In this document: piece after piece, positions 1-45,339 of the stretch | Layout: each line of letters begins with the position of its first letter | Numbering within the stretch: position 1 is the first letter of the stretch | Source: Candidatus Margulisiibacteriota bacterium | GTDB taxonomy: Bacteria; Margulisbacteria; Riflemargulisbacteria; GWF2-39-127 | Assembly: GCA_003242895.1 (NCBI GenBank) | Contig: QKMY01000063.1 | Span: forward strand, 1 to 45,339 | Length of the DNA stretch: 45,339 nucleotides | Direction of reading: 5' to 3' | The notes under the pieces: generated by a model | Database searches by the model: none | Told to the model about the DNA's origin: nothing | What the model saw: the letters and a program-made list of their open reading frames with translations, nothing else | Translations under genes and position numbers: made by a program

Positions 1-20
1 ATTACCTGGACAGCATGAAT

Positions 21-96
21 CTGAATCCCATGGACACCACATCTGAATCGACTGGATACCTTGTTTCTGAATCACCTGGCGCCTTGCGCCTGAATC
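21..96. repeat. degenerate ~23-bp tandem repeat at left edge
   Basis: The heptamer CTGAATC recurs at 21, 43, 67 and 90, with spacings of 22, 24 and 23 bp. In the first three units it is followed 3 bases later by TGG and then a variable A/C-rich stretch. A partial unit (CCTGG at 5-9) precedes the array, so it probably extends past the window edge. The period is not a clean multiple of three, so a coding repeat is unlikely. Unit 3 also holds a small GGCGC/GCGCC inverted repeat at 78-90. Function unknown. Confidence 0.5.
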
Positions 97-440
97 TGCA
101 TCAAAGAGCTTTTTGAGGAAAATCATCAATTAACGATACAAACATAGACGCCAGAAGAGGAATTTTTATATATTGCTAACTTTTTTATTCTGTAAAGGAT
201 CCGAATTTCGCCAAACCGGCCTTTTTGCCACACAAGGCGTGGTTCGCCGACTTCCCTGCCCCAAAGCATTAACATGCAAGCGTTGACTTCTTTATCAGGA
301 CAAAACGAGGCTCCAAAATAACCAGGCGAGATTAACGCTCTCAATCTTTATGTCACCCTAGGCATTATTGCCATAAGCTATCGGCATGTCAAACTTTTAG
401 CTTAAGACAAGACGCCTTACACACGAATAACCGATGTATT
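97..440. other. stretch without a convincing gene
   Basis: No supported gene lies here. A 72-codon reading frame on the minus strand (126-344) opens with TTG, has no ribosome binding site, and its product resembles no family I recognise. The stretch around 190-320 looks richer in G+C than its neighbours, which could mean a decayed gene or transferred DNA. I see no terminator following the nuclease gene that ends at 441. Confidence 0.4.
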
Positions 441-950
441 CTATCGTAGGCTCCATAGTTTGTTGAATTCCACTACATATCGATTAACTATATTTATTTC
501 ATTAATTACAAGCATATTCTCAAAATTATAACGTTCGGCATTTGTTGTCCAGTTATAAGACCCCGTCATCAAGACTTTCTTATTGAAGATAACAAATTTA
601 TTATGCATGATGCCTCGTCTCCCCACACTACCATCCATAACTTTAATAACAAAGCCCTTTCTATCTAGCCAGGCAACTTCCGAACTCTTGCTTTTTAACT
701 GACTTTTATCTACTATCAACCGAATCATCACACCCCGGAGTTTCGCCGTCTCCAAAGCTTGCGCAATATCCGACGAAGTAAAACTGTACATGGCAATATC
801 AATCGATCCGGTAGTCAAATTAATTTCTCTTACTATCCGCTCCGCTATATTTTCATTTGGCGAGAAAAATACTTCCGTCGCAAAGGCTTGCGGGGAAATT
901 AATACCAGCATAAGTGTGATTATATGTAGTTGTTTAAAGATTTTATTCAT
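441..950 (-). CDS. secreted PLD-family nuclease (Nuc-like, single HKD motif)
   Basis: This is a 169-residue protein with an N-terminal Sec signal peptide (hydrophobic residues 10-20, AFA cleavage site near 24), so it is probably periplasmic. The body matches the short one-motif phospholipase D family of endonucleases typified by Nuc, whose members dimerise to form one active site from two HKD motifs. Visible motif residues are H116, K118 and the downstream G130-S131-Y-N133. The acidic position of HxKxxxxD is N123 here, so the motif reads HKN. That Asp is not the catalytic nucleophile (His is), so activity may survive, but this is inference. The gene begins only 13 bp after the 3' end of rnpB, and no Shine-Dalgarno is visible ahead of its ATG. 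It may be transcribed by read-through from rnpB. A substrate cannot be told from sequence. Confidence 0.8.
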   Translation of the reverse strand: MNKIFKQLHIITLMLVLISPQAFATEVFFSPNENIAERIVREINLTTGSIDIAMYSFTSSDIAQALETAKLRGVMIRLIVDKSQLKSKSSEVAWLDRKGFVIKVMDGSVGRRGIMHNKFVIFNKKVLMTGSYNWTTNAERYNFENMLVINEINIVNRYVVEFNKLWSLR

Positions 951-963
951 AGTAATGGTAATA

Positions 964-1316
964 GGGCAGGTAAGCCTATAAGCCGAGTTCTGTCGTGTAT
1001 GATTATTTCTCTGGGATTATCATCACTGATAACCTCAAGCGACCAACCCAGGAATCGTAACGGAACGAGCAGTTCCTCTTCCCCTATTTGGTCTTGCACT
1101 GAATGGGGTTTGCCAAGCAAGCATATTGCTACGCTTCTGGTGAGCTCTTACCATCACCATTTCGCCCTTACCACCGGATTAGAGTGGCGGTATATTTTCT
1201 GTTGCACTATCCGTAAGATTACTCTTCCCACTAGTTAAGTGGCATTCTGCTCTGTAGTGCTCGGACTTTCCTCATATAGTAAGAGTACTATACGCAACCA
1301 TACAGCCTACCTGCCT
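964..1316 (-). ncRNA. rnpB: RNase P RNA (bacterial type A-like)
   Basis: This is the catalytic RNA of ribonuclease P, which trims tRNA 5' leaders together with the RnpA protein (31813-32151 here). On the minus strand it carries the universal 5' motif GAGGAAAGTCCGAGC, a GGTAAGAGCTCACC-type helix, the CCCCAT...GTGCAAGACC segment, AATAGG, and the 3' motif ACAGAACTCGGCTTATAG. The ends pair as helix P1: GGCAGGTAGGC near 1316 with GCTTACCTGCC near 964. The length of about 353 nt is normal for the family. A small plus-strand reading frame across this stretch is a chance shadow. No intrinsic terminator is visible before the next gene. Confidence 0.97.
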
Positions 1317-1321
1317 CAAAT

Positions 1322-1349
1322 ATTGTATACCATATCTTAATTTTTGCAA
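1322..1349 (-). promoter_or_regulatory. sigma-70-type promoter of rnpB
   Basis: On the minus strand there is a -35 TTGCAA (1349-1344), a 16-bp spacer and a -10 TACAAT (1327-1322). This places the transcription start a few bases later, at the 5' end of the RNase P RNA. It lies after the parB terminator, so rnpB has its own transcript. Confidence 0.65.
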
Positions 1350-1363
1350 GCAAGAGATTCCAA

Positions 1364-1393
1364 ACAAAAAAAAAGCGGGCTTTTCAGCCCGCT
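1364..1393 (-). terminator. intrinsic terminator after parB
   Basis: On the minus strand the stem AGCGGGCT pairs with AGCCCGCT across a GAAA tetraloop and is followed by a run of about nine T. It ends the parB side of the operon 25 bp after the parB stop codon. Confidence 0.9.
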
Positions 1394-1417
1394 ACACTTT
1401 CTATAATAATAATTTAC

Positions 1418-2275
1418 CTATTGTATGCCCAGGCTATTAAGCAATTCCTGTTTTTCCTCAGGTGACGAATAACTAAAAACGAACTTCCCTGTCTTTTGAT
1501 TCCCTTTAAAAGTAAATTTTTTCCAAATGTTTTCCTTTATATAGCTTTCTTTCTCAAACACATACACCTGTTTTGCAGGAGTTGGGACCTTACCTATCTC
1601 CATACTTCTGCGGACCAAATCCTCTGCCTGACGAACACTTAATTTATCATTAATTATTTTATGCAAAGCATTAATTCTATCTTCATTTACTGACAAGGAC
1701 AATAATGTCCTCGCATGTCCGGCTGATATCGTGCCAGAAATAACGTGTTCAATAATTTCATCCGGAAGATCCAACAAACGAATAGCATTAGTTATTGCCG
1801 GCCGGCTCTTGCCGATTTTTTGAGCTAGCTCATCCTGGGTATAGCTGAATCGCTTTATCAGCTGCTGATACGCCCTGGCCTCCTCTATCGGGCCAATATC
1901 TTCTCTTTGAATATTTTCAATTAAAGCAATTTGGAGAGACTCTTCATCCGTTAGCTCTCTCACTATTGCCGGGATTATTTCCATCTTCAGCATTGAGCAG
2001 GCTCGCCATCGACGTTCGCCAGCAACAATCTCATACTTTGCGTTATCAATCTTTCTAACCAATATTGGCTGATTAATGCCATTACACTTTATTGAATCGG
2101 CAAGCTCTTTCATTTTCTCTTCATCAAATATAACTCGTGGCTGACTAGGATTTGGAACAATTTTTTCGATGGCCAGATACTGCAGCTCCGAAACTTGTGC
2201 CTTGTCTTCATCGAAATCAGGTATTAGGGCTCCAAGCCCTCTTCCCAATCGTGGTTTTTTGTCTTTAAGCAACAC
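1418..2275 (-). CDS. parB: chromosome partitioning protein ParB (Spo0J)
   Basis: ParB is a CTP-dependent DNA clamp that loads at parS and spreads, working with ParA to separate new origins. The 285-residue protein has the family layout. The N-terminal GRGLGALIP motif contacts ParA. The nucleotide-binding core follows, with GERRWRA near residue 105 and an ENIQRE segment after it. A helix-turn-helix centred on the KIGKSRPAITN segment reads parS, and a C-terminal dimerisation region closes the protein. The start is GTG at 2275, overlapping the 3' end of parA by 11 bp, which suggests translational coupling. A matching parS site lies 1.5 kb upstream at 3749-3764. The gene ends at a strong terminator. 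Confidence 0.97.
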   Translation of the reverse strand: MLLKDKKPRLGRGLGALIPDFDEDKAQVSELQYLAIEKIVPNPSQPRVIFDEEKMKELADSIKCNGINQPILVRKIDNAKYEIVAGERRWRACSMLKMEIIPAIVRELTDEESLQIALIENIQREDIGPIEEARAYQQLIKRFSYTQDELAQKIGKSRPAITNAIRLLDLPDEIIEHVISGTISAGHARTLLSLSVNEDRINALHKIINDKLSVRQAEDLVRRSMEIGKVPTPAKQVYVFEKESYIKENIWKKFTFKGNQKTGKFVFSYSSPEEKQELLNSLGIQ

Positions 2276-3026
2276 TTACTACCTCCTTAGCTAATCGCCG
2301 GTAAGCGATCGCTCCTTTCGATTCAGGCTCATACATTGAAATTGGCAATCCATGACTAGGCGCCTCAGACAATCGAATATTCCTGGGAATAACCGTCTCA
2401 AAAACTTTTTTCCCGAAGTAATTCTTGGCATCAACTACAACCTGATTATTTAACATAGTCCGAGCATCAAACATCGTCATAACGATACCCGCAATTTCTA
2501 ACCCCGGATTTATGCTTTTCTTTACTAACTTTAATGTCCCGATTAAATTACCAAGACCTTCTAAGGCATAATATTCGCATTGAACAGGAATAATAACCTT
2601 ATCAGACGCCCCAAGCGCATTAATGGTCAAGAGTCCGAGCGAAGGAGGACAATCAATAATAACATAATCAAAGCTATCTTTAATGCTCTTCATGCTCGAC
2701 TTCAACATATATTCTCTTGCCTCCATCCCAGCAAGCTCAACCTCAGCTCCCGCCAGATTCTTCGTAGCAGGTATTATTGAAAGATTCTCGATTTCAGTTG
2801 AAACAATACTATCGTTAATATCAACCCGACCTATAATGACTGAGTAGATATCAAACTCTATGCTATCCTTATTTACGCCAAGACCTGAAGAAGCATTGCC
2901 TTGTGGGTCCATATCAATAATCAGCGTTTTTTCTCCGCGACTTGCCAGATAGGCACTTAAGTTTACCGCAGTCGTTGTTTTCCCAACTCCGCCTTTTTGA
3001 TTCACGATCGAAAATATATTCCCCAT
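2265..3026 (-). CDS. parA: chromosome partitioning ATPase ParA (Soj)
   Basis: ParA is a dimerising ATPase that binds the nucleoid non-specifically and moves ParB-parS complexes. Among the 253 residues are the deviant Walker A KGGVGKTT (about residues 11-18) with its signature lysine, the switch I DMDPQGN segment, and the Walker B-like VIIDCPP. The length suits the small chromosomal Soj class, which lacks an N-terminal DNA-binding domain. The gene starts 3 bp after rsmG stops, and the purine-rich AGGGGATGA ahead of its ATG serves as ribosome binding site. It is part of the mnmG-side operon. Confidence 0.97.
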   Translation of the reverse strand: MGNIFSIVNQKGGVGKTTTAVNLSAYLASRGEKTLIIDMDPQGNASSGLGVNKDSIEFDIYSVIIGRVDINDSIVSTEIENLSIIPATKNLAGAEVELAGMEAREYMLKSSMKSIKDSFDYVIIDCPPSLGLLTINALGASDKVIIPVQCEYYALEGLGNLIGTLKLVKKSINPGLEIAGIVMTMFDARTMLNNQVVVDAKNYFGKKVFETVIPRNIRLSEAPSHGLPISMYEPESKGAIAYRRLAKEVVSVA

Positions 3027-3029
3027 GGT

Positions 3030-3740
3030 TCATCCCCTCTTATACATTTTTTTTAGCCTTATCAGTGGTCTCGGCTTAAAATCATTTACTTCTTTAGTCT
3101 TCTTATAAATGATGAGCACACGATCATCATCCTCAATAGAATACCGGATCTCTCTTTCAACAACTAAATTATACATCTGAACAATATCTTTTGCATCACT
3201 CAATTCTTCGGCTAATCCCTTACATGATTTATACGCAATAATATAGCCATTCTCCCGGACCAGGCCACTACACAATTCCAACATAATTGGCAAATAAAAT
3301 ATTGCCCGCCCAACAACGGCATCAACTTTACCGAGCGGGCTATGCTTGCCCGACAAGTCTTCAATTCTCGCATTTACAGCCTTCACCTGCTTCAAACCCA
3401 ACACACCAATGACATTTTCCAGAAATTTAACCTTTTTACCAACCGACTCTACAAGGTAAACACGAATATCACCATATAGTATTCCGATTGGAATTCCCGG
3501 AAATCCGGCACCGCTTCCCACATCGACGAGGCTTTCAATTTTCACCTGATCAAGAAAACTGACAACCTGCAAAGAGTCCTTGAAATGCTTCAAATATATT
3601 GACCGCTCATCCCTGATTGCTGTTAAATTAATTTTCTTATTCCACTCCACAAGAAGATCAGCGTAACGCACAATCTTATCAAGCACAGCATCGTCAGCAC
3701 TCTTCATTTCCAACAATTCAACAATTTCATCTTTTTTCAT
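3030..3740 (-). CDS. rsmG: 16S rRNA (guanine-527-N7)-methyltransferase
   Basis: RsmG (GidB) methylates G527 of 16S rRNA using SAM. The 236-residue sequence shows the family landmarks: NLTAIRD near residue 40, the SAM-binding loop VDVGSGAGFPGIP around residue 71, and VVGRAIF in the catalytic region. It is slightly longer than many homologues because of a basic tail after the methyltransferase fold. It sits between the regulator-like gene at 3765 and parA, its usual neighbour. The parS site lies in the 24-bp gap just upstream of its start codon. Confidence 0.95.
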   Translation of the reverse strand: MKKDEIVELLEMKSADDAVLDKIVRYADLLVEWNKKINLTAIRDERSIYLKHFKDSLQVVSFLDQVKIESLVDVGSGAGFPGIPIGILYGDIRVYLVESVGKKVKFLENVIGVLGLKQVKAVNARIEDLSGKHSPLGKVDAVVGRAIFYLPIMLELCSGLVRENGYIIAYKSCKGLAEELSDAKDIVQMYNLVVEREIRYSIEDDDRVLIIYKKTKEVNDFKPRPLIRLKKMYKRG

Positions 3741-3748
3741 AAGGCCCT

Positions 3749-3764
3749 CGTTTCACGTGAAACA
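3749..3764. promoter_or_regulatory. parS: parS centromere site
   Basis: The 16-bp palindrome CGTTTCACGTGAAACA matches the Spo0J/ParB consensus TGTTTCACGTGAAACA at 15 of 16 positions. It lies between rsmG and the upstream gene, 1.5 kb from parB and about 29 kb from the dnaA-linked origin. ParB would load here. Confidence 0.92.
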
Positions 3765-4340
3765 TCACTCCCGATCTAATATCATTTCCTTGGTGGCATT
3801 TACCGCATATACCATCTCTTCGTCATTGTTTCGAATTAAATCCCGAACATCACATCTTCTATAAAGCCGATAGTCAACTCTCTGAGTAAGGAATGCCAAT
3901 GTTTCCTGTATTTTACTCGCTATCTCAATGATTTTCGTACAGCCATCACATACCACCACAAGCAACGATTTCGTTGCAACCATACCACTTACGCTTTTTT
4001 CATACATAAAGGCGTATTCAATATCGCCAATCTTGGACAAAGCATCCCGAATACACAACCCAGCCAATTCTGTTTTATAAAAAATTCTCTTCAGCTCTGC
4101 ATAGAACACAAAAGATGTATTAAGACTGAATATCCTTAAATTAGCCCTTCGTTTTTCCAAGATAAAATTTATGCCGACGAGATTATCAAGCTCTTTCTGA
4201 TAAGAACTGAGATTCTTGCCGAGATCATTTTTTAGCATACTCATATAGATTTCTTTGTCTGGATTACGAAAGAAATACGACATCAAATCAACCCTCGATG
4301 CCGACGTAAACAAATTTTTCAACAGCCTGTCATCAGTCAT
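3765..4340 (-). CDS. winged-helix protein with inactivated nucleotidyltransferase-like domain
   Basis: The function of this 191-residue protein is unknown. Residues 5-75 look like an ArsR-type winged helix (LFTSASRVDLMSYFFRN, then a DNA-recognition helix, then a wing around EKRRANLRIF). Residues 80-170 align in outline with the MNT/Pol-beta nucleotidyltransferase domain that often follows this HTH. The region YAFMYEKSVSG stands where active members have YGSxxxG. The motif that should hold the two metal-binding aspartates (SDIDLLVV in typical members) is shortened to SLLVVV. Catalysis is therefore unlikely, and a DNA-binding or sensing role is my inference. No clear Shine-Dalgarno precedes the ATG. 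The stop codon directly abuts parS. It lies between mnmG and rsmG in the same orientation. It could also be a plain transcription factor whose C-terminal domain I have misassigned. Confidence 0.6.
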   Translation of the reverse strand: MTDDRLLKNLFTSASRVDLMSYFFRNPDKEIYMSMLKNDLGKNLSSYQKELDNLVGINFILEKRRANLRIFSLNTSFVFYAELKRIFYKTELAGLCIRDALSKIGDIEYAFMYEKSVSGMVATKSLLVVVCDGCTKIIEIASKIQETLAFLTQRVDYRLYRRCDVRDLIRNNDEEMVYAVNATKEMILDRE

Positions 4341-4346
4341 ATTTTG

Positions 4347-4404
4347 TCTTTACTATTTTTTCGTAACGTCGTACTACTTTATAGTTTTATCTTACTATTT
4401 TTTT
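4347..4404. repeat. pair of direct repeats upstream of the winged-helix gene
   Basis: Two near-identical 15-mers, TCTTTACTATTTTTT (4347-4361) and TCTTACTATTTTTTT (4390-4404), lie 43 bp apart in the 80-bp gap between mnmG and the winged-helix gene. On the minus strand they read roughly AAAAAATAGTAAGA. They could be an operator for that regulator, but the region is simply A/T-rich and chance is possible. Confidence 0.35.
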
Positions 4405-4420
4405 ATCGTTTTATAAACAA

Positions 4421-6295
4421 CTAATTTTGGAAACTGTTTTTGTGAAGATATATGACCAGAACGGATATATCTGCGGGATTAACACCGGAAATTCGAGATG
4501 CCTGCCCAAGATTTTCAGGGCGAATCTTATCTAGCTTTTCGGCAGCTTCTTTGCGTAATCCTGAAATATCCTTATAATTAACGGCTGCAGGAATCTTCTT
4601 TTTCTCAAAATCTTTTGACTTCTGTATTTGGCGATCTATTCTTTCGATATAGCCCTTATATTTGACTTCAATCTCAACATTCTCCCCATAAGGAAAGTCT
4701 TTTTCAATTTTGAAGCCATCAAAGGCAGATAAGTTTTTCCAGGTCACCTCGACCCTCTGCAGCAACTCAGCATAAGAAAGCTTTTTTCTTAAAGATGTAG
4801 TAAAAGACGCCAGAAGATCATTCGTGATCTCGTTTGGATAAACATAGTTTTTTTCAACGCTATCGAGATAATGACGGATAGATTTTTGTTTCGTGATATA
4901 TTGATCATAAATAGGCTTAGCTACCAAGCCGATCCCATAACCCTTTTCCAGTAACCGCCGATCAGCATTATCTTGTCTGAGAAGCAATCGATATTCGGCC
5001 CGTGCCGTCATCATCCGGTATGGTTCCTGGATATCTTTATTAATAAGATCATCAATCAACAGACCAATATATGATTCCTCGCGTGATAGAATTAAAGATT
5101 CTTTACCCTTCACCTTCAAGGCAGCATTAATTCCAGCCATAAGTCCCTGTCCGGCAGCTTCTTCATAGCCACTGGTCCCATTAATTTGTCCTGCCAGAAA
5201 AAGTCCCTGAACGGATTTTGTCTCCAAATTGTATTTTAGTTGATATGGAAATACGAAATCATATTCAACGGCATAGCCAGGCCTCATTACAACAACGGAT
5301 TCCAGTCCAGAGATACTATGTAAAGCCTCAATCTGCACATCAACCGGAAGGCTGGTATTGAAGCCTTGAATATATATTTCATTTGTTTCCAAACCCTCTG
5401 GCTCAACAAACAAATGATGTGAAGATTTATCAGAAAACCTCACAATCTTATCTTCAATCGAAGGACAATACCGGGGGCCAATACCTTTAATTTTTCCAGC
5501 ATATAAAGGAGATCGGTCAAGATTATTCAAAATGATTTCGTGAGTTTTAAGATTAGTATGAGTCAAATAACAAGGGATTTGGGCTCTTGCAGGGCTTGGG
5601 TGAAAAAAGGAAAATCGCTTCTCATCCTCGTCCCCAGGCTGAATTACTATTTTTTCGTAATTGATTGTTCTGCCATCTAATCGGGGCGTTGTTCCAGTTT
5701 TTAAGCGACCTAAATTCAGTCCTAACGCCTTTAGGCTATCTGACAAATGCACAGAAGTTTGTTCGCCTAATCTCCCGGCAGGTTGAGAAACAAACCCGGT
5801 ATGGATTATTCCATTCAGAAAAGTCCCTGTTGTTACGATGATGCAGGCCGCCTCATAAGTCACGCCCAGAATAGTTTTTACGCTTTTTACGTAATTGCTG
5901 TTATCAACCGAAATGTCAGTTACCATATCTTGCTTGATCTCCAAGTTAGCTTGGTTTTCACAGGTCTTTTTCATATAGACTTGATATAGGAGTTTATCAG
6001 ACTGGGCACGTAAGGATTGCACGGCAGGACCTTTTGAACGGTTCAGAACTTTCATCTGGATATAGGTCATATCGGCAGCAATGCTCATCTGCCCGCCAAG
6101 GGCATCGATCTCTGAAACAATATGGCTTTTTCCCGGGCCACCGATTGCCGGATTGCAAGGCATGTAACCAATGCGATCGAGGTTGATTGTCAGCATTAAT
6201 GTGCTACAACCCATTCTAGATGAAGCGAGGGCAGCTTCAACTCCAGCATGCCCTCCTCCGATTACTATTACATCATAATGTTTTGGATAAATCAT
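4421..6295 (-). CDS. mnmG: tRNA uridine-34 cmnm5 modification enzyme MnmG (GidA)
   Basis: MnmG is an FAD protein that, with MnmE (28897-30264 here), installs carboxymethylaminomethyl on U34 of several tRNAs. The 624-residue length is typical. Visible landmarks are the N-terminal dinucleotide-binding VIVIGGGHAGVEAA, PCNPAIGGPGKSH near residue 47, the GRLGEQTS and LKTGTTPRLDG motifs, a second FAD motif LFLAGQINGTSGYEEAAGQG, and the YRMMTARAEYRLLLRQDNAD region. The C-terminal helical domain (ASRISGVNPADI) binds MnmE. It heads the rsmG-parA-parB gene string. In many bacteria mnmE is close by; here it is 22 kb away. Confidence 0.97.
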   Translation of the reverse strand: MIYPKHYDVIVIGGGHAGVEAALASSRMGCSTLMLTINLDRIGYMPCNPAIGGPGKSHIVSEIDALGGQMSIAADMTYIQMKVLNRSKGPAVQSLRAQSDKLLYQVYMKKTCENQANLEIKQDMVTDISVDNSNYVKSVKTILGVTYEAACIIVTTGTFLNGIIHTGFVSQPAGRLGEQTSVHLSDSLKALGLNLGRLKTGTTPRLDGRTINYEKIVIQPGDEDEKRFSFFHPSPARAQIPCYLTHTNLKTHEIILNNLDRSPLYAGKIKGIGPRYCPSIEDKIVRFSDKSSHHLFVEPEGLETNEIYIQGFNTSLPVDVQIEALHSISGLESVVVMRPGYAVEYDFVFPYQLKYNLETKSVQGLFLAGQINGTSGYEEAAGQGLMAGINAALKVKGKESLILSREESYIGLLIDDLINKDIQEPYRMMTARAEYRLLLRQDNADRRLLEKGYGIGLVAKPIYDQYITKQKSIRHYLDSVEKNYVYPNEITNDLLASFTTSLRKKLSYAELLQRVEVTWKNLSAFDGFKIEKDFPYGENVEIEVKYKGYIERIDRQIQKSKDFEKKKIPAAVNYKDISGLRKEAAEKLDKIRPENLGQASRISGVNPADISVLVIYLHKNSFQN

Positions 6296-6315
6296 TTCAC
6301 TCTATAGTACACTAA

Positions 6316-7500
6316 CTAAAATTTAAATGGAATAGCGTAGCCATACTCCGTAGAATCTTCCATTTGTCCTTGATCATTATATACCCTTTTCCAGGTGATT
6401 TTTGCATTACCCGGAAAATTAACTCCCAGCATTGTCAAAGGAGCATATGTGTCAACTGCGATATTAGCTCCACCTGAGCCAATTTTTGAAAAAGAAGTCA
6501 TTTGTACTTGCTCATATCGAGCCTGTGCACTAACGCCAGCGATCTCATTTACAGTTAAAATTGCCTTCAAGGAAGGATCTTCTTTTGCTTTATTTTTATA
6601 CTTAATATTCTGATACTCAGCAATGAAATTCGCAAGGTTGAAAATACTAAAACCAAGAGAGCCATGATACCCAGACATGCTGCCAAGATTAACGGTTTCT
6701 AAGTCTGTTGGACTTAATTCATATTGATAATTAAAATATCCAGGAACAAACTTAGAACCAAAAGTCCTATAATCTACCTGATAATCAAGAAAGTTAAATA
6801 CTTTACCTTTAACACCAGTCATACCACCCTTACTATAATTGATGAGTTGCCCAACTTCGACAAATAACGTCCCGGCATCTCCGAATACTAACCATCCGGC
6901 ATCGGCAGCCATAGCCGCTTGCCCTTTTCCTATAGTCCCGGCGGTATTGCTCACACCATCATTATCAACGGCATAGCTAAGGCCAAGTTTAACTTGTTTG
7001 CCTAATAATTCTAATTCGGCAGGTTGATAAGTCAGTCTACCTGCATATACCTTTGTATTCGTTATAACAGCCATCATACCATACGGATTAAAAGCATTTG
7101 TATAAGCTTTCACGCCAGCCTTTGATGGATCAAAAATTGTTGAGCCATTCACTTCGGTGGAATAATCATTCATTATTAAACCATAGCCAAGAGTAATCCC
7201 GCTCAGAACTCCATAACGAATCCCATTTATTCCGTCATCATATTCTACATATCGGATTGAAACAAAGGATGCATTTTTTGGTTTATTTTCAGCTGGCATA
7301 AAAAGGTTAACATCCAGTCCGAATCCAAAATTTCCAATACCTAGCGTTGGACTTAAAGTCAAAACAGTAGCTGACTTCCCACCACTTGAAATTATACTTA
7401 CACCCCCAGTCCCCTTTCCACTCATATTATCCACTGCCATTACCGCGCTACCAACAAACAGAAGCAACGTCGCAGTTAGGATTCTTGATTTAATATTCAT
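6316..7500 (-). CDS. predicted outer-membrane protein of unknown function
   Basis: This 394-residue protein starts with a clear Sec signal peptide (residues 1-22, cleavage after AVMA). The mature part is rich in Gly and in alternating polar/aromatic strands such as GIRYGVLSGITLGYGLIM and FVEVGQLINYS. It ends with a strand finishing in Phe (AIPFKF), a common ending for outer-membrane beta-barrels that BamA recognises. I do not recognise a named family. The gene has its own promoter-like sequence and an AAAGGGGA ribosome binding site. Neighbouring genes (mnmG, gap) give no functional clue. A diffusion channel or structural porin is possible, but that is inference. Confidence 0.6.
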   Translation of the reverse strand: MNIKSRILTATLLLFVGSAVMAVDNMSGKGTGGVSIISSGGKSATVLTLSPTLGIGNFGFGLDVNLFMPAENKPKNASFVSIRYVEYDDGINGIRYGVLSGITLGYGLIMNDYSTEVNGSTIFDPSKAGVKAYTNAFNPYGMMAVITNTKVYAGRLTYQPAELELLGKQVKLGLSYAVDNDGVSNTAGTIGKGQAAMAADAGWLVFGDAGTLFVEVGQLINYSKGGMTGVKGKVFNFLDYQVDYRTFGSKFVPGYFNYQYELSPTDLETVNLGSMSGYHGSLGFSIFNLANFIAEYQNIKYKNKAKEDPSLKAILTVNEIAGVSAQARYEQVQMTSFSKIGSGGANIAVDTYAPLTMLGVNFPGNAKITWKRVYNDQGQMEDSTEYGYAIPFKF

Positions 7501-7538
7501 ATTACAATTCCCCTTTCATTTTTTTACTTTCTACCTTT

Positions 7539-7568
7539 ATTATACTTAAATAGCCATACTTCTAACAA
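7539..7568 (-). promoter_or_regulatory. promoter of the outer-membrane protein gene
   Basis: On the minus strand there is a -35 TTGTTA (7568-7563), an 18-bp spacer and a consensus -10 TATAAT (7544-7539). The predicted start gives a short leader of about 30 nt before the ATG at 7500. Confidence 0.55.
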
Positions 7569-7625
7569 TATATAATATTTTTAACATTATTTATTAAATG
7601 ACTACAATTAAATTCGATTATATTA

Positions 7626-7654
7626 TTGACTCATTTATTGTGTTCTGCTAAATT
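7626..7654 (+). promoter_or_regulatory. promoter of gap
   Basis: A -35 TTGACT (7626-7631), a 17-bp spacer and a -10 TAAATT (7649-7654) lie about 50 bp upstream of the gap start codon, in the divergent region shared with the outer-membrane protein gene. Confidence 0.5.
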
Positions 7655-7687
7655 ATAGTTTGTGCGCCTATCGGGCAATATATTTAA

Positions 7688-8704
<1,017 letters not shown>

Positions 8705-8724
8705 TTTAAACCAATCTCTCCCCC

Positions 8725-8759
8725 AAAAGCCGGGCGCAAGCTCGGCTTTTCCCTTTTTT
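8725..8759. terminator. intrinsic terminator between gap and the exporter operon
   Basis: An 11-bp stem (AAAAGCCGGGC paired with GCTCGGCTTTT, one G-T pair) with a GCAA loop is followed by CCCTTTTTT on the plus strand. The flanking A/T runs let it work for the convergent exporter operon as well. Confidence 0.85.
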
Positions 8760-8784
8760 ATACACTGGTTGAAATTGAAGACGA

Positions 8785-9897
8785 CTAACTCATACGCTTG
8801 TGAAACCTGATAATTGCAAGGGAGAGCATCGTACTCCCATAAAGTGACAAAGATATGATTTCCGGAACCAGATCGGACACACCAGATCCTTTTAAGTAGA
8901 TTCCGCGAATAACATCCATGAAATACTTAAGAGGATCAAGATAAGTTACAATTTGTACCCATGGCGGCATATTTTCTATCGGGATAAAAAAACCGGATAA
9001 TAAAATCGCGAAGATGGAAAAAAACCAGGCGTAAAACATAGCTTGCTGCTGGTTCGTAGCGATAGTAGAAATAAAAATCCCCACACCCAGAGTTGAGAGC
9101 ATAAACAAAACGCTGATCACATACAATAATAGAAGATTTCCTTTCATCCAGATACCAAAGATTAGTCCTGCAGCCAGCATTCCTACATTCAGCATTACAA
9201 ATCCCATAATCGCAAAGGGTATAATTTTACCGACAATTAATTCCCGACCTTTAATAGGAGTAACTAATAACTGCTCCAATGTACCGATTTCTTTTTCTCT
9301 TACAATATTAATCGATGCCAGAAAAACCGTGATCATGGTTAACAGCATCACCATGATTCCAGGAACAATATTATAGACACTATCTAAATTAGGATTATAG
9401 AGCATCCGTGTCTGAGTCTCAATAATATGGCGTGGTTGCGCTGAGGGGAGAGCCATAGTCATATTCCGTTGCAATTGCTTGAATATCTGAGTTAAATAGC
9501 CCAAGGCGATGCCCGCCGTGTTCCCATCGACGCCATCAACTATCGCTTGTATTTCAGGAGTTTCTCCACTTAAAACGTTGTTTTCAAAATGCTGTGGGAT
9601 GACAATCGCCAGCTTGATCTTTCCGGAATCCATTTTCTTGACTGCAGCTTCCGTTTGATCAGTACTCCCTTTTATAGTAAAAAACTCGCCGGAACTAACG
9701 GTTCTGATAATTTTGCGGCTTAATTGAGACCGGTCCATATCAACATACATCGTCGAGATATTCTTCACATCTGTCGTTATCGCGAATCCTAAAATAACGA
9801 GCTGAATAAACGGCATCACAAAAATAATTACCAGATTTGCTTTCAATCGGAAAATTTGACGGAATTCTTTCTGTATAAGATAAAGTATGTTACGCAT
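8785..9897 (-). CDS. ABC-2 exporter permease (second permease, YbhR/YhhJ-like)
   Basis: This is the membrane subunit of an ABC-2 type exporter, about 370 residues. It has one N-terminal transmembrane helix (about residues 22-42), a large periplasmic domain (about 45-175), then a five-helix ABC-2 core. The core contains the family segment IVREKEIGTLEQLLVTPI on the cytoplasmic side and ends around LDPLKYFMDVIRGIYLKGSG. A TTG at 9900 precedes the ATG at 9897; I take the ATG, which overlaps the previous gene's stop by 8 bp. It is the last gene of a seven-gene unit and pairs with the permease upstream. Confidence 0.9.
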   Translation of the reverse strand: MRNILYLIQKEFRQIFRLKANLVIIFVMPFIQLVILGFAITTDVKNISTMYVDMDRSQLSRKIIRTVSSGEFFTIKGSTDQTEAAVKKMDSGKIKLAIVIPQHFENNVLSGETPEIQAIVDGVDGNTAGIALGYLTQIFKQLQRNMTMALPSAQPRHIIETQTRMLYNPNLDSVYNIVPGIMVMLLTMITVFLASINIVREKEIGTLEQLLVTPIKGRELIVGKIIPFAIMGFVMLNVGMLAAGLIFGIWMKGNLLLLYVISVLFMLSTLGVGIFISTIATNQQQAMFYAWFFSIFAILLSGFFIPIENMPPWVQIVTYLDPLKYFMDVIRGIYLKGSGVSDLVPEIISLSLYGSTMLSLAIIRFHKRMS

Positions 9898-10996
9898 CAA
9901 GGTTCACTCGAAACTTCTTAATACTCACTATAATTAAAACCAACGATAATAAAGTTAAAAAAGATATCTGACTTATCAATTCAGGAATTCCTACTCCCTT
10001 GAGCATTATTCCCCGAATAATCTGAACAAAATGGCTGGCTGGTATTATTTTTGATAACCACTGGAACAATATCGGCATGCTTTCGATCGGAAACATAAAC
10101 CCACTGAGGAGAAAGGTAGGAAGCATAGTACCCATTAAGGCCATCATCATTGCAAGCTGCTGAGTCTGGGCTATCGTCGAGATTAACAAACCCAAGCTGA
10201 GACCATTGAAAATATACAGAAGCATCATCAGTAAAAGCAAGAGAAGAGAACCATTAACCGGAACATTAAACCAGAATACTCCGGCAAAAAGAATGATAAG
10301 CCCGTCTATAAATCCAAGGATCAAATAGGGGATTAACTTCCCAATAATTATTTGTATTGGATTAATCGGACTCACCAGCACCTGTTCCATCGTGCCTTTT
10401 TCTTTTTCTCGAACAATTGCTAAACTGGTCAATAAAGCGCTTATCAGCAATAAAATAACGGCAACGAGCCCAGGCACAAAATAATTTGCAGATTTAAGGT
10501 CGGGATTATAAAGAAATCTCGGCTGTAAAGTAAACAGAGCCGAATTGCTTAGGCTCATTTCTAGGTTGCTTTGATTAACAATATTATTAACATAATTGCT
10601 GATTAGTTTAGCGCCATTAGGATCACTCGCATCAATTATCACCTGCAGATATGTCACAGGAGAATCAACAATACCGGTAGAATAATCTTTTGGAATAACA
10701 ATGATACATTTGGCTTCTCTTCTTCGAAAAACCGTATCAATAGAAGATTCATCGATATGGTTGAGCTCTACTTCAAAGAAATTGCTGGAGACTAGCTTTT
10801 TAACAAATAACCGGCTTTCCGGTGTTTTCGACAAATCAGAAACGATAGTTGGAATATTTCTCATTTCTAACGTAATTGCATACCCATAGAGAAAGATCAT
10901 CGCAATCGGCATTATTATGATAATGAGTAACGTTTGAGGATCCCTCAAAATATGAAAAAATTCTTTCTTAATAATACTCAGTAAGAGTGATTTCAT
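9890..10996 (-). CDS. ABC-2 exporter permease (first permease, YbhS-like)
   Basis: This 368-residue ABC-2 membrane subunit has the same layout as its downstream partner: an N-terminal helix (about 22-40), a periplasmic domain, and a five-helix core with IVREKEKGTMEQVLVSPI and the C-terminal PASHFVQIIRGIMLKGVG signature. The two permeases are paralogous but clearly different, so they likely form a heterodimer driven by the two ATPases encoded just upstream. The start ATG abuts the stop of the ATPase gene, sharing one base, which indicates tight translational coupling. Confidence 0.9.
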   Translation of the reverse strand: MKSLLLSIIKKEFFHILRDPQTLLIIIIMPIAMIFLYGYAITLEMRNIPTIVSDLSKTPESRLFVKKLVSSNFFEVELNHIDESSIDTVFRRREAKCIIVIPKDYSTGIVDSPVTYLQVIIDASDPNGAKLISNYVNNIVNQSNLEMSLSNSALFTLQPRFLYNPDLKSANYFVPGLVAVILLLISALLTSLAIVREKEKGTMEQVLVSPINPIQIIIGKLIPYLILGFIDGLIILFAGVFWFNVPVNGSLLLLLLMMLLYIFNGLSLGLLISTIAQTQQLAMMMALMGTMLPTFLLSGFMFPIESMPILFQWLSKIIPASHFVQIIRGIMLKGVGIPELISQISFLTLLSLVLIIVSIKKFRVNLDA

Positions 10997-11730
10997 TAAT
11001 CTTCCCTTTTCACAATTGCCAGAAAAACATCTTGCATGGTAGTTAAATTATATTTTTCTTTTAATCTCTGAGGCTCATCAATTTCTGCGATTTTACCATC
11101 TTTCATAATACTCAAACGATTACAGTACTCGGCCTCATCCATATAATGCGTAGTAACGAAAATGGTCTTTCCCTTTTCAGCCAGCTCATATATCAGCAAC
11201 CAGAAATTCCTGCGCGATATTGGGTCGACTCCGCTTGTCGGTTCATCCAAAAAAATAATCGGCGGATCATGAAGGATCGCGGTACTTAAGGCTAATCGCT
11301 GCTTCCAGCCTACCGGCAACGAACCTGTTAAGTCATCGGCATGGTCCCATAAATGCAAATAAGCCAGTAATTCTTCTATTTTTAATTTAATTGCCTTACG
11401 GGAAAGGCCATAAACTCCCCCATAAAACTCAATATTTTCTCGAACAGTCAGATCTTCATAGAGGCTGAACTTCTGGCTCATATAGCCGATATTCAGCTTA
11501 ATCTTCTCACTCTCGGTATAAAGATCATATCCAGCAACATACGCCTTCCCGGACGTAGGTAATAATAAGCCGCACAACATCCTGATGGTTGTTGTTTTGC
11601 CTGCTCCGTTTGCGCCAAGGAACCCAAATATTTCTCCTTGTTTGACAGCAAAAGACACGTTGTTAACTGCTACGAACGAGCCAAACCGGCGAGTTAAATG
11701 TTCTACTTCTACAGCATAGTTACTTTCCAC
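10996..11730 (-). CDS. ABC exporter ATP-binding protein (second ATPase)
   Basis: This 244-residue nucleotide-binding subunit has Walker A GANGAGKTT near residue 40, a Q-loop at YMSQKFSLYEDL, and a deviant signature LPVGWKQRLALS in place of LSGGQ. That variant is typical of the second half of YbhF/RbbA-type exporters. Walker B IIFLDEPTSGVDP and the switch histidine in VTTHYMDEAE follow. The missing LSGGQ suggests an asymmetric ATPase pair with the neighbouring gene. E. coli YbhF fuses both halves, whereas here they are separate genes 4 bp apart. Confidence 0.93.
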   Translation of the reverse strand: MESNYAVEVEHLTRRFGSFVAVNNVSFAVKQGEIFGFLGANGAGKTTTIRMLCGLLLPTSGKAYVAGYDLYTESEKIKLNIGYMSQKFSLYEDLTVRENIEFYGGVYGLSRKAIKLKIEELLAYLHLWDHADDLTGSLPVGWKQRLALSTAILHDPPIIFLDEPTSGVDPISRRNFWLLIYELAEKGKTIFVTTHYMDEAEYCNRLSIMKDGKIAEIDEPQRLKEKYNLTTMQDVFLAIVKRED

Positions 11731-11734
11731 AAAA

Positions 11735-12649
11735 TCAAACCCTTTGTTTACTTAATAAATTCAAAAAAACGTCCTCTAACTTAGGCTGAATGGGGACGAT
11801 ATCGTCAATATGGTATTCACTTAGCTGATCTTGAATCCGGGACAATCCCAGATTATATTCATCAACTAAATGAACTCCCTCGCCAAAAAGTTGAATAGAA
11901 TCCATATATTCTGTTTGCTGCAATCGTTTAAAAGTTTGGTGGGGTGCCTGAGTTTTTAACAAATAAAGCGGTAACGTGAAATTATCAACAAACTCTTGCG
12001 GCGTATTTATGCCTAACATTTCGCCGTCGTAAATAAGACCGATCTTTGAACATTCAGCCGCTTCTTCCATATAGGGAGTAGAAATTAAAATCGTAATTCC
12101 CTTCTCAGACAATTCGTGCAATATCTGCCATAACTCATTTCGTGATAAAGGGTCAACACCAAAAGTCGGCTCATCCAAAATGATGACTTCCGGTTCATGC
12201 ATGAGCATACACGATAAGGCTAACTTTTGCTTCATTCCACCGGATAGAGCGCCTGCTCGCCTACCACGAAAAGGTTCTAATCGAGAAAATCCGTACAATC
12301 GTTCTTTGCGATTATCCTGAAGATCTTTTGGAACTCCAAAAAGATCACCAAAAAAATTCAGATTCTGCTCGACGGTAAGGTCCTGATAAAGGCTAAATCT
12401 CTGTGGCATATAGCCAATGTTGCTTCTTACATATCTGATGTTATCCGTAATATTTTTGGATTGAAATAAAACACTGCCGGTATCCATCTTTAGTAGCGTT
12501 ACAATAATTCTCATTATCGTTGTTTTGCCAGCACCATCCGGTCCGATAAGTCCGAAAATCTCCTGTTTGTTTACTTCAAAAGAAATATCTTTAACAACGT
12601 GCTTCATGCCATAACTTTTTTTTAACCTATCAACAATTAATGGTTTCAT
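11735..12649 (-). CDS. ABC exporter ATP-binding protein (first ATPase)
   Basis: This 304-residue nucleotide-binding subunit has Walker A GPDGAGKTT near residue 38, a Q-loop at YMPQRFSLYQDL, a canonical-type signature LSGGMKQKLALS, and Walker B VIILDEPTFGVDP. The switch position reads STPYMEEAAE where many ABC proteins have a histidine (STHYMDEA), so it may be an impaired hydrolytic site. The other ATPase keeps the histidine but has a deviant signature, so the two are complementary. A C-terminal extension of about 70 residues follows the ATPase core. The gene lies 6 bp after the adaptor gene. Confidence 0.92.
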   Translation of the reverse strand: MKPLIVDRLKKSYGMKHVVKDISFEVNKQEIFGLIGPDGAGKTTIMRIIVTLLKMDTGSVLFQSKNITDNIRYVRSNIGYMPQRFSLYQDLTVEQNLNFFGDLFGVPKDLQDNRKERLYGFSRLEPFRGRRAGALSGGMKQKLALSCMLMHEPEVIILDEPTFGVDPLSRNELWQILHELSEKGITILISTPYMEEAAECSKIGLIYDGEMLGINTPQEFVDNFTLPLYLLKTQAPHQTFKRLQQTEYMDSIQLFGEGVHLVDEYNLGLSRIQDQLSEYHIDDIVPIQPKLEDVFLNLLSKQRV

Positions 12650-12655
12650 AAAAAG

Positions 12656-13540
12656 CTACCTTGTAAGCGTTACTTCTACAGGCATTCCGATTTTTAAGGC
12701 TCCAGAAATATTATGGACCTTAATTTTGACTTCATAGACGAGCGATGTTCTGGTCTCTTTGGTTAATATCGTCTTTGGTGTAAACTCCGCTTCCGAGGCA
12801 ATCCAGGACACCGTCCCTTCAATTGGAGCAGGACTTCCATCGACACTGACATAAGCAGTCTGACCAATCTTTATCGTCAATAACGTCTTGGTAGGGATAT
12901 AAATATATACATTCATTTTTTCCAAATCCGCAATCTCTGCTAAAGGAGTCCCGGGACTTACGAGCTCTCCGGCATTACGGTACTTATTCACTACGGTTCC
13001 TCGAATTGGCGAAAGAACCTCTGAGTTCTTAATCTGAATATTGGTTAATTGAATCACGGTATTCGCTTGTTCAATTCTGTTTTTTGCGAGATTATAATTG
13101 GTTATTAATGTCCTAAGCTGCGCATCTGCTACCTTTGTCTGCGTTGCCAGCTCATCCCTTAGCTGTACGGTTGCCGCACCTTCGGTAACTAATAATTCTG
13201 TTTTCAATAAAAGCTCATGATTAAGATCAATTTGAGGCTGAAGTTGCTGCATTTGTGATTCGATCGATTCCAAGCTTAACTCTGCTTCCCGAACTTTTTC
13301 ATACTGAAGCTGTCTTTGGACTGCTACATTCTCAGTATCAACTCTGGCGATAACCTGTCCGGTGACGATTGCATCTCCCTCTTCCAGATCGAATTGCCTG
13401 ATAATTCCTGTTCCTTGAGAAGATAATTTTATTTTTGTTGCCTCAATCTGACCGCTATAAGTATCAAGTTTTTTGTTTGTTGTACATCCTTGAATCGTCA
13501 CCATCAGCCCAATAATAAGAAATATTTTTAAGTTACCCAT
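12656..13540 (-). CDS. HlyD-family periplasmic adaptor lipoprotein
   Basis: This membrane-fusion protein links the inner-membrane ABC exporter to the TolC-like channel. I place the start at the ATG at 13540 (294 residues) because GGAGG lies 9 nt upstream. A GTG five codons earlier overlaps that ribosome binding site. A lipobox IQGC near residue 18 predicts lipid anchoring. Then come a biotinyl-lipoyl-like half motif (EGDAIVTGQVIARVD), a coiled-coil hairpin (about residues 60-155), the second lipoyl half (VLSPIRGTVVNKYRNAGELVSPG) and a beta-barrel domain. It is shorter than HlyD itself and resembles YbhG/YhiI. The start codon overlaps the tolC-like stop as TAATG. Confidence 0.92.
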   Translation of the reverse strand: MGNLKIFLIIGLMVTIQGCTTNKKLDTYSGQIEATKIKLSSQGTGIIRQFDLEEGDAIVTGQVIARVDTENVAVQRQLQYEKVREAELSLESIESQMQQLQPQIDLNHELLLKTELLVTEGAATVQLRDELATQTKVADAQLRTLITNYNLAKNRIEQANTVIQLTNIQIKNSEVLSPIRGTVVNKYRNAGELVSPGTPLAEIADLEKMNVYIYIPTKTLLTIKIGQTAYVSVDGSPAPIEGTVSWIASEAEFTPKTILTKETRTSLVYEVKIKVHNISGALKIGMPVEVTLTR

Positions 13541-14826
13541 TAATTTAACCTCCACTCAGAAATCGGCATTCCACTCAAATAATCAATTTCTATAACTTTT
13601 AATGATATCTTTACTTTATGCTGTTCAAGCAGGAGTTCTGCTTCAGTAAATTCATTGTTTGCCGCATTAACATCGGTAAGAGTACTGAACCCACGATCAG
13701 CCTGATTTCTAACAAGCTCCATTTTTGTTCGGGCAAGGCTCGCAGATTCTTTCAAATAATCTAATTGTTTCAGCATTGTCTTGGATTCTCTTACTGTCGC
13801 GTCATAGGCAAGTTGTATCTGATCACGCGAATGTTGTTCTTGATAGTCAAGGACAGCCATTTCTTTATTTTGAGCGTTTACATTTGCCTTAGAGGTACCA
13901 GAGTCCCACAGGTTCCATCTAATTCCAGCGCCTACTGAGTAATACCCCATCCATTCATTATCTATAGGGTTCACTCCTGGTTTTGCATATTTATAAGTAG
14001 CGCTTAATGAAATATCAGGATAATCTTTGGATTTATTAATGATTTGATTAGCTTCTGATACTTGCTTTTTTATGAGATAGGTTTTGATTTCTTCCTTTTC
14101 TGCTAAATTTAACGTGGAGGCATTCATATCCGTCATATATTTTGAGGTGGCACTAATCGTAACCGGTTCGCCTACCATTGACTTGAGCTGATCTAAATTA
14201 TTTGAGATATTTGAATTAATTTCCACAAGTTGCTGCTCATATCGTGATATTGAAAGCTTTAAAGTCAGTTCATCCGTTACCAATGCCATGCCTTGATTAA
14301 TCAGCGCACGTATTTTTTGCACGTGGTTATTCACCCGTTCTTTTACAGCATTTATAATTTCTTTCTGGGCTAATAGCACGTTTGTATTCATATAAACTTT
14401 TGCGACATTAAACGCGATATCTTTTTCATTCTTCTTTAATTGCACTTCAGCCACCTGCTTCTGCAGATGTTTGAGCTGAATTGTCGCTTCCCTGGAATAC
14501 CCGTTGAATAACAAATATGATGTGCCTATTCCTAATTCATAATTATTATTAACTCCGGTCTCAATCTTCCGTGGCGGGAGCGCAATAGACGGGACCTCGC
14601 TAATATACCGGTATGAAGAATCTATTATCACAGAGGGAAGATATTGCTTCTGAACAGCCTCGATTTCGTAATCCGCTTTTTCTATTGTTTCACGTGAAGC
14701 TTTCATTATAAAATTATTTTTAACTGCTTTTGCGATGAGGCTACGCAAATTTTCTGCTTTCGCTTGATATGGAGATAAAAACAAAAACAATAATCCAACT
14801 ATCATTACAATCTTTTTCCGATTCAC
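13540..14826 (-). CDS. TolC-family outer-membrane efflux protein
   Basis: This 428-residue outer-membrane channel subunit probably trimerises to give the exit duct for the ABC exporter. It has an N-terminal signal peptide (about residues 1-24, cleavage after AKA). Two tandem outer-membrane efflux repeats follow (about 28-220 and 235-420), each with long heptad-like helices and short strands such as YELGIGTSYLLFNGYS and YSVGAGIRWNLWDSGTS. The start is GTG, overlapping the tetR stop as GTGA, with an excellent AAGGGGTGAT ribosome binding site. The coding sequence contains a parS-like palindrome at 14686-14701. Confidence 0.9.
   Translation of the reverse strand: MNRKKIVMIVGLLFLFLSPYQAKAENLRSLIAKAVKNNFIMKASRETIEKADYEIEAVQKQYLPSVIIDSSYRYISEVPSIALPPRKIETGVNNNYELGIGTSYLLFNGYSREATIQLKHLQKQVAEVQLKKNEKDIAFNVAKVYMNTNVLLAQKEIINAVKERVNNHVQKIRALINQGMALVTDELTLKLSISRYEQQLVEINSNISNNLDQLKSMVGEPVTISATSKYMTDMNASTLNLAEKEEIKTYLIKKQVSEANQIINKSKDYPDISLSATYKYAKPGVNPIDNEWMGYYSVGAGIRWNLWDSGTSKANVNAQNKEMAVLDYQEQHSRDQIQLAYDATVRESKTMLKQLDYLKESASLARTKMELVRNQADRGFSTLTDVNAANNEFTEAELLLEQHKVKISLKVIEIDYLSGMPISEWRLN
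14686..14701. promoter_or_regulatory. second parS-like site inside the tolC-like gene
   Basis: TGTTTCACGTGAAGCT matches the ParB consensus TGTTTCACGTGAAACA at 14 of 16 positions, keeping the central TTTCACGTGAA. It lies 10.9 kb from the first site. Chromosomal parS sites inside genes are common in other bacteria. Whether ParB binds this one depends on the two mismatched outer bases. Confidence 0.6.
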
Positions 14827-15458
14827 TGGTTATCACCCCTTGGCTTTATACCATAATATATTGTCTCAAAAATTGACTGCTTTCGTTCCTCTATAAAACG
14901 ACTGGTATCGTAACTATCCTTAACTATAAGAATTTTGATCAATGGTTCTGCCAAAAAATAATACACACAGGCACCGATTATTGTAATCATTAATTGCCGA
15001 ACATTACCTTTTATAATGTTTCCATCCTTTTGAGCATTCTCCAGTAGTTTAATCAGTTTAACAGGAGGAATTGACTCGATCGCTTTGGTTATATTCGAAA
15101 TCTGTTTATTTAAGACGGCTCCTCCTTCGCTTAGCTCTCGGCACATAAATGAGACAAATTTAGGATTGTCCCGCAAAATATCAATATACATATAAATGAA
15201 CGTCCTGAGACTTTCTTCAAACGGTACATCGGCTTCTAATAAAATATTTATTTGGCTAAAGTATCGTACGAATATTGTTTCAAATATTTTTTCATACAGC
15301 GTTTCTTTATTTCTGAAATAGTAGTGCAGCAATGCCTTGTTCACTCCGGCTCGATTAGCGATATCCTGCATCCTTGCGCCTGAGCGGCCCTTCTCGATGA
15401 AAACATCCATTGCGGCTTTAATGATAAGCTCTTCTTTAGAAACATCTTGATTATTCAT
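14823..15458 (-). CDS. TetR-family transcriptional regulator
   Basis: This regulator of about 211 residues has an N-terminal HTH (AAMDVFIEKGRSGARMQDIANRAGVNKALLHYYFRNKETLYEKIF) where the family profile is nearly perfect. A helical ligand-binding domain follows, similar in length to YbiH/CecR-type regulators that control YbhGFSR exporters. I prefer the ATG at 15458; a TTG three codons upstream lies too close to the AGGA ribosome binding site. It is the first gene of the exporter operon, so it probably represses its own promoter and the pump until a ligand binds. Confidence 0.92.
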   Translation of the reverse strand: MNNQDVSKEELIIKAAMDVFIEKGRSGARMQDIANRAGVNKALLHYYFRNKETLYEKIFETIFVRYFSQINILLEADVPFEESLRTFIYMYIDILRDNPKFVSFMCRELSEGGAVLNKQISNITKAIESIPPVKLIKLLENAQKDGNIIKGNVRQLMITIIGACVYYFLAEPLIKILIVKDSYDTSRFIEERKQSIFETIYYGIKPRGDNQ

Positions 15459-15473
15459 TCCCGCCAATTCCTG

Positions 15474-15529
15474 ACCATTCGGTTAAACTATGTGGTTAAT
15501 GTATAACATCTTTTAAATTTACATGTCAA
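15474..15529 (-). promoter_or_regulatory. promoter and probable operator of the tetR-exporter operon
   Basis: On the minus strand there is a -35 TTGACA (15529-15524), an 18-bp spacer and a -10 TATACA (15505-15500). Between the -10 and the start codon lie two GGTTAA direct repeats (plus strand, 7 bp apart) and an imperfect inverted repeat ACCATTCGGT (15474-15483). This is where a TetR dimer would block transcription. Confidence 0.65.
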
Positions 15530-15889
15530 TGCTGCTATGTCAAAATTATCGGACCAGTCCATTGTTAGTTTTCTATAATTATTCAAAAAAATTTTAGATT
15601 CTTGATTTGGTCGAGACCAGATTTATCCAAAACAAGATATTCGCTGACACAAAAAAAGCCAAAAGCTCGAATTTTTGCCTATAACGGAAGATTTTTGCAC
15701 AGAAGACGTATACACCATGATCTCTTGAAATTACAACCCAGAAACGATTTAAAAAGGGTGGTTAAATTAGCATTTTCAACAAATGAAAGCGCGTGTACCG
15801 TTATGTTAGTGCATAAATAATTTGTTCGATTTCACTTTAAAATATTGAATATACATTTTTTCCGGTAAAGCTTAAAATACTAAAATATA
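15530..15889. other. intergenic region without a clear gene
   Basis: This is the divergent gap between the exporter operon and the CDF-like gene. A 72-codon frame at 15602-15820 (plus) begins with TTG, has no ribosome binding site and an unusual basic composition, and I do not regard it as a gene. I found no RNA gene and no clear promoter for the CDF-like gene. Confidence 0.4.
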
Positions 15890-16798
15890 ATGAAAAAAAA
15901 CAACACAAGTAGTGATAAAAAAAAAGAAAAAATCTTAAGGAACGGATGGCTCTTCGGGGTTTGCGGAATCGGCTCCTCAGTAATTGCCTTATATTTAGGA
16001 AGATCTACGACACAGCTAGCTGATCTTATCAGAAAAAGCTGCGAGACTCTTGCTGTTTTTCTGTCCTGGCTTACCTTTCGGAAGTCTAGCGAGGAAACAA
16101 ACCAAAGTTACAATTATGGATATGGCAAGCTGGAGAACCTGGCAAGCCTTATTGTCGCAGAAGTTATCATTATATCATTTTTTGTAATAGTCTATAATGC
16201 CATGACTCGTATGCAAAATCCAAGTCCTGTTGGTAATTTATGGTTCGGCTTTCTGCTGGCAATAAACGATTTTGCGCTCAATTCCTGGTTTTGGAATCAG
16301 AATTATAAATTGGCACAACAAACCTATACCCCAATAATGGAATCGCAATGGAGACTATATCGTATCAAAACCATTATTAATGGCTGTGTTATCCTTATTT
16401 TGGGTTTAACTATGCTTTTTAAAACTTACGCCTGGTCTCTATTCATCGATCCGGTGGGCTCTCTTCTGGTAGCAATATATTTACCTATCTCTGCATATCA
16501 TATTGCCAGGCAATCAATTCGTGAGCTATTGGACCGAGCGATTGTCGACGTTGGCCTGCTTAATCTCATCAAGCAAGTAATTGGTTCCAGCGGTAACGAT
16601 CACCCAAAACTAGTGAATATTCGATCAAGGCAAGTTGGCTGTCATAAGCATATTGAGCTTATTCTAGAATTTGATGGGAATACCTTATTAACTGACATTC
16701 AGTCGGTATCTTCTTTCATAGTGGCTGACCTTGAAATCCGAATTCCAAACAGCATAATAGCCTGTATCCCGGCGGCAAGAATATCTAAGTCTTTTTGA
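15890..16798 (+). CDS. cation-diffusion-facilitator homologue lacking transport-site ligands
   Basis: This 302-residue protein has CDF architecture: about six transmembrane helices (residues 18-205) and a C-terminal cytoplasmic domain (about 215-300). The family segment YGYGKLENLASL after helix 2 is well kept. By position it lines up with E. coli YiiP, whose zinc site A uses D45, D49, H153 and D157. Here the same positions are D45, K49, Q153 and Y157, so three of four ligands are lost. In typical members helix 5 reads HWRVD; here it reads QWRLY. It is therefore unlikely to move zinc or iron in the standard way; a changed substrate or a sensing role is inference. No Shine-Dalgarno is visible. 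Its stop codon directly abuts that of the convergent epimerase gene. Confidence 0.75.
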   Translation: MKKNNTSSDKKKEKILRNGWLFGVCGIGSSVIALYLGRSTTQLADLIRKSCETLAVFLSWLTFRKSSEETNQSYNYGYGKLENLASLIVAEVIIISFFVIVYNAMTRMQNPSPVGNLWFGFLLAINDFALNSWFWNQNYKLAQQTYTPIMESQWRLYRIKTIINGCVILILGLTMLFKTYAWSLFIDPVGSLLVAIYLPISAYHIARQSIRELLDRAIVDVGLLNLIKQVIGSSGNDHPKLVNIRSRQVGCHKHIELILEFDGNTLLTDIQSVSSFIVADLEIRIPNSIIACIPAARISKSF

Positions 16799-17764
16799 TT
16801 AAAGAAGTCCCCGTTCACGATATTCATTAATTATTTTCGTTGAACCATCTATACATGAATATTTAGGCATATATTCAAGAACGTTTTGAGCTTTAGAAAT
16901 ATCTATCCGTCTTTGCCTGGTTAGCCGCTTGATGTACGATCGAGTTATTATTGGGTCCTTGTTGCTAAACCTCGAAACAAACTCATAAAACAAAGCAACA
17001 ATATTAACTAACCAGATAGGAATACGCGTCGTAACTGCTGGCAGACCAAGCCCACGCCGAAAGGCCTTATAGACATTTTCATAGGTCATCGGTTCCTGAT
17101 CTGCTATATTAAATATCTGCCCATAAGCTTTCTTGTTTCCTAAAACCAACAACAATACATCGGCTACGTCCTCAACATAAACTAAATGCCAATAATTCTT
17201 TCCGGAGCCCATTACAGGGATTCCCTTTTTTACCTTTTTAAATACATCTAACCATACAGGCTCTACTCCGTATACCATTGTTGGCCTGATTATGGTAATC
17301 GGTAAATTGTATTTTTTGTTAAATTCTAAGACTACTTTCTCTGCTTCACATTTAGTTTTCTCATAAGGAGTTTGTGGACAGTATAACGCATCTTCTTTTA
17401 CCCCTTCTGCTGGCGTTGGCCCGAGGACTCCAATAGTACTGGCAAAAATAAATTGCTTAATATTCCATTTAACAGCTACCTCCAAAATATTTTTCGTAGT
17501 AATAACATTAGCTTGATAGAGTTCATTATAAGAGTATTTTTCTTCTTTAATACAAGCTAAATGGTATACGATATCATATTTGTTTTCTAGATTTAGCACT
17601 TCATCAAGATTTAAAAGGTTACATTCAACGATGTCACACCCGGCGATAGCCTGGCCACCTTTATTACGTGTAACTACGGTGATTAGATGATTTTCATTTT
17701 TTTTTAGTCTTTCTATTAAATGCCTACCGATAAAACCAGTTCCGCCGGTAATAAGTATTCTCAT
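16799..17764 (-). CDS. NAD-dependent epimerase/dehydratase (extended SDR)
   Basis: This 321-residue extended short-chain dehydrogenase/reductase has the N-terminal NAD(P)-binding GGTGFIG, a catalytic serine in FASTIGVLG and the YEKTK (YxxxK) motif near residue 140. IIRPTMVYG in the substrate-binding half marks sugar-nucleotide or sterol/flavonoid-type reductases of the atypical/extended class. The exact substrate cannot be read. It is transcribed towards the CDF-like gene and has no operon partner, so context does not help. Confidence 0.85.
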   Translation of the reverse strand: MRILITGGTGFIGRHLIERLKKNENHLITVVTRNKGGQAIAGCDIVECNLLNLDEVLNLENKYDIVYHLACIKEEKYSYNELYQANVITTKNILEVAVKWNIKQFIFASTIGVLGPTPAEGVKEDALYCPQTPYEKTKCEAEKVVLEFNKKYNLPITIIRPTMVYGVEPVWLDVFKKVKKGIPVMGSGKNYWHLVYVEDVADVLLLVLGNKKAYGQIFNIADQEPMTYENVYKAFRRGLGLPAVTTRIPIWLVNIVALFYEFVSRFSNKDPIITRSYIKRLTRQRRIDISKAQNVLEYMPKYSCIDGSTKIINEYRERGLL

Positions 17765-18153
17765 AAGCGCTCCTTTGAAAAGATTTTCAATATTATTATG
17801 GTTAATTATTTTATAAATTCTACGGCAAACTTTTAACAGTTAAATCGATATATCAAATTCATCCATTGCAATATAAATATAGATAAAGAAAGTAATTTTT
17901 TGTCATACATAATAACATGAAATATTTAATTAATAAACTTTACTAGTTTAATATAGACTTTTTCACAGTAAACGCCTAAAATATAAGACATTGATTTTTG
18001 GATAAATTGAAAGAACCTTGCTATATTTATTTGTTAATTAACAAAACTGACAATACTTTTGCAAGCAAATAAAATCAAGAACTTATTTTATCTGAATATA
18101 GATTATATCGCTCATAACAGAGAAATTTGCTTACCTCGTAAAATGATTAGTAA
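17765..18153. other. A/T-rich intergenic region
   Basis: This is a 389-bp divergent gap between the epimerase and acyltransferase genes, very A/T-rich. I see no RNA gene, repeat or convincing promoter match. It must hold start signals for both flanking genes, but none stands out from the A/T background. Confidence 0.5.
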
Positions 18154-18831
18154 ATGAATAAGACAATGATTGCAAAAATAAATTGGATTCTTTCGAACCT
18201 AGTTGGAAAAACATTAGAACTAACTGTCTGGACCTATTTCACCTTTATTTGTAAGGGAAAAGTAAATCATATAGAAAAACTACCTAACGGACCATGTATT
18301 CTGGCATTTAATCATGAAAGTTATATGGATTGGATGTTTGTATATGATATTTTTAAAAGAAATTACAAAAAAAAGATATATTTTGTAGCCAAAAAAAAAC
18401 TTTTTACTTCATACTTTTTTAATCTGCTAATGCAATATGGAAACGCTATCTGCTTAAATCAAGAAAAAGTAGACAAAAGCAGTATAAAAGAAATTCTTAG
18501 AGTCCTCAAAAAAGATTCTGGTATCATAGGAATATTTCCAGAAGGTACTCGTTCGCGAACAGGTAAATTATTAAAAGGATATCCTGGAATTGTAAAATTA
18601 TGGAAGCTATCTAAAGTCCCAATCGTACCGGTAGGATTAAATGGCTTCTATGAAGTGCTCCCACCCTCGTGCATTATCCCAAGAAGATTTAGCTGCTCAA
18701 TTGATATTGGAACCCCGTTATATTATGAACAGATAGTCAAAGGCTCTCATAATGACGACTTTTTAGTGAGTAATATTATGCAAGAGATAGCAAAATTAAC
18801 CAATCAGGAATATGAATTTTGCATCGACTAA
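18154..18831 (+). CDS. 1-acyl-sn-glycerol-3-phosphate acyltransferase (PlsC-like)
   Basis: This 225-residue membrane-associated acyltransferase likely adds the second fatty acyl chain to lysophosphatidate in phospholipid synthesis. It carries the two main family motifs: NHESYMD (HX4D, near residue 55), which provides the catalytic His-Asp pair, and FPEGTRSRTG (near 130), which binds the glycerol phosphate. VPIVPVGLNG forms motif IV. The length is typical of PlsC. A related lysolipid acyltransferase role is possible. It is monocistronic and closed by a hairpin terminator. Confidence 0.88.
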   Translation: MNKTMIAKINWILSNLVGKTLELTVWTYFTFICKGKVNHIEKLPNGPCILAFNHESYMDWMFVYDIFKRNYKKKIYFVAKKKLFTSYFFNLLMQYGNAICLNQEKVDKSSIKEILRVLKKDSGIIGIFPEGTRSRTGKLLKGYPGIVKLWKLSKVPIVPVGLNGFYEVLPPSCIIPRRFSCSIDIGTPLYYEQIVKGSHNDDFLVSNIMQEIAKLTNQEYEFCID

Positions 18832-18832
18832 A

Positions 18833-18861
18833 AAGAGGGCATATAATATGCCCCCTTTTAT
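18833..18861. terminator. bidirectional terminator between plsC-like gene and glnK
   Basis: The stem GGGCATA pairs with TATGCCC across a TAA loop. It is flanked by an A-rich run on the left and CCTTTTA on the right, so it can end both convergent transcripts. Confidence 0.75.
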
Positions 18862-18881
18862 GTGAAACTATTATTAACTTA

Positions 18882-19223
18882 TTATCCTATTGCTACAGAT
18901 CCCTTTTCTCCGGTCCTTATCCTTATGCATTCTTCCATATCGAACACAAAGATCTTTCCATCACCGATCTCACCTGTTTTTGCTCCCTTGATAATTGCCT
19001 TTACTGTCCTATCGGCATAATTATCATTAACCGCAATTTCTAACTTAAGCTTTCTAAGCAAATTGCCGCTTTCCTTAATTCCCCGGTAAACTTCAGTCAC
19101 GCCCATTTGACGTCCATGCCCCAGCACCTCACTGACAGTCATGAGATTTACATCTTCATCATATAATGCTTCTTTTACTTCTTCCAACCTATGTGGCTGT
19201 ATAATTGCTATTATATATTTCAT
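18882..19223 (-). CDS. glnK: PII nitrogen regulatory protein
   Basis: PII is a trimeric signal protein that binds ATP/ADP and 2-oxoglutarate and controls AmtB and nitrogen enzymes. At 113 residues it has standard length. The T-loop runs through [12 protein letters not shown] and keeps the uridylylation tyrosine (Y51 by family numbering). [11 protein letters not shown] and the C-terminal IRTGEKG form the nucleotide-binding B- and C-loops. It follows amtB by 12 bp with a strong AGGAGGTG ribosome binding site, the usual amtB-glnK linkage (here amtB first). This supports a GlnK role over GlnB. Confidence 0.95.
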
Positions 19224-19235
19224 TAATACACCTCC

Positions 19236-20546
19236 CTATTCGACTAATGTATAAGCACGTTCATTATGTTGTGATAGATCAAGCCCTAACAGTTCATCAT
19301 TCTCAGAAACTCGAACGCCCATTATCATATCAAGCACTTTGAGTATAACGAACGTCACGACAAACGAGAAGGCCACTGTAATGGCAACTGCTTCTAATTG
19401 AACTATAAATTGATGTGCATTACCATAAAACAATCCATCTGCGCCTGCAGAATTAACTGCTTTTGTCGCAAATAGTCCGGTTGCCAGCGCTCCCCATATA
19501 CCACCAATACCATGAACACCAAAAGCATCTAAAGTATCATCATATCCCAGCTTGGGTTTAATAATACCTACAAATACGTAACATATCACACTAACCATCA
19601 GCCCGATCGCAATCGCACCCATTATATTAACAAAACCAGCAGCAGGAGTTATTGCAACCAACCCGGCAACAGCACCGGTTATAGTACCAAGCATAGTTGG
19701 TTTGCCGGCAAAAAACCATTCAATACAAGCCCAGCTTAGCGCGGCTGCAGCTGCAGCTGTGTTAGTTACTACAAACGCATTTACGGCAAGTCCATTTGCA
19801 CTTAAGGAACTTCCTGCGTTAAACCCAAACCAGCCAAACCATAATAACCCAGCTCCAAGGACAGAAAACGGCAAATTATGTGGATGAGTAGGATGGTTTT
19901 TATAGTTTTTTCTCTTTCCAATAACGAGCGCACAAACCAGTGCTGCAATGCCGGCATTAATATGTACAACAGTTCCGCCTGCAAAATCCAGTGCACCTAA
20001 ATTCCTTAACCAGCCGCCAATTCCCCAGACCCAATGTGCAACCGGCGCGTATACCAGGGTAGACCACAGAAGTGTGAATACTACCATAGTTGAGAATTTC
20101 ATTCTTTCAGCAAACGCACCGATAATTAAAGCTGGTGTAATAATTGCGAACATAGCTTGAAATATCATAAACGCTTGATGGGGTATCGTTGCAGAATAAT
20201 CAGAATAGGGAGATAACTCCACTCCATTCAGCCCAAGCCATTGTAATCCGCCGATAAAGCCGTTTCCAGGTGCAAATGATAAACTATACCCAAACAACAC
20301 CCATTGCAAGCTTATTACTGCTAATATCATAAAGCATTGCATAAGAACGCTAAGCATATTCTTTCTTCGAACCAATCCCCCATAAAAAAATGCTAACCCC
20401 GGAGTCATAAGCATTACTAACGCAGAGGCAATTAAAACCCAAGCAGTATCCCCGGTATCGATTGTAGGTACATCTGCTGCAAACGCAGCCATCGAACTCA
20501 TGCTAAATATCATTGTCACTACTATTTTTCTTAATAATCCTTTCAT
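19236..20546 (-). CDS. amtB: ammonium transporter Amt
   Basis: This 436-residue ammonium channel begins with a cleavable signal peptide (cleavage after FAA near residue 23), as in E. coli AmtB. Eleven transmembrane helices can be traced. The twin pore histidines lie in APVAHWVWGIGGWL and DAFGVHGIGGIWG. FFYGGLVRRKN near residue 55 and FGWFGFNAGS are further family signatures. The C-terminal tail EYDLS-like region (ENDELLGLDLSQH) is the part that couples to PII. It is the first gene of the amtB-glnK pair and has a good GGAGGTG ribosome binding site. Confidence 0.97.
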   Translation of the reverse strand: MKGLLRKIVVTMIFSMSSMAAFAADVPTIDTGDTAWVLIASALVMLMTPGLAFFYGGLVRRKNMLSVLMQCFMILAVISLQWVLFGYSLSFAPGNGFIGGLQWLGLNGVELSPYSDYSATIPHQAFMIFQAMFAIITPALIIGAFAERMKFSTMVVFTLLWSTLVYAPVAHWVWGIGGWLRNLGALDFAGGTVVHINAGIAALVCALVIGKRKNYKNHPTHPHNLPFSVLGAGLLWFGWFGFNAGSSLSANGLAVNAFVVTNTAAAAAALSWACIEWFFAGKPTMLGTITGAVAGLVAITPAAGFVNIMGAIAIGLMVSVICYVFVGIIKPKLGYDDTLDAFGVHGIGGIWGALATGLFATKAVNSAGADGLFYGNAHQFIVQLEAVAITVAFSFVVTFVILKVLDMIMGVRVSENDELLGLDLSQHNERAYTLVE

Positions 20547-20656
20547 TTTTCACCTCCAAAAATATTATGCTAATAAACCCTCTGTCTTTTCGATATTTCG
20601 CCTCCTTTTTATCATGAATTGAGAATTAACTAATTCCTGGTTCTTCTCCTAAACAA

Positions 20657-20671
20657 ACAATTTCCCTGCCA
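20657..20671 (-). promoter_or_regulatory. possible sigma-54 promoter for amtB-glnK
   Basis: On the minus strand TGGCAG-GGAAA-TTGT matches the sigma-54 pattern TGGCAC-N5-TTGC with one change in each half and correct spacing. It lies about 110 bp before the amtB start, and sigma-54 control of amtB is well known. A sigma-70-like alternative also exists further upstream (TTGATA, 18 bp, TACTAT). No rpoN gene is visible in this window, so this is tentative. Confidence 0.4.
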
Positions 20672-20808
20672 ATCTTTCAGATCAAGGATAAAAAAAGGAA
20701 TTTCTTATAAAACCAGGGTAGAAAAAAGGTCAGAATATTACATTTTTGTAGACCGGGCCACATAGTACCAACATTTTTGTATCTTTATCAACACTAAAGT
20801 TTGTGAGC

Positions 20809-20836
20809 AAAAAAAAGGAGTGAACAAATTCACTCC
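20809..20836 (-). terminator. intrinsic terminator after the EF-hand protein gene
   Basis: On the minus strand the stem GGAGTGAA pairs with TTCACTCC across a four-base loop and is followed by a run of eight T. It ends transcription of the gene at 20872-21462, upstream of the amtB promoter region. Confidence 0.85.
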
Positions 20837-20871
20837 TCCTTAATAGGCAAGACAAAAAAGGTTAACAGTTT

Positions 20872-21462
20872 TTAGGCGGCTTTTTTTGATTTCAAATTAC
20901 CAAATCGCGTTTTAACTTTCTTCCGGGCTTTTGTTATGGTGATTTTTATTCCCTTTTGAGTGGCAATACTCGTTTTCGAGTTTTCATCCCCGTACTTGAG
21001 GACGAGATCGTTTCTAACATTTATAAATTCCTCATGAGATAACAACCCGTTTTTATTCGCATCACTGATTGGATAAATATTAGCTTCAATTGTGATGTTC
21101 TTAATTTTAGTATTATAGGCAACTGCCGCGGACATTCCACATTCATGCTTCTTTAGTACCCCGATACTAACCAAATCATTTTCACAAATACCGCTGATTA
21201 CCTCTTCAACCTTAAATACAATTCCTGTTTTCTCAATAACTTCTTTAAGCTTATCGTCATCAAAGCAACCTCTATATTTAATCTCTTTATTTGTATTTTT
21301 CGGACAATTATTTTTTTTGATGTCACTCTTCTTCTCATAATAAGAATAATATTCTCTTTCACAAAACCTCATTAGTCCTTCGATTTCTTCAAATACAGGC
21401 AGATCTGCTTTGTTTACGTTTTCGATTTTCCCATTAACTAACAAAATAACACCATATTTCAT
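20872..21462 (-). CDS. unrecognised protein with one EF-hand loop
   Basis: I do not recognise this 196-residue protein as a family. It has no signal peptide. Residues 134-145 (DANKNGLLSHEE) form a complete EF-hand calcium loop: D134, N136, N138, G139 at position 6, L141 at position 8, S142, and E145 at position 12. A preceding helix is not obvious. Five cysteines lie between residues 34 and 108, and the last 30 residues are strongly basic (KARKKVKTRF, then KSKKAA), which could bind nucleic acid or a membrane. It has its own terminator and is followed by amtB on the same strand. A calcium-responsive role is only inferred. Confidence 0.55.
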   Translation of the reverse strand: MKYGVILLVNGKIENVNKADLPVFEEIEGLMRFCEREYYSYYEKKSDIKKNNCPKNTNKEIKYRGCFDDDKLKEVIEKTGIVFKVEEVISGICENDLVSIGVLKKHECGMSAAVAYNTKIKNITIEANIYPISDANKNGLLSHEEFINVRNDLVLKYGDENSKTSIATQKGIKITITKARKKVKTRFGNLKSKKAA

Positions 21463-21776
21463 GAAAATCCCCCCCCGACGATTTATTATGAACGTTTAAT
21501 TATGGCTCTATTATTACCACTATTTTCGTTTTTTTACCAGATGTTTTATCAAGTTATTTGCACTTAATCATATCAATATATTATGATCTGATAATTTAGA
21601 AGTATTTAGAATGAAAAATCGTATATTTTTATGTTACCTCTACGAGACATAACTCAAATATCATATTTGTTCGGATGCAAATATTGCATAACACTTACCT
21701 CTTTAGAAAAAACCTGAATTATTCGGCACAAAAAAATTACTCCATTACAAAAAGAAGCTGAGAATACCAACGCTTA

Positions 21777-21804
21777 TTGACATTCGTTTCAAATCTTATA
21801 TTAT
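21777..21804 (+). promoter_or_regulatory. promoter of the DUF1540 gene
   Basis: A consensus -35 TTGACA (21777-21782), a 16-bp spacer and a -10 TATTAT (21799-21804) lie about 40 bp upstream of the start codon. The rest of the 380-bp gap before it (21463-21776) shows nothing I can name. Confidence 0.7.
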
Positions 21805-21842
21805 GCACCCAATCTAGGGGGGATACATAAAAAGGAGGGACC

Positions 21843-22133
21843 ATGATGGATTCAATGATACCTAAAGTACTCGATTGCGAAATGACCGATTGCACATATA
21901 ATCAGGAAAAAACTTGTCATGCTGTCGCCATAACAGTAGGAGATATTGAGCCTGTTTGCGATACGTATATGAAAACAACGGCAAAAGGAGGGTTAGTCGA
22001 TACCATTGGTGGAGTTGGTGCCTGCAAAGTCGATCGTTGTTTATATAATGAATCTTATGAATGCACGGCAGATGGGATACACGTTGGACTGCACGTTAAT
22101 CATGCAGAATGCAGTACGTTCACTGCATTGTGA
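21843..22133 (+). CDS. DUF1540 protein with two cysteine-rich repeats
   Basis: This 96-residue protein is made of two DUF1540 units, about residues 10-45 and 58-95. Each has the pattern C-x4-C-x-YN-x4-C-xA-xx-I-x-VG and a final C-x-T/F. The paired cysteines suggest metal binding, but no function is established for the family. A strong promoter and an excellent AAAGGAGGGA ribosome binding site predict high expression. ATG codons at 21843 and 21846 are both usable. The gene's last codons form a hairpin (AATGCAGT with ACTGCATT, 22108-22129) without a T-run. Confidence 0.85.
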   Translation: MMDSMIPKVLDCEMTDCTYNQEKTCHAVAITVGDIEPVCDTYMKTTAKGGLVDTIGGVGACKVDRCLYNESYECTADGIHVGLHVNHAECSTFTAL

Positions 22134-22297
22134 TATTTGCATTATCCCCCCAGCTACAAAAAATGCAGAGGGTTATCCAATAACATTTTTCCATCAATGA
22201 ATTAGTAAATTTACATTTGCTTTTTAGAGCGGAGAACTATAAAATAACTTCTGAATATACTAGCTGACCACCCGTTAGGTAAATAAAAGGACAAATT

Positions 22298-22357
22298 ATG
22301 AGAAATCCATTCAACTATCCAACGACTTTATCATATACTCATAAATTCCAAACATAA
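22298..22357 (+). CDS. possible 19-codon leader ORF upstream of aguB
   Basis: ATG at 22298 is preceded by AAAAGGA at good spacing and opens a frame of 19 codons ending TAA at 22355-22357, 32 bp before aguB. The peptide (MRNPFNYPTTLSYTHKFQT) matches nothing I know. It may be a regulatory leader or chance; a good ribosome binding site is the only support. Confidence 0.25.
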   Translation: MRNPFNYPTTLSYTHKFQT

Positions 22358-22389
22358 CAATTTAACATACCGGAGGATAGCATAAAAAT

Positions 22390-23280
22390 ATGCAAAAAAA
22401 TATAAATATCGGACTTATACAGATGACTTGTACTGTTGATAGTATAAGCAATCTTGATAAAACGATTACCCTAATCAAAAATGCCGCAAACAAAGGTGCA
22501 AACATTATTTGTACCCAAGAGTTATTTAAAACACCCTATTTTTGCCAGACGGAAGATTACTCCAACTTTAAGCTCGGTGAATATATCGACGAAAATAATG
22601 AGACAATAAGAACCCTATCAAACCTTGCCAAGAAACTTAAGATCGTAATAATTGCCAGCTTATTTGAAAATAGGGCCGAGGGTCTCTATCATAATACAGC
22701 TGTTGTTTTGGATGCCGATGGAGCTTACCTGGGAAAATATCGCAAAATGCATATTCCAGACGATCCTCATTATTATGAAAAGTTCTATTTTTCACCTGGA
22801 GATCTTGGATATAAGGTATTCAAAACAAAATATGCAACACTAGGCGTTTTGATATGCTGGGATCAATGGTATCCTGAAGCGGCTCGGCTAACAGCGCTGC
22901 GGGGGGCACAGATATTATTTTATCCAACAGCTATCGGCTGGTTACCTTCCGATAAAATAAAGTTCGGAACACAGCAGCATAATGCCTGGGAAACAATCCA
23001 ACGCTCCCATTCCGTCGCAAACGGCTGCTTTGTTGCCAGCATAAACAGAGTTGGCTTTGAAGCTAGTCCTGACCATAATGAGGGAATAGAGTTCTGGGGA
23101 CAGAGTTTTGTCTCGGACACATCCGGCCAAATCCTACAAAAAGCATCTTCAGATAAAGAAGAGCTTTTAGTTGTCCCGATAGACCTTGCAGAAATAGAAA
23201 ATACAAGGGTACATTGGCCCTTTTTCAGAGACCGAAGGATCTCAAGCTATGAATATATTACGAAAAAATATATTGATTAA
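22390..23280 (+). CDS. aguB: N-carbamoylputrescine amidohydrolase
   Basis: This cytosolic nitrilase-superfamily enzyme hydrolyses N-carbamoylputrescine to putrescine, CO2 and ammonia. The 296 residues hold the Glu-Lys-Cys triad at E44 (TQELFKTPYFC), K119 (YRKMHIPD) and C156 (LICWDQWYPEAAR). The PYFCQTED segment and the C-terminal THWPFFRDRR-like end (VHWPFFRDRRISSYE) are typical of AguB rather than beta-ureidopropionase. A GGAGG ribosome binding site precedes the ATG. The next gene, 26 bp on, makes its substrate, which strongly supports the assignment. Confidence 0.95.
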   Translation: MQKNINIGLIQMTCTVDSISNLDKTITLIKNAANKGANIICTQELFKTPYFCQTEDYSNFKLGEYIDENNETIRTLSNLAKKLKIVIIASLFENRAEGLYHNTAVVLDADGAYLGKYRKMHIPDDPHYYEKFYFSPGDLGYKVFKTKYATLGVLICWDQWYPEAARLTALRGAQILFYPTAIGWLPSDKIKFGTQQHNAWETIQRSHSVANGCFVASINRVGFEASPDHNEGIEFWGQSFVSDTSGQILQKASSDKEELLVVPIDLAEIENTRVHWPFFRDRRISSYEYITKKYID

Positions 23281-23306
23281 AAAACAAATCGATTAGGTGA
23301 AACATT

Positions 23307-24371
23307 ATGAATTATTCACAAGAGACGATACTCTTAAAACCATCAGAATTAGGTTACTATATGCCCCCGGAATGGGACCTGCATTATGGTACATGGCTGT
23401 CATATCCCCATAACACCAGATCTTTCTTTGATAAACTTGAAAAAGTCAGGGAATCGTTTCTCGAATTTGTCAAACATCTAGCACGAGGCGAAGCCGTTCA
23501 TATTAATGTTAATAATGAGGAAATGAAAAAAGATCTTGAAAACAGGCTGGCCCAAAAAAAAATAACCACAAATGTATCTGCACATATATTCCCAACAAAT
23601 GACACCTGGTGCAGAGATCATGGCGCTATCTTCATCAAAAATAAAAAAACCGGTAATATTGCCGCAACAAATTGGATGTTCAATGCCTGGGGAGAAAAAT
23701 ATCCGTACGAACTAGACAATAATATACCAAATTATATGGCAGAGTATCTTAAAATAAAGCAATTCAGGGTTGGTCAAATACTAGAAGGTGGTTCTATCGA
23801 CACTAATGGCGAGGGAATATTATTAACTACAACAGCTTGCTTACTAAACAAAAACCGAAATCCTCACCTAAGTAAGTTTGAGATTGAGAATAATCTAAAA
23901 GAATACCTCGGAATACACAAAGTCTTATGGCTTGGCGATGGTGTGGCCGGAGATGATACCGACGGTCACGTTGATGATATTGCACGATTTATAAACAAAA
24001 ATACCATAGTCACCGTAATAGAGAACAATAAAAATGACATTAATTATGAAGCACTAAAAGAAAACTATGAAAGACTGCAACACTTCACGGATATGAATGG
24101 GAAGAAGTTTTCGATTATTCCACTTCAAATGCCAGATCCGGTATACCATAGAGAGGAACGTTTGCCAGCCAGCTACGCAAACTTCTATATTTCTAACAAA
24201 ACAATAATAGTCCCCATATTTAATTGCTCGAATGATCAACTAGCCTTGGATACATTGCACAAGCTGTTTCCAGACAGAGCTATTGTAGGAATTGACGCCT
24301 CAGATCTTGTAGTGGGCTTGGGAACCTTTCACTGCCTCTCACAACAAATACCATACGGAATTAAGCTATAG
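23307..24371 (+). CDS. aguA: agmatine deiminase
   Basis: This enzyme of the guanidino-group-modifying (penteins) superfamily converts agmatine to N-carbamoylputrescine and ammonia. The 354 residues include the substrate-binding WCRDHGAIF segment, an EGGSIDTNGEG loop, the catalytic GHVDD region around residue 215, and the nucleophile C343 in GTFHCLSQQIP. It pairs with aguB to give putrescine from agmatine. The arginine decarboxylase that would supply agmatine is not in this window, so agmatine could be made elsewhere or imported. Confidence 0.95.
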   Translation: MNYSQETILLKPSELGYYMPPEWDLHYGTWLSYPHNTRSFFDKLEKVRESFLEFVKHLARGEAVHINVNNEEMKKDLENRLAQKKITTNVSAHIFPTNDTWCRDHGAIFIKNKKTGNIAATNWMFNAWGEKYPYELDNNIPNYMAEYLKIKQFRVGQILEGGSIDTNGEGILLTTTACLLNKNRNPHLSKFEIENNLKEYLGIHKVLWLGDGVAGDDTDGHVDDIARFINKNTIVTVIENNKNDINYEALKENYERLQHFTDMNGKKFSIIPLQMPDPVYHREERLPASYANFYISNKTIIVPIFNCSNDQLALDTLHKLFPDRAIVGIDASDLVVGLGTFHCLSQQIPYGIKL

Positions 24372-24377
24372 CTTGTA

Positions 24378-24809
24378 CTAATCTCCCAAAGATAACGGTT
24401 TTCTTAATTTTATTGTAAACCCGCAGCCTGGAAGTAATTCCGGCTTAGCGACATAACGGACCAGGGGATAATTCCGGCATATTGCCGGCCTCAAATAATG
24501 TGATTTGCATATTCGTTTGGTACTGTCAAATTCGAGACAAGTAAATAGCAACACATTCTGTTCTTCCAAATACCTATCATATTTAAAACTGTTTACCCGC
24601 TGATAATAGAAAATTATAAATTTCAACAGAAATGGATTGTTTGCAAGTGTACCGTTAATCGCTAACCCAATATGTTGGCAGCAGCTACCGCACCTCAAAC
24701 AGTTCCCGGAAACTTGGTAACGCGGCTTAATGATTCTTTTTGTAAACACTTTATCAATAAAGTAATCGATTACGACAATCCATCGTATAACAAGAATTAA
24801 GAGCTTCAT
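24378..24809 (-). CDS. YkgJ-type cysteine-cluster protein
   Basis: This 143-residue protein carries the CxxCxxCC metal-binding cluster (CLRCGSCCQHIG, about residues 38-49), CKSHYLRPAICRNYP near 110 and a final GCGF. This pattern defines the YkgJ/UPF0153 family, proposed to chelate zinc or an iron-sulfur cluster. A hydrophobic N terminus (LLILVIRWIVVIDYFID) may insert into the membrane. Biological role unknown. It is convergent with aguA, with only 6 bp between the stops. Confidence 0.8.
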   Translation of the reverse strand: MKLLILVIRWIVVIDYFIDKVFTKRIIKPRYQVSGNCLRCGSCCQHIGLAINGTLANNPFLLKFIIFYYQRVNSFKYDRYLEEQNVLLFTCLEFDSTKRICKSHYLRPAICRNYPLVRYVAKPELLPGCGFTIKLRKPLSLGD

Positions 24810-24933
24810 GGTTCTATTCTATCAGTGTGAATAAGATTTGTAAGTATGAAAAAAGATTCTTTCTTAGAATATACAAATAATCATAAAAAAGTTTATAATA
24901 GATATATAAATTTCCAAAAAAAGGAGTCAAAAT

Positions 24934-25470
24934 ATGATTCTGAAGAAGAATACATTATTATTACTTGGTATATTCATCATAATAACCAGTGGGGTGTTAT
25001 GTACTGAAAAGGCAGCACCAACTAACTTAATTCTTACACTTGAAGAACTGGCTCAATATGATGGACAAAATAGTAACCCCGCCTATGTTGCCGTAGATAA
25101 TATTATTTATGATATAAGTAACTCTTCACTTCGGACTACCAAGACCTTTAAATCAGGAAAAAATGTAACAAAATACGTAAAAGAAAAAAACTCAAAAAAT
25201 TATGATGCCTTAAAAAGCTGCCCGATTGTTGGAAAAATTATTAAAGTTTACACTATTGAGGAAATAAAGAGGTTCAATGGTAAAGATGGACAAGCAGCCT
25301 ATATAGTTGCGAATGGTTATGTATACAATGTTTCAAATGTTCCTGAATGGAAAGATGGCACTTACCGAGGTTATTCTGCAGGACAGGATGTGAGTGCCTT
25401 AGAAAAGGCAAGTCCGTTTCTAAAAAATTACAATCGCATCGGAAAAATTATCAAGCCATCAGCAAACTAA
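24934..25470 (+). CDS. exported tandem cytochrome-b5-like protein without histidines
   Basis: This 178-residue protein has an N-terminal signal peptide (about 1-27). Two copies of the bacterial cytochrome-b5-like fold follow: residues 34-103 (LEELAQYDGQ...NPAYVAVDNIIYDIS) and 105-175 (IEEIKRFNGKDGQAAYIVANGYVYNVS...GRIGKII-type end). Proteins of this group normally bind haem through histidines in the GKHxG and SPHG-like places. Here those places read GTYRG and SPFLK. The whole protein contains no histidine, so bis-His haem binding is excluded. It may bind another hydrophobic ligand or be structural. Preceded by AAAGGAG. Confidence 0.7.
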   Translation: MILKKNTLLLLGIFIIITSGVLCTEKAAPTNLILTLEELAQYDGQNSNPAYVAVDNIIYDISNSSLRTTKTFKSGKNVTKYVKEKNSKNYDALKSCPIVGKIIKVYTIEEIKRFNGKDGQAAYIVANGYVYNVSNVPEWKDGTYRGYSAGQDVSALEKASPFLKNYNRIGKIIKPSAN

Positions 25471-25495
25471 TAATTATCACAAACATTATTTAATC

Positions 25496-25541
25496 GCCTG
25501 TAGATTATAGTTACGTATCCACAGGCTCTCAGCTTACGCTG
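25496..25541. other. two hairpins between the b5-like gene and the next gene
   Basis: GCCTGT pairs with ACAGGC (25496-25526, 19-nt loop), followed by CAGC-TTAC-GCTG (25530-25541). Neither is followed by a T-run. They may stabilise the upstream mRNA or shape the leader of the gene at 25559. Confidence 0.3.
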
Positions 25542-25558
25542 GAAAGGATTATTAATAA

Positions 25559-26167
25559 ATGAAAAAAATATTACTCACCCTCATAATGGTTATAGGCCTG
25601 AGCACATCCGTTTTTGCCTATACAGTTAATGTTACACAAGAACAGCTGGATGACTATTCCTTTACAAATATTGAGATGTCTGGCAATAAAATCTCGCTCA
25701 ATACTGGTAATCCACTTATGGAATGGATAAAAAAAAATATTCTTGGCGACAAATCTCACCTTAAAAATACTATTGTTGAATTAAATGCCCAGAAAATTGA
25801 AGCCGAAGGAACCCCGTCTGCCTATTTACTTATTTTAAAATTTATTGGTAATAAAAATAAATTACCTGATGTCAGCCAACCCTACCAGGTGTATTTCAAA
25901 ATTGATTATGATACGTATGATGCCACCAGTCCCTCGAACAAAGTGTTAAAAGACAAACTAGCTGATGGAAAATTTGAAATAGATGTTATATTGGACATCA
26001 GCGAAGAGAATCTAAAGAAAATAGCCTTCGCTAAATCTCTGGAAATAGACCTGATCGATAAAATCAAAACGAAGAAGCGAACCTTTACGGCACATTTCAA
26101 ACAAGAAAATTTCGAAAGATTCAAGGACTTTTTTAATAAATATATAGAGAAACTTCCGCAACAATAA
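25559..26167 (+). CDS. exported protein of unknown function
   Basis: This 202-residue protein has a clear signal peptide (residues 1-20, cleavage at VFA-Y). The mature part has no transmembrane helix and mixes beta-type and lysine-rich helical stretches. It ends in an amphipathic lysine/phenylalanine helix. It has no cysteines after the signal peptide. I recognise no family. The repeated references to N-terminal strands (VNVTQEQLDDYSFTNIEMSG) resemble small lipid- or ligand-binding periplasmic folds, but only loosely. An AAAGGATT ribosome binding site precedes the ATG. Confidence 0.6.
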   Translation: MKKILLTLIMVIGLSTSVFAYTVNVTQEQLDDYSFTNIEMSGNKISLNTGNPLMEWIKKNILGDKSHLKNTIVELNAQKIEAEGTPSAYLLILKFIGNKNKLPDVSQPYQVYFKIDYDTYDATSPSNKVLKDKLADGKFEIDVILDISEENLKKIAFAKSLEIDLIDKIKTKKRTFTAHFKQENFERFKDFFNKYIEKLPQQ

Positions 26168-26191
26168 AGTAACTGAATTCAATAATAATTA

Positions 26192-27109
26192 TTATTGTAC
26201 AATATTACCAGCTGTATAATTTACTTCACAACCATTACTCACTAGAGAATCAATAACAGCCTTATTGCTGGATTCTGGCCGCAAATCCATGTTATTCCAA
26301 CGAATATCCAAACTCTTTAAATTTGAAAGATTTTGAAGGGGGGTTATGTCACTAATTTTATTACTTACCAAAGATATGCGCTTCAGATTTGTTAAAAACT
26401 GTAAGGGAGCAAGTGAGCTAATATTATTTGCGTCCAATACTAATTCTTCTAAACTGGTAAGGTCTTGAAGTGGGCTGAGATTACTTATATAATTAAGATA
26501 AAGTGTCAGCTTTGTTAACTTACTGAGAGATTGAAGCGGAGTTATATCCATAATCTGATTAACCGGCAATGAAATAGTGGATACATTTTTACAATACTGT
26601 ATACCGCCTAATCTTACTACCTTTTTGTCATCGTTATATCCGGAGCTATAATTAACCTCTTTTATATCCCACAATTCTCCATCAAATATTGTTCCGCTAA
26701 GTTTCTTAATTTGCGCTCTGATAACGTTTTCTAGATTATTATCATCGACAGTAATTGCTAATGACCTGTACCCAAGAGAACTCTGGCTAAAATCCATGAC
26801 CCCAAAATCAAAATGGGATTTAATTTTATAATAATATTGTATTCCGGCATCAGGCCTATCTTCACACTGCGCAACATTTAAACTGGCGGCAATTTCAGTA
26901 TAATCTGCATTCTCTGAGGTCGATCTCCAGACAGAATAAGATCGGACACCTTTAATTGCATCCCAGTTGATTAGTACCTTATCTGGATATTTATAGCTTG
27001 AAGAAATATTAATCGAAGTCAGGCGTATATCGGTATCAACAGTTTCTTTTTGGGTTGTACCGCATCCGGATAATACTACCAAAAGAAATAAAAAAGCACG
27101 TTTTTTCAT
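26192..27109 (-). CDS. lipoprotein with fibronectin-like and leucine-rich repeat domains
   Basis: This 305-residue protein starts at the ATG at 27109, chosen because AGGAG lies 9 nt upstream inside a longer frame that opens at 27139. A type II signal peptide with lipobox LSGC predicts lipid anchoring. After that come a fibronectin type III-like unit (about 30-115, DKVLINWDAIKGVRSYSVWRS) and about five internalin-type 22-residue leucine-rich repeats (such as LTKLTLYLNYISNLSPLQDL and LKRISLVSNKISDITPLQNL). Such proteins often bind other proteins at the cell surface. No partner can be inferred. Confidence 0.8.
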   Translation of the reverse strand: MKKRAFLFLLVVLSGCGTTQKETVDTDIRLTSINISSSYKYPDKVLINWDAIKGVRSYSVWRSTSENADYTEIAASLNVAQCEDRPDAGIQYYYKIKSHFDFGVMDFSQSSLGYRSLAITVDDNNLENVIRAQIKKLSGTIFDGELWDIKEVNYSSGYNDDKKVVRLGGIQYCKNVSTISLPVNQIMDITPLQSLSKLTKLTLYLNYISNLSPLQDLTSLEELVLDANNISSLAPLQFLTNLKRISLVSNKISDITPLQNLSNLKSLDIRWNNMDLRPESSNKAVIDSLVSNGCEVNYTAGNIVQ

Positions 27110-27249
27110 TAGGTATTCTCCTAAGTGTTTCTCATTCACTAAAAGACTTTACTATAAATATATCAATAAAAGAAAAATAACACTACAGAAAAACAAAATG
27201 GTTCAGGAAATTAAGAGTGTAAATCAAGCATTCTGGCTTTTTAAGCTGG

Positions 27250-27334
27250 CGGAGAGATAGAGATTCGAACTCTAGATATCTTGCGATATACACGCGTTCC
27301 AGGCGTGCGCCTTAAACCACTCGGCCATCTCTCC
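27250..27334 (-). tRNA. serX: tRNA-Ser (GGA anticodon)
   Basis: This class II tRNA of 85 nt has acceptor stem GGAGAGA paired with TCTCTCC, and D-arm GGCCGAGTGGTTTAAGGC. The anticodon stem CACGC/GCGTG holds loop CTGGAAC (anticodon GGA, reading UCC/UCU). A long variable arm and T-arm GAGTTCGAATCTC complete it. CCA is not encoded. It stands alone between the LRR lipoprotein gene and the GAF protein gene. The symbol serX follows E. coli usage and is only a label. Confidence 0.97.
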
Positions 27335-27476
27335 GCAAAATCAATGTTTGCCTTGTCCTGGGACTGCAGATTCAAAAATGCCTTCCTGATAAGACGTTAT
27401 GGATTATATCACTACTAATAAGAAAGTTTCCACTAGTATGTTGAGATGACAATAGTATGCATCTCAAACTTACAGC

Positions 27477-28823
27477 CTAAGATTTCTGGCTCATGCCTTC
27501 AAGGTCTATCATATTCGTTCCGGTAACATATTCTTTACTTAGTATATTATCTGACTTTGCAGCTTTATTAAGCTGCTCAAGTGTATTCTGAATTTTGTAA
27601 ATATATTCTATAATGGTAGACGTTCGCTCAGTAATTTCACTACGTAATTCCGGATTATTAACTACTTTATTTTTCATAACCTGCGCTAAAAGCATAATCG
27701 CTGTGAGCGGGTTATTAATTTCATGATTAACGCTAACAGCGATCTCACCTAAAACAGCTAATTTTTCAGCCTTTACAAGCTTTCCCTGAGTTTCTTCAAG
27801 CTCAATAAGTGTTCGTTCTTTTTCTTTTAAGGCTTGTTGCAATTTTTGGTTCATCTTAATATTTTTTTCATATATATCTGCTTCGATTATAGTAAGAGCT
27901 GCTAAATCTGCAAACTTTTCAATAATATTAATCTCGTCTTCTTTAAAATTATGCTCTTTCTCAGTAAATACATTAAGGACACCGATAGCCTCTCTGTCAT
28001 TATCACCAATTAGGGGTATCGAGAGCATAGACAATAAACCTTCGGCAGCAGCTTTGCTCTTATTCGGATCTAAGTATTGTTCACTCACTGGTTGCTTCGT
28101 AAAAAAAGCTATGGAGCTTGTAGCCATCTTATCGGTATCTTTTTGTTTCTCCAGCTCAATAGAAGTAGAGTTGTTTATATAAGAGTTAAAATTCGCGGAT
28201 ACAGCTTTAACAACAAGTAACCCGTCTTCATAGAGCTTTATTGCGCACTTATCGATAAAAGCTAAATTATCGACGATTTTTACTATTTCATTAAGTCTTT
28301 CATTCAAGGTCATCTTAGCTGTAATATTCTTAATAATTTCTATTAATTTTTCACGCTGATCTATTTCTTCTTTTTTCCTTACGACTGCCAAAATAAGATT
28401 TGTAAATAACTCGGTATTTTTAGGATTAAACAGGTCATTGTCCTCTTTACTTTGAACTTTATATATCCTCTTTATCTGGTTATCCACCATTTTAGGAATT
28501 AAAAAGATTGACCCTTGATCTTTTCTTTTTAAATATTTACTTCCTTTTTCAATAAAAAAAGGTTCGCTGCTTCCGATAACGTTGAGTAAGGGTTGATTAT
28601 ATTCTTTATTAGGATCTATTTTGCTGCGATCGTGGTATTCAGAAACTTCCCTGACTCCCCATTCTTCCTGAAGCTTAATCCCCTCTTCAGTAATATCGTA
28701 TTCAACAATAGATTCTACATTGACCAGGCGCAGAACTTCCATTAACTGATTTAAGTCATTGGCATATAGAGCTCTTTTTAGAAGAAAATTTTCTGCTAAT
28801 AATTCTTCCTCTTTGCTTAACAA
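27477..28823 (-). CDS. GAF/HisKA protein lacking the kinase ATPase domain
   Basis: This 448-residue protein has an uncharacterised N-terminal segment (1-150), a GAF domain (about 170-318), a coiled coil (about 320-355), and a HisKA dimerisation domain. HisKA has the phospho-acceptor H367 in VNHEINNPLTAIMLLAQVM. It then ends after about 80 residues with no HATPase domain. The N, G1 and G2 boxes are absent, and only 140 bp separate it from the tRNA. The protein may be phosphorylated by another kinase or act as a scaffold. The start is TTG with an AGAGGG ribosome binding site. It follows mnmE on the same strand. Confidence 0.75.
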   Translation of the reverse strand: MLSKEEELLAENFLLKRALYANDLNQLMEVLRLVNVESIVEYDITEEGIKLQEEWGVREVSEYHDRSKIDPNKEYNQPLLNVIGSSEPFFIEKGSKYLKRKDQGSIFLIPKMVDNQIKRIYKVQSKEDNDLFNPKNTELFTNLILAVVRKKEEIDQREKLIEIIKNITAKMTLNERLNEIVKIVDNLAFIDKCAIKLYEDGLLVVKAVSANFNSYINNSTSIELEKQKDTDKMATSSIAFFTKQPVSEQYLDPNKSKAAAEGLLSMLSIPLIGDNDREAIGVLNVFTEKEHNFKEDEINIIEKFADLAALTIIEADIYEKNIKMNQKLQQALKEKERTLIELEETQGKLVKAEKLAVLGEIAVSVNHEINNPLTAIMLLAQVMKNKVVNNPELRSEITERTSTIIEYIYKIQNTLEQLNKAAKSDNILSKEYVTGTNMIDLEGMSQKS

Positions 28824-28896
28824 TAGACAACCCTCTTAATATTTATAACTCTTATCCTCAATTTTATGATAAATTAATTTTATAATCTTTACAACA

Positions 28897-30264
28897 TTAT
28901 TTACCAATACAGAAATGAACAAAAATATTGTCTATTATCTGATCGGATATATCATCCCCGGTAATTTCACCCAGCGCAAGCAATGCTTCTCTTATATCGA
29001 TGGACCACAAATCAATTGGCAATTTTTGCCGGGCAGTAATTCGCACTAACTCTAAAGCATTTTTAGCATGTATCAACTTTTCAATATGGCGAGAATTTGA
29101 TACGGAAATATCACTCTCATTATTTCGCAGATTATGGATGTTGATACTTTTGAGCAATATTTTTTTTAAGTTTTCTAGCCCTGTTTTTTCTACAAGACTG
29201 ATGATAACATCAGCTTTTCTCTCAATATTCAGTTTCCTATGATTTGATAATAAATCATATTTATTGCCTACAATAATACATTTTTTATTTTTTTCGATAA
29301 TTAATGCTAATATTTCCTTTTCGTCAGCTTGCATTTCTGTAGATAAATCTACCACACATAAAACAAGGTCAGCCATTTCAATAGTTTGACGAGAACGACG
29401 AATACCTTCTACCTCAACTTTGTTTGATATCTCGCGAATTCCTGCAGTGTCAATAATTTTAAACGGAACGCCGTCAATATTGCAAAATTCCTCAATTGTG
29501 TCTCTCGTTGTCCCTGGAATTTCAGAGACAATAGCCCTTTCAGTACCTAGAAGATAATTTAATAAGCTTGATTTACCTACATTTGGAAGGCCGACAATGG
29601 CTACGGAAATACCTTCTCGATAAATCTGTCCTTCGTCTGAATGTTTGAGTAAGTTTTCTACCTCTCCTAAAGAATTTTCAAGAATTGTTTCATATTTACT
29701 AAGAACTTCACTAGCCATATCCTCTGGGAAATCTATTGTTGCTTCAATCTCCGACAGAACATTAAGCAATTGCACCCTAAGTGCCTTAATTCGGAGAGAC
29801 AGCGTACCCTGCATCTGCCCAAGAGCAATCGCAGCACCAGCATCAGTTTTAGCAGATATTAAGTCCATTATAGCTTCTGCTTGAACGAGATCAATTTTTC
29901 CGTTAAGAAAAGCTCTTTTTGAAAATTCTCCAGGAGCGGCTAAACGGGCACCTTCATTCAATATCAATTCAATTATTGAATTGAGAACAACCCTGCCGCC
30001 ATGACAATTAATTTCGATAACATCTTCACCTGTGAATGACCTTGGCCCAGGCATATAACTAATGAGTACTTGGTCAATTGTTTTTTGTGAGAGAGGATTG
30101 GTTATATAACATAGATTTAAAGTATTTGGCTTTATTGCTGCTTTTTTTAGGAATGACAGCCGCTCAATAATATTAAAAGCATTTTTGCCAGATATTCTAA
30201 TTATACCTATAGCACCAACTCCAAAACCAGTCGCAATAGCTGTAATTGTATCCTGTATATACAT
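28897..30264 (-). CDS. mnmE: tRNA modification GTPase MnmE (TrmE)
   Basis: MnmE is a potassium-dependent GTPase that works with MnmG to modify U34 of tRNAs. The 455 residues comprise the N-terminal folate-binding domain (DTITAIATGFGVGAIGIIRISG), a helical domain, and a G domain inserted in it with G1 GLPNVGKSS, switch/G2 IPGTTRDTIEE, G3 DTAGIRE and G4 NKYD. The C-terminal FCIGK carries the essential cysteine. It is the terminal member of the rpmH operon and its usual partner mnmG is 22 kb away. Confidence 0.97.
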   Translation of the reverse strand: MYIQDTITAIATGFGVGAIGIIRISGKNAFNIIERLSFLKKAAIKPNTLNLCYITNPLSQKTIDQVLISYMPGPRSFTGEDVIEINCHGGRVVLNSIIELILNEGARLAAPGEFSKRAFLNGKIDLVQAEAIMDLISAKTDAGAAIALGQMQGTLSLRIKALRVQLLNVLSEIEATIDFPEDMASEVLSKYETILENSLGEVENLLKHSDEGQIYREGISVAIVGLPNVGKSSLLNYLLGTERAIVSEIPGTTRDTIEEFCNIDGVPFKIIDTAGIREISNKVEVEGIRRSRQTIEMADLVLCVVDLSTEMQADEKEILALIIEKNKKCIIVGNKYDLLSNHRKLNIERKADVIISLVEKTGLENLKKILLKSINIHNLRNNESDISVSNSRHIEKLIHAKNALELVRITARQKLPIDLWSIDIREALLALGEITGDDISDQIIDNIFVHFCIGK

Positions 30265-30283
30265 TTGTTGATAATACCCGGGG

Positions 30284-30901
30284 TTAATAATCCCTGTCAG
30301 AGTATACGCTATTTGTATTTTTATTCGGAGCTATAATAACTTGTCTGTTATCTTTCTCACCACGGCTAAAAGTTCGGATACGTCTGTTATTCTCCAATGT
30401 CAGGTGAATTATTCTACGGTCTGATGCAGACATTGGTCCCATAGGTACCTCTATATTTTCAATTAAAGCCATTTTTGCTGCTTTGTTTGCTTTGATCTCC
30501 AAATTATTAATTCGTTTTTCTCTATATTGATTTGAATCAAGAATCAGATTATATTTTTTTTCATGCCCCTTATTGAGAACATTTCTCATTAAAAGTTGAA
30601 GTGCATTTAACGTCGCGCCTTCTTTACCGATAATCCTTCCGGTATCTTCACTCTTGATTTCCATTTCTATTTCATCGTCTTTAAAATTAACAATTTTAAC
30701 AACAGAGACAAATCCCATTTCATCAAGTATTTCCTGTAATAAGTCTTTAATTTTCGCAATCTCTTCAGGATACCTTTCATTCTTATCTCTGTTATTTAGA
30801 TCTCTAACATTTTCCGGAATATCTTCTACGTCCGGTTCATACTTTACAGGAACCTCTCCCTCTGCCTTTTTACTAAAAATCCCAAAAAATCCTTTTGCCA
30901 T
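30284..30901 (-). CDS. jag: RNA-binding protein Jag/KhpB (KH and R3H)
   Basis: This 205-residue RNA-binding protein is encoded beside yidC, as in many bacteria. It has a KH-type domain (about residues 75-145) with the motif GRIIGKEGATLNALQLLM. An R3H domain (about 150-200) has RRIIHLTLENNRRIRTFSRGE. The first 50 residues are charged and do not match the Jag N-terminal domain, which appears absent. The family affects cell envelope and small-RNA functions in Gram-positive bacteria. Its role here is inferred only from family membership. Confidence 0.9.
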   Translation of the reverse strand: MAKGFFGIFSKKAEGEVPVKYEPDVEDIPENVRDLNNRDKNERYPEEIAKIKDLLQEILDEMGFVSVVKIVNFKDDEIEMEIKSEDTGRIIGKEGATLNALQLLMRNVLNKGHEKKYNLILDSNQYREKRINNLEIKANKAAKMALIENIEVPMGPMSASDRRIIHLTLENNRRIRTFSRGEKDNRQVIIAPNKNTNSVYSDRDY

Positions 30902-30931
30902 TTACACTTACTCCTTTCAAACATTCACTGT

Positions 30932-31582
30932 TTAAGCAATCTTTGTTTTTTCGTATTTTTTATTCATATATACTTGCTGGGCAATAGTTAGAATCTGTGA
31001 TAAATTCCAATAAATAAGTACTCCAGCGGGGAAATTCAAACTAATAATTACCATTAAGAACGGCATAAACATAAACATTTTTGCCTGTTGCGGATCAACC
31101 GTCATCGTCTTCTGTGATAACCAGGTACTAATACCTAAAAGCGCCGGTAAAATATAAAAATGATCCGGTTTTACTAAGTTACTGATCCAAAGAAATGTTG
31201 CATTTGCTGAAGATACAGCCAGCATATTTTGAAAAGCTGGGCTTGTAAGAGTATAAAATAAGGCTATTAAAAAAGGTAACTGAATCAACAATGGAAGACA
31301 CCCACTTAATGGATTCACTCCATTAGTTTTGTATAGTTTCATCATTTCAGCCTGCATTTTCTGGGGTTCGTCTTTAAACTTAGCTTGAATTTTCTTAAAC
31401 ATAGGTTGTAGTTCTGACATTTTTTTCATAGATATAAATTGCTTCTTATTAAGCGGATAAAATATTATTTTAACCACGAGAGTAAGAATCATTATTGCAA
31501 ACGCATAACTATGACTGACAGAGTAGAACAGTTTTAATAATGGTAGCATTAAATTTTCGATAAGAAATTGGATCGGATGCAT
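30932..31582 (-). CDS. yidC: membrane protein insertase YidC (short form)
   Basis: YidC inserts and folds inner-membrane proteins, with or without the Sec translocon. At 216 residues it contains the five-helix conserved core: YSVSHSYAFAIMILTLVVKIIFYPL starts it, the coiled-coil KKMSELQPMFKKIQAKFKDEP follows, and TNGVNPLSGCLPLLIQLPFLIALFYTL is the most conserved part. It lacks the large periplasmic P1 domain found in most Gram-negative YidC and the signal peptide plus lipobox of many Gram-positive ones. It sits between yidD and jag as expected. Confidence 0.93.
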   Translation of the reverse strand: MHPIQFLIENLMLPLLKLFYSVSHSYAFAIMILTLVVKIIFYPLNKKQFISMKKMSELQPMFKKIQAKFKDEPQKMQAEMMKLYKTNGVNPLSGCLPLLIQLPFLIALFYTLTSPAFQNMLAVSSANATFLWISNLVKPDHFYILPALLGISTWLSQKTMTVDPQQAKMFMFMPFLMVIISLNFPAGVLIYWNLSQILTIAQQVYMNKKYEKTKIA

Positions 31583-31594
31583 AATTAACCTCTA

Positions 31595-31816
31595 TTACAT
31601 AACAGGATCGATTCCACCCGGATGAAATGGGTGGCACTTGGATAATCGTTTTATTGTTAGATTAAACCCTTTTAATAATCCATATTTAAAAAAAGAATCT
31701 TTAGCATATTGTGAACAAGTTGGATAAAAACGGCATCGAGCAGGCCAGTAAGAAGAAATTAATTGATAACTACTGATCAGTTTTATAATGACTTTCGTTA
31801 AATAATTAACGTTCAT
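31595..31816 (-). CDS. yidD: membrane-protein insertion efficiency factor YidD
   Basis: This 73-residue protein matches the DUF37/YidD family: an amphipathic N terminus, the cysteine cluster PARCRFYPTCSQYA, and the closing CHPFHPGGIDPV motif. It associates with the inner membrane and assists YidC. The start overlaps the rnpA stop as ATGA, implying coupling, and its own stop is 12 bp before yidC. Confidence 0.96.
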   Translation of the reverse strand: MNVNYLTKVIIKLISSYQLISSYWPARCRFYPTCSQYAKDSFFKYGLLKGFNLTIKRLSKCHPFHPGGIDPVM

Positions 31817-32151
31817 CCCCCGATCCTCTCTAATTTTTTTAAAACCATATCCACTAACTCTGTTGATTTTTTCTTTAAAATGTCTTTTCTGGCAATTAAA
31901 ATAATATGTTTAACATTACGACTAACTAAAAAATCTTTTGTATTATTTACCATTACTCGAAGGATTCTTTTAGCTCTGTTTCTTTTGACTGCTATGCCGA
32001 CTTTTTTGCTGGCTATTATAAGATAGTCTATCAGATCAACCTGATCAGCTCTATAAAGATAGCAAACAAAAAAAGGTGAAACTATCTTTTCTCCTTTTTC
32101 GAATACAAGGTCAATTTCTTCTTTTTTGAGTAATTTTTTTATGTTAACTAT
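31813..32151 (-). CDS. rnpA: RNase P protein component with a non-canonical AUA start
   Basis: RnpA binds and supports the rnpB RNA in tRNA 5' maturation. The frame gives 112 residues, standard for RnpA: LLKKEEIDLVFEKG near the start, ASKKVGIAVKRNRAKR (the RNR signature, about 48-63), and HIILIARKD. No ATG, GTG or TTG exists in frame between the upstream stop codon TAA and residue 40. An AGGA sits 6 nt ahead of an ATA codon (32151-32149), which would place the conserved N terminus exactly where other RnpA proteins begin. I therefore infer AUA initiation; a base error or an AUA at codon 4 are alternatives. Between rpmH and yidD as usual; overlaps yidD by ATGA. Confidence 0.9.
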   Translation of the reverse strand: MVNIKKLLKKEEIDLVFEKGEKIVSPFFVCYLYRADQVDLIDYLIIASKKVGIAVKRNRAKRILRVMVNNTKDFLVSRNVKHIILIARKDILKKKSTELVDMVLKKLERIGG

Positions 32152-32187
32152 TTTAGTTCCTAATTACATTATGATTACAGTATATTA

Positions 32188-32322
32188 TTAGGCCGCTAAC
32201 TGATACCTACCCTTAGATCGTCGGCTTTTTATAATATTCTGTCCACCATTTGTTTTCATTCTTGCTCTGAAACCATGTACTCTTTTTCGTTTTCTTGATT
32301 TTTGCTTCATATTCATTTTCAT
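32188..32322 (-). CDS. rpmH: 50S ribosomal protein L34
   Basis: This 44-residue basic protein of the large ribosomal subunit contains the family core [15 protein letters not shown] and [11 protein letters not shown]. The length matches the family exactly. The N terminus reads MKMNMKQKS where most L34 have MKRTYQPS, an unusual replacement. AGGAGG precedes the ATG at about 10 nt. It is the first gene of the rpmH-rnpA-yidD-yidC-jag-mnmE unit and was easily missed because of its size. Confidence 0.96.
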
Positions 32323-32352
32323 AATTTTCAATCCTCCTGAATGCTTCGTAAT

Positions 32353-32381
32353 ATATTAATTAAAAACTAGCATCTGGTCAA
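32353..32381 (-). promoter_or_regulatory. promoter of the rpmH operon
   Basis: On the minus strand there is a -35 TTGACC (32381-32376), a 17-bp spacer and a -10 TAATAT (32358-32353), placing the start about 25 bp before the rpmH ATG. It faces away from dnaA. Confidence 0.55.
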
Positions 32382-32852
32382 GTAAGTAAATACAAAAAGC
32401 TTTTTTCCCCTAAATTAATGGAAATTATCGAAGGTAAGAAATAATTGAAAATTTTTCAATATAAATATCCTTAATTAAAAGAATCAATGCTGTCAGCATA
32501 AACATTATTGCGTGGTCTCAAAAAAAAAGATCAAAAATTTATCATATATATGTAAAAAAATAATTGAAAAAACACTCCGATTCTGCTAAACTTAACCTTA
32601 CAGCTGTGAATAACTTTATTAGAAACCTGTGGAAAACATGTGGATAAACAACAATAAATTCAATATAACCAGCAAATACGCGGATTTCATTCACTTTGTT
32701 TTAACTTTATTCTTTAGACAATTTAATGAATTTTCATTGTAATTATCATTATTATTATAATTAAGGATTATTTCTGTTATCCACAAGCATTGTTAATAAC
32801 TGTAAAAAGCATTGTTGTGAAAAGCGTTAATTATTAAGGAGCCACTTTCATC
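32382..32852. other. oriC: replication origin region, left part (upstream of dnaA)
   Basis: This is an A/T-rich, gene-free gap of about 530 bp between divergent rpmH and dnaA. DnaA-box matches are TGTGAATAA (32605-32613, one mismatch), TGTGGAAAA (32628-32636, one mismatch), TGTGGATAA (32639-32647, exact reverse form) and TTATCCACA (32777-32785, exact). A weaker TGTGAAAAG sits at 32816-32824. The 32690-32770 stretch is almost pure A/T and could be the unwinding element. Gene strand bias also flips here. Confidence 0.75.
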
Positions 32853-34268
32853 TTGATTACTGATTATTCTATCGAAGACATTTGGCAGGAGCTCATTGCT
32901 TCTCTAAGAAAAAATCTTAGTACCCCCGGGTTTGAAACGTTCAAAACGACAGCTCAACCCATTTCCTTTAATGATGGAGTTTTAGTTATTGGCGTTCCAA
33001 ATGAGTTTACAAAAAACTGGCTAAAAGAGCGTGTTGAACTATTAATAAAAAGTACCATCAAAAATGCCTTCTTTATTAGTGTGATGGTAGATTTTCAGGT
33101 TTCTTCTGAAGCTAAGAAAAGTTTGGAAACCGTGTCGGTGGAAGAAGAGCGCCGTACCAATGAAACCAAAGCAAACTCCAGTTCAGAGTATCACAACCGA
33201 AACAACAATAATGCCAGCAATTCTCTTGCAATGAAAGTAAGTAGCTCCAACCTAAATAGTAAGTATACTTTTGAATCATTTGTTGTCGGGCAATCAAATC
33301 GATTTGCCCATGCTGCCACGATTGCAGTTTCGTCGGCTCCGGGAAAAGCCTATAACCCATTGTTCATTTATGGTGGGGTAGGTTTAGGAAAAACCCATCT
33401 TATGCATGCTATCGGCATGAAAGCCATGGAAAATAATCCAGATATAAATGTTCTCTATGTATCGTCAGAAACATTTACAAATGAATTAATCAACGCCATA
33501 AGGGATGATAAAACCGCTAAATTCCGGGAAAAATATCGGAATATAGACGTCCTCCTAATTGATGATATCCAATTTTTAGCTGGAAAAGAAAGAACACAAG
33601 AAGAGTTTTTCCATACGTTTAACTCTTTGCATGAATATAACAAACAAATTGTCATCTCCTCTGATCGCCCGCCCAAAGACATACCGACGCTAGAGGACCG
33701 GTTAAAATCCCGGTTTGATTGGGGTTTATCGACAGATATTCAGGCTCCGGAGCTTGAAACCAGGATAGCTATTCTAAAAAAGAAAGCCGAACTGGAAGGT
33801 TTAGAGATTCCAATTAATGTCCTTAATTTTATTGCGACCCAAATTCCTTCGAATATCCGTGAGCTGGAAGGCGCACTTATACGAATAATAGCTTATGCCT
33901 CGTTAATTAATAGTCAGATAAGTATTGAACTCGCAAGCGATGTCATTAAAGATATCATCATACCGAAACAGAACAAACCGGTAACAATCGATCTTATTAA
34001 GAAAACTGTAGCCTCGTATTTTAATATTACGGTAGATAATATGTGCTCAAAAACACGTACCAAGGATCTGGCTATGTATCGACAAATAGCGATGTACCTG
34101 GCACGAGACCTGACAAATACCTCACTGCCTAATATCGGCAAAAGCTTTGGAGGTCGGGACCACACTACCGTTATGTATGCGTGCGATAAAGTAAAAGAAA
34201 TGTTAGAAATTGATGAAGTAACAAAGAATTCTTTTAAAGATATTCTAACAAAATTAGGAAGAATCTAA
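32853..34268 (+). CDS. dnaA: chromosomal replication initiator DnaA
   Basis: DnaA is an AAA+ ATPase that binds DnaA boxes and opens the origin. The 471 residues fall into domain I (about 1-85, WQELIASLRKNLSTPGFETF), a variable Asn/Ser-rich linker (about 86-135) and the AAA+ domain with Walker A GGVGLGKT at 174-181. Walker B VLLIDDIQFL and the sensor region SSDRPPKDIPTLEDRLKSRF follow. Domain IV has the box-reading motif GRDHTTVMYA. The start is TTG with AAGGAG 11 nt upstream. DnaA boxes on both sides suggest autoregulation as well as origin function. Confidence 0.98.
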   Translation: MITDYSIEDIWQELIASLRKNLSTPGFETFKTTAQPISFNDGVLVIGVPNEFTKNWLKERVELLIKSTIKNAFFISVMVDFQVSSEAKKSLETVSVEEERRTNETKANSSSEYHNRNNNNASNSLAMKVSSSNLNSKYTFESFVVGQSNRFAHAATIAVSSAPGKAYNPLFIYGGVGLGKTHLMHAIGMKAMENNPDINVLYVSSETFTNELINAIRDDKTAKFREKYRNIDVLLIDDIQFLAGKERTQEEFFHTFNSLHEYNKQIVISSDRPPKDIPTLEDRLKSRFDWGLSTDIQAPELETRIAILKKKAELEGLEIPINVLNFIATQIPSNIRELEGALIRIIAYASLINSQISIELASDVIKDIIIPKQNKPVTIDLIKKTVASYFNITVDNMCSKTRTKDLAMYRQIAMYLARDLTNTSLPNIGKSFGGRDHTTVMYACDKVKEMLEIDEVTKNSFKDILTKLGRI

Positions 34269-34496
34269 GTTACTAACATTATCTAATAAGTCTTGTAGAT
34301 AACCTGGTGATATTTTGTTAATAATTTGTTATTATGAAAAGGATGTTGATTGTTATAGAGTTATTCCATAAGATATAAACAATGTCTTTATTAAACAAAC
34401 GTAGTAAACATATGAACCTTAGAAAGTTATCCACATATTAACCGACATTACTATAGACTACTAAAAAGTATAAATTAAACAAGAAGGAGATAAGAA
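34269..34496. promoter_or_regulatory. dnaA-dnaN intergenic region with a DnaA box (possible right part of oriC)
   Basis: This 228-bp A/T-rich gap holds an exact TTATCCACA at 34427-34435 and weaker look-alikes near 34300 and 34365. In some bacteria the unwinding element lies here. An A/T-rich segment with CTA/ACT triplets follows the exact box (34440-34480), but I cannot confirm DnaA-trios by eye. Confidence 0.5.
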
Positions 34497-35630
34497 ATGG
34501 AATTTAGTTGTCAAAAAGAGGATTTAGCGAAGGCCGTACAAATTGTAGAAAAAGCCGTAGGAACAAAAAGCACTTTACCAATTATTGGTAATATATTAAT
34601 TGAAACAACAGTGAATGGAATAAAATTAGCCTCTAATAATTTAGAAATAGGTATTGAAGTAATAATACCAGCTACAATTCTTTCCGCAGGTAAAATTTTA
34701 GCTCCTGCAAAAACCTTAGGCAGTATCGTGTCAAAACTACCGGATGCAGAAGTAAATATAGAGATATTTGATAATCAGGTAATCAAAATTAACTGCGGGC
34801 AATCAAAATTTAATATTCATGGTCTGGCAGCAGATGAATTTCTTATGCTCAACAAAGTAACAGATGGAGAAAATATTACTATTAATGCGATGCATTTTAA
34901 AGAAATGATAAGACAGGTTATTTTTTCTGTTTCTTTAGATGAAAGCAAGCATATTTTGAATGGTGTTTATTTTCAGTTCGGTTATAATCCTGAACAAAAA
35001 GAAAAATTCAGAATGGTATCTACCGATGGCTATAGACTGGCTTTAAAAGAAGGAGAAATTGAGCAGGCGGTAACTAATCCTATTAATTTCGTTATACCTA
35101 CAAAAGCATTGAATGAAGTTGCGTCGATTATACAAACGAACGAAGAAGATAATATGGTCCTTAATTTTTCTTCAGATCAAGTAGCATTTACTTATAAAAA
35201 TAATTATCTCGTTACAAGAATTATACAGGGGCAATTTCCAGATTTTAACCAAGTCATTCCAAAATCTTCATTAACAAAACTTTTGATTAACAGGAAAAAC
35301 TTTCTAGAAGCAGCAGAGCGTTGTTCAATTATTGCCAGTTCAAGCGCAAATATTATCAAATTAGAGCTTTCAAATAACAAATTACTAATCACTGCTAGAA
35401 CTCCGGATGTAGGTGAATTCTCTGAATTGATTGATGTCGATATGAGTGGCGATTCAGAAACACAAATATCGTTTAATGTACGTTTATTGATTGATGTGCT
35501 TAAGATAGTGAGTGATGAAAAGGTATCGCTTAATTTTTCCGGTACATTGAATCCAGGCGTAATAAAACCTGAGGGAAAAGAAAGTTATCTGTATGTTATA
35601 ATGCCGATAAGAACTACGGACAACAGATAG
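34497..35630 (+). CDS. dnaN: DNA polymerase III beta sliding clamp
   Basis: The ring-shaped clamp tethers replicative polymerase to DNA. The 377-residue length is standard and three clamp folds can be followed. Landmarks are AVQIVEKAVGTKSTLPIIGNILIE at the N terminus, the STDGYRLA segment near residue 178, and the C-terminal VIMPIRT end that forms the partner-binding pocket edge (usual MPMRL). A strong AAGAAGGAGATA ribosome binding site precedes the ATG. It is in its usual place between dnaA and recF. Confidence 0.98.
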   Translation: MEFSCQKEDLAKAVQIVEKAVGTKSTLPIIGNILIETTVNGIKLASNNLEIGIEVIIPATILSAGKILAPAKTLGSIVSKLPDAEVNIEIFDNQVIKINCGQSKFNIHGLAADEFLMLNKVTDGENITINAMHFKEMIRQVIFSVSLDESKHILNGVYFQFGYNPEQKEKFRMVSTDGYRLALKEGEIEQAVTNPINFVIPTKALNEVASIIQTNEEDNMVLNFSSDQVAFTYKNNYLVTRIIQGQFPDFNQVIPKSSLTKLLINRKNFLEAAERCSIIASSSANIIKLELSNNKLLITARTPDVGEFSELIDVDMSGDSETQISFNVRLLIDVLKIVSDEKVSLNFSGTLNPGVIKPEGKESYLYVIMPIRTTDNR

Positions 35631-35658
35631 AGTATTGTCGAATGTAATTAAAGTAATA

Positions 35659-35677
35659 GGGCGGTGTTATGCCGCCC
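35659..35677 (+). promoter_or_regulatory. GC-rich hairpin in the recF leader
   Basis: GGGCGG pairs with CCGCCC across a 7-nt loop, ending 13 bp before the recF ATG at 35691. There is no T-run, so it is not a standard terminator. It sits where a ribosome binding site would be expected and might limit recF translation. Confidence 0.4.
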
Positions 35678-35690
35678 ATATATGCCAATA

Positions 35691-36809
35691 ATGATTATAA
35701 AAAGCTTAGAGCTAGAGAATTTTAGAAATTATTCAAAAGCTAAAATAGATATTGATCCATATATAAATATTTTGGTTGGACTTAATGCTCAAGGAAAAAC
35801 GAATATTCTTGAAGCAATTTTCCTTATTGCTACCTCAAAATCACATAGAATCCAAAAAAATAATGAGCTAATTAAGTTTCAAGAGGACCATGCTCTGGTT
35901 TCATTGCGAGCAGAGAGTTTACGAGGGAATAATTTTTTTAATATTCAGGTGATGAATGATAATAATAAGCAGATTCATGTTAATGGAAAAAGAATCAAGA
36001 GAGCTACCGAACTGCTTGGATATTTTAATGTTGTTCTTTTTTCGCCGGAAGATATTGATATAGTCTGCGGTTCTCCAATAGATAGAAGAAAATTTATTGA
36101 TATTTTTGTTTCTCAGGTTAAGCCATCATATGCAGTTTTGCTAAGTGATTATTATAAGGTGCTGAAGCAACGAAATAAAACACTCAAAGATATAAGTAAG
36201 CAGAAGTGTAAAGAAGACATGCTTAATATGTGGGATGAGCAGCTTGTTAACCTCTCGTATACCATAGTTAACGAACGTTTACAGGCAATCAAATCAATAG
36301 AAGAAAAAGCGAATAAATTTTATAGTTATATTAGTGATTATCAAGAGCAGCTCACAATCGAATACTATTCTGGTATTGGCGGAAAAGACAAATATACAGC
36401 TCAAGAGTATAAACACATTTTTCAACAAAAGATTAAAAGCTCTTTAAAAATGGATATAATTTTAGGAACGACATCCTGTGGACCGCATAGGGATGATATG
36501 TTATTAAAACTAAATGATAAAGAAGCCAAGTTATATGCGTCCCAAGGTCAGAAAAGATTGGTGAGTTTAAGTCTTAAATATGCTGAAGTTGAATATATCA
36601 GAGAAAATACAGGTGAATACCCTGTTTTACTTTTTGATGATGTTTTATTAGAATTAGATTTAAAGAGAAAACATAAATTATTTGAAGAACTGATAAAAAA
36701 AGCTCAAATCATTATAACGACAACTGATTTGAAAAGATACCAGGAAGTAGTTGTAAAAGCGGCAACTATTTTTAGTATAAATCAAGGTGAAGTGATCAAG
36801 GGTACTTAA
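35691..36809 (+). CDS. recF: DNA recombination/repair protein RecF
   Basis: RecF is an SMC-like ATPase that, with RecO and RecR, loads RecA at single-strand gaps. The protein of about 372 residues shows Walker A GLNAQGKTN near residue 30, the signature YASQGQKRLVSLSLKYAE, and Walker B PVLLFDDVLLELD with the D-loop. I choose ATG at 35691 (MIIKSLELENFRNYS) because family members begin there; an ATG at 35682 and a GTG at 35664 are also in frame. No clear Shine-Dalgarno is visible, and a hairpin occupies that place. The stop is directly followed by the dciA start codon. Confidence 0.96.
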   Translation: MIIKSLELENFRNYSKAKIDIDPYINILVGLNAQGKTNILEAIFLIATSKSHRIQKNNELIKFQEDHALVSLRAESLRGNNFFNIQVMNDNNKQIHVNGKRIKRATELLGYFNVVLFSPEDIDIVCGSPIDRRKFIDIFVSQVKPSYAVLLSDYYKVLKQRNKTLKDISKQKCKEDMLNMWDEQLVNLSYTIVNERLQAIKSIEEKANKFYSYISDYQEQLTIEYYSGIGGKDKYTAQEYKHIFQQKIKSSLKMDIILGTTSCGPHRDDMLLKLNDKEAKLYASQGQKRLVSLSLKYAEVEYIRENTGEYPVLLFDDVLLELDLKRKHKLFEELIKKAQIIITTTDLKRYQEVVVKAATIFSINQGEVIKGT

Positions 36810-37742
36810 TTGAACGATCTAAGTAGCGCGATAAGAAAAATAATCGAATCGAATGACACATTAAAAAAAGCTTACGAATTATTATTTTGGAATAAGCAAT
36901 GGTCAAGAATTGTTAATAAAGATATATCTGATAAAACGTATGTAGAAAAAGTTTCAGGTACAACGATCTATATTTTAACGTGCAGTCCGGTATGGTCAAA
37001 TCAACTTACGATCCTCAAACCTCACCTCATTAAGAAGATTAAAGAGGTTTTCAAAAATAGTTCCATAAAAGATATTCGCTTTCGCACAACATCACTTCAA
37101 GATATTAAAAAATTAAAATCTGAAATTTTAGGCACTGACGAACTTTCTGAAGAATCATCACCTTCTGAAAAATATTCAATAGATGTTGAAAAAAAAGAGC
37201 TTTTGAGGGATAATGAAGAGGGGATAAATGAAGAACTTTGCTGGAAAATTAACAGAATTTATTCTAAAGATCAACTATTAAAAAATACTAAACTACGAAG
37301 TGGTTGGAAACCGTGCGAAAAGTGCGGGATATTATGTAAAACACGAGGAAGAATTTGTCCGACTTGTTATTCCATTAGCAATCAAGAAAAAGAACAAAGA
37401 ATACTCCGCTATCTAAGGGAAGCTCCGTGGACAAAATTTGAAGATTTTCAAAAAACTGACAGGACTATGAACGATTCATTTTTCTATAGAGTAAAAGAAA
37501 ATTATAAGCTTAATAAAATCGAAGAGATTAGAAAAAAGACGGCCGTATTTGTCAATGAAGGCGATAACCGGCTAAAAGAACATATAAAAGAACAGATTAA
37601 TTGTTATGTGATGCTAACGTCCGCGTTACAGCCTCAGTACATTACTGATGAGATTATAAAACAGAAAATCGGGAAAAGTATTTATTCTGTCATTTATGAA
37701 AATGGTAAACGATTGTTTAAGAGATCGAATAAAGGTAATTAG
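36810..37742 (+). CDS. dciA: DciA-like (DUF721) protein with a zinc-ribbon extension
   Basis: Residues 5-100 match the DUF721/DciA domain (WSRIVNKDISDKTYVEKVSGTTIYILTCSPVWSNQLTILKPHLIKKI), the module that loads the replicative helicase in bacteria lacking DnaC/DnaI. A charged linker (about 105-150) leads to a zinc-ribbon-like motif with C169, C172, C183 and C186. It is followed by an EAPWTKFEDF helix and a lysine-rich tail. At 310 residues it is about twice the length of simple DciA proteins. The start is TTG at the base after the recF stop, with AAGGG upstream. Its position between recF and gyrB is the usual one for this family. Confidence 0.85.
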   Translation: MNDLSSAIRKIIESNDTLKKAYELLFWNKQWSRIVNKDISDKTYVEKVSGTTIYILTCSPVWSNQLTILKPHLIKKIKEVFKNSSIKDIRFRTTSLQDIKKLKSEILGTDELSEESSPSEKYSIDVEKKELLRDNEEGINEELCWKINRIYSKDQLLKNTKLRSGWKPCEKCGILCKTRGRICPTCYSISNQEKEQRILRYLREAPWTKFEDFQKTDRTMNDSFFYRVKENYKLNKIEEIRKKTAVFVNEGDNRLKEHIKEQINCYVMLTSALQPQYITDEIIKQKIGKSIYSVIYENGKRLFKRSNKGN

Positions 37743-37770
37743 ATATATTTTTGATTATACAAAAGTGTAA

Positions 37771-40254
<2,484 letters not shown>

Positions 40255-40268
40255 GAAGGAGAATAATC

Positions 40269-42800
40269 TTGATTAATCAAGACGGTTTATTTGAAAAGAT
40301 TAGAATGATCAATATTGAAGATGAAATGAAGTCTTCTTATATAGATTATGCCATGAGTGTTATTGTAGGTCGAGCGTTGCCCGATGTGCGGGACGGACTG
40401 AAACCGGTTCACCGAAGAATTCTGTTTGGTATGAACGAGCAGGGGATGACTTCCGGAAAGCCGTACAAAAAATCTGCGAGAGTTGTCGGTGACGTTTTAG
40501 GTAAGTACCATCCGCATGGTGACTCCGCCGTGTATGATTCCTTAGTCCGTATGGCGCAACCGTTTTCCTTGCGTTATCCGCTTATCGATGGTCAAGGAAA
40601 CTTTGGTTCGGTAGATGGAGATAATGCCGCGGCTATGCGTTATACGGAAGCTCGTATGGCCAAGATAGCCATGGAAATGATGTCTGATATCGATAAAAAT
40701 ACCGTTGACATGGTGCCTAACTTTGATGAATCTCTGGAAGAGCCGGCTGTTCTTCCTGCGAAACTACCTAATCTTCTGATTAATGGTACGTCAGGTATAG
40801 CGGTAGGTATGGCAACAAACATTCCGCCTCATAATCTTTGTGAGGTTGTTGATTGTATAGTGCATTTAGTTGATAATCCTGCTTCGTCAATTGACGAGCT
40901 AACTCAATTTATCAAAGGACCTGATTTTCCAACTGGAGGAGAAATCTGCGGAACTCGTGGAATATACGATGCTTATATGACCGGCAGAGGACTCATTAGA
41001 GTCAAAGCCAAAGTGCATGTGGAAGAGACGAGAGGGAAAAAAGGCAGAGAATCAATTATCGTTGACGAGATTCCATATCAGGTTAATAAGGCACAATTAA
41101 TAATTAAGATAGCAGATCTTGTAAAGGATAAAAAGATCGAAGATATTTCGGATCTTCGCGATGAGTCCGATAGAAAAGGTATGCGTATTTGTATCGAGCT
41201 CAAGAAGGATGCGAATGTCCAGGTTGTATTGAATTTGCTGTATAAGCATACGCCGATGTTTACAACCTTCGGAGCAAATATGGTTGCGCTGGTCAAAGGA
41301 GTTCCTAAGCAGCTCAACGTTAAGCAGATGCTTGAGCATTTCATTGATCACCGGGAAGAAGTAATCACGAGAAGAACACAATTTGAACTCGACAAAGCTC
41401 GTTCTAGGGCACACATCCTTGAAGGATTACGTATAGCCCTTGATAATCTCGATGCGGTTATAATTCTTATCAGAGGATCTGAAACGGTTGATGTTGCTCG
41501 GGAAGGATTAATGGCCAAGTTCTCATTATCAGAATTACAGGCCAATGCAATCCTTGATATGAGATTGCAGAAATTAACCGGACTCGAACAAGATAAAATT
41601 GAAGAAGAATATAATGCTTTGCTAATTGTTATCATAGATCTCGAAGATATTTTAGCGAGAAAACTCAGAAAGATGGAAATTATTAAAGCTGAGTTACTGG
41701 AAATTAAAGCTAAATATGGCGATGAGAGAAGGACTTCTTTTAGTGATGAAATGATTGATATGGATGAAGAAGACTTAATAGCTCAGGAAAAAGTAGCTAT
41801 TTTCCTTACGAAGCAAGGCTTTGTGAAGAGAGTGAGCTTAGACACCTTTAGAAGCCAGTTGCGTGGCGGCAGGGGTATCGCCGGCATGTCAACTAGAGAA
41901 GATGATTTGATTGAGAACGTTTTTGTTATTTCGACTCATGATTATCTCATGTGCTTTTCCAGTAAAGGAAAAGTCTATTGGCTCAAAGCATATAAGATAC
42001 CGGAAGCCGGTAGATTGGCAAAAGGTTTACACATTTCTCATCTTATCAGTTTAGACGAAGGTGAGAAAGTGACCGCCGCCGTTGATGTAACCAGTTTTGA
42101 AACAGAAGACTATTTCATAATGGCGACCGTAAAAGGCGTCATTAAGAAAACGAAGATCAACGAATTTAAAAATATAAGAAGTAATGGAGTTATTGCAATC
42201 AATTTGGATGAAGGTGACGATTTACAGTGGGTCAAGCATACGAATGGCAGTATGGAAGTGATGATGGCCACTCGAAACGGAATGATTATCAGATTTAGCG
42301 AAACCGATGTCCGTGAACTTGGTCGAGCTACTCGTGGTGTTCGAGGTATATTGTTGAAACCTACTGACAAAGTAGTGACCATGGATGTTCTCAAGGAAGA
42401 TCATGATATCCTGATTGTGGGTGAAAGTGGTATCGGAAAGAGAACACGCTTATCTGAATATCGGCTGCAAAGAAGAGGCGGTTCAGGCTTAAGGGCAATT
42501 ACTTTACGCAAGAAGCCTGCTGATTATGTAGCAAAAGTCCAGGTTGTAGAAAATGAAGACGAAATAATTATCGTAACCCAAAATGGAACTGTTTCAAGGC
42601 AAAGCGTAAGTAAGATTTCCAAACAACGCAGAGCAGCTCGAGGCGTACGAATACAAAAACTCGATGAAGGTGATAAGGTAGTCGACTTCACAAGAGTTAT
42701 TGAAGACAACGTCGACACTAAAGAAGATTCTGAGTTGGATAGTAAGCCAGAAATGGAAACGATGCTGTCTGAAACGATACCTCAGTTTTCTGATAATTAA
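40269..42800 (+). CDS. gyrA: DNA gyrase subunit A
   Basis: This subunit cuts and passes DNA strands. The 843 residues have the winged-helix breakage domain with catalytic tyrosine in [10 protein letters not shown] (about residue 124), [24 protein letters not shown], and the C-terminal beta-pinwheel. The GyrA-box reads [11 protein letters not shown], close to the usual QRRGGKG, so wrapping and true gyrase activity rather than topo IV are expected. An acidic tail ends the protein. At the main quinolone-resistance positions the helix reads GDSAVYDSL, the sensitive-type serine followed by an aspartate. The start is TTG with AAGGAG 7 nt upstream. Confidence 0.98.
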
Positions 42801-42814
42801 GGAGACATAGTGAA

Positions 42815-43915
42815 ATGGGATTATCTTTAGGTATAGTTGGATTACCAAATGTTGGAAAGTCCACGTTGTTTAATGCCATAACTAAGGCAGGTGCGAAAGC
42901 AAACAATTTTCCTTTTTGTACCATTGATCCGAATATCGGCGTGGTAGCTGTCCCGGATGAACGCCTAGAAGTATTAGGTAAAATTAATAATTCAGTAAAA
43001 ACAGTTCCGGCATCTATCGAGTTTGTTGATATTGCAGGACTGGTTAAAGGGGCTCATAAGGGCGAAGGGCTTGGCAACCAATTCTTAGCAAATATCAGAG
43101 AAGTTGAAGCTATACTTCATGTTGTAAGATGCTTTGAGGACGATGATATTATCCACGTCGACGGAAGTATTGATCCTGTACGCGATATAGAGATTATTGA
43201 GCTGGAATTATTGTTCGCTGACTTGGCTACTATTGAGAAACGATTATCAGGACAGAGCAAAAAAATTAAGTCTGGTGACAAGCAAGAAATAGCTAGAATG
43301 GAAGTTTATGAAAAAATTAAGAAACACCTGGATGATAATAAGCTTATCCGGTACCTGGAATTGACCGACAAAGAAAAGGAACTGATTAAGGAACTCCATT
43401 TTCTTACCGAAAAACCAGTTATATATGTGGCTAATATAGCAGAAGATTCTATTCTTACTTATGAATCAGATCCGTTTTTTAAACGTGTGAAAGAATATGC
43501 TGAAAAAAGTGACGATAAAGTTATTGCCATTTCTAGTAAGATAGAAGCCGAGCTGGCTGAGCTTACCGATGAAGAGGGCAAAGAATATCTTTTGTCATTA
43601 GGCTTAAATGAATCAGGGCTTAAACGGTTAATACGATTAAGTTACCAATTACTTAATTTGCAGACTTATTTGACTTCAGGGCCAACAGAGACAAGGGCTT
43701 GGACCATTCATACCGGATCAAAAGCGCCTGCCGCCGCCGGTGTTATCCACACTGATTTTGAGCGTGGCTTCATTAAAGCAGAAATCGTATCTTATAATGA
43801 TCTTATTGCTGCCGGTACCTATGCGAAAGCGAAAGAGAAGGGTTTAATACGGCAAGAGGGCAAAGAATACGTTATGAATGATGGGGATATTGTTGAGTTT
43901 AAATTCAATGTCTAA
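42815..43915 (+). CDS. ychF: redox-regulated ATPase/GTPase YchF
   Basis: This 366-residue Obg-family P-loop protein has G1 GLPNVGKST, FPFCTIDPNIG and G3 DIAGLVKGAHKGEGLGNQFL. In place of the GTP-specific NKxD it has NIAED, the change that makes YchF/OLA1 prefer ATP. The C-terminal TGS domain (TSGPTETRAWTI to GDIVEFKF) is complete. It associates with ribosomes. The start is 14 bp after gyrA with an AAGGAGA ribosome binding site, so it probably joins the gyr transcript. Confidence 0.97.
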   Translation: MGLSLGIVGLPNVGKSTLFNAITKAGAKANNFPFCTIDPNIGVVAVPDERLEVLGKINNSVKTVPASIEFVDIAGLVKGAHKGEGLGNQFLANIREVEAILHVVRCFEDDDIIHVDGSIDPVRDIEIIELELLFADLATIEKRLSGQSKKIKSGDKQEIARMEVYEKIKKHLDDNKLIRYLELTDKEKELIKELHFLTEKPVIYVANIAEDSILTYESDPFFKRVKEYAEKSDDKVIAISSKIEAELAELTDEEGKEYLLSLGLNESGLKRLIRLSYQLLNLQTYLTSGPTETRAWTIHTGSKAPAAAGVIHTDFERGFIKAEIVSYNDLIAAGTYAKAKEKGLIRQEGKEYVMNDGDIVEFKFNV

Positions 43916-43927
43916 TAGGTGATGATT

Positions 43928-44470
43928 ATGAGCATGAAAAGACACATTCTTAGTTTGTTTATTGTTTTTTTATTTCTTTCAACTATCGTTTCTGCAGAAT
44001 CGGATAATACATTTGTCAGTTCACGCTACAAGTGTTCAATCCAAGGTCAGCCAGACTGGCTGATGGAAACGTCTCCGCAAAAGGGGATATTGGTTGCTTA
44101 TAATCACGTTGATGGGTACTCGACTATAACTCTGAAAGCCTTTACATTAACTGACGTCCCGTCGCTCAATGTTATTGCTGACAAAATATCTCAATCTGAT
44201 TTTAACGGCTGGGTAAAAATCGGGGGGAAATATGGTAGTGGAAATGACATTTTTATTACTGGGGCCTCTAATAAATATGAATCCGTTTATCAGAAAATAT
44301 TTCTTAACGATAAAGGGGAAAAAAGTTCTAATATAGCAGCTGTTGCCTATTATTTTAAGAATAAAAATGTTTACGTGATATCAGCAACTACCAAAAGCTT
44401 TACCTATCCTTCAATCAAAAAAGATATCAGAAAAATGATGAAGAGCTTTTATATCGACGAAAATCTATAA
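43928..44470 (+). CDS. small exported protein, possibly of the PsbP/DcrB-like fold
   Basis: This protein has about 180 residues. I prefer the ATG at 43928 because GGTGAT precedes it; GTG at 43919 and ATG at 43922 are also in frame. A signal peptide (residues about 5-22, cleavage after VSA) directs it outside the inner membrane. The mature part begins FVSSRYKCSIQGQPDWLM and ends YPSIKKDIRKMMKSFYI. This is the strand-then-terminal-helix pattern seen in DUF1795/PsbP-like periplasmic proteins, where the last segment reports a significance of small beta-sheet domains. The family call is tentative. It lies 12 bp after ychF and may be cotranscribed. Confidence 0.55.
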   Translation: MSMKRHILSLFIVFLFLSTIVSAESDNTFVSSRYKCSIQGQPDWLMETSPQKGILVAYNHVDGYSTITLKAFTLTDVPSLNVIADKISQSDFNGWVKIGGKYGSGNDIFITGASNKYESVYQKIFLNDKGEKSSNIAAVAYYFKNKNVYVISATTKSFTYPSIKKDIRKMMKSFYIDENL

Positions 44471-44497
44471 TATTTAAAAAGTAAATAGAATTAAGTC

Positions 44498-44980
44498 TTA
44501 TCTAGATTTCCGTTTAGGAGTTGGGGGCATTTCCTCGGAGATAAAAATGATAGGTTTATTGGTTTTTTGAATCTTAATAATGTGATATGGAGAAATAAAC
44601 GCACAAGTAACTATCGCATTACGGTCAGGTTTTTTTTCTTTTAAGTACACATACAATTGGTCATTACTCATTATTACTTTTTCAATCCTGATATCATAGC
44701 CACCAGTAGGTTTTAGCCCTTGAAAAACGGCTATCAAAATTTCTTTGTCGAAATTGATATATGGTATGCTACTTGGCGAGATATCCGGTATTTTCTTTAA
44801 CAGACAGTTAAACTCAGCTGAATTCCTTATTGCATAACTTGAATACTCTTTTTGCTGGAAAAGAAAGCTTTCAAAAAAAATTGTTTCGAATTTAATATCT
44901 TCGTTTGCCCTGGCTGTTACCGTATTGAAAGAAGTTATTAAAAAGATATAAGCAATTATTGATAAAACTCTATATAGCAT
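44498..44980 (-). CDS. exported PrcB-family-like protein
   Basis: The frame extends to 45124, but I place the start at the ATG at 44980 (160 residues), where an AAGG lies 9-12 nt upstream and a signal peptide begins (MLYRVLSIIAYIFLITSFNTVTARA). The mature domain (about 50-140) has the pattern of the PrcB C-terminal domain: an early FNCLLKKI helix, INFDKEILIAVFQGLKPTGGYDIRIEKV, and a closing TCAFISPYHIIKI strand. PrcB takes part in a protease complex in Treponema, but related domains occur widely with no known role. A basic tail ends the protein. Confidence 0.6.
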   Translation of the reverse strand: MLYRVLSIIAYIFLITSFNTVTARANEDIKFETIFFESFLFQQKEYSSYAIRNSAEFNCLLKKIPDISPSSIPYINFDKEILIAVFQGLKPTGGYDIRIEKVIMSNDQLYVYLKEKKPDRNAIVTCAFISPYHIIKIQKTNKPIIFISEEMPPTPKRKSR

Positions 44981-45339
44981 ACTTGGAATCCTTGTACTAT
45001 TTAACTCGACCATTATGAATAATACTATTTTTTCCCATATTAAATCAAGCTTTCTAAAATTTCCATTTATAATGTCATTATTGTTTAATTCCAAGGATAC
45101 AGAGAGAAAATTAAAATACAACAAGATCTAACTGGTTGCACATAAAGAAGAAAAAGTTACTACTAACCCGAGTCGCCTAATTCATAAATGCTAATTGTGT
45201 TGAGTCTCTGTGATAATTGAAAAAATATGCGAGTATGGGTGTAATATCCTAAAATAAAGCAACTAAAACGTCCTGCATTTTCTCAAGATAACCCAACCTG
45301 AAAAGATACTTTCCATAATTAAAACAACCTAATGGATAA
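44981..45339. other. right-edge intergenic region
   Basis: This is A/T-rich sequence to the window end. It contains the start signals of the gene ending at 44498 but no other gene, RNA or repeat that I can support. Frames running into 45339 show no recognisable product. Confidence 0.4.

Follow-up and report, generated by a model that had tools for sequence, protein, structure and literature searches.

The window analysed here, 45,339 nucleotides of a Candidatus Margulisiibacteriota genome, carries the gene row mnmG-X-rsmG-parA-parB, where X denotes an intact open reading frame of 191 codons. The features of the locus and of the encoded protein are as follows.

1418-3026, minus strand: parA and parB, downstream of rsmG
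3030-3740, minus strand: rsmG (gidB, PF02527), downstream neighbour of X
3750-3763, no strand assigned: parS core GTTTCACGTGAAAC, without a second perfect copy in the genome; part of the rsmG 5' region
3765-4340, minus strand: X, open reading frame of 191 aa with ATG start; winged helix plus catalytically dead MNT domain
3948-4001, minus strand: former GSX10DXD motif and the strand that follows it, X codons 114-131 (from the alignment, coordinates counted from the start of the reading frame at 4340)
4341-4420, minus strand: mnmG-X intergenic region, 80 bp, with two copies of TTACTATTTTTT; a possible but weak operator
4421-6295, minus strand: mnmG (gidA, PF01134), upstream neighbour of X
X aa ~4-73, N half: winged helix
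X aa 80-102: linker, a long helix in the AlphaFold2 model
X aa 107-189, C half: MNT domain, catalytically dead

The frame of X has the highest coding potential at its position, its GC and GC3 resemble those of the neighbouring genes, and its codon usage is normal. The stop codon ends at 3765, leaving a single base to the parS core, of which the 3.35 Mb genome holds one perfect copy; the original prediction had thus placed the gene correctly, between mnmG and rsmG and with its stop codon at parS. The sole site with one mismatch to the 14-bp core (at 14687; site 14686-14701) lies inside an open reading frame (13540-14826) that by eye resembles an outer-membrane efflux protein. Since the window also contains dnaA (a dnaA-like reading frame at 32853), dnaN, recF, gyrB and gyrA, all recognised by eye, the locus is origin-proximal. 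A class A RNase P RNA is found downstream of parB (963-1313, minus strand). The repeats earlier marked at 4347-4404 are two copies of TTACTATTTTTT, at 4350 and 4392 on the plus strand; a third copy occurs at 5644 within mnmG, and these low-complexity repeats are weak evidence of an operator.

Domains and active site of X

None of the Pfam and NCBIfam models matches X itself, a direct sequence search of the PDB with X alone gave no usable match, and a scan of the genome collection with X as query returned none. The ancestry of X was established by comparison with intact winged-helix/MNT proteins, both directly, against one from the same phylum (L002, E 3.9e-19), and by profile (hhalign probability 98.7%, E 3.4e-16). 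The AlphaFold2 model built from the family alignment (pLDDT 83) has a winged helix-turn-helix followed by an MNT core. In Foldseek, the best matches of the N half are MarR/ArsR-type regulators and those of the C half the Legionella MNT antitoxin 8xeo/8xeh, with probabilities of 1.00 but E values of 1e-3 to 1e-2; as no match passes E 0.001, the fold is assigned from sequence homology together with a Foldseek probability near 1.

Alignment with the relatives shows that the GSX10DXD motif has been lost in X through G114E, S115K, D126L and D128V (E114-K115...L126-x-V128), while Gly133 and Arg153, conserved throughout the family, are still present. Mutation of this motif abolishes AMPylation by MntA (PMC7641770), and X should therefore be catalytically inactive. 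In all, the description of an inactivated nucleotidyltransferase fused to a winged helix was borne out by the motif alignment, the homology and the model, in which the MNT fold is indeed found.

X shares the MNT fold with the antitoxin of the HEPN/MNT (HepT/MntA) type VII toxin-antitoxin system (PDB 6m6u/7bxo, 8xeo/8xeh) but differs from it in the loss of GS and both aspartates, the lack of a HEPN partner and the presence of an N-terminal winged helix. The latter fold is common to ArsR/MarR-type regulators (3r0a, 3vb2, 6o8k), which differ from X in lacking a fused dead MNT domain. AbiEi/AbiEii pairs likewise combine a winged-helix protein with a nucleotidyltransferase; there, however, each is a protein of its own and the toxin is the active nucleotidyltransferase, whereas X is one polypeptide with a dead domain. 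Separate helix-turn-helix and nucleotidyltransferase genes that look AbiE-like by eye were seen in three members of the window's class, all of family f3, where a reading frame of 111-112 aa resembling the family's winged-helix half overlaps or abuts a nucleotidyltransferase-like one of ~177 aa carrying VGGACVSIYS...SGDL (L128:1826-2687, L129:1724-2594 and L130:2474-3336).

Intact and dead relatives across the phylum

A survey of 74 genomes of the phylum Margulisbacteria yielded 23 full-length copies, 16 outside the window's class and seven within it. GS and DXD are intact in all 16 copies outside the class, and in 15 of them a HEPN gene lies directly downstream, in agreement with the earlier suggestion that active relatives occur as antitoxins. 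Most of these HEPN reading frames were identified with a profile derived from ten of the downstream frames themselves, which is therefore not independent of the set; one of those scanned with Pfam passes (2.3e-8) and four do not, and the one downstream of L080 was assessed by reading the locus. The sole intact gene without a downstream HEPN (L008:2034-2600) has a PIN-like reading frame downstream on the opposite strand. Like HepT/MntA, the intact relatives keep both GSX10DXD and the HEPN gene; they are a predicted HEPN/MNT toxin-antitoxin module whose antitoxin bears a winged helix. Because the intact version in distant relatives adjoins a toxin gene, X looks like an antitoxin without its toxin.

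Within the class the picture is reversed. Seven of the eight genomes hold a full-length copy, exactly one each; all seven copies are catalytically dead and none has a HEPN partner, the vicinity of X being free of HEPN genes within 700 bp, with mnmG and rsmG as neighbours. No full-length copy was found in the eighth genome, which is 82% complete. In the six class-mate copies S115 is replaced by E, Q, H, D or C, D126 by P, and D128 by K, Q, N or H. X comes from family f1 and the other six from f2 and f3, none from its own family, and X is highly divergent (17-27% identity, tree branch 2.8). Its grouping with the f2/f3 copies has 72/45 support and appears in 38% of bootstraps when the motif columns are left out, so that one shared inactivation and two separate ones both stay as candidates.

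The dead f2/f3 proteins are 79-92% identical in the winged helix, against 54-82% in the MNT half. Among pairs of these homologues pN is 0.04-0.34, well below pS in both halves, with synonymous change saturated; these class-mate genes are under purifying selection. A model of the class-mate protein L010 made from six sequences, all of them dead, is good in the MNT half and of low confidence in the winged-helix half, and its top Foldseek matches are still MntA/MNT structures. These data bear on the idea that X is a functionless relic in decay. The very long branch of X, which has no close relative that would permit a selection test, fits such decay; yet the reading frame is intact, codon usage is normal and the model is confident, and the retention of one full-length copy in seven of eight genomes, together with the selection on f2/f3, makes a relic quite unlikely.

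X might also have stayed antitoxin-like, neutralising by binding, and without AMPylation, a HEPN toxin, or one of another kind, encoded at another locus. It has kept the MNT fold, and since the genome has 11 loci matching NTP_transf_2, HEPN partners in trans are likely to exist. Ordinary MNT genes would have partners of their own, however, HEPN lies beside none of the seven dead genes, and GSX10DXD mutants neutralise less well (PMC7641770). We regard this alternative as unlikely.

Position and promoter of the class-mate genes

The original prediction had named absence of the gene from the site between mnmG and rsmG in all close relatives as a point against it. The gene is indeed retained in six class-mates, but in none of them at that position. 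It adjoins dprA in five of the six, within a dxr-dprA row (dprA being identified by Pfam in one case and by eye and gene order in the rest), and in the remaining one, G003, two small reading frames separate it from dprA, at a distance of about 1 kb. In G002 and G004 the gene lies roughly 9-11 kb from mnmG. In G000 the row pyrH-frr-uppS-cdsA-dxr-dprA is found on another contig and lacks the family gene. In each of the seven class-mates, clusters of parS remain where rsmG begins. That X lies beside parS is therefore best taken to reflect the place of parS at rsmG together with a different location of the gene in this lineage; with class-mate genes elsewhere and parS staying by rsmG, the link between X and parS looks circumstantial.

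All six class-mate genes (L010, L011, L013-L016) have TTGAC-N2-3-TGACCA-N8-GTACYATW upstream; the motif stops 5-8 nt short of the ATG and keeps a fixed register, while the flanks diverge. Because these six sites also served to define the box, finding it at them is a matter of construction; what is informative is its fixed register and the occurrence of the exact box once per class-mate genome, at the own gene only and not at parAB. Matches with one mismatch occur at about control frequency, and a regulon built from them was rejected as being at or near the control level; one such pair common to G001 and G003, members of one genus, is located where a coding region ends and was read as coding conservation. 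The box was not found upstream of X, where the repeats, tried as a variant of it, scored -2.5 against 32-35 at true sites. In the class-mates a -10 hexamer ends 6-9 nt before the ATG. This arrangement suggests leaderless or nearly leaderless mRNAs, and the box reads as a putative promoter with a conserved TGACCA element in its spacer; its conservation could reflect constraint on the promoter and not an operator.

The proposal that X is an origin-linked regulator, acting on segregation or on the rsmG-parAB operon through parS or the nearby repeats, can now be weighed. In its favour, X abuts the sole perfect parS, dnaA is about 28 kb away, and X probably shares a transcript with rsmG-parA-parB. 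Its class-mate homologues, however, sit outside mnmG-rsmG while the parS cluster is still at rsmG, and their exact box is found at the own gene and not at parAB. A regulatory role is plausible, and proximity to the origin agrees with the dnaA-like frame, but the tie to parS and segregation does not hold up in the class-mates, and we consider this proposal highly improbable.

A probable orphaned antitoxin as a candidate regulator

The interpretation we favour, with moderate confidence, is that X is an antitoxin which has been orphaned and has lost catalysis, and which persists as a DNA-binding protein regulating its own expression. Its ancestor would have been the antitoxin of a HEPN/MNT-type module, an MNT protein with an N-terminal ArsR-like winged helix. 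The order of events that we infer is that the HEPN toxin gene was lost, whereupon AMPylation of the partner would no longer be needed, and that the active site then decayed; the protein would have been retained as a DNA-binding transcription regulator that probably acts on the promoter of X, while the MNT shell would now mediate dimerisation or sense a ligand. Conservation is stronger in the DNA-binding half of the dead class-mate homologues, which makes a regulatory role plausible. On the other side, X is highly divergent, has no close relatives and lacks the class-mates' box upstream, so that their function may not transfer to it.

In a sharper form of the favoured reading, the MNT shell would be a ligand sensor that binds a nucleotide without catalysis and switches the winged helix, as in an allosteric transcription factor. 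Gly133 and Arg153, conserved in the family, have been kept along with the fold, and the MNT half is also constrained in class-mates, but the metal-binding residues and the GS that hold ATP are gone; we see this form as rather unlikely. It is very unlikely that the full scenario applies, in which a HEPN/MNT antitoxin became, across the class, a dedicated dead transcription factor present in one copy and with an autoregulated, near-leaderless promoter, moved here into the partition operon, where it could couple a ligand to rsmG-parAB.

Solo antitoxin homologues have been proposed as transcription regulators (PMC2701414). Like X, these are antitoxin homologues without a toxin; what sets the window's class apart is that all full-length copies found have lost the catalytic motif as well. 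The parts are of known kinds, and what is new is a version that is dead and partnerless throughout the class and has a promoter box of its own; a literature search of partial coverage found no description of such a winged-helix/MNT version. Toxin-antitoxin genes have often been suggested to undergo domestication, and a clear series showing the states before and after is useful. The present one sets intact modules from other parts of the phylum against dead, partnerless single copies across one class, and the conserved promoter box of the class-mates provides a defined candidate DNA target.

Follow-up and report, generated by a model that had tools for sequence, protein, structure and literature searches.

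A conserved subfamily of cation diffusion facilitator proteins with basic residues at metal-binding positions

Results

The gene and its surroundings

The window, i.e. the whole stretch of DNA that was analyzed, is 45,339 nucleotides long and contains an intact open reading frame for a protein of the cation diffusion facilitator (CDF) superfamily, running from ATG to TGA with no internal stop (Table 1). Downstream, the stop of a NAD-dependent epimerase gene (assigned by Pfam) abuts the stop codon of the CDF gene, and the nearest gene upstream, a TetR-type regulator (Pfam), is oriented away. Since the downstream neighbor is convergent and the upstream one points away, the CDF gene stands alone. 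Its GC3 of 0.38 is similar to that of six nearby genes (0.27-0.38), and by this measure the gene hence bears no mark of recent acquisition.

The intergenic gap upstream of the CDF gene holds one frame open for more than 50 codons. The run of genes on the minus strand listed in Table 1 includes, according to Pfam, a TetR regulator, an outer-membrane efflux protein, a HlyD-type protein, an ABC ATPase and an ABC-2 permease, together with a second ATPase and a second permease that were judged by eye. The window also harbors a class A RNase P RNA and a tRNA.

Table 1. Features of the window, with the codons of the residues discussed in the text.
Feature	Position	Strand	Remark
RNase P RNA, class A	963..1313	-	
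Gene run on a single strand	8785..15467	-	
Gap upstream of the CDF gene	15468..15889		about 420 bases
CDS, CDF protein without the YiiP metal quartet	15890..16798	+	302 aa; stop codon included in the span
D45 codon	16022..16024	+	conserved TM2 acid, off the YiiP site A ligand positions; D in 22/22 rows
R48 codon	16031..16033	+	YiiP D45 position (site A); basic in 20/22 rows
E52 codon	16043..16045	+	YiiP D49 position (site A); acidic in 22/22 rows
K80 codon	16127..16129	+	YiiP K77 position (dimer charge interlock); K in 22/22 rows
L156 codon	16355..16357	+	YiiP H153 position (site A); L in 22/23 rows
K160 codon	16367..16369	+	YiiP D157 position (site A); K or R in 23/23 rows
D187 codon	16448..16450	+	TM6 acid; D in 23/23 rows and in 11/11 comparison CDFs
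D215 codon	16532..16534	+	YiiP D207 position (dimer charge interlock); D in 23/23 rows
NAD-dependent epimerase gene	16799..17764	-	convergent
tRNA	27250..27334	-	

Family assignment and fold

The window protein is matched by the Pfam family Cation_efflux (PF01545) with an E-value of 3.3e-28 (99.2 bits against a cut-off of 26.6) and by TIGR01297, the NCBIfam model of the CDF superfamily, with 86.2 bits, just above the cut-off of 82.35. At E <= 0.001 the latter model matches all 11 rows of the alignment designated A2, the row of the window protein lying over the cut-off. The equivalog NCBIfam models all score below their cut-offs, namely FieF (81.6/420 bits), MntE (55.2/500), ZitB (49.7/408) and MamV (28/500), and PF16916, by which Pfam models the C-terminal domain of CDFs, gave no match at E <= 1. 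The protein has the YGYGKLENLASL motif.

An AlphaFold2 model of the monomer, computed from a five-sequence alignment (A1), has a mean pLDDT of 78.7 and a pTM of 0.62, and displays six long helices followed by a helix-strand-strand-helix-strand tail corresponding to the C-terminal domain (CTD). YiiP chains rank first for this model in Foldseek. The best match in VIA-align is likewise a YiiP chain, 8f6k_B (Z 24.1 over 280 residues, rmsd 8.0 Å), with other YiiP chains and ZnT chains next; across the first five rows, YiiP chains lie at an rmsd of 8.0 to 12.0 Å. Taken alone, the CTD (residues 221-302) matches the CTD of MamB with a Z of 11.2 and an rmsd of 2.8. The high overall rmsd may originate from a differing placement of domains or helices, and no geometry is drawn from the model. 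The window protein is a member of the CDF superfamily with the YiiP fold, and both fold and family are certain.

Residues at the metal-binding positions

The site A quartet of YiiP, D45/D49/H153/D157 in E. coli numbering (D47/D51/H155/D159 in the S. oneidensis protein), was located in the window protein using a HMMER alignment to S. oneidensis YiiP, gapless from residue 39 to TM5, and a MAFFT alignment with 11 other CDFs. Both pair the quartet with R48, E52, L156 and K160. In the 11 comparison CDFs, position 48 is H (8), D (2) or E (1), position 52 is D (10) or N (1), and positions 156 and 160 are invariably H and D. No canonical ligand is left in the window protein, whose quartet departs from the D/H/N/E ligands of YiiP-like metal transporters, and the change from D49 to E52 is the sole conservative one.

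The original prediction, that the metal ligands had been replaced in a retained CDF fold, is upheld on both counts, by the two alignments for the ligands and by Pfam, TIGR01297 and the top structural match to YiiP for the fold. The positions that it named, D45, K49, Q153 and Y157, are correct as residue numbers of the protein itself but do not align with those of YiiP: the register was off by three, and we rejected it, as both alignments disagree with it. D45, taken at the time for the one retained ligand, is a different TM2 residue, at which the comparison CDFs have D (7), E (2), S (1) or T (1). K49, regarded as the site lysine, is a lysine in only one of 22 rows of the subfamily described below. 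Q153 is conserved in 22 of 23 rows, yet it lies outside the quartet and is D in seven of the 11 comparison CDFs, and the place ascribed to Y157, opposite D157 of YiiP, belongs to K160. A lysine does sit in the site, in the form of K160, and the roles originally suggested for such a lysine, namely a different ion, a proton-only role or a sensor, may each apply. As for the refuting case named at the outset, canonical ligands displaced by a few residues, it was the earlier register that was shifted, but its correction makes the ligand loss more complete.

The other metal sites are also altered. Site B of E. coli YiiP consists of D68, H71 and H75 (PMC6465983), and the window protein has N71, Y74 and Y78 in their place; in the subfamily, 20 of 22 rows have Y or F at position 74, an equal number have them at position 78, and H occurs at neither. 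At site C, V242, I258 and Q271 stand where YiiP has histidines, and the window protein contains no histidine beyond residue 280. Across the 22 subfamily rows that cover the CTD, H is found at position 242 in 10, at 258 in one (F in 16) and at 271 in four; since H242 is kept in 10 of 22 rows, the loss of site C is not uniform in the subfamily. K77 and D207, which form the charge interlock of the YiiP dimer (PMC6465983), are by contrast matched at the residue level by K80 (22/22 rows) and D215 (23/23 rows).

Delineation and distribution of the subfamily

Searches with the single protein sequence returned no relative of the window protein in genome contigs, and a plasmid search at E <= 1e-25 was likewise negative. 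The query was also run against the genus, family, order, class and phylum of the window genome (1, 1, 1, 8 and 74 genomes, its own included), where the thresholds applied yielded no relative beyond its own genome, i.e. 1/74 for the phylum at E <= 1e-24. A degenerate DNA pattern coding for D-x-x-R-x-x-x-E and [YF]-G-x-G-[KR]-x-E, whose R codon also reads S, retrieved 12 stretches, of which four are members according to tblastn, with 33-42% identity to the window protein. They originate from a Halanaerobiales MAG, two Nitrospira/Nitrospiraceae MAGs and one unclassified bacterium.

The remaining pattern matches were set aside. L009, L010, L014 and L015 were rejected because tblastn gave no CDF match at those places. 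L004, L006, L008 and L013, from Lachnospiraceae and Eubacterium records, are other CDF-like proteins, as indicated by Pfam for L004 and L006 (Cation_efflux plus ZT_dimer) and by likeness judged by eye for L008 and L013. They make up an odd CDF group of longer proteins, about 380-410 residues, with a stretch beyond the ZT_dimer domain; by eye, the site A positions on TM2 read S and E, and those on TM5 S and H.

Searches with profiles built from the four members gave matches in 8/395 genomes of the phylum of L012 (E <= 1e-40) and, at E <= 1e-45, in 11/45 genomes of the phylum of L005, 5/398 of that of L011 and 1/398 of that of L010, fractions that are not strictly comparable as queries and thresholds differ and seed genomes are counted in. 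Three of the five matches in the phylum of L011, a Halanaerobiales record, were dropped (L062-L064), their quartet being of the canonical H/D type, which leaves two. Pattern scan and profile searches together yielded 23 rows from 23 genomes. Judging by these sequences, the subfamily is conserved, patchily distributed and built on the CDF fold. Its members combine R or K at position 48 and E or D at position 52 on TM2 with K or R at position 160 on TM5; the site B histidines are lost, and K80 and D215 of the interlock are kept. Across the 23 genomes, the replaced site marks a conserved subfamily rather than a broken gene, in line with the original view that the gene is maintained.

An operon partner was sought by clustering the open reading frames within 9 kb of the member at the 23 loci. 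Apart from the member itself, no cluster exceeded four loci, and the clusters that reached four were all from Nitrospirota. A gene of the Pup-ligase family (Pfam on the L012 copy) lies upstream of the member, on the same strand, at four Nitrospirota loci, at a distance of 161, 100 and 104 bases for L067, L072 and L073, respectively, and of 946 bases for L066. An epimerase-type gene adjoins both the window gene and L060, two cases only and in different orientation, and at two loci (L050 in G484 and L105 in G483) the same gene for a small membrane protein lies ahead of the member.

Conservation and phylogeny

Position 48 is R in 18, K in two, H in one (L067) and L in one (L065) of 22 rows, position 52 is E in 19 and D in three, position 156 is L in 22 and N in one of 23 rows, and position 160 is K in 22 and R in one. 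L059 lacks the first half of the protein and is hence uncounted at N-terminal positions, the missing half lying on a separate contig and carrying the expected R and E. Because L067 has H48 and L065 has L48, the full R48-E52-K160 trio is not universal; the signs of the charges at the three positions mostly hold across the 23 genomes while the residue letters vary. With quartets written as the residues at 48 and 52 followed by those at 156 and 160, 15 of the 21 full rows show RE-LK, and KE-LK, RD-LK, LD-LK, HE-LK, RD-NK and KE-LR occur in one row each. Among 30 other CDF rows we found HD-HD (17), ED-HD (5), DD-HD (3), ND-DD (2), HD-ED, YD-HD and EN-HD (1 each), and a K or R in none of these 30 quartets.

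In the tree, the 21 subfamily rows form a single clade (100/100) against the 30 other CDF rows. The clade is not an artefact of the site, since its SH-aLRT support stays at 100 with 14 site columns removed. L059 and L061 were left out of this tree as partial sequences, and the program warns of long branches, that of L065 included. The nearest row to the window protein is that of the Halanaerobiales MAG (100/98). The row that diverges most is L065 (phylum of L010), with an LD-LK quartet; its membership rests on the tree together with K160, Q153 and N131. L061, encoded on the minus strand near the middle of its locus on a 3.26 Mb contig, ends after TM6, and neither tblastn nor the frames that follow reveal a CTD. 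Its motif is without the GYG, yet it keeps R48, E52, K160, K80 and D215, and it may be either a lean member or a decaying copy.

Over 18 thinned rows, the ten top-scoring columns include N131, K80, Q153, D45, D187, D215 and K160; E52 ranks 18th and R48 39th of 302. N131 is found in 23/23 rows. With D45, E52, D187, N131 and Q153 invariant or nearly so, a divalent metal might still be transported through a displaced site made of these five residues. D41 and D184 of MceT, needed for Zn2+ diffusion in that CDF (PMC6440370), would correspond to D45 and D187 on the basis of motif spacing. Such a site nevertheless appears unlikely: it would have to accommodate the basic side chains of R48 and K160 at two quartet positions, no histidine is found at the site B histidine positions in 22 rows, position 258 of site C is dominated by F as given above, and D187 is equally conserved in canonical CDFs, so that it provides no argument for a new site.

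Among the 134 columns taken as membrane, three (45, 52 and 187) are acidic in at least 75% of the rows, and four (48, 107, 158 and 160) are basic at the same level. The conserved basic residues at 48, 158 (R in 18/23 rows) and 160 could be read as a net-positive pocket of R48, R158 and K160 carrying an anion or a zwitterion. We consider this quite improbable, as the conserved acids at 45, 52 and 187 lie in the same bundle, and R158 is replaced in five of 23 rows and is also R in five of the 11 comparison CDFs.

The loss of the metal quartet alongside an invariant K80/D215 interlock would also fit a pseudo-transporter, i.e. a silent subunit regulating or stabilizing a canonical CDF by pairing with it, as ZnT6 does with ZnT5. 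ZnT6, devoid of two ligands, is considered the auxiliary protomer of the ZnT5 pair (PMC7949119). Partners would be at hand: the window genome carries two other CDFs, and a further CDF match is present in 20 of the 23 host genomes (Pfam, E <= 0.001), one of the three matches in G483 being the member's own other half on another contig. This idea is weakened by the three genomes (G499, G515 and G517; assembly completeness not given) in which the member is the only CDF at the same threshold, and on contigs that carry a member, no other CDF match lies closer to it than 170 kb, many contigs being short. A silent site, moreover, does not need opposite charges at fixed places, and we regard this reading as rather doubtful.

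Selective constraint

Synonymous and nonsynonymous differences were counted by the Nei-Gojobori method. Among the four closest Nitrospirota rows (six pairs), dN/dS was 0.11-0.17, against 0.11-0.19 for ten canonical CDF pairs from the same five genomes; the four pairs involving L068 gave 0.23-0.31, against 0.15-0.19 for the canonical CDFs of the same genomes. The L050/L059 pair, over about half of the gene, gave 0.06, and the L053/L055 pair was saturated and provided no value. Close member pairs are constrained like ordinary CDFs, the comparisons with L068 being somewhat looser and still well under 1. Relaxed selection, raised at the outset as an alternative, is therefore not what the closest pairs of the subfamily display, their dN/dS resembling the canonical values.

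For the window gene itself, the best identity is 39-42%, and no relative is close enough for dN/dS; this isolation could be taken to speak for a decaying or drifting copy of a normal CDF gene. Its open reading frame is intact, however, identical replacements recur in distant genomes, and purifying selection acts in close pairs of other members, which makes decay extremely improbable.

Discussion

A putative charge group in place of the metal

A transition metal is probably not what the protein moves; it would have a different substrate, or none. Based on the sequence evidence, we tentatively favor a transporter whose metal would be replaced by a buried R48-E52-K160 charge group, perhaps for the exchange of H+ with a monovalent or organic cation, both substrate and mechanism being putative. 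We infer that R48, E52 and K160 meet because they occupy the places of the YiiP quartet. Their side chains would form a buried ion-pair group where YiiP holds Zn2+, a place thus filled from within, and no divalent transition metal would be bound there. The protein would most likely work as a homodimeric secondary transporter. In the resting state, E52 (and D45) would be the partners of the tethered ammonium and guanidinium groups. Binding of a proton, or of a monovalent or organic cation, at the acids D45, E52 and D187 would break and remake this pairing as the helices rock. A more specific version, drawn by analogy and rather doubtful, would be an antiporter on the CDF fold, in which R48 and K160 alternate with the substrate cation or the proton at E52, D45 and D187, amounting to a convergent lysine switch of the NhaA type.

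Several observations count against the favored charge-group reading. The trio is not universal, and R48 falls short of the best conserved columns. A metal could still bind to D45, E52, D187 and N131, the site C residue H242 persists in 10 of 22 rows, and dN/dS with L068 is looser than for canonical CDFs. The side chains of R158 and R107 may point toward the lipid headgroups or the cytoplasm, and no widely conserved neighbor gene among the open reading frames within 9 kb of the 23 loci points to a substrate.

Consequences for annotation and mechanism

The score of the window protein against TIGR01297 leads to the automatic label "cation diffusion facilitator family transporter", a name that points to a metal exporter. 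For a conserved subfamily without the YiiP-type transport site, such an automatic label can mislead. The subfamily also provides a natural test to separate the parts of the scaffold that serve transport in general (D187, N131 and the interlock) from those that serve the metal. If true, the ion-pair mechanism would show how a metal site turns into a proton or monovalent-ion switch.

Comparison with known systems

Fold and family are known, the site appears new, and the function proposed here is a deduction from sequence. The text of PMC5703985, which divides the CDF superfamily into 18 clades without spelling out all of them, names the quartets HD-HD, ND-DD, DD-DD, DD-HD, EN-HD, HH-DH and HD-ED, none of which includes a K or an R. 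In the open-licence literature, searched mostly at the level of abstracts, we found no description of a CDF subfamily with basic residues in site A, and no paper on the proteasome in Nitrospira.

YiiP/FieF, with its DD-HD site A, is the best structural match and shares with the window protein the whole fold, the length, the GKxE motif and the positions of the K77-D207 interlock; the ligands of sites A and B are replaced in the window protein, as are the three site C histidines compared (V242, I258 and Q271). Site A of YiiP has a Kd of 16 nM for Zn2+ at pH 7 (PMC10617992). MamV, a magnetosome CDF, has the superfamily in common, but its model scores 28 bits against a cut-off of 500 and the match starts at residue 61, past the TM2 site. 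ZnT6 of the ZnT5-ZnT6 pair, compared through its description in PMC7949119, resembles the window protein in being a CDF deprived of site A ligands; it has lost two of them to hydrophobic residues, whereas all four are changed in the window protein, two of them to basic residues.

MceT, the "Na-CDF" reported as a Na+(Li+,K+)/H+ antiporter whose TM6 acid D184 is needed (PMC6440370), is also a CDF with an altered site, and its TM2 acid D41 and TM6 acid D184 would correspond to D45 and D187 here. It was studied in the E. coli strain KNabc, which is deficient in Na+/H+ antiporters. By its published residues, MceT has Y44-S45-S48 and Q150-D154 where the window protein has R48-K49-E52 and L156-K160. 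The Na-CDF motif (Y44-S45, Q150-D154) is accordingly absent: D45 and D187 are present, and R48, K49, L156 and K160 differ.

NhaA and NapA belong to a separate superfamily, and no homology with them is claimed. The analogy is confined to the proposed mechanism, in which a lysine at the ion site forms a salt bridge with an acid. In NhaA, K300 and D163 form such a lysine-aspartate salt bridge (PMC6181914). One model proposed for NhaA/NapA has the bridge break upon ion binding, PMC6181914 itself favoring an indirect role for the lysine. Should the antiporter reading be true, the subfamily would represent a second route, beside that of MceT, away from metal transport in the CDF superfamily.
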